Source: Sulfuricurvum sp. (GTDB taxonomy: Bacteria > Campylobacterota > Campylobacteria > Campylobacterales > Sulfurimonadaceae). From it: a stretch of 35,757 nt of DNA. The DNA lies in NCBI GenBank assembly GCA_030696285.1, contig JAUYSQ010000102.1:1-35757 (forward strand), read 5' to 3'. Below the pieces are notes generated by a model. It was not told the DNA's origin, ran no database searches, and saw only the letters and a list, made by a program, of their open reading frames with translations. Positions 1 to 35,757 of this stretch are shown here, piece by piece. Position 1 is the first letter of the stretch; each line of letters begins with the position of its first letter. A program made the position numbers and the translations under genes.

Positions 1-1416
1 GGTTGCACTTCCCCCTTTGCCGGAAACAGAAATAACGTGCCAGTGATGGAAGAATGTACCACCCTCGGTTCCGATCGCGCCACGAAGACCGATACAGAAA
101 TATGCTGCACGTCCACCCATCCATGCACCACGATTTCCGGCTGCTGCTGCACGCCAAATATAAGTCGAAATCGCATCACCCGCCCAGATAAACATCTCAT
201 AGAGTTTTTCCAGTTTATACGCAGGGACATGCGTCTCTTTTACCGCATATTCAAGGGTATACGGAGCATACATATCTTTTAACAGTTCAAGATAACTTTC
301 AAAATCTTTTCCAGCAGGAAGCTTAGTTATTTGCCCTTTTTCGAGCATAAAATCAAGATGCACTTGATCGTTCATTAAGGTTTCCCAGTTAAACCATTTT
401 TTGACAAACTTTTTATCCGTCATATTTTCATTCAAAATACGGTTGGCTAGATAGAGATAAATAGCGGCTTCCGTCCCTGGCCATGCCGCAATCCATAGAT
501 CAGACATCCCAGCTGAGTTGGACATACGAGGGTCCATAACGACCATTTTCGCACCCTTCTTACGGGCATCAGCAATAAAGGCTGCTGATTGCGCAAAATA
601 GTGTCCTGCATCGGCTGCGTGCGAAGAGTTCAAGAAAATGAGTTTAGCGTTTGCCCAGTCGGGACTGGTACGGTCATCATTCGCCGTCCAAATGGTCGGA
701 GTACGACCATTAGATGAACAAATGTTGGTGTGAGAGTTGTACGAATCTAATCCCAATGTTTCCCATACTTGAGGGACAAAACCATTTTCATTCGGGCGAC
801 CGACATGGTACATGACCGATTTTTTAGAGAGTAAATCCCCTTTACGAATCGTGTCTCCCATCTTTTTACCGATGGTCGTCATCGCTTCATCCCATGTGGT
901 ACGAATCCACTTACCCTCACCACGTTTAGAACCAGGAGCACGTTTGAGTGGGAAGGGGATACGATCTGGATCATACATTTGTGACTGAACAGCGTACCCT
1001 TTGGCACAGTTGCGTCCGCGTGAACCCGGATGAAGTGGGTTACCCATGTATTTTTTAACGGTTAACGTCTTTTTATCAATCCAAGCTGTCAAACCACACG
1101 ACGCTTCACAGTTAGAACATGCCGTCGGAACGATCATATAATCAATCGCTTCAATACCATCAGGGTTTTCTTCACTTTTCACGCCATGACGATCAATACC
1201 GCCACGCTTCCAATCCACACCGCTTAACTCTTGAAAGCTTTCCCACTGATCCAATGGAGGATAAAAAGAGAGGGTATCAGGAGTATTGGTGAATTTACTC
1301 TTTTCGACCGATTCTGCTATCGCATCCGTCGAAAAAACGCCTTTGGCAATTGCAGCACCGGCAACGGTAAATGCGGTACCTTTTAAAAATGTTCTTCTGC
1401 TTTCTAAATACATCAT
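1..1416 (-). CDS. Molybdopterin oxidoreductase catalytic subunit, PsrA/PhsA-like, Tat-exported (truncated at window left edge)
   Basis: Open minus-strand frame from ATG at 1416/1413 to window edge. My translation: MMYLESRRTFLKGTAFTVAGAAIAKG (twin-arginine signal), CSNCEASCGL...GRNCAKG (4Fe-4S motif), then GKWIRTTWDEAM, HTNICSSNGRTPT. Followed by FeS and NrfD-type subunit genes. Confidence 0.9.
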   Translation of the reverse strand, partial: MMYLESRRTFLKGTAFTVAGAAIAKGVFSTDAIAESVEKSKFTNTPDTLSFYPPLDQWESFQELSGVDWKRGGIDRHGVKSEENPDGIEAIDYMIVPTACSNCEASCGLTAWIDKKTLTVKKYMGNPLHPGSRGRNCAKGYAVQSQMYDPDRIPFPLKRAPGSKRGEGKWIRTTWDEAMTTIGKKMGDTIRKGDLLSKKSVMYHVGRPNENGFVPQVWETLGLDSYNSHTNICSSNGRTPTIWTANDDRTSPDWANAKLIFLNSSHAADAGHYFAQSAAFIADARKKGAKMVVMDPRMSNSAGMSDLWIAAWPGTEAAIYLYLANRILNENMTDKKFVKKWFNWETLMNDQVHLDFMLEKGQITKLPAGKDFESYLELLKDMYAPYTLEYAVKETHVPAYKLEKLYEMFIWAGDAISTYIWRAAAAGNRGAWMGGRAAYFCIGLRGAIGTEGGTFFHHWHVISVSGKGGSAT

Positions 1417-1424
1417 TTACCTCT

Positions 1425-2324
1425 TTAGCTCATGCTTAACAATTGTGGAATAACTAACCATACGTGTTTGCTAATCCATAATCCGATTAACGCTGACACA
1501 GCAGCGATTTTCAACAAATAATACGATTGTTTTTTCAAACTCAAACATACCAAAACCATTGGAGTAATAAATGCTAAAAGTTGTCCCATCCAGAACATCA
1601 CAGTGTATTCACCGCCCTTGATGTATTCAAGTACCGCTGCTACTTCTTCTGCTTTCATAGGTCCGAAAATAAGTTCCGCCATATAAAGGATAAAGGCTGC
1701 AAGTGCGCTCAATCCTAAAATAATTCCTAAATCTTTTTTGATGGCATCATTAAATTTGTTACCGCCCAATAAAATCATGGTCGCCGTTCCAGCTATTAGA
1801 GCTGCTAAAATCATTTGCGCCGACTCAGTAGGCATTTGCCAAAGTTCACGTGCTGTTGATTGAGCCATAAGACCCGCTGTATACAATGTGACTGGAACCG
1901 CAAGGATAACAGTGTAACCCAGCAATTTGTCATACATCACTGTGTCTTTTTTCATGTAAATGAAATACGCCATTCCCAAAAGCAATCCTACAAAACCTGT
2001 CGCCATCCATGCACCGATTGTAATCGCTGATGTCATATGCGGGTGGAAAAAGATGTGCCAGAATCGGAACATTTGGTGCAAATCAATGACGGTAAAAAAC
2101 AAGAAAAGGTGAATAAATACGATCGACACCACTACGGCTGGAAAGCGTATAAAACCTGTTTGCTCAGGATATTTTTTCAACAAAAAGAAAGTGAGAAAAA
2201 TAATACCGGTACCGATACTTTTTGCCCACATATTCATTGTGATAATCCAACCCCATACGATACCCGGAAGGGCAACGTCGAGAACGACAACCGCATTGGT
2301 TGCTGCAATTATTTCATGTGCCAT
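1425..2324 (-). CDS. NrfD/PsrC-family polytopic membrane subunit
   Basis: 299 aa, many TM segments, sits between the FeS subunit and the molybdopterin subunit; typical PsrC/NrfD position and composition. Confidence 0.85.
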   Translation of the reverse strand: MAHEIIAATNAVVVLDVALPGIVWGWIITMNMWAKSIGTGIIFLTFFLLKKYPEQTGFIRFPAVVVSIVFIHLFLFFTVIDLHQMFRFWHIFFHPHMTSAITIGAWMATGFVGLLLGMAYFIYMKKDTVMYDKLLGYTVILAVPVTLYTAGLMAQSTARELWQMPTESAQMILAALIAGTATMILLGGNKFNDAIKKDLGIILGLSALAAFILYMAELIFGPMKAEEVAAVLEYIKGGEYTVMFWMGQLLAFITPMVLVCLSLKKQSYYLLKIAAVSALIGLWISKHVWLVIPQLLSMS

Positions 2325-2962
2325 TAATGGTGCCCTCCTACTGGTAGATGCGTAAGATTATTGAAGAGAGAATGTCCTTCTGCTCTAAATGATGCCAATG
2401 GATTAAGGGTCACATTACCGCCGCCAACATAATAATGGTGAGGCTCAGTCCCTTTCTCCGGTTTGCGCACTTGAACATTTCCTTGGTGTTGCTGGATATA
2501 TTTACTGATATTAGACATCGGATCATCCAAATCACCAAAAATATTGGCTTCAACAGGACACGCAACGACACACGATGGCATCATAGCACTCGCAACACGG
2601 TGAGCACAATAGGTACATTTATCCGCTGTTTGGGTTTGTGGATCGATATAAATCGCCCCATACGGGCATGCCATAATACATCCCGCACACCCGATACAAC
2701 GATCTTTATCAATATTAACAATACCGTTTTCAAGATAATGCAAGGCACTAACCGGACAAATACGCTCACACGGCGCATTCGCACAGTGATTACAACGAAG
2801 CGGGGTAAACGTCCGTTTTGTTTCTGGAAAACTTCCTACATCAACATACTTAACACGAAGACGCCATGTACTGAGGGGAACTTCGTTCTCTACTTTACAC
2901 GCGATCTCACAGCCCTTACAGCCCATACAGAGGCGAAGGTCCACCAGGAAACCTAACTGCAT
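2324..2962 (-). CDS. 4Fe-4S ferredoxin-type electron transfer subunit, PsrB-like
   Basis: Four Cys clusters (CMGCKGCEIAC, CNHCANAPCERIC, CIGCAGCIMAC, CTYCAHRV...CVVAC). The ORF opens at 2995, but the AAGGAGA-4nt-ATG context places the likely start at 2962 (MQLGFLVDLRLC). Confidence 0.9.
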   Translation of the reverse strand: MQLGFLVDLRLCMGCKGCEIACKVENEVPLSTWRLRVKYVDVGSFPETKRTFTPLRCNHCANAPCERICPVSALHYLENGIVNIDKDRCIGCAGCIMACPYGAIYIDPQTQTADKCTYCAHRVASAMMPSCVVACPVEANIFGDLDDPMSNISKYIQQHQGNVQVRKPEKGTEPHHYYVGGGNVTLNPLASFRAEGHSLFNNLTHLPVGGHH

Positions 2963-3138
2963 ATACTCTCCTTGAATTCCTATTGTGAAATACAATAATC
3001 ATTATTTAGCGTCATTATAATAGGGTTATAACGGCATTACTGCTGGTTGGATATTAGCAAAATTAGGTTTAATTCAATCTAAAGTAAGGAGAAAAATTTG
3101 ATAATTTTTTGATATTCGTAGAGAAAAATTACAATTCG

Positions 3139-3156
3139 TGTAACATAAGTGTTACA
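3139..3156. promoter_or_regulatory. Perfect 7-4-7 dyad TGTAACA-TAAG-TGTTACA, candidate CRP/FNR-family operator upstream of the Psr-like operon
   Basis: Read directly from sequence; lies between the hisD terminator and the psrB-like start. Confidence 0.45.
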
Positions 3157-3159
3157 AAT

Positions 3160-3186
3160 AAAAAAAATCCCCCCTCAATGGGGGAA
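3160..3186 (-). terminator. Rho-independent terminator of hisD
   Basis: Minus strand: TCCCCC-ATTGAG-GGGGGA stem followed by an 8-nt T run, just past the hisD stop. Confidence 0.85.
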
Positions 3187-3191
3187 GGTAT

Positions 3192-4484
3192 TTAAAAATC
3201 TAATCGACAACGAACCGATGCTTCGTGCGCTCCAAGCCCTTCGGTATGCGCAATTAGAGCACATGCTTCGCCAATTTCATTGATGGCTTGACGCGAAAAA
3301 GAGATGATGGAGGACTTCTTCATAAAATTTTCTACTCCAAGAGGTGAATAAAATTTTGCTGTCCCTCCGGTCGGAAGAGTATGATTGGGACCCGCCACAT
3401 AATCCCCGATCGCTTCAGGGGTGTTATGCCCCAAGAAAATTGCCCCAGCATGCTTGATGGAGGCTAACAATTCAAACGGATTATTCGTTGCCACTTCCAA
3501 GTGTTCAGGGGCAATGTCGTTCATCAAATTCACTGCTTCCTCCATCGAAGAGGTGACGATAATAGCAGCACGGTCATTGATCGATTTGCGGGCAATGGCT
3601 TCGCGTGGAAGTTTTTTCAACCACACTTCAATCTCTGCCGCACATTCGTCTGCAAATTTTTGAGAGGGGGTGATTAAAATAGAGCTTGCCATCTCGTCAT
3701 GTTCGGCTTGTGACAATAAATCGACGGCAATATGACTAGGATTCGCACTCTCGTCGGCCAATACTCCAATTTCGCTAGGTCCCGCTATCATGTCGATATT
3801 AACCTCTCCAAACACCATTTTTTTGGCCGTCGCGACAAAAATATTTCCCGGACCCGTAATCACATCGACTTTAGGGATACTCTGTGTCCCATACGCCATA
3901 GCCGCAATTGCACTTGCACCGCCAACTTTGAACACTTCGCTGACTCCGCATAAATGGCAAGCGGCAAGCAAAAGAGCATTTGGCTCATTGTCAGGGGTTG
4001 GCGTACAGACAATAATCTTTTCAACGCCAGCCACTTGAGCAGGGATGACATTCATGAGTAAAGAACTAGGATATGCTGCTTTTCCTCCCGGTATATAAAG
4101 ACCTGCACGCTCTACCGGAGTTACTTTTTGTCCTAAAATTGTCCCATTGGCCTCCGTATCAAACCAACTGCGTGGAAGCTGTTTTTCATGGTAGGCACGG
4201 ATACGATCATACGCCAAATGAAGGGCTGACTTTAATGTAGGGTCAAGAGCTATGTATGCCTCTTCCATATCCGAAGTACTAATTTTAAGTTCAGCCCCAT
4301 CTGAAGGCGACCAGCGATCAAATTTGGCAATATGACGCAGCAGAGCACCATCTTTTTCGGCACGAATTTCATCAATGATTGTTTTCACAATCCCTGATAC
4401 ATGCTCCATATCCATTTTTCCACGATTTAAAAGTTCCTCAAAAACGGTTTGAAAATTGCTATCACTCGTTTTAATAGTTATCAT
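3192..4484 (-). CDS. hisD: Histidinol dehydrogenase
   Basis: 430 aa; characteristic VERAGLYIPGGKAAYPSSLLMNVIPAQVAGV, DVITGPGNIFVATAKK, DMIAGPSEIGVLAD, GPNHTLPTGGTAKFYSPLGV. Confidence 0.96.
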   Translation of the reverse strand: MITIKTSDSNFQTVFEELLNRGKMDMEHVSGIVKTIIDEIRAEKDGALLRHIAKFDRWSPSDGAELKISTSDMEEAYIALDPTLKSALHLAYDRIRAYHEKQLPRSWFDTEANGTILGQKVTPVERAGLYIPGGKAAYPSSLLMNVIPAQVAGVEKIIVCTPTPDNEPNALLLAACHLCGVSEVFKVGGASAIAAMAYGTQSIPKVDVITGPGNIFVATAKKMVFGEVNIDMIAGPSEIGVLADESANPSHIAVDLLSQAEHDEMASSILITPSQKFADECAAEIEVWLKKLPREAIARKSINDRAAIIVTSSMEEAVNLMNDIAPEHLEVATNNPFELLASIKHAGAIFLGHNTPEAIGDYVAGPNHTLPTGGTAKFYSPLGVENFMKKSSIISFSRQAINEIGEACALIAHTEGLGAHEASVRCRLDF

Positions 4485-4496
4485 ATAATTCCTCTT

Positions 4497-4910
4497 TTAT
4501 TTTTTTGTTTTTTTATACTCTTTACTGACGACATCCAATGCTTTATTAAAACTAACAGCATCAATGGCACCCATCAAAGGTTCAAACATTGGCTCTCCAT
4601 CCTCTTTGATAAACCACGTAGCAGGTGTTCCACCAACATATAAATCACGGGGAAATAAAGGATTTTCATCCATATAGACAATCACGGAAACATACTCATC
4701 ATTCAGCTTTTGAATTATTTTTGGATCTTTGAGTGTTGTAGTTTCTAGCTGAACGCAGTAACGGCACTTATGACTTGAGATAATAAATATCACCGGTTTG
4801 CCAACCTTCTTAGATTGCTTTAGTGCAGTTGCATAATCCTTTTCCCACTTAATATCACCGCCAAATGCCACACTTACTGCTAACATAAGTGTTAAAAAAA
4901 ATCTCATCAT
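4497..4910 (-). CDS. Periplasmic thioredoxin-fold protein
   Basis: Signal peptide MMRFFLTLMLAVSVAFG, CRYC active site, cis-Pro motif GGTPATWF. Confidence 0.8.
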   Translation of the reverse strand: MMRFFLTLMLAVSVAFGGDIKWEKDYATALKQSKKVGKPVIFIISSHKCRYCVQLETTTLKDPKIIQKLNDEYVSVIVYMDENPLFPRDLYVGGTPATWFIKEDGEPMFEPLMGAIDAVSFNKALDVVSKEYKKTKK

Positions 4911-5416
4911 TTTTTTACCTTCTTAATAATCTCTTTTGCAATACTATCAATCTCTTTATCGCTCACATCTATCACTATATCGGCAATTTTAAGATACCGT
5001 GGAAGTCGCTCCTCATACAATGCTCGTGCTTTTTCAATCTCTTGAAACAAGGGACGTTTTCGTAATTTCTTTTTTGCATCCGGATGGGCTAATATCCGAT
5101 TATAAATGACCTCAAAAGGGGCATTGAGCAACACAATGGTTCCAATTTTTTTGATATTTGGTACTTTATGAAATCCCCCTCCTGTCGAAATCAGTGTCCC
5201 TTCAACGCTTTTTTGAAGCCATCGTGCAACGCGACGTTCCAGAGAGCGAAAATACTCTTCTCCCTCCGTAGCAAAAATCTCTTTTATAGAACGATTTTCC
5301 ATACTCTCGATAATATCATCCGTATCCATTGAAATCAGACGTGAACGCTTTACCATCGCACGAGCAACGGAGCCTTTGCCGACACCCATAAAGCCGATTA
5401 AAACAATATTTTTCAT
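4907..5416 (-). CDS. aroK: Shikimate kinase
   Basis: MKNIVLIGFMGVGKGSVARAM (Walker A), DTDDIIE, STGGGFHK; 4-bp overlap with the thioredoxin gene. Confidence 0.92.
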   Translation of the reverse strand: MKNIVLIGFMGVGKGSVARAMVKRSRLISMDTDDIIESMENRSIKEIFATEGEEYFRSLERRVARWLQKSVEGTLISTGGGFHKVPNIKKIGTIVLLNAPFEVIYNRILAHPDAKKKLRKRPLFQEIEKARALYEERLPRYLKIADIVIDVSDKEIDSIAKEIIKKVKK

Positions 5417-5478
5417 AAATTCTCTAGTGTTGGTTTATAATGATGTAATAATATCACGCGTAAACTTAGGAGTGCTTC

Positions 5479-5787
5479 TTGATCCATATTAATAATCTTT
5501 ACCGCCAAGAAGAACCTGTTGAAAACTCTGAAATTTTTTCAACCCTCTTTCAAAACAATGCCTTCAAAATCGAATCGATCCGATCATGGCTCAAAACACC
5601 CGGAGAAATCTATAATCAAGAGGAGGATGAATGGGTCGTATTAATCCGTGGCAATGCTCAACTGTACCTGAAAGAAGAGATTGTAAATCTGCAAGAGGGA
5701 GACTCACTTTTTCTCCCTAAGCACACACCTCATCAGGTACTACAGACTTCCGAAGATGCTCTATGGCTGGGGGTGTTTTCATTATAG
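5479..5787 (+). CDS. Small cupin-domain protein
   Basis: 102 aa, single cupin: EDEWVVLIRGNAQLYL...LQEGDSLFLPKHTPHQV. Confidence 0.8.
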   Translation: MIHINNLYRQEEPVENSEIFSTLFQNNAFKIESIRSWLKTPGEIYNQEEDEWVVLIRGNAQLYLKEEIVNLQEGDSLFLPKHTPHQVLQTSEDALWLGVFSL

Positions 5788-7152
5788 TACCGTGTAGCGA
5801 TCCCCTTGACGTGGATACGTCACAATACCCTGCAAGGTTTGGATTTTAACGGGTAAATTCATCGGGCGGCGCATTGATACGGGATCTACCTTGCTAACAC
5901 TAAAATGCAAATGGGGTCCACTGCTGTATCCCGTATTTCCTGAATAGGCGATCAGTTGACCTTTTTTCACTTTTTCGCCAATTTTAACGGCTGCACCCCC
6001 TTGTCTCAGGTGATAATAATTCCCCATCGTCCCATCATCATGCTCAACTATGACATAATTGGCATATTGACGGTATTGGGGACTCGCACCCCCCAAATTA
6101 TTGGATCCCTCTGACCCTACAATAATCCCCTCGCGAGCGGCAAAAATCGGTGTTCCGCTCGGAAATGGAAAATCAATCGCGTACGCCGATAATCCCTTAT
6201 GTGACATTCCTCCATTATACCCCTGTGAAACATAAACACCAGACCCTTTTGCAAAGGGAAGAGCATACACATAGTCATCATTATGACGAACAAAAGGAGA
6301 GCCTCGAACCCATCCGTAGGTTGATCGATAATCCGTTGATTTTGAAGCGTCCAGACGTACCAATTCTAAAATTTTCTTTTTACTGTACCCTGCCAGTTCC
6401 ACGGTAAGAGGGAGATGCGCTGTACTCGATAAGTTAGAAATCGTCTCAAAATCGAGCGTAAGCGTCACCCGATACGGGTTTAAGTTCTCTGCTTCAAAAA
6501 CGACACTACCCTTTGTTGTTGTGTCAGCTGTGATCATGACACTGTTGCGCGAACCGATACGGACATTTTTTTTCAGCTGTTGTGCTTCGGAACGTTTTAA
6601 AATCTTCAAATGTTCTTCATATGCTTGCTCTTGTTCTATAGCAAACTGAATGCTTTTGGTTTCTAGAAGCTGTTCTTTACATAAAGAATCTAAATTTTTA
6701 ATCGGATGATCAGAGAAATTTTTTTGATAAAACGCAATAGCTTCAGAACGTACGCGAGGATGATGCAGAGGCTCTAACTCAATGGATGCCAAATGCTCAA
6801 ATCTTTTTTTGTCTTTGGTTTCAATCGCATCAAGGAGGGATTTTCGATACAGTTGATAAATCTGTTCTTGACGCGACGATAGAGTGCGCAATTGCTGTAG
6901 ATAAAGATTTAATCCTTCCTGATTTTTGCTGGGAGATGCCGCTAAACTCTCACCCATCAACACTGTATTCTGGACGTCATTGCAAAAGTTTTCAGTCGTT
7001 GAAGAATCAGAAACGCTTAATGCTTCAACATTTAATTGTCCAATCTTTCGTGCATTTTGCTCCAACGGTTCTGCAAGCAAATGATAAGGGAGAGGGTTTT
7101 GAGCATGTAAAATCATCACGATGAACCCAAAAAGAACTGCAAATTTTATCAC
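5782..7152 (-). CDS. M23-family peptidoglycan metallopeptidase with signal peptide
   Basis: C-terminal LytM signature: HKGLSAYAIDFPFPSGTPIFAAREGIIV ... NYVIVEHDDGTMGNYYHL ... GQLIAYSGNTGYSSGPHLHFSV. Confidence 0.9.
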   Translation of the reverse strand: MIKFAVLFGFIVMILHAQNPLPYHLLAEPLEQNARKIGQLNVEALSVSDSSTTENFCNDVQNTVLMGESLAASPSKNQEGLNLYLQQLRTLSSRQEQIYQLYRKSLLDAIETKDKKRFEHLASIELEPLHHPRVRSEAIAFYQKNFSDHPIKNLDSLCKEQLLETKSIQFAIEQEQAYEEHLKILKRSEAQQLKKNVRIGSRNSVMITADTTTKGSVVFEAENLNPYRVTLTLDFETISNLSSTAHLPLTVELAGYSKKKILELVRLDASKSTDYRSTYGWVRGSPFVRHNDDYVYALPFAKGSGVYVSQGYNGGMSHKGLSAYAIDFPFPSGTPIFAAREGIIVGSEGSNNLGGASPQYRQYANYVIVEHDDGTMGNYYHLRQGGAAVKIGEKVKKGQLIAYSGNTGYSSGPHLHFSVSKVDPVSMRRPMNLPVKIQTLQGIVTYPRQGDRYTVL

Positions 7153-7277
7153 TCTATTTTTACCTTTCCGATCCGCATATGTTTACCATTACTATCGTCT
7201 TATTTTATCATAGCTAAAGAGCATATAGGTTCATGACTGCTATAATAAATATTATTTTTATTCTTTGGGGTGTTTTC

Positions 7278-8357
7278 ATGTCAATGCGTATTTTAGAGCG
7301 TATCAAACCAGGTGTTGTATTCGGCGACGATCTTAAAACTCTTTTCGCTATTGCAAAAGAAGAAGGCTTTGCTCTTCCTGCGGTCAATGTTGTCGGAACC
7401 GACTCGATCAATGCTGTCCTCGAAGCTGCTAAAGTGGTTAACTCTCCCGTAGTGATCCAGTTTTCTAACGGTGGGGCGAGCTATTATGCCGGTAAAGGGC
7501 TTAGTAACGAAAATGAAAAAGCAGCTATAGTTGGTGCTATCAGCGGAGCGATGCACGTTCATCTAATGGCTGAAGCGTATGGGATTCCGGTAGTGCTTCA
7601 TACCGATCATGCAGCGCGTACACTTTTACCATGGATTGATGCTCTTCTGGATGCAGGAGAAGCACACTATAAAACGTACGGTAAACCTCTTTTCAGTTCT
7701 CATATGCTTGATCTTTCTGAAGAGAGTTTAGAAGAAAACGTCGCTACTTGTGTTCGCTATTTGGAGCGAATGGCTAAAATCGGGATGACGTTAGAGATTG
7801 AGTTGGGTGTTACCGGTGGTGAAGAAGATGGAGTGGATAACACCAACATCGACAACTCGCTTTTATATACTCAGCCTGAAGATGTCGCTTACGCTTATGA
7901 AAAGCTTATGGCAGTAAGTGAAAACTTTACCATTGCCGCCTCGTTTGGAAATGTTCACGGAGTTTATAAACCCGGCAATGTTGTATTGACTCCTATCATT
8001 CTCGATAACTCTCAACGCTATATCCAAGAAAAGTTTCATACTGCACCGAAACCTGTGAATTTTGTATTTCACGGCGGTTCAGGTTCAACTCTCGAAGAGA
8101 TCCGTGAAGCAATCGGATACGGTGTTATCAAAATGAACATCGATACCGATACTCAATGGGCGACATGGGAAGGGGTCAAAGATTATTACGAGAAATATAA
8201 AGATTATCTCCAAGGACAAATCGGAAATCCTGAAGGGGAAGAGAAACCCAATAAAAAATATTATGATCCGCGTAAATGGCTACGTGATGGACAAAAAACA
8301 TTGGTAGCACGTGTTAAAACTGCGTTTAGTGATTTGAATGCAATCGATCGAAACTAG
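7278..8357 (+). CDS. fbaA: Class II fructose-bisphosphate aldolase
   Basis: VVIQFSNGGASYYAGKGL, VVLHTDHAAR, FVFHGGSGST, KMNIDTDTQWA. ORF opens at 7233; ATG at 7278 (MSMRILERI) is the more likely start. Confidence 0.95.
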   Translation: MSMRILERIKPGVVFGDDLKTLFAIAKEEGFALPAVNVVGTDSINAVLEAAKVVNSPVVIQFSNGGASYYAGKGLSNENEKAAIVGAISGAMHVHLMAEAYGIPVVLHTDHAARTLLPWIDALLDAGEAHYKTYGKPLFSSHMLDLSEESLEENVATCVRYLERMAKIGMTLEIELGVTGGEEDGVDNTNIDNSLLYTQPEDVAYAYEKLMAVSENFTIAASFGNVHGVYKPGNVVLTPIILDNSQRYIQEKFHTAPKPVNFVFHGGSGSTLEEIREAIGYGVIKMNIDTDTQWATWEGVKDYYEKYKDYLQGQIGNPEGEEKPNKKYYDPRKWLRDGQKTLVARVKTAFSDLNAIDRN

Positions 8358-8371
8358 GAAGCGTGTCTGCA

Positions 8372-8420
8372 TTCCCACTCAAAGAGTGGGAAGGAGGGGA
8401 TACCGTACTTGATACGGTAT
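8372..8420. terminator. Two consecutive perfect hairpins between convergent genes (candidate terminators without U-tract)
   Basis: TTCCCACTC-AAA-GAGTGGGAA (8372-8392) and ATACCGTA-CTTGA-TACGGTAT (8400-8420). Confidence 0.55.
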
Positions 8421-8434
8421 TGACCAAGTATTAT

Positions 8435-9277
8435 TTATTTAGAGTAAGTAATTTTTGCTTTTGATTTAAGTACAGACATCTTTTTTTCCATGTGTACTTT
8501 AAATTTATCCATTTTCAATCGTTGCTCGATAAAGTTTTTCACTTCATCAAATCCCATTTTCTTTGCAGGTACTTTATCTTCGAGATAGATAACATGATAC
8601 CCAAATTGGCTCTGAACTGGATCACTGGAAATCGTCCCCTCTTTCATCGCAAACGCCGCATCATTGAAAGATGGAACCATTTGTCCGCGTGGAAAATAAC
8701 CAAGGTCTCCCCCTTTGGCAGCGCTTGGTCCTGTTGATTTTGATTTTGCAAGAGATATAAACTCTGCTTTTAATTTCTCTCCGGTAAGACCTTTTAAACT
8801 CTTTATCACTTCTTCTGCATCTACACTGTTTTTCATTAAAATATGACGTGCATGGATTTTTTCTTTGTCAATAAACTCATCAGCATTTGCATCAAAATAG
8901 GCTTTTACCTCTTTTGCATCCACTTTGATTGATTCAAACTGTTGCTGCTCCCATACTTTTGCTGCGAGTTGCGTTTTCATCCGCTCGGAGAGTTTTTGGT
9001 ATTCAAGCTTGAATTCTTTAGATTCTAAAACTCCTGCCTTCTTCGCATCATCAAATACTAACTGCTGTGCTACCATTCCCTCAATAATACGTTGACGTAA
9101 TTCATTTTGTTTATCTGCCGGAAGCGAATCAAAGCGCCCCTGAGTCCCCTCAAGCAATACTCTATTTACCTCTTCAGACGTGATGCTATCACCATTCACT
9201 GTCGCTAAAACTGCTCCATTGACAGCTGAAGCACATAATAAAACTCCTAATGCCCACATAGTAAATTGTCGTCTCAT
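8435..9277 (-). CDS. Periplasmic SurA/PpiC-type peptidylprolyl isomerase (PEB4/Cbf2-like)
   Basis: Signal peptide MRRQFTMWALGVLLCASAVNG, parvulin core HARHILMKN...AKSKSTGPSAAKGGDLGYFPRGQMVPSFNDAAFAMKEGTIS. ORF opens at 9337; 9277 preferred. Confidence 0.9.
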   Translation of the reverse strand: MRRQFTMWALGVLLCASAVNGAVLATVNGDSITSEEVNRVLLEGTQGRFDSLPADKQNELRQRIIEGMVAQQLVFDDAKKAGVLESKEFKLEYQKLSERMKTQLAAKVWEQQQFESIKVDAKEVKAYFDANADEFIDKEKIHARHILMKNSVDAEEVIKSLKGLTGEKLKAEFISLAKSKSTGPSAAKGGDLGYFPRGQMVPSFNDAAFAMKEGTISSDPVQSQFGYHVIYLEDKVPAKKMGFDEVKNFIEQRLKMDKFKVHMEKKMSVLKSKAKITYSK

Positions 9278-9352
9278 TGGTATCCTTATCTGATTTTCGA
9301 TTGGTCGAATTATAATACAATTAAAAGAATATCGCATACAAATTAATCAACA

Positions 9353-11281
9353 TTAAACAGCTTCGCTTTTTCTTTTTTGATCTGCCTGTTTCAAATAACG
9401 TTCAATAGTCTGTAAAAGAAAGTTTTTGTCAATCGGTTTTGCGAGATGCGCATCCAGTCCAGCCCCAAGAATTCGCTCCCGGTCTCCGATTAATGCATGT
9501 GCAGTAAGGGCGATAACAGGGGTAAATCCTCGGTTATCTCGCTTATCGATCTCTTTAATCAAACGATTGGCCATCAAACCGTCCATAACGGGCATATCAA
9601 TATCCATAAGCACCAAATCAAAGGGCTCTTTTAAATAGGCATCTACTGCCTTTTGGCCATTATCGACCAATGTCACTTGAAAGTGATGCTGTTTCAAGAT
9701 AGTTTCGAGCAAGCGGAGGTTGATAAGATTATCCTCTGCCACTAAAATTTTGGCATTTTTTAGACTAATTTGTTGCTCGGAAACAGCCATACTCTTATCG
9801 GCTTGAAAAGAGATTGATTCACGCGAAATTCTTTTATCCACTGCACAAAGGGTTTTATACAGCGACATCGGAAGAAGCGGAAGCGATACGATACCCGCTA
9901 CTGTGCCACGCAAAGCATCTCTCTCTCCTTCATCCTTCAGGTCCAAAATAGGGATAATTTGCAAATTAGGATACGTCGTTTTTAAGGACTCCACTTGCGA
10001 TACAGAGAGATGAGGGATATCAAGAAATAACACATCATATTGATTCATTTTTGGATTAACCAATGATGAAATTGTATTCGCTTCCAATCCAAAAAGATTA
10101 AGATATTTGTGAAATACGATCGTGTTTGATTGAGAAGGTTCATGAGCATAAAAAGCAATACGGCTTTCGTTAAAGCACTCGAGATGTGTTGAATCTATTA
10201 CAGGATGTTTGATGCGAAATGAAAAACGTGATCCCTTTCCAACTTCGGATGCCAGCATTAAATGCGAATTCATCATATCAATGTATTTGTGACTCAAGCT
10301 CAGCCCAACGCCCATCCCATCTTGACCATGCCGCTGATTTTCCCAAGCAGAAGCGAACGGACGCAAAAGTGTCGTTAATCGATCATTCTCAATACCGATT
10401 CCCGTATCGCTAATGGCATATTCAACTTCAATCTCCCCTTCATCTTCTTTGAGTATCAAAATTTCTAGGAGCACCTGCCCGGATTGCGGAGTAAATTTAA
10501 TCGAATTATGGAATAAATTTCGCAATATCGTTAAAATTTTATCCTGATCTCCCAGTATCGATAACGGCAAGCGGGGATCAATCACAACGCTCAATCGAAT
10601 CTCTTTTTCCTGTATCAGTTCATCAAACTGCATCAAAAAATTCTCATACACCTCCAGTGGATTAAATGGCTGCATATTGGTTCCAATAGCACCACTCTCC
10701 ACTTGCATAAGCTCTAAAAGATTTTCGATTTTACTCATCATAGAAGAGGCACTCGAACTTGCCAGCTCCACATATTCTTCCTGCCATGAACTAAGAGGAC
10801 TTGATTTCAACAAATCAATGAAGCCGATAATAGCATTCATCGGTGTTCGAAATTCATGAGAAATATTGGTCAAAAGCTTCTTCTTAAACCGCTCGAAGTA
10901 ACGCTCGGCCGCACGGGCTCGCTCAATCACCGACATGTCTCTTAGCGCTATGGCAACAATAAGCTGATCCCCAAGCACTATCACCTCTGAACGTATAGCC
11001 ACATGATATTCTTGGGTTTTAAGGACCATTTTACCGCGGTATTCTCCCGATTGGGACAATAAAAATGAAAGGTCAACTCCCTGCGGATGCAACCACTTCT
11101 CGAGGAATGTTACCTCTTCTATTTTTTCTGCACCTACTAAACTCAAAAAAAGGGGATTAGCCCCAGCCAGCTCACCTGAAAGATAAGCATACACAAATGG
11201 ATCGCCATGCGTATTAGCACACGAGGTTAACATCCCCAATGAGGAGACGAATTTTTGCTGAAATGTATTCGTAAACACCAT
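9353..11281 (-). CDS. Hybrid sensor histidine kinase (PAS-like, HisKA, HATPase, pseudo-receiver-like, receiver), soluble
   Basis: H-box ISHEFRTPMNAIIGF, N-box NLFHNSIKF, G-box DTGIGI/GMGVGLSLS, C-terminal receiver AKILVAEDNLINLRLL...DLVLMDIDMPVMDG...ALTAHALIG..HLAKPID. No evident TM helices. Confidence 0.92.
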   Translation of the reverse strand: MVFTNTFQQKFVSSLGMLTSCANTHGDPFVYAYLSGELAGANPLFLSLVGAEKIEEVTFLEKWLHPQGVDLSFLLSQSGEYRGKMVLKTQEYHVAIRSEVIVLGDQLIVAIALRDMSVIERARAAERYFERFKKKLLTNISHEFRTPMNAIIGFIDLLKSSPLSSWQEEYVELASSSASSMMSKIENLLELMQVESGAIGTNMQPFNPLEVYENFLMQFDELIQEKEIRLSVVIDPRLPLSILGDQDKILTILRNLFHNSIKFTPQSGQVLLEILILKEDEGEIEVEYAISDTGIGIENDRLTTLLRPFASAWENQRHGQDGMGVGLSLSHKYIDMMNSHLMLASEVGKGSRFSFRIKHPVIDSTHLECFNESRIAFYAHEPSQSNTIVFHKYLNLFGLEANTISSLVNPKMNQYDVLFLDIPHLSVSQVESLKTTYPNLQIIPILDLKDEGERDALRGTVAGIVSLPLLPMSLYKTLCAVDKRISRESISFQADKSMAVSEQQISLKNAKILVAEDNLINLRLLETILKQHHFQVTLVDNGQKAVDAYLKEPFDLVLMDIDMPVMDGLMANRLIKEIDKRDNRGFTPVIALTAHALIGDRERILGAGLDAHLAKPIDKNFLLQTIERYLKQADQKRKSEAV

Positions 11282-11289
11282 GGAAAATC

Positions 11290-13236
11290 CTATCTTATGA
11301 CGTGTAAATATTTATGAAGAATATACTCAAGTTTTTCTCTCGTCAAAGGCTTTGAGAGATAATCATCAAGACCTTTTGCCAAAATATACTCTCGATCCCC
11401 CTCCATCGCCAAAGCAGTTAATGCAATAATCGGCATTCTACCCTGACGCGCGCTCCCCTCTTCGGCTTTAATCTCTTGTGTTGCCAAAATACCATCTTTG
11501 ACGGGCATGTCGATATCCATAAAAACAATGTCAAAATTTTGTTTTCGGCATGCTTCTACTGCCTCATCTCCATTCGAAGTGGTTACCACATTCAATCCAT
11601 ACTCTTTGAGCAATAACTTAATCAGCCGTTGATTGATCAGATTGTCTTCAACTACCAATGCATATATCCCATGCTGTAATTGTGCCAGTACGGGTTCTGT
11701 ATCCTTGGATAATCGCAATACCTCTATTAAATGTGCTAACAATGTTGTTGGCAATAAAGGCTTAGGGATGGCATAATCAATCACATGCATTGTTCGTGCT
11801 AATAATCGTTCATGCTGTTCTAGCAAAAGAACTGTTTTGCACGCCCGTTTCAATGGTGAAAGCTTGAGTATCCAGTCACTTTTTTCTTGTGAAGCGATAA
11901 AATATACGACATCTGCATCATTAAAAATTGTTTCATCAATTAAATGCGTTTTAGTAACACTTATCCCAAAGCTGCGTAGGTAATTGGTCAAATGGTTGGC
12001 ATCGTCAAGGCGTTTTTCATCCAATAATACTACTTTTGCCGTATGGGTGTTAATCATACGCATTGCCTGATCCGATGAACCTTCAAACGTCAAAGAGAAG
12101 CTAAAAGAAGAGCCTCGTCCCTCTTCGCTTACAATTTTCAGTTCACCCCCCATTAAATTAATAAGCCCATGAGAAAGACTCAAACCAACGCCCAATCGGT
12201 TGTCGGCATGATCACCCGATACGAAGGGGCGTGTAATGTGACCCATTTCCCCCTTACTAATCCCTTTACCCGTATCTTTAACGCTAAATCCAACGTTGCT
12301 ACTACCGGCTGTATTACGTTTGAGGAGCTTAATTTCTATCGCTATACGTCCCTCAGGTGCCGTAAATTTTAATGCATTACTGTATAAATTACTCAAGGCC
12401 TGTTTTATTTTACGAATATCGCCTATGAGGTGTGTTGGGAGTTTTGGATCGATAAAGACCAGCACGCCAACCCCCTTATCATTCCCGAGCGAAACACATC
12501 CGAGTGCCAGTTCTTCCATCTCCATAATAATATTAAAATCTACTTGGCTAACCGTAAGACGACCCGTTTGCATTTGCGCTAAATCAAGCAGATTTTCAAT
12601 ATTTGACATCAAATTACGAGCAGAACCTTGTACAGAATGAATGTACTCAAGCTGGGTATCGGTAGGAGATGTTTTAGAGAGGAGTTCGACAAAACCTAAA
12701 ATACCATTCATGGGTGTGCGAAATTCATGTCCAATATTGGCTAAAAATTTTGTTTTAAGCGCTTCAATCTGTACCACTTCTTCTTTAAGGGTGACGACAT
12801 TTGTCTTATCTTCGAGTCGAAGCAGATATAAATCCGTAGAGCCTTGACGCAACAGACTCGATGTTGCTAACATGGAGTGACGCACCCCTTTAGCATCTAT
12901 AATCCCAAGTCCATATCCCTTCGGACAATGGGTACGAATATAATCCAACCAGCTTTTGTCATACTCCGTAAAAACCTCTTCATCCTCATCGCTAAAAAGT
13001 CCTCGAATGGAGTCATACCCTGTACGAAGTTCTTCGATTGTTTTAATCTGGACTAAAGTAAAAAAAGCTTTATTTGCCCCTATCCATCCAGATTCTTTGG
13101 TAAAAAACAAAATGGCACTTGGATCTGTATCTAATACTTTGTAAAAAAGTTCTTTGTCAATAGTGTATTCATTCTCTGCATTATTCTCGGCACTGTAACC
13201 GCCAAACAAATTTAAAATCCATTTTTTAAATTCCAA
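11290..13236 (-). CDS. Hybrid sensor histidine kinase, paralogue of the downstream gene
   Basis: Same architecture: IGHEFRTPMNGILGF, NLYSNALKF, DTGKGIS, GVGLSLSHGLI, receiver YALVVEDNLINQRLI...DIVFMDIDMPVKDG..IALTALAMEG..YLSKPLT. Confidence 0.92.
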   Translation of the reverse strand: MEFKKWILNLFGGYSAENNAENEYTIDKELFYKVLDTDPSAILFFTKESGWIGANKAFFTLVQIKTIEELRTGYDSIRGLFSDEDEEVFTEYDKSWLDYIRTHCPKGYGLGIIDAKGVRHSMLATSSLLRQGSTDLYLLRLEDKTNVVTLKEEVVQIEALKTKFLANIGHEFRTPMNGILGFVELLSKTSPTDTQLEYIHSVQGSARNLMSNIENLLDLAQMQTGRLTVSQVDFNIIMEMEELALGCVSLGNDKGVGVLVFIDPKLPTHLIGDIRKIKQALSNLYSNALKFTAPEGRIAIEIKLLKRNTAGSSNVGFSVKDTGKGISKGEMGHITRPFVSGDHADNRLGVGLSLSHGLINLMGGELKIVSEEGRGSSFSFSLTFEGSSDQAMRMINTHTAKVVLLDEKRLDDANHLTNYLRSFGISVTKTHLIDETIFNDADVVYFIASQEKSDWILKLSPLKRACKTVLLLEQHERLLARTMHVIDYAIPKPLLPTTLLAHLIEVLRLSKDTEPVLAQLQHGIYALVVEDNLINQRLIKLLLKEYGLNVVTTSNGDEAVEACRKQNFDIVFMDIDMPVKDGILATQEIKAEEGSARQGRMPIIALTALAMEGDREYILAKGLDDYLSKPLTREKLEYILHKYLHVIR

Positions 13237-13391
13237 TAGAGTCCCCTATTTGTAAAATTACGCACATTTGGCGAATATTGTAACACAAAATAGTCACGTG
13301 AGCTTTATAAATAAATATTTTAATTTAATTTACCTTTTACAGTGTGGTGAAGTTGATGGTACAATACCAGAAAAAATGGATCAATTCCCTT

Positions 13392-14039
13392 ATGAAAAAA
13401 GCCACTAAAAAAGAGATTCAAGAAATAAAAAACGCTCTTTTAGAAAAATACGCTGATGCGGTTACCGAACTAACGTACACCAACGCATACGAGCTCGTCA
13501 TCTCAGTAGCCCTCTCGGCTCAATGCACCGACAAACGGGTCAACCTCATCACTCCCAAACTGTTTGAAATTTATCCAACCCCGCAAAGTTTAGCCAATGC
13601 CGATTTAGACCATCTAAAAACTCTTCTTCAAACCTGCTCATTTTTCAACAACAAAGCGGTCAACCTCATAGCCATGGCAAAACGGGTGGTTGATGTATAT
13701 GGCGGTGAAATTCCTCTTGATGAGAAAGAACTTATAACACTTGCAGGGGTCGGACAAAAGACGGCACATGTCGTTCTAATCGAATACACCCAGGCTAATT
13801 TGATGGCGGTTGATACCCATGTATTTCGTGTAAGTCATCGGCTGGGACTGAGCGATGATCTCACCCCCTCCTCCACTGAAGCAACCTTGGTTAAAAAGTT
13901 TAAAACCAATCTGCATCAACTGCACCAGGGGATGGTTCTCTTTGGCCGCTACATCTGCACCGCCAAAAATCCAAAATGTGATGATGGTTGTTTTTTGCAA
14001 AGCTATTGTAAAACCAAGGAAAGCTTTAAACCCAGATAA
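13392..14039 (+). CDS. nth: Endonuclease III
   Basis: LISVALSAQCTDKRVNLITP, LAGVGQKTAHVVL, AVDTHVFRVSHRLGL (catalytic Asp), C-terminal 4Fe-4S Cys CTAKNPKCDDGCFLQSYC. Upstream in-frame ATGs also exist (ORF from 13344). Confidence 0.94.
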   Translation: MKKATKKEIQEIKNALLEKYADAVTELTYTNAYELVISVALSAQCTDKRVNLITPKLFEIYPTPQSLANADLDHLKTLLQTCSFFNNKAVNLIAMAKRVVDVYGGEIPLDEKELITLAGVGQKTAHVVLIEYTQANLMAVDTHVFRVSHRLGLSDDLTPSSTEATLVKKFKTNLHQLHQGMVLFGRYICTAKNPKCDDGCFLQSYCKTKESFKPR

Positions 14040-14053
14040 GGTAAAATCAAAAA

Positions 14054-14269
14054 ATGAACCATAAAATAATTTGCTTAATAGCTCTAATCGGTTTTACAGG
14101 GTGCATGAATGAGCGCGGAATAAGTATGCGCTACTACAATGATTGTGAAGAGTACTATGATGTACAGGGGTATTATCATAAAAAATGCGATAAAAATGTT
14201 GTTGATTATAAAGATATAAAAGAGGCATTAACGCCGGTTTCGTCAGGTGCTGCATCCAAGGTGTGGTAA
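14054..14269 (+). CDS. Small putative lipoprotein
   Basis: 71 aa; MNHKIICLIALIGFTGC resembles a lipobox signal; Tyr/Asp-rich mature part with Cys pair. Confidence 0.6.
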   Translation: MNHKIICLIALIGFTGCMNERGISMRYYNDCEEYYDVQGYYHKKCDKNVVDYKDIKEALTPVSSGAASKVW

Positions 14270-14290
14270 ACTTGTCTCCGTTCGTAGTCG

Positions 14291-15007
14291 TTATTTACAC
14301 GCAATAAAAGTGGCAAAATTTGCCCACTGAAACAAAACATCGCAGCTTTCAAAACCATTTTTTTTCGTCATATTGATATTTTCAGCAATCGTATAGGGGA
14401 TTAGCACGTTCTCTAAGGCTTCTCTCTTTTGAACAATTTCGTATTCGCTGTATCCCTGCTCTTTTTTGAAATCATAATAACAATCGATGAGCTGCTTATT
14501 GAGCTTATTGTTTTCACTCAAAACTTTTTCGCTAAAAATAAACACGCCCCCTTCTTCCAATGAGTCATAAATTTTACGTATCAGCTTCTCTCGCACCATC
14601 GGACGGATAAACTGCAACGTATAATTGCAAATAATGGCACGTGTCGTCCCGAAAGGATATTCTAATATATCTCCCTCAGCCAAAACGATCTTCGATCCAT
14701 ACACTTCGATTTTTTTACGGGCATGGTCAATCATTGCGGGTGAATTGTCAATCCCAATCAGCTCTACCGCTTCGTTCGATTGAGCTCCTCGCTCGATCTC
14801 AAGAAGAAGAGAGGCGGTAGAGCACCCCAAATCAATCACCCTGCCTCCATCATGGAGAGCATTTAGGCAAAAACGTCTGGTCAATTGCTGAGATTCTTTA
14901 TAATAGGGAACGGAGCGGCTGAGCATATCATCAAATACTGCGGCCACGTCGGCATCAAATTCAAACTGTTTGGAGATAGGTTTTGTAAAAAGGGTATCGG
15001 TTTTCAT
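14291..15007 (-). CDS. cmoA: Carboxy-S-adenosyl-L-methionine synthase
   Basis: DVAAVFDDMLSRSVPYYKESQQLTRRF, VIDLGCSTASLLLEIE, IGIDNSPAMIDHAR, IICNYTLQFIRP. Start MKTDTLFTKPIS at 15007 preferred over 15106. Confidence 0.92.
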   Translation of the reverse strand: MKTDTLFTKPISKQFEFDADVAAVFDDMLSRSVPYYKESQQLTRRFCLNALHDGGRVIDLGCSTASLLLEIERGAQSNEAVELIGIDNSPAMIDHARKKIEVYGSKIVLAEGDILEYPFGTTRAIICNYTLQFIRPMVREKLIRKIYDSLEEGGVFIFSEKVLSENNKLNKQLIDCYYDFKKEQGYSEYEIVQKREALENVLIPYTIAENINMTKKNGFESCDVLFQWANFATFIACK

Positions 15008-15113
15008 AACCGCTATTGTATCAAAAAGAAGGGAATTTGAGGGAGGGGTCGCGACGAAACAACACTTTTGCTCCCCCCTCAACCTAAATGACAAAGCAAA
15101 AGTCAATCCACTT

Positions 15114-16616
15114 TTAAAAAAGAGTGGGGGGAATTTCCTCTCTTTTTTTTCCTTTTATCCTATTCGTTTTTGATTCTCCAAAAAAATGGAGTTCATTTTC
15201 TCCTAAAATACGGATCAAATTAGTCGTCCCCTGAATCCAGACAGGGTCTCCGGCAGTAAAGATATAGGTTTGTGTTTTATCGAGTATCTGGCGCTCAAAA
15301 CCTTGGATAATAATCTCTCTAAGAGCCTCTTCTACTTTGCGTGCTTTGGTTAAAAACGTAGGGGCAACCCCCCACACTATAGTTAAGATGCGCGCTATTC
15401 TCTCGTCATACGTAGCGGCATAAATTGTCATTTCAGGACGGTAGCGAGAGAGCTTTTTCACCGATTGGCCCGATGTCGTCATAGCAATAATCCCCGCAAC
15501 ATGAAGAGCATCTCCCAAACGTACTGCCGATTCATTCACAATGTCCATCGGATCATAGTGTTTAAATTCTGAAAATTTATCAAACGGATAAATCTTCTCG
15601 ATCGACTCAATGGTCTTTACCATGGTCTCCACTACCAAGACGGGATTGTGTCCTACCGATGATTCCTCTGAGAGCATCACCGCATCCGTACCGTCCAATA
15701 CCGCATTCGCCACATCACTGATTTCAGCACGTGTTGCCGTATCTTTTTCCGTCATCGACAACAGCATTTGGGTAGCTGTAATCACTGGCTTCGAACGTTC
15801 ATTCGCTTTTCGTATCAACATTTTTTGAATCATCGGTACTTCATGATACGGCACTTCGATTCCCAAATCCCCTCGCGCTACCATCAATCCATCGGAATGT
15901 TCCAATATCTCATCAATATTTTCAATGGCATCAAATTTCTCAATTTTAGCAATCAGCTGTACATTCCCGTTATAAGAACGGATAACCTCACGCGCTTGTA
16001 TCATATCATTAGCATTTTGAACAAACGATATAGCCATAAAATCAACCCCATTGGCAACCCCCCATGCCATATCAGCATGATCTTTGGGGGTTAACACATT
16101 TATATCCAAATGGGTATTGGGAAAATTCACCCCTTTTTTCGAACTCAACTTTCCCTTATTTTCGATAATTATACGTACGTATTCCTCTTCGCATGCAACA
16201 ATTTTCGCCCGAATATTGCCATCATGAAGAGAGATGGCATCCCCTACTTTCAACCTCGTTAAGATATCGTTCGGATTGAGACAACTGGTGTAGTGATGCT
16301 CATTTATTCGCTCTCCCTCCAGTGTCTCACGGTAAAAATCGATAAAATCACCTGCTTGAAGATGAAAATCCTCTTTTAACATTCCAATTCGGATTTTAGG
16401 ACCACTGATGTCTTGTAAGATACCTACAATAAAACCCGTTTGCTCCATTGCCGTACGGATATTCTTTAATACTTTCAAATGGTAATCATGGGTACCATGT
16501 GAAAAGTTCAGACGAAAAACATTAACACCCGCCCGAATCATCGAGGAAAGGATCTCCACGCTTTGTGACGATGGACCTATCGTAGCCAATATCTTTGTCC
16601 GTTTTGTCATATTCAA
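15114..16616 (-). CDS. pyk: Pyruvate kinase
   Basis: TKILATIGPSSQSVEILSSMIRAGVNVFRLNFSHG, IAKIEKFDAIENIDEIL, GLMVARGDLGIEVP, KPVITATQMLLSM, GTDAVMLSEESSVG. Confidence 0.96.
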   Translation of the reverse strand: MNMTKRTKILATIGPSSQSVEILSSMIRAGVNVFRLNFSHGTHDYHLKVLKNIRTAMEQTGFIVGILQDISGPKIRIGMLKEDFHLQAGDFIDFYRETLEGERINEHHYTSCLNPNDILTRLKVGDAISLHDGNIRAKIVACEEEYVRIIIENKGKLSSKKGVNFPNTHLDINVLTPKDHADMAWGVANGVDFMAISFVQNANDMIQAREVIRSYNGNVQLIAKIEKFDAIENIDEILEHSDGLMVARGDLGIEVPYHEVPMIQKMLIRKANERSKPVITATQMLLSMTEKDTATRAEISDVANAVLDGTDAVMLSEESSVGHNPVLVVETMVKTIESIEKIYPFDKFSEFKHYDPMDIVNESAVRLGDALHVAGIIAMTTSGQSVKKLSRYRPEMTIYAATYDERIARILTIVWGVAPTFLTKARKVEEALREIIIQGFERQILDKTQTYIFTAGDPVWIQGTTNLIRILGENELHFFGESKTNRIKGKKREEIPPTLF

Positions 16617-16747
16617 TCTCCACTTTATCTCTGACTATTTGCAAGATAGTAGCACATTTTTAGTGCCGTAAAATCAATCTCAGGGAATTAAGAGGTGGTT
16701 TCGACTAAAATGGTCGACATATTCATTTTGGAAACGGCGCGATCACT

Positions 16748-17413
16748 ATGTATAAAAAACCCATTGAAGCCGATATTGTCTTGGTTGATATTATTGACTT
16801 TTCACGCCTTAGTATGCCACGTCAGCTCGAGCTCATCACCTATCTTTCTCAGAGCTATAAAAAAATGATCCATAAAATGCTCAAAAACTCAGGAATCCCT
16901 TTAGAAAAAATGCTCCAGGGAATCATCCCTACGGGAGATGGTTTCTATTGTATTTTACATCCAAGCCTAAAAGGATTTGGATCGATTTTAGGGCTCTCCT
17001 TTATCCATTTTTCCGATTTTATCTCTCGTGAATACCCTTATTTTCAAGGTATACGCGTCGCGGTACATACAGGGAATATTTATAAATTTGAAGATATTTT
17101 GGGTCATGATAATTTTGTCGGAGATGGGCTTAACGAGTGTGCTCGCTATGTTGAAATCAAAAATCTTATTGTCAGTACCGTCTTTGTTTCCGATACCGCA
17201 TTCGCATCACTACAAGGCTTCTTAGAAAATCATACCGATTTTGCCGAACTGCTACAAAAACGTGAATTCAAACACAGTTCATGCCATACTTTTATAGACA
17301 AACATAAAATAGAACGTCACGGATACCTTATCTGGATGCGTCAAGGGGGAATTATCCCTCCACCCAAACCAGATTGGCTACTTGCACCCAAAAGGAGAAA
17401 TTATGCGCTTTAG
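16748..17413 (+). CDS. Stand-alone class III nucleotidyl cyclase-like domain protein
   Basis: 221 aa; ADIVLVDIIDFSRLS (first metal-Asp region), IIPTGDGFYCIL (second metal-Asp region), IRVAVHTGNIYKF, VGDGLNECARYVEI (N-x3-R transition-state pair). No TM or sensor domain. Confidence 0.75.
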   Translation: MYKKPIEADIVLVDIIDFSRLSMPRQLELITYLSQSYKKMIHKMLKNSGIPLEKMLQGIIPTGDGFYCILHPSLKGFGSILGLSFIHFSDFISREYPYFQGIRVAVHTGNIYKFEDILGHDNFVGDGLNECARYVEIKNLIVSTVFVSDTAFASLQGFLENHTDFAELLQKREFKHSSCHTFIDKHKIERHGYLIWMRQGGIIPPPKPDWLLAPKRRNYAL

Positions 17414-18065
17414 TATTGACGATTACGCAAAAACTTTTAAAATGTCCAAAGAGATGATCCACAATAAAATTCGGACCAAACGGCTCAACTACATTATTGA
17501 AGCAGGAGTCACCTATATTATTGTTCCTCGCAGCTCACTGGATGATGAGTCTAAACGCTCGCTTCTCGAAGCACAAAAAACCAAAGCGGCAACCACTCCA
17601 CCTCCTGCACCTGCTAAAACGAGTATAGGAATGGTCATCTCTCTGTATCAAAAAGAGAATCACCATCTAAAACTAAAAATCAAAGAGCTCGAAGCTAAAA
17701 TCGATTCTCTTATTCATGATAAAGAGCAAATGCTGATCGCCGAACGCTATCGTATCGAAGAGATTTATACGGCCAAAGATGAGCAGCTCAAAAGTATTTT
17801 AGAAGTTTTAAGTACCAAACTCATGCTATCTCAAAATACTACCGTACATGATGTGGTAGCGACACAACCGCAGAACCTCTCTTTTGCATCCAGTGGGGTT
17901 ATCGAGCTTAAGCGCTATCTTAAATTTATCGGAATAGGGAGTGAAGGACGGAAAAACATCCGAAACCGCTTTTCTCAAGCGTACGGAAGCGATATTCGTG
18001 TCATTCAAAAAGAAGGGGAATTTTACGTCGATCTCTCAAAATATGACTATACCGATCTTTTATAA
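17403..18065 (+). CDS. Putative DNA-binding protein: N-terminal HTH-like, central coiled coil, conserved-looking C-terminal domain
   Basis: MRFSIDDYAKTFKMSKEMIHNKIRTKRLNYIIEAGVTYIIVP (excisionase/MerR-like HTH), Pro-rich linker, heptad-rich YQKENHHLKLKIKELEAKIDSLIHDKEQML, C-term ELKRYLKFIGIGSEGRKNIRNRF. ATG at 17403 overlaps the cyclase stop by 11 nt. Confidence 0.7.
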   Translation: MRFSIDDYAKTFKMSKEMIHNKIRTKRLNYIIEAGVTYIIVPRSSLDDESKRSLLEAQKTKAATTPPPAPAKTSIGMVISLYQKENHHLKLKIKELEAKIDSLIHDKEQMLIAERYRIEEIYTAKDEQLKSILEVLSTKLMLSQNTTVHDVVATQPQNLSFASSGVIELKRYLKFIGIGSEGRKNIRNRFSQAYGSDIRVIQKEGEFYVDLSKYDYTDLL

Positions 18066-18361
18066 CATCGCTTCCTTTCAAAATCTTCATACTTTTTCAT
18101 CTTTCCTTACATTTTCGGGTCTAACCCGATAATCCATCCCAGTAAACCTTCTTTGATACATCTCATATTCTATTTTTTATGAAATAGATATACGAGAATC
18201 TGTATATTATACTTATATTAACGAATGCAATTAAAGATATTAATGATAAAACCGATATAAAAAATTGTATTAGAAGCACTTAAATTCTTATAAAAATAAT
18301 TTAATGATATATTTTATACGTTTTAATGTTTATTTTAAGAAACTAATCTTACAATGGGACA

Positions 18362-18607
18362 ATGGAAATGAATGATCTTTTTAATCTTCTTCACAATGCT
18401 GTAGAAGCACAAAATAAGGGAAAGAAGATTTCTCAAAAAGAGATGGCCCAAAAATTGGGAATTTCTATGCGGTCCTATCAAGATTGGAGATTGGGCAACG
18501 CTAAACCTCAAGCTGCAAAAGCTGTTTTAGAGATGTTAGGAATGCTCGAAGACGATGAAATTATTCGAGTTGTTCGAAAAATAAATAAACTAGGAAGCGG
18601 ATCATGA
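18362..18607 (+). CDS. Small XRE-type helix-turn-helix protein
   Basis: 81 aa; KKISQKEMAQKLGISMRSYQDWRLGNAKPQAAKAVLEML. Confidence 0.75.
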   Translation: MEMNDLFNLLHNAVEAQNKGKKISQKEMAQKLGISMRSYQDWRLGNAKPQAAKAVLEMLGMLEDDEIIRVVRKINKLGSGS

Positions 18608-18849
18608 GTACTTTAAGCGAACAAGAACGTCACGGACTGGAAGATGTTTTTTTATCCATATCTTCATCTCATCCATCTATCCTTAAGGATAAGGCTTTTC
18701 ACTACCATACGCACCTCATGTTCCACCTCAAAGGCCAGATTAGAACCCTTATGCGCCCTTCATTCATCCAAAAAAAGCTCATAAACACCCTAAAAATGAC
18801 ATTTTTGCAAAAGAATCTGCAAAAAACAGAAAAAACAAGAAAAAATTAA
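18604..18849 (+). CDS. Small basic protein of unknown function, translationally coupled to the XRE-type gene
   Basis: 81 aa; ATGA overlap with the preceding stop; Lys-rich C-terminus. Confidence 0.5.
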   Translation: MSTLSEQERHGLEDVFLSISSSHPSILKDKAFHYHTHLMFHLKGQIRTLMRPSFIQKKLINTLKMTFLQKNLQKTEKTRKN

Positions 18850-18954
18850 GCTAAGAGATATTAAAGTATTCGCGTTCAAATCGTTTTTTCTTCTTTTTCC
18901 TCGTGAAGCAGGAGAGTTTGGCGAGTTTCACAGATCTTTACCCAAGGGATATAA

Positions 18955-19239
18955 ATGAATAAAGCACAATTCGTTGAATTGGTACAAAAAAGCGGTAGTT
19001 ACAAAACTAAAGTAGAAGCTGAAACAGCAATCAAAGCCTTTACAGAGGCAGTTACTGCAGCTCTTGTTGCTAAAGAAGAGGTTTCTTTGGTAGGTTTCGG
19101 TAATTTTGCCGCATCATTGCAAAAAGGCAAAAGCGGTAAAGTACCTGGTACAACTAAAACCTATACCACTGAAGACAAAATGGTTCCTAAATTCAAACCA
19201 GGCAAAAGTCTTAAAGACAGCGTTGCTGACGCAAAATAA
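18955..19239 (+). CDS. hup: HU-family DNA-binding protein
   Basis: MNKAQFVELVQKSGSYKTKVEAETAIKAFTEAVTAALVAKEEVSLVGFGNFAASLQKGKSGKVPGTTKTY...PKFKPGKSLKD; good AAGGGATATAAATG context. Confidence 0.93.
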   Translation: MNKAQFVELVQKSGSYKTKVEAETAIKAFTEAVTAALVAKEEVSLVGFGNFAASLQKGKSGKVPGTTKTYTTEDKMVPKFKPGKSLKDSVADAK

Positions 19240-19249
19240 TCACCCTTTT

Positions 19250-19274
19250 TAATCCGAGGAGTCTCCTCGGATTA
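19250..19274 (+). terminator. Perfect 11-bp hairpin downstream of hup (terminator or processing element)
   Basis: TAATCCGAGGA-GTC-TCCTCGGATTA; no T run immediately after on the plus strand. Confidence 0.55.
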
Positions 19275-19347
19275 CGAGATACCTCTTCTCTAATTTTTCC
19301 TCTAATTTGGCTATAATTGTTCACTTGATCACTGCGAAAGGGGTGTT

Positions 19348-20793
19348 GTGTTTTTTTCGTTTTTCTCGCGTCTATCGCTCTCTAAAGCATCTGTCAACAA
19401 TGAAACGGTTCAATACCCTACAATAAAAAATTCTCAAAAAATATTAGAAGAGGCAACAGAGACTGCAAATGGTATATTTCTACAAAATTTTACCCTCTTC
19501 CATCATGAGAACTCTTTTACGTTGGATATCCTCATTTTTTTACCTCACTATGGCCTCTATTTAGGTGAAAAAATCGCGTGGAAAACGGACGAGCTTAAAA
19601 AAGCTCATCTTGAACGCTCCAATAAGCACGGTAAAAAAAATCCGACGACCCAACTAGGGCTTTCGGAAGCATCAATTCAACACAAACTTGAAGATGTTTT
19701 ATCGTTTAACTTTACACCTATTGAACGTTTTTTTTGGATGGAAAACCTCAGTGAAGCAGATTTTGATCTCCTAGATGATTCTTTCCACAAGCTATTGCCA
19801 AAAAATAGACTTATTTTTAATGACGATACCATCCAAAGTATCCAAAATAAGTTGCATACCCTCGGAACCTATCAAGATGAGCCTTATTCTAAACTCAAAG
19901 TAATAGGTTCACTTAAAGCGCATACTCTCCTTTTACCGACTGATTTTAAACCGTTCGGTGCTTTTCTTTCACAGGAACAGCAACACTTTTTAGATACTCC
20001 CTTTAGTTCGTCTATTATTGCTTTAAACGGTGGATATGGAAGCGGAAAGAGTACGGTCTTAATTCGCAAAGTGATTCAAATGTTGCTTGAGCAACCCCTT
20101 TCCAAGGTGATAATCATTGCCCCAACGCTTTTAAATACTGAAATGTTTCGTGAAGAACTTATTGCCATTACCGAATTTGCTGCTCTTGTCGTTAACTTCT
20201 CAAACCTTCACTTTTTTCCCCTAAGCATCCATCATGAACCGATAGAAACAACAGCCATATTTCATGAATCATCCCTTATCGTGTGCGATGATGCTCATTT
20301 ATTTAAAAGCGGTATTCTGGAGTCGATAATGGCACACCAAGGCAATCGAACTCTTTTATTGAGCAGTACAGTTGCTCTCCATGAATCCAATACCTATACC
20401 TTAAAAAATTCCTACCGCGCTCCTCTTGTTAAGCACGTTCATTTTTCTCACACCAAAGGGGCTCTTTTTACGGTTCTTACAGGGCTTCAAGAGCTTCGAG
20501 AAAAATTCTCAAAGAGTCCTATTCTCATTATTCTTCCTGATGAGCTTTTAATAGATGAGTATAAGCACGCCATAGATGAGCATCTCCATCTTGAGTCTCA
20601 AATACTCAATACTGCCTTTAGCTTACAATACAAAAATTTTGATGCCATAACGCTCTCTACACCGCAGTTTATCAACTCTCTGGAAGCCCCGCATTGTTAT
20701 CTTGTCAATCTCAATCCTGAAGATCCTCTCTATTGGCTTGCGTTAAGCCGAGCATCAGAGAGCGTCACTATAATTTCTGAAGATATTCACTAA
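19348..20793 (+). CDS. Reduced NERD-like plus SF1-helicase-like P-loop ATPase
   Basis: LDILIFLPHYGLYLGEKIAWK (NERD-like), GGYGSGKSTVLIRK (Walker A), SLIVCDDAHL (Walker B), TLKNSYRAP (motif IV-like), LYWLALSRASESVTIIS (motif VI-like). Confidence 0.65.
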   Translation: MFFSFFSRLSLSKASVNNETVQYPTIKNSQKILEEATETANGIFLQNFTLFHHENSFTLDILIFLPHYGLYLGEKIAWKTDELKKAHLERSNKHGKKNPTTQLGLSEASIQHKLEDVLSFNFTPIERFFWMENLSEADFDLLDDSFHKLLPKNRLIFNDDTIQSIQNKLHTLGTYQDEPYSKLKVIGSLKAHTLLLPTDFKPFGAFLSQEQQHFLDTPFSSSIIALNGGYGSGKSTVLIRKVIQMLLEQPLSKVIIIAPTLLNTEMFREELIAITEFAALVVNFSNLHFFPLSIHHEPIETTAIFHESSLIVCDDAHLFKSGILESIMAHQGNRTLLLSSTVALHESNTYTLKNSYRAPLVKHVHFSHTKGALFTVLTGLQELREKFSKSPILIILPDELLIDEYKHAIDEHLHLESQILNTAFSLQYKNFDAITLSTPQFINSLEAPHCYLVNLNPEDPLYWLALSRASESVTIISEDIH

Positions 20794-20812
20794 TACCTAA
20801 ATTGGAGACATA

Positions 20813-21217
20813 ATGAATAAAATCACTAAAACCGATGAGCAATGGCGAAGCCAACTATCATCGGAAGCGTATCATGTCACCCGACAGCATGGTACTGAGC
20901 CTGCATTTAGTGGCGAATATGCCTCTTTTAAGGGGGATGGACTTTACACCTGCGTTTGTTGCGGTGCGCCGCTTTTTGATTCGATTAACAAATACGATTC
21001 AGGGTCTGGTTGGCCGAGCTACGATCAACCTGTTGCCCCAGAGGCACTGATCGAGAATCGCGACGTTAGCCACGGCATGGTTCGTGTTGAAGTGCTGTGC
21101 GCCAAGTGTGACGCTCATTTAGGCCATGTTTTCCCCGATGGACCAATAACCACAGGACTTCGCTATTGCATCAACTCTGTCTGCCTCAATTTTAACCCAC
21201 GAAATAAGGAATCTTAA
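20813..21217 (+). CDS. msrB: Peptide-methionine (R)-S-oxide reductase
   Basis: [56 protein letters not shown]. Confidence 0.95.
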
Positions 21218-21747
21218 TGCGTACTCTTCTCTCACTTCTTGTGTGTGCCAGCTTTGCCTATGCGGCTCATCCTCAAGTATCTTTGCAAACTACCCAAGGC
21301 GAGCTTGTCCTTGAGCTTTATGAAGATGTTGCCCCTCTGGCCGTTGAAAACTTTACGACCCACGTCAAAAATGGCTACTACAATGGACTCACGTTTCATC
21401 GTATCATCAAAAATTTTATGGTTCAGGGCGGCGACCCGACCGGTACCGGTGCAGGCGGTGTATCCATTTGGAATAAACCGTTTAAAGATGAATTCAAATC
21501 AGGGGTTGTCTTTAATCAAGCCGGTATTTTAGCGATGGCAAATGCAGGACCTCGTACGAATGGAAGTCAGTTTTTTCTCACAACAGCACCTACACCTTGG
21601 CTCAATGGGTACCATACGATCTTCGGTAAAGTGATCAAGGGGGGCGATACGTTAGGAAAGCTGAATAATGTCCAGACGAATGGTCAACAAAATGGAGATA
21701 AGCCGCTTCAAACGCAAAAAATCATCAAAGCCACACTGCTTCCGTAA
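21217..21747 (+). CDS. Cyclophilin-type peptidylprolyl isomerase with signal peptide
   Basis: [85 protein letters not shown]. Confidence 0.95.
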   Translation: MRTLLSLLVCASFAYAAHPQVSLQTTQGELVLELYEDVAPLAVENFTTHVKNGYYNGLTFHRIIKNFMVQGGDPTGTGAGGVSIWNKPFKDEFKSGVVFNQAGILAMANAGPRTNGSQFFLTTAPTPWLNGYHTIFGKVIKGGDTLGKLNNVQTNGQQNGDKPLQTQKIIKATLLP

Positions 21748-21760
21748 TTACTGCGGAAGC
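21738..21760. terminator. Hairpin at convergent gene junction with both stop codons in its loop
   Basis: GCTTCCG-TAATTACTG-CGGAAGC; plus-strand stop 21745-21747, minus-strand stop 21748-21750. Confidence 0.5.
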
Positions 21761-22584
21761 TTTGCGAGTGAATCCAATACGCTCTTCTGAGCCGCTTGGT
21801 CGAGCTTTTTATCATTGGCTACAAACATATAAAATTCAACCCGTCTGTTTTTAGCACGATTTGTTTCGGTGGCATTGGATGCCAATGGTTTCGCCGCACC
21901 AAAACCGGCACTTGAAAGTCGCTCGGCACTCACTCCATTTTTTATCAATTCACGCACTACAGTAGCAGAACGGGCACTGGATAGATCAAAATTATCTCTA
22001 AAAGCTGATCCTTTTGGAAGAGCTTGGTTATCAGTATAGCCACGTACCGAAATATCTACGGTATCGGGAAGTGTTTTAATAATATCTGCAACCCGCTTAA
22101 CGAAACGACGCATCTCTTCATCATCAAGGGTAGCGTTTGAACCCCTAAAAGGGATCGTAGCAGGCAATTTTAATAATACCCCATCCATACTCTGGTCTAA
22201 CGCTCCCTCTCCCACTGAAACATTTTGCATCTGTTCATCTTCTTCAGTGCTTGATTCGATCTTAGCAACACTGGCTGCAGGGGTAGTTTGCAATACTGCT
22301 CCGCCGCTTGAAATAGGTATTTGCCCACTGCTTTGTTCGGATGGTTTTTCAGTTGATTCGGGATTCATCGGGACAACAGGACTAATCTCTTGGGGTGCCG
22401 GGGCATAGTCGTATATTTTAACAAACTCTTCTTTGACCGCGCGCATCTTCTCTTGATTTACCGAAGCCAATGCGTACAAGGCGATAAAGAGTGCCAACAG
22501 AAGACTAAAAAAGTCGGCCGTTGGAACTGCCCATTTCTCCCCAGCCGGACATTCTGGACATTTTTTACATTTTTTACTCGCCAT
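21748..22584 (-). CDS. motB: MotB-type OmpA-domain stator protein
   Basis: N-terminal WAVPTADFFSLLLALFIALYALASV (plug/TM with ADF Asp), OmpA domain ISVRGYTDNQALPKGSAFRDNFDLSSARSATVVRELI...GFGAAKPLASNATETNRAKNRRVEF. Confidence 0.9.
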   Translation of the reverse strand: MASKKCKKCPECPAGEKWAVPTADFFSLLLALFIALYALASVNQEKMRAVKEEFVKIYDYAPAPQEISPVVPMNPESTEKPSEQSSGQIPISSGGAVLQTTPAASVAKIESSTEEDEQMQNVSVGEGALDQSMDGVLLKLPATIPFRGSNATLDDEEMRRFVKRVADIIKTLPDTVDISVRGYTDNQALPKGSAFRDNFDLSSARSATVVRELIKNGVSAERLSSAGFGAAKPLASNATETNRAKNRRVEFYMFVANDKKLDQAAQKSVLDSLAKLPQ

Positions 22585-22595
22585 TTAAATACTCA

Positions 22596-23366
22596 TCACG
22601 TAAATTGGCTGTGTTTTTCTTCAGCAGGAGAGAGGAAATTAAGCAATTTCGCCTCTAGCGTACGTGGGTTATCCCCATGAACAATTCCGATAATCCCCTC
22701 CAGCATTACCTTCTGCTCTTTCACAAGGTGGTGAGATTTGGCTTTCATTTTATTACCCCATGGTCCTAAAATAACATACGCTCCAAAAATCCCCGTTACC
22801 GTTGCCGTAAACGCCCCCGCAATACCTGCCGCCATTTCAGCTGGATTATCGAGTTTTTGAAGCGCCAAGATTAGACCCAAAACCGCACCGACTAGCCCCA
22901 TAACCGGGGATGTTTCCCCGGCAAGAATCCAATAGTGTGCACATCCGTGCCAATAATGTTCTGTCTCTTCGATCACTGCTTCAAGAGTTTCAGAGATGGT
23001 ATCGATCTCATTACCATCCACTGCCATACTAAGCCCTTGTTTCAAAAATGCATTATCCAGCTCGGAAACCCTTTTTTCTAACGAGAGTAGCCCGTCACGA
23101 CGTGCCATTAGTGCCAAATCAACAATCTCTTTGATCCGCTCCTCTAAATTAACCGGTGATTTTTTAAAAACCATCCCGAGGTTTTTAAAAGCACCTTTGA
23201 CGTATTCTGGATCCGTACTGACCATCGATGCAAACATAGAGGTTGGAAAAATAATAATAATAGAGGTGATATGAACAACGTGAACGGGATTTCCCCCCTC
23301 CATTAAGTCTCCGATAGAAATCGAAGCGACCGCCAATAGCATTCCTAAAATGACCGTTAAATCCAC
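22596..23366 (-). CDS. motA: MotA-type stator protein
   Basis: GDLMEGGNPVHVVHITSIIIIFPTSMFASMVS...GETSPVMGLVGAVLGLILALQKLDNPAEMAAGIAGAFTATVTGIFGAYVILGPWGNKMKAKS. Confidence 0.92.
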   Translation of the reverse strand: MDLTVILGMLLAVASISIGDLMEGGNPVHVVHITSIIIIFPTSMFASMVSTDPEYVKGAFKNLGMVFKKSPVNLEERIKEIVDLALMARRDGLLSLEKRVSELDNAFLKQGLSMAVDGNEIDTISETLEAVIEETEHYWHGCAHYWILAGETSPVMGLVGAVLGLILALQKLDNPAEMAAGIAGAFTATVTGIFGAYVILGPWGNKMKAKSHHLVKEQKVMLEGIIGIVHGDNPRTLEAKLLNFLSPAEEKHSQFT

Positions 23367-23449
23367 ATGAGTTCCTTCTCTATTTGTGATTTGAAATTTT
23401 TTATGTTATTCAATAGTGGTTGATTGTACCTTGTTTTCGCTGAAAATGA

Positions 23450-24616
23450 TTAGTTTTTTCCATTATTAGGGTAAAAGAAGTTGTAGAGTATTTTGATTAA
23501 AATCATCAAGAAAATACCACTTCCCATACTCGCAACGATAAACGCATAATATTCATCATGGCTAATCGCCGCCGCCTCATATCCCAGTGTCGCAATTGCC
23601 ACGGTAAACGTTAAAGGCATTGAATCACTGAGTGAAAAAAGAATCGTATTTTTCCATCCTAAATAACCGCTGTAGGCGACAAAAGAGCTGATCAGACGAA
23701 TACCGATAATGGCACTGGCGATAAAAAATGCCGCCATCAAAATTTTGGGATCGGCAAACGCTTCCAATGCCAATGTAGAGCCGACATGGATAAAAAAGAT
23801 CGGGACTAAAAATCCAAATCCAAAGGAGGAGAGCTTTTCCGGAAGTTCCGTTTTGTGTTTAAAATAAGTAGCAATAAACACACCCGCTAAAAATGCCCCT
23901 AAAACCACATCAATTTTAAGATAAAGCATTACTGCAATCATCAAAAACATCAGCGCCATCGAAAATCGAACGTCCTGATCTTTGCCATCTTCATGAGGCA
24001 TAATCAATGTTTTTAACCCCGGATACCACCAAAAGAGGATCCGAATTCCTTTGAAGAAAGCAACAAATCCTATCATAAAGGCAAACAGTCCCCCCAAGGT
24101 AAATGCAAATTCACGGTTATAGCCATATTCTAACCCGCCACTCAGAATAGTGAGGGCCATAATGCTCACTAATTCACCGACAATTCCGATATTAAGGGCC
24201 AATGCAAGCCATGGCTGATTTTTACCATACTCTTTTACCAATGCCATCAACATTCCCAGTGAAAAAATAGGGAAAGCGACCAAATAAACAGCACTGAGAT
24301 CAAAATACAAAAAGAGAGCTAACGCACCCCCGTACAACATCGCAAAATAGAGGACAGTACGACGCAGCAAGGAGGATTTTGCAAATCCGAACTCTTTGAG
24401 ATTCACCTCCATCCCTGCTAAAAACATCAAATATAAAAATCCGACTTTTGCGATAATTTTAAACAGCTCCGTCTCAACCAAAAAGCCAAAATATCCCGCT
24501 AAACTTCCCAATAATATCTCGACTACCACTACCGGCATTTTTGTTACACGCGATAAAAATGGAGAAAACATGACCAATAAAGATAACGTAATAATAACTA
24601 TAACAGTGCTGCTCAT
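23450..24616 (-). CDS. CPA2/KefB-type Na+(K+)/H+ antiporter membrane protein
   Basis: 12-TM pattern; VVVEILLGSLAGYFGF, FLYLMFLAGMEVNLKEF, VVLGAFLAGVFIATYF. Start MSSTVIVI at 24616 avoids overlap with folP. Confidence 0.85.
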   Translation of the reverse strand: MSSTVIVIITLSLLVMFSPFLSRVTKMPVVVVEILLGSLAGYFGFLVETELFKIIAKVGFLYLMFLAGMEVNLKEFGFAKSSLLRRTVLYFAMLYGGALALFLYFDLSAVYLVAFPIFSLGMLMALVKEYGKNQPWLALALNIGIVGELVSIMALTILSGGLEYGYNREFAFTLGGLFAFMIGFVAFFKGIRILFWWYPGLKTLIMPHEDGKDQDVRFSMALMFLMIAVMLYLKIDVVLGAFLAGVFIATYFKHKTELPEKLSSFGFGFLVPIFFIHVGSTLALEAFADPKILMAAFFIASAIIGIRLISSFVAYSGYLGWKNTILFSLSDSMPLTFTVAIATLGYEAAAISHDEYYAFIVASMGSGIFLMILIKILYNFFYPNNGKN

Positions 24617-24618
24617 TA

Positions 24619-25761
24619 TCAACCTCTCAACGCTTTCCACAGTGCAATTGCCTGCACATGCTCTTTGACATCATGAACCCGAACGATACTGGCACCCTCT
24701 TCAATCGCTTTGAGATGAATTGCCAATGTCCCCCCTAAGCGATCTTCACTCGGCGAGGGAGATACCCCATTGATCATCGACTTACGACTAGCTCCGACCA
24801 ACAACGGTTTGCCAAAGGTCAAAAAGTGCTTTTGGTGGGTTATCAGTGCCAAATTATCTTCCAAACGTTTCCCAAAACCGATACCGCAATCTAAAATCAC
24901 ATTCGAAATACCAAATTTATCCGCCTTCTCCAAACGTTCCTGAAAAAAGAGCTCCACATCGTGGAGTACAGAGGGGTACGTGGAGCTAACGTGCATCGTA
25001 TCAGGCGTAATTCCCTGTGCATGCATAATCACGGCCGTTGCATTATACTCCCCGCACAGCCGCGCTACCTCATCATTCGCAAGTCCTGTTATGTCATTAA
25101 TAATGGTAAACCCTCTCTCCAGCGCATACGCAACTACTCCGGGCGCATAACTGTCCAAACTCAAGCGAACGGTGTCACCTATTTTTTCATGATAAAGAGC
25201 ATCGATGATCGGACGCACACGGCTAAGCTCTTCTTCTTCACTTATACAAATACTGCCCGGACGGCTCGAAACCCCGCCAATGTCGATAATATCTGCACCA
25301 TGCCCTATCATTTCAACGATTTTAGTTATTGCTTCATTCTCTTTAAATCGACTATGCGCATAAAAGCTGTCCTCATTGGCATTGATAATCCCCATAACCT
25401 CTATTTTTTGAGGGATATGAAGCCGACAAAAGCGTTCCAGCTCTTGGGAAAGCAGTTTAAGTCCAAACGGTTGAACTTTCTCTTTTTGAACCAACTCTCT
25501 CAGCTGTCTCTCATTAGCGATTAAAAGGGCATTCACTCTGGGCTGTGATGCAATCACTGTTCCCTTCGGTACGGCTAAATCTGCCCCTATACTGAGAGCA
25601 TCCTGCTTGAGAATATTGGCGGCACCGACGTGTAAATCTTTGATGCTCACCAGATGAATTTTCCCTTTGCTCTCTAAGATAGAGACTCCTCCCCCATCAA
25701 CACCAAGCTCTTGAAGAGCATTTTTGAGATTTATCGACGATGAAAGATGTTCAACGACCAC
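24619..25761 (-). CDS. folP: Dihydropteroate synthase with long N-terminal extension
   Basis: VMGIINANEDSFYAHSRF, GADIIDIGGVSSRPGS, IINDITGL, ILDCGIGFGKRLEDNLALI, PLLVGASRKSMI. Confidence 0.93.
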   Translation of the reverse strand: MVVEHLSSSINLKNALQELGVDGGGVSILESKGKIHLVSIKDLHVGAANILKQDALSIGADLAVPKGTVIASQPRVNALLIANERQLRELVQKEKVQPFGLKLLSQELERFCRLHIPQKIEVMGIINANEDSFYAHSRFKENEAITKIVEMIGHGADIIDIGGVSSRPGSICISEEEELSRVRPIIDALYHEKIGDTVRLSLDSYAPGVVAYALERGFTIINDITGLANDEVARLCGEYNATAVIMHAQGITPDTMHVSSTYPSVLHDVELFFQERLEKADKFGISNVILDCGIGFGKRLEDNLALITHQKHFLTFGKPLLVGASRKSMINGVSPSPSEDRLGGTLAIHLKAIEEGASIVRVHDVKEHVQAIALWKALRG

Positions 25762-26374
25762 GTTTAACCTCTTTTAAAAAATTCATCAGCACCATAACCA
25801 AAACACTTTGCATGCGCGCGTTGAGTTCGATAAGACGAAATGCTTTATCAAACCCCTCTAGCTGTACGGAGGTAAGCGGTACTTTCTCGACACTGATAGC
25901 TTGATACAACAAGGCTTCGATAATCTCTTTTGCTTCGTGTTTCTTGAGCCGTTCATGTTCTTTGACAAAGGAAAACAAACCATTTAAATCCAAGGATGAG
26001 AGCTGAATATTTAAAGCCATTCGCTCTTTTTGAACACTTTCAACGCTTAGGCTTAGACGAGAGCGAACAGTCGGTAAAAAAGTGCTCTTATTAGGAGCCA
26101 TCAATACAAACACTATATTTCTAGGGGGTTCTTCGAGGATTTTAAGCAAAGCATTTTGGGCAGGAATCGTAAAACTTTTTGCTCCCAAAATCAGTGTTTT
26201 GGGTTTTTCTTCACTTTTATACGCTTCCGCAATGACCTCTTTGGCATCTTCGATTTTAAAATCATCGCAGACAAAACGGACACTCCGCAGTGGCAATAAC
26301 TCTTGTGCGATCTCTAATGATCTCTCTTCAAAATGCTCCGTGATGAGTATTCCGCCTCGCTCACGCGTGAACAT
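25751..26374 (-). CDS. holB: DNA polymerase III delta' subunit
   Basis: TLILGAKSFTIPAQNALLKILEEPPRNIVFVLMAPNKSTFLPTVRSRL; located between folP and hobA. Start MFTRERGG at 26374 preferred over 26494. Confidence 0.88.
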   Translation of the reverse strand: MFTRERGGILITEHFEERSLEIAQELLPLRSVRFVCDDFKIEDAKEVIAEAYKSEEKPKTLILGAKSFTIPAQNALLKILEEPPRNIVFVLMAPNKSTFLPTVRSRLSLSVESVQKERMALNIQLSSLDLNGLFSFVKEHERLKKHEAKEIIEALLYQAISVEKVPLTSVQLEGFDKAFRLIELNARMQSVLVMVLMNFLKEVKRGR

Positions 26375-26912
26375 CGATCTCCCCAAACAATACCGAAGCC
26401 AGAGTACGATCAAACAAGCTGTACAACTGCAATAATTTAATATCAATATGCGAATCATATGAGCGCAGTAAAAGAGCATTGGGATAATTTTCATCCATCA
26501 TCCACATTAATGCATTGTTGCTTCGCTTCACAAAATCAGCACGACGCTCATCTCCCCCTTTGCCAATGTACCAAAAGAAGTATTCTCCCTTAAAAGAGAG
26601 TTCCAGCATATCACTAAGAGTATCCATGGATTCAGAGTCCATGGACTGATCTAGACGAGAATACAGGGCATCTAACGCAACCATAGGAATCATAGGGCGT
26701 TCTTTTGTCCGCTTGTTGATCGCATCAATAACATAATGGGAAAACCAGCGTCGCTCATGATCGGTCACCAAAACAATGGTATACCCTTTCATGATTTGAT
26801 CCATTGCATTGATAATTTGTGGAATCCACTCATATCGCTGCTCTTCAAACCAGCTCATAGGTGTCCCCTCGGCGCGAATGGCGTCTAGGGTCCATTGATC
26901 AAATTTTCGCAC
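26361..26912 (-). CDS. hobA: HobA, DnaA-interacting replication initiation regulator
   Basis: 183 aa, WTLDAIRAEGTPMSWFEEQRYEWIPQIINAMDQIMKGYTIVLVTDHERRWFSHYV; lysC-hobA-holB-folP order as in Helicobacter pylori HP1229-HP1232. Confidence 0.88.
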   Translation of the reverse strand: MRKFDQWTLDAIRAEGTPMSWFEEQRYEWIPQIINAMDQIMKGYTIVLVTDHERRWFSHYVIDAINKRTKERPMIPMVALDALYSRLDQSMDSESMDTLSDMLELSFKGEYFFWYIGKGGDERRADFVKRSNNALMWMMDENYPNALLLRSYDSHIDIKLLQLYSLFDRTLASVLFGEIDVHA

Positions 26913-28124
26913 TTATTGATCCAAAGCGTATGCACTATGAAGAGATCGTACGGAGAGTTCTGCGTACTTTTCATCAACCACCATTGAGACTTTAATCTCC
27001 GAAGTCGAGATCATCATAATATTGATATTTTCACGCGCCATCGTTTGAAATGCTTTTGCCGCAACACCCGTGTGTGATTTCATACCGACACCGACAATAG
27101 AGACTTTACAGATATTCTCATCGTAGCTAGCTTCGCTAATTTCACCCTCACCAACAAATTGTTCCACGATATTTTTGGCATCCAACAGTTCCGTTTTAGG
27201 GACAGTAAAGTCAAGACTGGTTTTCCCATCATGCCCAAGCGTCTGGATAATCATGTCAATGTTCACGCTGTTATCGGCCAAACGGGTAAAGATATCGGAT
27301 GCAATCCCCGGACGATCAATCACCCCTGAAAGGGATACTCGTGCTTGGTTTTTATCGAGGGCGATGCCGCTAACAAGTGGTTTTTCCATAATATTCTCTT
27401 CCTTTGTGATAAGTGTCCCCTCAGCGTTTGTGAAGCTAGAGCGGGTGACGAGGTTAACGTTAAGTTTTTTAGCCAGTTCGACGGAACGGTTTTGAAGCAC
27501 TTTGGCTCCCAAGGATGCAAGCTCCAACATCTCGTCGTAACTGATTTTATCCATTTTACGTGCTTTGGGTTCAATACGCGGATCCGTCGTATAGATACCG
27601 TCTACATCGGTATAAATTTCACACAAATCAGCTTTTAATGCACCTGCAAGGGCAACGGCAGAAAGGTCCGAGCCTCCGCGTCCGAGCGTCGTTACCTGAC
27701 CCTCTTCGCTTACCCCTTGAAATCCTGCAACAACGACTACTTTGCCAAGTGCAAGTTCAGCATTCATCAACGATGGATCAATACTCTCAATCCGCGCTTT
27801 GGTATGAACATTATCGGTCACGATTCCAGCACGACGGCCGCTCATCGATATCGCGGGATGCCCCATAGCATTGAGAGCAATCGAAAGCAATGCGGCGGTC
27901 ACACGCTCCCCGGAGCTTAAAAGCATATCGAGTTCACTGCGCTCAGGAGTAGCACTGTAATGCTCTGCATACGAAATAAGTTTATTGGTTTCACCGCTCA
28001 TTGCCGAAACAACAACCACTATTTGATGTCCCTCTTTAAGAGTTTGTGAGACACGGTTGGCAACATTTTGGATACGATCCAAATCCCCGACGCTCGTTCC
28101 TCCGAATTTTTGTACGATTACCAT
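26913..28124 (-). CDS. lysC: Aspartate kinase
   Basis: VIVQKFGGTSVGDLDRIQNVANRV, VTTLGRGGSDLSAVALAGAL, YTDVDGIYTTDPRI, two ACT domains. Confidence 0.96.
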   Translation of the reverse strand: MVIVQKFGGTSVGDLDRIQNVANRVSQTLKEGHQIVVVVSAMSGETNKLISYAEHYSATPERSELDMLLSSGERVTAALLSIALNAMGHPAISMSGRRAGIVTDNVHTKARIESIDPSLMNAELALGKVVVVAGFQGVSEEGQVTTLGRGGSDLSAVALAGALKADLCEIYTDVDGIYTTDPRIEPKARKMDKISYDEMLELASLGAKVLQNRSVELAKKLNVNLVTRSSFTNAEGTLITKEENIMEKPLVSGIALDKNQARVSLSGVIDRPGIASDIFTRLADNSVNIDMIIQTLGHDGKTSLDFTVPKTELLDAKNIVEQFVGEGEISEASYDENICKVSIVGVGMKSHTGVAAKAFQTMARENINIMMISTSEIKVSMVVDEKYAELSVRSLHSAYALDQ

Positions 28125-28594
28125 TACAAATACCCCTTCGCTCTAAAATGTAAAATTACCTGCTCATAAATCGGTTTTTTAAAATGGGCAATATTCTCAA
28201 ACAATTCATCCATCCCAACAAAACGGTATCGTTTAAATTCTGGATGCTTCGTGTCCAAATCTATCTTTGCCCCGGGTTTGAGGCGGACAAGATAGTAACG
28301 CTGTTTTTGCCCGGCAAACGGTCTCATTTTAGCCGCGACATGGGAAGGAAAATCGTAAGCAATCCAATCAGGATACTCCGCAATTATTTCCACTTTTTTT
28401 GTCCCTATCTCCTCTTTGAGCTCACGGAAAAGGGCTTCTTCAGCGGATTCGCCTTCATCAATGCCCCCTTGTGGAAACTGCCAGACGTCATTCATATCAT
28501 TGCGCTCAGCAATAAAAATTTCTTTTTTATCAGGGTACTCGCTCGATACAATGACCGCAGCAACATTAGGACGATAGAATTTTTGTTGGTTCAT
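28124..28594 (-). CDS. rppH: RNA pyrophosphohydrolase, Nudix
   Basis: YRPNVAAVIVSSEY, Nudix box GGIDEGESAEEALFRELKEEIG; 1-bp overlap with lysC. Confidence 0.93.
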   Translation of the reverse strand: MNQQKFYRPNVAAVIVSSEYPDKKEIFIAERNDMNDVWQFPQGGIDEGESAEEALFRELKEEIGTKKVEIIAEYPDWIAYDFPSHVAAKMRPFAGQKQRYYLVRLKPGAKIDLDTKHPEFKRYRFVGMDELFENIAHFKKPIYEQVILHFRAKGYL

Positions 28595-28654
28595 TCACTA
28601 TCTTTTTTTAGTGGTATTGTAAGGCATTTGCGATTAAAAAAAGTATAATTGCGT

Positions 28655-29716
28655 ATGCTTTTATACATTCATATCCCTTTTTGCGACAGCAAATGCTCTT
28701 ATTGTGCCTTTAATTCTTACGTTGATAAGTTTGCTCAACGCGAAAAATACATGCACGCCTTATCCCTGCAGCTCACTTATGAGTTCAAACGTTTCGACGT
28801 CAGTGAGACCAATCTCATCGAAACTGTCTTTATCGGCGGGGGAACTCCTTCCACTGTTGATCCTCACCTTTACAGTAATATTTTTCAGACGATACGCCCT
28901 TTCTTAAAACCCAATGCTGAAATCACATCCGAAGCCAATCCCAACAGTGCAACCTACGAGTGGTTAGAAGGAATGTATGCACTTGGGGTAAATCGTATCA
29001 GTTTTGGGGTTCAAAGCTTTAATGATACAAAGCTCAAAATACTCGGGCGCGCTCACAACACAACTCATGCTCTCGAAGCCATCAAAAATGCTCACGAAAT
29101 TGGATTTCAACGTCTCTCCCTCGATCTCATCTATGGAGTAAAAGGAGATACTAAAGAATTGCTAACAAACGATTTAGAGCAAGCTTTTTCTCTTCCTATC
29201 GATCACCTCAGTCTCTATGCCCTCACGATCGAAGAGCATACGGCATTTGAAAAAACCCCTGAACTTGCCCGTGAAGAGATAGAAATGACCGAATGGTTGT
29301 TTGAACAAATAGAGTCTCGTGGATTTGAACAGTACGAAATTTCCAATTTTGGTACAACAAAATCGGCTCATAATCTCGGATATTGGAAAGGAAAAGACTA
29401 TATCGGTTTAGGTGCAGGTGCTGTAGGATTTTTGAAGAACACCCGCTTTTATCCTTCAACCGATATTGAACACTATATATCCAATCCTTTAGAAATCACC
29501 GAAGAACTTTTAGATGAGAATGCGCTATTGGGCGAAAAACTCTTTTTAGGATTTCGCAGTTGTGTTGGAGTCGAAGCAGCACTTTTGTCTCCTAAACAAA
29601 AAAGTGAAGCCGATTTGCTCGTCAATGAAACGATATTAGAATACCAACATGGTCGCTATTTCAACCCTAATTTCCTCTTAGCCGATGAAATTGCCTTGCG
29701 TGTTGAGGGATACTAG
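28655..29716 (+). CDS. hemW: HemW-like radical SAM protein (coproporphyrinogen dehydrogenase-related)
   Basis: MLLYIHIPFCDSKCSYCAFNSY (CxxxCxxC), TVFIGGGTPSTV, EANPNSAT, RISFGVQSFND, LSLDLIYGVKGDT. Confidence 0.93.
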   Translation: MLLYIHIPFCDSKCSYCAFNSYVDKFAQREKYMHALSLQLTYEFKRFDVSETNLIETVFIGGGTPSTVDPHLYSNIFQTIRPFLKPNAEITSEANPNSATYEWLEGMYALGVNRISFGVQSFNDTKLKILGRAHNTTHALEAIKNAHEIGFQRLSLDLIYGVKGDTKELLTNDLEQAFSLPIDHLSLYALTIEEHTAFEKTPELAREEIEMTEWLFEQIESRGFEQYEISNFGTTKSAHNLGYWKGKDYIGLGAGAVGFLKNTRFYPSTDIEHYISNPLEITEELLDENALLGEKLFLGFRSCVGVEAALLSPKQKSEADLLVNETILEYQHGRYFNPNFLLADEIALRVEGY

Positions 29717-29774
29717 GTCACCTTTAAATCTTTTTTTGCTAGAATTAGCACAACTTTAGCATTAGGCAAATAAT

Positions 29775-30170
29775 ATGTTTGGTATGGGCATCGGCGAAAT
29801 TTTACTCATTATTATCATTGCGGTCCTCTTTTTGGGACCGGATAAACTTCCCGGCACGATGGTCGATATTGCGAAATTTTTTCGCAGTGTCAAAGGAACC
29901 GTGAACAGTGCTCGTGCTACCCTCGAAGAGGAGATGAAATTCTCTGAAATGAAACAAGAAGCGTTAAGCTATAAAAATGACCTCATGAGTGCAAGCAGTG
30001 AATTGGAGCGAATGACGGATATAACCGAGATTGGTTCTGAAATAACAGGGATCAAAAACGATTTTAATCTCGATATTCCGCCCCCTGCACCCACTGCTCC
30101 AAAAGCACCGGAAGTCGTCACGTTTACACCCAAACCAAAACCAACTATCCCCCCTGAAGAGAATGTTTAA
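29775..30170 (+). CDS. tatB: Sec-independent translocase TatB
   Basis: MFGMGIGEILLIIIIAVLFLGPDKLPGTMVDIAKFFRSVKGTVNSARATLEEE; adjacent to tatC. Confidence 0.92.
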   Translation: MFGMGIGEILLIIIIAVLFLGPDKLPGTMVDIAKFFRSVKGTVNSARATLEEEMKFSEMKQEALSYKNDLMSASSELERMTDITEIGSEITGIKNDFNLDIPPPAPTAPKAPEVVTFTPKPKPTIPPEENV

Positions 30171-30955
30171 TGTTTGATGATTTACGCCCCCATTTAGTAG
30201 AATTGCGCAAACGTCTCGGTATTAGCGTTGGTGCAATTATTATCTTATTTTTTGTTGCGTTTAACTTTCATGAACCAATATTATCATGGATTACCGCACC
30301 GCTCAATGATGCACTGGCTACTGTCGCTAAAACCTCACACAATGCTTCTGAGGGGATGGTGACCACGCAGCAAGTAGGCGGAGCCTTTTTTGTTGCCATG
30401 AAGGTCTCTTTTTTCGCCGCGCTTCTTGCTGCAATGCCCATTATTCTTGCACAAGTATGGCTTTTTGTCGCTCCAGGATTGTACGCGAACGAGAAAAAAA
30501 TGCTTATCCCCTTCATCGTTGGGGGAACAGGGATGTTTCTGATGGGGGCATCCTTTGCTTACTACGTTGTTACTCCCATGGGATTTGAGTTTTTGATCGC
30601 TTTTGGAGCTTTTGAGTTTGTTCCTCTTATCAATATCGAAGATTATGTTGATTTTTTCACTAAAATTATGTTTGGATTTGGGCTTGCTTTTGAGCTTCCT
30701 GTATTTTGTTATTTTCTAGCCCTTTTGGGATTAATCGATGACAAAATGATGAAGGGCTTTTTCCGCTATGCTATTGTTATTATCTTTATTGTCGCTGCCA
30801 TTCTCACTCCTCCGGATGTAATGACTCAGATTATGATGGCGATTCCTCTTATTATTCTTTATGGTATTTCAATTCTCATCGTCCGCGCCGTCAATCCGGC
30901 CCCAAAAGAAGAACCTGCTCCGTATGCTGAAGATGAAGAAGAAACGATTGACTGA
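30170..30955 (+). CDS. tatC: Sec-independent translocase TatC
   Basis: MFDDLRPHLVELRKRLGISVGAIII, WLFVAPGLYANEKKML, FGLAFELPVFCYFLALLGLI, AAILTPPDVMTQIMMAIPLIILYGISI. Confidence 0.95.
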   Translation: MFDDLRPHLVELRKRLGISVGAIIILFFVAFNFHEPILSWITAPLNDALATVAKTSHNASEGMVTTQQVGGAFFVAMKVSFFAALLAAMPIILAQVWLFVAPGLYANEKKMLIPFIVGGTGMFLMGASFAYYVVTPMGFEFLIAFGAFEFVPLINIEDYVDFFTKIMFGFGLAFELPVFCYFLALLGLIDDKMMKGFFRYAIVIIFIVAAILTPPDVMTQIMMAIPLIILYGISILIVRAVNPAPKEEPAPYAEDEEETID

Positions 30956-31970
30956 CCCTCTTCTTACCGCTAGCTATGACTACTCTTTGCCCGAAGAACT
31001 CATAGCGACTCACCCTGTCCACCCTAGAGATCATGCCCGACTTCTTGTCTACCGCCGTGATAACCGCTCCATTACCCATTCACGATTTGATCAGCTGGAA
31101 CAATTCTTGCCCGAACATTGCGCGCTTATTTTTAATGATACCAAGGTTATAAAAGCCCGCCTTTATGGAAAAAAAGAGAGTGGCGGAGGCATCGAACTGC
31201 TTATCAATCGCCCCCTGAATGCCCACATTCTCAATGTCTACATCAAAGGACGGGTAAAAGAGGGTACCAAACTCCTCTTTGATGAAAATGTCACGGCAAC
31301 CGTTACAACACTACATGAAGACGGTTCACGCGAAGTGCAATTTACCCAAAATAGCACGCTCTTACGTTTTGAGGAACTTTTGCCCATACTTGAACGTATC
31401 GGACACATCCCCTTACCTCCCTATCTCGGACGTGAGGACAACTCGGAGGATGAATGCGAGTACCAAAGTGTTTTTGCCGTACACGAGGGAGCCGTTGCCG
31501 CCCCTACTGCGTCACTCCATTTTACCGATGAGCTTTTTGAAAAAATTTGTACATCCCGACCAAACGCTTTTGTCACACTTCATGTCGGTTCAGGGACGTT
31601 CAAACCCGTCGAATGTGACCTCATAACCGATCATCCGATGCATTCGGAATATTTTAATATTACCGACCAAGCACATACTCTTATCCAAAGCAATCTTCCG
31701 CTTCTCTGTGTCGGAACTACCTCAACCAGAACCATTGAATACCATGCCCGCACCACAGAACTCCACGGGGAAGCCAATCTGTTTTTACACCCAAACAACC
31801 CTCCTCTACGTGTCAATCATCTGCTAACTAACTTTCACCTTCCAAAATCAACTCTGCTGATGCTCGTTGCCTCCTTTGTCGGGCTTGAAGAAACAAAACG
31901 CATTTACAAGTGCGCTATTGATGAAAAATACCGCTTTTTTTCCTACGGTGATGCAATGCTTATTCTATAA
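30924..31970 (+). CDS. queA: S-adenosylmethionine:tRNA ribosyltransferase-isomerase
   Basis: YDYSLPEELIATHPVHPRDHARLLVYRR, LIFNDTKVIKARLYGKKESGGGIELLI, AAPTASLHFT, ILMP-like THHVGSGTFKPV region, NFHLPKSTLLMLVASF. Overlaps tatC end. Confidence 0.95.
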   Translation: MLKMKKKRLTDPLLTASYDYSLPEELIATHPVHPRDHARLLVYRRDNRSITHSRFDQLEQFLPEHCALIFNDTKVIKARLYGKKESGGGIELLINRPLNAHILNVYIKGRVKEGTKLLFDENVTATVTTLHEDGSREVQFTQNSTLLRFEELLPILERIGHIPLPPYLGREDNSEDECEYQSVFAVHEGAVAAPTASLHFTDELFEKICTSRPNAFVTLHVGSGTFKPVECDLITDHPMHSEYFNITDQAHTLIQSNLPLLCVGTTSTRTIEYHARTTELHGEANLFLHPNNPPLRVNHLLTNFHLPKSTLLMLVASFVGLEETKRIYKCAIDEKYRFFSYGDAMLIL

Positions 31971-32020
31971 ATTACTTTAAATTATGTTAAAATAATATCA
32001 CTCAACTTCAAGGTATTTTC

Positions 32021-33241
32021 ATGGATAAAATTAATCGCAGAAATTTTTTAGGTGCCGGACTCATCCTCGGCGCATCCACTCTTTTAGGCAAAGAAACCAA
32101 TAAAAAAATTATTACTTCAACCAAAGAGTTTGAAGCTCCTATCGTTGCATTTCCACAAAAAAAGCCTATGAAAGCAATTTCAGACCGTCCGCCGCTTTTG
32201 GAATCCTCCCGCGATATTTTTAGCCAAGTCATCACACCAAACGATCAATTTTTCGTCCGATGGCACATGCCAGATATTCCAACCTATATCGATCTCAATG
32301 AATTTCGTCTTGAAATCAAAGGGAGTGTCGAAAAACCGCTTTTCCTCAGTGTCGATGATTTAAAATCAAAATTCGAGCCTGTCGAAATCACCTCAGTACT
32401 CCAATGCGGCGGAAACAGCCGTAAATATTACGCTGCATCCGGTCAGGCTACGCACGGTGTCCAATGGGGACACGGAGCCATGGGTTGTGCCGTCTGGAAA
32501 GGGGCTCGTCTTAAAGACATCCTCAATATGGCAGGGGTCAAAAGTACCGCTAAATTTGTCGGAGTAAATGGGCTGGAAAAACCGGCAGTTGATGAAACAC
32601 CAAAATTTTTCCGTGAAATGGAAATTGATGAAGCTCTATCAGGTGAGCTCATCGTCGCGTATGAGATGAATGGTGAAGATCTCCCCTATCTCAACGGATT
32701 TCCTCTTCGTCTCGTTATTCCAGGTCATTTCTCTGACAGCTGGGTCAAAATGCTCTCAGAAATCACAGTAATGGACGAATACCGTAAAAGCTTTTTTATG
32801 GATGTCGCCTACACTGTCCCCGATAACGACTGCGAATGTGTCATCTCCGGAAGCGATTTCGAGTACAAACGCAAACCCATCGCCGCAATGAAAGTCAAAT
32901 CAGTCATTGGTTACCCTACTCCTAATACCGTGATCAAAAAAGGTTCTCGTGTTCAAATAACAGGAGTTGCGTTTGATCAGGGAAAAGGGATCAAAGAGGT
33001 AATGATATCGCTTGATGGCGGAAAAAGCTGGGGAGCTACTGCTCTACAAAAAGATTATGGAAAATACGCCTACCGTCAATGGACCTACAGTTGGGAACCA
33101 AAAGCCAAAGGGGAGTACACGATCATGGTGCGTGCCATTAATCGTATCGGCAATATTCAGCCTCAAGTAGATGAAATCGGCTGGAATGCCGGCGGATACC
33201 AATACAACGCCGTCGATAGCGTCAATGTAAAAATTGTGTAA
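32021..33241 (+). CDS. sorA: SorA-type molybdenum sulfite:cytochrome c oxidoreductase, Tat-exported
   Basis: RRNFLGAGLILGAS Tat signal; TSVLQCGGNSRKYY (Mo-coordinating Cys region), HGVQWGHGAMGCAVWKGARLKDIL; C-terminal Mo-co dimerisation domain. Confidence 0.88.
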   Translation: MDKINRRNFLGAGLILGASTLLGKETNKKIITSTKEFEAPIVAFPQKKPMKAISDRPPLLESSRDIFSQVITPNDQFFVRWHMPDIPTYIDLNEFRLEIKGSVEKPLFLSVDDLKSKFEPVEITSVLQCGGNSRKYYAASGQATHGVQWGHGAMGCAVWKGARLKDILNMAGVKSTAKFVGVNGLEKPAVDETPKFFREMEIDEALSGELIVAYEMNGEDLPYLNGFPLRLVIPGHFSDSWVKMLSEITVMDEYRKSFFMDVAYTVPDNDCECVISGSDFEYKRKPIAAMKVKSVIGYPTPNTVIKKGSRVQITGVAFDQGKGIKEVMISLDGGKSWGATALQKDYGKYAYRQWTYSWEPKAKGEYTIMVRAINRIGNIQPQVDEIGWNAGGYQYNAVDSVNVKIV

Positions 33242-33250
33242 GGAATAATA

Positions 33251-33568
33251 ATGATAAAAATTTTAATTATAGCCCTATTGCTTGGTGCAACATCCCTCTT
33301 TGCTCAAGTCTCAAAGCCAATAGAAATGCCCTATATCGATTATCCTATGGTAAAAGGGGATCATGATGAAGTGGCACAGCAATACTGCCTCATCTGCCAC
33401 TCTTTTGGATACGTCCTTAATCAAGGGAAAAAGAGCCGTCCTTACTGGACCGGAACGGTTGCTAAAATGGTAAATGAATTCAAAGCACCAATCCCCAAAG
33501 AAGATCAACAAACCATTATCAACTATCTCGTCAAACACTACGGGTATGAGGCAAATGCTGGGCATTAA
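33251..33568 (+). CDS. sorB: Monoheme c-type cytochrome, SorB-like
   Basis: Signal peptide MIKILIIALLLGATSLFA, heme motif CLICH, PYWTGTVAKMVNEF; directly downstream of sorA. Confidence 0.85.
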   Translation: MIKILIIALLLGATSLFAQVSKPIEMPYIDYPMVKGDHDEVAQQYCLICHSFGYVLNQGKKSRPYWTGTVAKMVNEFKAPIPKEDQQTIINYLVKHYGYEANAGH

Positions 33569-33575
33569 TGCCCAG
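33558..33575. terminator. Perfect 18-nt palindrome across the sorB stop codon
   Basis: CTGGGCATTAATGCCCAG; sorB TAA at 33566-33568, centre of the palindrome. Confidence 0.5.
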
Positions 33576-33578
33576 AAC

Positions 33579-35399
33579 CTACTTCTCTATCTTTACTAAC
33601 TCTTTACAAACATCTAAAAACTGTTCCCCGTATTTTTCATATTTGACCATACCTATACCGGAAATTGCTAACATATCCTCTTTTATTTTTGGTAGCTTTT
33701 GTGACATTTCAAGGAGAGTTTTATCGCTAAAAATAACATATGCCGGCACCTTCTCATCTCGTGCTAATTGCGATCTCAAAGCTCTAAGGATTTCAAATTC
33801 AGTGCTTTGCATCTCTTTATTTAAGGATGATTCCGATTTTAGAGCTTTTGAAGGAGCCAAAGTTGTTTCTTTGATCATAACTGTTTGTCCACCCTTAAGA
33901 ATTGCAACGCCATATTCGGTAATTTTTAATACTCCAAAATCGGCTTGAGAAAGAGCGTCTATCTCTATGAGACGATTAGATATCGTTAGCCATTCGTGTT
34001 TAGCGCTATCCTTTCCTATGCCGTAAACACTAAGCGTATTGTGGTTATTCGTCAAAACTTTTTCAGACTCCGAACCGCGCAACACATCGATAAGATAATG
34101 GGCTCCAAAATTTTGGGATGTCCGAAGAACGGTTGATAAAAACTTTTGCCCTTGCAGAGAAATATCAATATACTTCGCACTATCCACTTCAAGACAGTTA
34201 TCGCATCTATTTAGACAATCCTCAATGGCATCCCCAAAATACGAAGCAATGCGCTTATGTCGGCACACGTCACCGCTTGCAAATTTGATAGCATCGTTCA
34301 ATTGCTGCAAAGCAACCCGTTTGTATTCACCATTGCCGTCACTTTTTCCTATCAATGATTTTCGCGTTACCACATCCGACATCGAATAAAGCAAAAATGT
34401 CTGCGCTTCCAACCCGTCCCTGCCCGCACGACCAATCTCTTGATAGTAGTTTTCAATCGATTTTGGCATCGACGTATGAATGACAAAGCGAATATTGCTC
34501 TTATCAATCCCCATACCAAATGCCACCGTCGCCACAACAACCTGAAGCGTATCGTTCATAAACGCTTTATGCACAACGGTTCTCTCTTCACTGCTCATTC
34601 CGGCATGATAAAAACGTGTCACAACTCCCTTGGAACGTAAAAATCGGGCAATCTCTTCCGTCTCTTTTCGAGAAAAGGCATAAACAATACCGCTTTCTCC
34701 TTTTTTTTGTTCAATAATTGAAAGTAACTGCTTTTGTCCGTTACCCTCTCGACTCTTAACAGAAATAGTAATATTACGTCTAAATGCAGTCGCTTTTATG
34801 AGAACAGGGTCATTGAGATGGAGTTGATTGATAATGTCCGATTTAACTTTTTGCGTTGCCGTGGCGGTAAAAGCGGCTATGGGAACATTTGGAAAAGTAC
34901 TGCGAATGGACTCGAGTTTACGATAATCATCCCTAAATTCGTGACCCCATTCACTGATACAGTGCGCTTCATCGATAACGAAAGAGCTGATTTTGAGTCG
35001 CTGTAAAAGTGCAATAAATCCACTTGTAGCCATTCTCTCCGGTGAAACATACAAGAGTTTAATCTTTTGCTCAAGAAGCTCTCTTTGGATGATTTGCACC
35101 TCTGATTCACTTTGCATTGAGGACAGCGACTCTGCTTTAATCCCCATTACTTTAAGTGCAGAGACTTGATCGTACATGAGTGCCAATAAAGGGGACACAA
35201 CGATCGTCACCCCTTCTTTCATAAGGGCAGGGAGTTGATAACAAAGCGATTTGCCCCCACCTGTGGGGAGAAGCATTAAAATATCCTGATTCTCTAGGAT
35301 ACTTCGGACGGCTAACTCTTGGTGTTCTCTAAATTGCGAAAAACCAAATACCTCTTTGAGCGTTGAGTGAAGGCGGATATCGTCTACATTACTCATCAT
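33579..35399 (-). CDS. recQ: ATP-dependent DNA helicase RecQ
   Basis: LPTGGGKSLCYQLPAL, IDEAHCISEWGHEFRDDY, TVAFGMGIDKSNIRFVIH, QEIGRAGRDG; zinc-binding Cys C...CDNC; C-terminal HRDC-like part. Confidence 0.95.
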   Translation of the reverse strand: MMSNVDDIRLHSTLKEVFGFSQFREHQELAVRSILENQDILMLLPTGGGKSLCYQLPALMKEGVTIVVSPLLALMYDQVSALKVMGIKAESLSSMQSESEVQIIQRELLEQKIKLLYVSPERMATSGFIALLQRLKISSFVIDEAHCISEWGHEFRDDYRKLESIRSTFPNVPIAAFTATATQKVKSDIINQLHLNDPVLIKATAFRRNITISVKSREGNGQKQLLSIIEQKKGESGIVYAFSRKETEEIARFLRSKGVVTRFYHAGMSSEERTVVHKAFMNDTLQVVVATVAFGMGIDKSNIRFVIHTSMPKSIENYYQEIGRAGRDGLEAQTFLLYSMSDVVTRKSLIGKSDGNGEYKRVALQQLNDAIKFASGDVCRHKRIASYFGDAIEDCLNRCDNCLEVDSAKYIDISLQGQKFLSTVLRTSQNFGAHYLIDVLRGSESEKVLTNNHNTLSVYGIGKDSAKHEWLTISNRLIEIDALSQADFGVLKITEYGVAILKGGQTVMIKETTLAPSKALKSESSLNKEMQSTEFEILRALRSQLARDEKVPAYVIFSDKTLLEMSQKLPKIKEDMLAISGIGMVKYEKYGEQFLDVCKELVKIEK

Positions 35400-35436
35400 A
35401 ATCCTCTTTCTCTAGCAATAACTTTTTTTATATTAT

Positions 35437-35757
35437 TCACACAATAACGATTCTGCCGTTTCGCACCTCTATGACTCCGCCAAGTTCCGCTTCAAAAATT
35501 TCACTTGGAAACTTGGCGATCACCTCTTCATACGTCGGCATTGTTCTACAATAGGCTAAAAATGGGCTATCACTCATCGTATAGAGTGCCGATTTAGTGA
35601 TATGTGCCACAAAGGTATCAATCTTCTCAATCGCAATAGCTTTCCCCTCGCTAAGCAGTTTATGTGTCCCCTCGCTCTCTCGTATGCGATGCGGTAAGAC
35701 ATAAATCTGTTTCCCCATCTCCAGCGCATATTCGACACTTCGCATACTTCCGCTGCC
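35437..35757 (-). CDS. dprA: DprA-like DNA processing protein, C-terminal part (truncated at window right edge)
   Basis: Minus frame open to the window edge: GSGSMRSVEYALEMGKQIYVLPHRIRESEGTHKLLSEGKAIAIEKID, resembling the Rossmann-fold end of DprA. Confidence 0.8.
   Translation of the reverse strand, partial: GSGSMRSVEYALEMGKQIYVLPHRIRESEGTHKLLSEGKAIAIEKIDTFVAHITKSALYTMSDSPFLAYCRTMPTYEEVIAKFPSEIFEAELGGVIEVRNGRIVIV

Follow-up and report, generated by a model that had tools for sequence, protein, structure and literature searches.

A probable divergent stand-alone class III-type nucleotidyl cyclase and its HTH/coiled-coil neighbor in Sulfuricurvum and related genera

Organization of the locus

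Two overlapping genes in the stretch of Sulfuricurvum DNA analyzed here (35,757 nt, referred to as the window) raise the question of whether a small protein with cyclase motifs is a functional nucleotidyl cyclase and how it relates to the HTH/coiled-coil protein encoded next to it. A first-pass annotation, made from the sequence alone, had read the pair as a minimal class III cyclase tightly coupled to a dedicated effector or DNA-binding partner. The features of the locus are listed in Table 1.

Table 1. Coordinates of the features of the cyclase/HTH locus in the window
Feature	Position	Strand	Remarks
Divergent intergenic region, presumed promoter	16617..16747	+	131 bp, from the pyruvate kinase gene (- strand) to the cyclase gene
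ATCTCAG-N4-WTWAGA block	16677..16693	+	Upstream of the cyclase gene; conserved in most Sulfuricurvum
Divergent stand-alone class III-type nucleotidyl cyclase gene	16748..17413	+	ATG start, 221 aa
HTH/coiled-coil gene	17403..18065	+	ATG start, 220 aa; 11-nt overlap with the cyclase gene

The second gene does start inside the first, as the first-pass annotation had stated, and the overlap is exactly 11 nt (17403–17413). AAAGGAG / AAAGGAGAAATT stands upstream of the ATG at 17403, which is the start common to the relatives; an earlier TTG start at 17382 is also called for this open reading frame. The ATCTCAG-N4-WTWAGA block is a candidate promoter or operator. A regulon search with it returned a single exact copy genome-wide, and matches with one mismatch occurred at the control rate. 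In the sister genera (L106–L131), a near-palindrome such as AGTTCATTTAAAAGAACT lies 50–150 bp upstream of the cyclase or HTH gene; judged by eye, it is present with or without the cyclase, and it is possibly an operator for the HTH protein. Elsewhere in the window, positions 19348–20793 encode a 481-aa protein with weak, below-cut-off NERD and helicase/AAA matches, which is syntenic across the genus.

Assignment of the 221-aa protein to the class III cyclases

All the class III core motifs quoted in the first-pass annotation are present in the product of the first gene (VLVDIIDFS, IPTGDGFYCIL, RVAVHTG, and GDGLNECAR). Nevertheless, the single sequence matched nothing in Pfam or NCBIfam and nothing meaningful in the PDB. 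The gathering score of PF00211 (Guanylate_cyc) was not reached, the score lying below detection, and a PADLOC match to PRTase_III-A (E = 0.034) was dismissed as chance. Since the direct Pfam, NCBIfam, PDB, and PADLOC searches were uninformative, a family profile (A6) was needed, and it was built from 13 diverse cyclase members. The PDB search with A6 returned eight chains at E ≤ 10, all of them class III cyclases, the best being 5oyh (E = 0.0013). A profile search also joined to the cyclases a 384-aa protein of genome G096, from another family of the order (E = 2.3e-13), and this bridging relative passes PF00211 with 23.1 bits against a gathering score of 21.9. Thus, the profile check proposed in the first-pass annotation failed for the 221-aa protein itself and succeeded for the profile of its family and for the G096 relative; the PF00211 miss is a limit of the model and not a defining biochemical feature. 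Comparison with the Campylobacterota class III domains by hhalign gave a short weak match (E = 7e-4, probability 27%).

The structure check, likewise proposed earlier, was also divided in its outcome. The AlphaFold2 model, for which nine similar sequences served as input, reached a mean pLDDT of only 50; the top five Foldseek matches of this low-confidence model were nonetheless class III cyclases, with adenylyl cyclases best (1cjk: probability 1.00, 2.8 Å, 114 columns). The predicted fold is at most supportive evidence. Taken with the A6 matches in the PDB and the G096 bridge, the Foldseek result makes a strong case that the 221-aa protein is a divergent class III nucleotidyl cyclase.

The protein resembles the PF00211 domain in its metal-binding Asp pair, the R-x-A-x-H-T-G strand, the G-x-x-x-N-x3-R motif, and, as far as the low-confidence model shows, predicted fold elements. 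It differs in carrying DKH instead of VKG, in having no base-specifying pair of Lys or Glu with Asp, Thr, or Cys, and in the absence of CHASE2, HAMP, and TM domains. The first-pass annotation had correctly seen no sensor, HAMP, or TM domain, for which 221 aa leave no room, and no Pfam domain was found.

Distribution and synteny of the cyclase and HTH genes

The cyclase gene was present in 34 of the 37 Sulfuricurvum genomes, and the 33 besides the host carried the cyclase-like ORF at 70–89% identity; the closest relatives, Sulfuricurvum MAGs, have the same locus on their contigs. Pairwise dN/dS values within the genus (0.02–0.11) indicate purifying selection on the gene. The high identity within the genus, the low dN/dS, and the invariant metal-binding and catalytic residues described below argue that this ORF is more than a chance reading frame. 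Of 37 genomes sampled from the other genera of its taxonomic family, 18 carried the cyclase, and outside the family it was found only in G040, G056, and, distantly, G096. No relative was detected on viral contigs and no match on plasmids. In genome G003, which is 99% complete and classed in the genus, the cyclase, FliD, FapA, and both HTH paralogs are all missing; it may have been assigned to the wrong genus or represent a highly diverged lineage. In genome G429, the cyclase relative (L057) is interrupted by an in-frame TAA, possibly reflecting a pseudogene or a sequencing error, and the contig stops short of the HTH gene.

Within the taxonomic family, the cyclase gene is followed by the HTH gene on the same strand in every cyclase-bearing member whose contig reaches far enough, with gaps from -11 to +136 nt, and no cyclase without an adjoining HTH gene was found where the contig permitted the check. 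This layout looks like a real operon. It lies within a larger block, nth (endonuclease III)-(small gene)-cmoA-like-aldolase/pyruvate kinase-[cyc]-HTH-...-HU, which is syntenic throughout the family, so much of the adjacency reflects shared descent. Since this block is conserved and the cyclase phylogeny agrees with the division into genera, the pair has been inherited vertically.

The neighborhood survey suggested by the first-pass annotation therefore gave a mixed answer: the pair is adjacent in all cyclase-bearing family genomes that could be checked, but in 17 genomes of the family the HTH ortholog stands without a cyclase, in most of them in the same slot. The 11-nt overlap is not conserved either, about half of the Sulfuricurvum loci having a gap of +55 to +136 nt instead. 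These observations would fit two independent genes that merely adjoin each other in a conserved chromosomal block. We regard this explanation as rather unlikely, given that the two genes invariably share a strand with only a short distance between them and that the HTH gene is constantly present beside the family's cyclases.

The HTH/coiled-coil protein and its paralog

The architecture proposed in the first-pass annotation for the second protein, an HTH followed by a coiled coil and a separate C-terminal domain, was borne out by prediction. An HTH_17/MerR-excisionase-like winged HTH occupies aa 1–45, and AlphaFold places a long helix or coiled coil at aa 75–145 and, with less certainty, a beta-alpha-beta-beta domain at aa 172–219. 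The N-terminal beta-HTH-wing fold was predicted with pLDDT 85–88 over residues 1–40. In Foldseek, MerR-family proteins were the best matches and BldC was also high, no E-value being significant alone. DUF3972 (PF13118) scored 18.7 bits, below the cut-off of 26.2, and weak matches to it recurred in seven of nine members. Like DUF3972 and the MerR/excisionase winged HTH proteins (HTH_17, BldC), the second protein combines an N-terminal HTH with a coiled coil; it differs in its additional C-terminal domain and in having no MerR ligand domain. Weak mTERF and leucine-zipper matches were dismissed as coiled-coil artefacts.

A paralog of the same architecture is located beside yajQ and HD-GYP genes (L132:3653-5742, contig C36 of G000; L149–L164). 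In most of the loci read from the taxonomic family of Sulfuricurvum, it immediately follows yajQ; within Sulfuricurvum itself, the two are separated by an HD-GYP gene, which overlaps the paralog by about 4 nt. Binding of c-di-GMP has been reported for YajQ proteins elsewhere. With these neighbors, the HTH family recurs beside genes of nucleotide signaling.

Could the HTH protein be a receptor dedicated to the cyclic nucleotide that the cyclase would make? That its gene always follows the cyclase gene in this family is consistent with such a role, as is the host genome, whose three cNMP_binding proteins, one of them of CRP/FNR type, do not show the usual phosphate-binding Arg signature by eye, so that no conventional receptor is evident. 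The N-terminal domain of the HTH protein is also somewhat more conserved in genomes with the cyclase than in those without it (68% vs. 58% identity, p = 0.015, uncorrected for phylogeny). On the other hand, the C-terminal domain, where a ligand would most likely bind, diverges to the same degree whether the cyclase is present or absent, the paralog beside yajQ and HD-GYP genes has the same architecture, and the HTH gene is kept in the 17 cyclase-free genomes. A test for faster evolution of the HTH protein without the cyclase was borderline (HTH/CmoA-like distance ratio 1.62 vs. 1.51, p = 0.05; HTH/Nth ratio, p = 0.20) and was therefore not relied on. We consider a dedicated receptor unlikely.

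The earlier claim of tight coupling to a dedicated effector did not hold. Since the HTH gene occurs without the cyclase, and no HTH homolog was found in the genomes of the three outside cyclase relatives (G040, G056, and G096), the distribution indicates that the HTH protein is not a dedicated partner of the cyclase in the strict sense.

Active-site residues and proposed function

Residues were compared in an alignment of 57 distinct cyclase relatives from four families of the order. The metal-binding Asp pair named as a check in the first-pass annotation (D14 and D64) and the transition-state Asn-x3-Arg pair (N129/R133) were invariant in all 57 sequences, as were T62-G63-D64-G65, H107, G109, D116, N122, G125, and D184-K185-H186. 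K185 of the DKH motif, which corresponds to VKG by position only, is a candidate for the phosphate-binding Lys.

The base pocket is altered. Where the base-specifying Lys would stand (D64-4), the protein has Ile60, as the first-pass annotation had noticed, with Ile in 50 and Val in 7 of the 57 sequences; the Asp/Thr partner position (N129-7), which it had missed, is Asn122 throughout. The canonical purine-specifying pair (Lys/Asp or Thr; Glu/Cys) is therefore absent from all relatives, and the substrate is not readable from the sequence, in agreement with the earlier caution that it could not be assumed. It is this pair that sets the substrate; it sets neither fold nor class.

The loss of both base-specifying residues, the DKH in place of VKG, and the very weak match to known cyclases would also fit a catalytically dead cyclase-fold protein that serves the HTH protein as a scaffold or senses a ligand for it. 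We find this improbable, as the metal-binding Asp pair, the Asn/Arg pair, and the Lys are invariant in 57/57 sequences, which is unexpected in a degenerate enzyme; the 221-aa enzyme is probably active.

The explanation that we favor, and hold to be likely, is that of a soluble, single-domain class III nucleotidyl cyclase with an operon-regulating HTH partner. The enzyme would work as a homodimer and convert an NTP to the corresponding 3',5'-cyclic nucleotide by the usual two-metal mechanism involving D14 and D64, N129/R133, and K185. With Ile/Val60 and Asn122 in the pocket in place of Lys/Asp or Glu/Cys, ATP, GTP, UTP, and CTP would all be possible substrates. The gene would be co-transcribed with that of the winged-HTH/coiled-coil protein, a DNA-binding-like protein whose most probable role is in regulating the operon or functionally associated genes, not that of an obligate cyclic-nucleotide receptor. 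By its distribution, this is a core, vertically inherited module of Sulfuricurvum and related genera and not a mobile defence island.

Comparison with known cyclase systems

The Pycsar pyrimidine cyclases offer a parallel to the changed pocket. PycC proteins are small, stand-alone, single-domain class III cyclases with altered base-pocket residues and a partner gene, and they also have no canonical purine-specifying pair (PMC11224242). That the cyclase is a Pycsar-like enzyme making cUMP or cCMP for anti-phage defence is nonetheless very improbable: one sequence of the family alignment, probably that of the distant G096 relative, gave a weak PycC match (E = 0.02), and the G096 cyclase gene adjoins a ThsB_TIR-domain gene, but the 221-aa protein did not match the PADLOC PycC model, its pocket (L12/I60/T62) differs from that of the solved EaPycC (F100/R142/Q144; PMC11224242), its neighbor is an HTH/coiled-coil protein without the TM, TIR, or cNMP-binding domain of a Pycsar effector, and its gene, unlike the mobile Pycsar genes, is core, syntenic, vertically inherited, and outside any defence island, with no plasmid match or viral-contig relative.

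Cyclases of the same enzyme class and phylum are the CHASE2-type adenylate cyclases of Campylobacterota, described in a signaling census (PMC9239204). Those cyclases are sporadic and laterally moved, whereas the family described here is a small core gene of Sulfuricurvum with vertical inheritance. The census, for which PF00211 and PF01295 served as search models, reported adenylate cyclase from 21% of Campylobacterota species, in every case of the CHASE2 type; its authors inferred that the CRP-like proteins of the other species are probably not regulated by cAMP. Because the 221-aa family escapes PF00211, it was probably overlooked and left uncounted. If the enzyme is active, the conclusion on CRP-like proteins needs revision for these bacteria. 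Within the open-access literature, few papers join these organisms with cyclic AMP. The family is probably a previously unrecognized variant within the class III nucleotidyl cyclases, and, given its altered pocket, the nature of its signal can be put to a direct test.

Possible output of the cyclase module

In the host genome, no other PF00211 or PF01295 cyclase was found, and the 221-aa protein appears as its only candidate class I or III cyclase. As for the output of the module, weak and indirect clues make flagellar assembly the best guess at present. The sister genera mostly show the arrangement cyc-HTH-FapA_N (PF20250), with 1–25 nt between genes, and in most of their cyclase-bearing loci the FapA_N-domain gene comes next after 3–25 nt; FapA-like genes also follow the HTH gene in cyclase-free loci. 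In G040 (L029), the cyclase gene is directly upstream of flgL-like, flaG, and fliD genes, and in G056 (L030) it is the first gene of a cluster that includes one for a UDP-GlcNAc 2-epimerase. None of the five family genomes without FliD carried the cyclase, against 30 of the 47 with FliD (one-sided Fisher test by hand, about 0.01, uncorrected for kinship and representing three lineages at most); most cyclase-free genomes also have FliD. A bolder reading appears to us a long shot: in free-living Campylobacterota, an unrecognized class III clade would make a cyclic nucleotide that is not a purine or is unexpected in some other way, the signal would serve housekeeping and not defence, and a new kind of receptor, possibly the HTH/coiled-coil protein, would read it and control flagellar assembly.

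The locus of the distant relative in G096 is organized differently (L133:3970-5717). In the 384-aa protein, a divergent class III cyclase domain at the N-terminus is followed by a C-terminal half with no assigned domain, and the ThsB_TIR-domain gene (PF08937) is located directly upstream; the two genes are a candidate Pycsar/Thoeris-like two-gene system.
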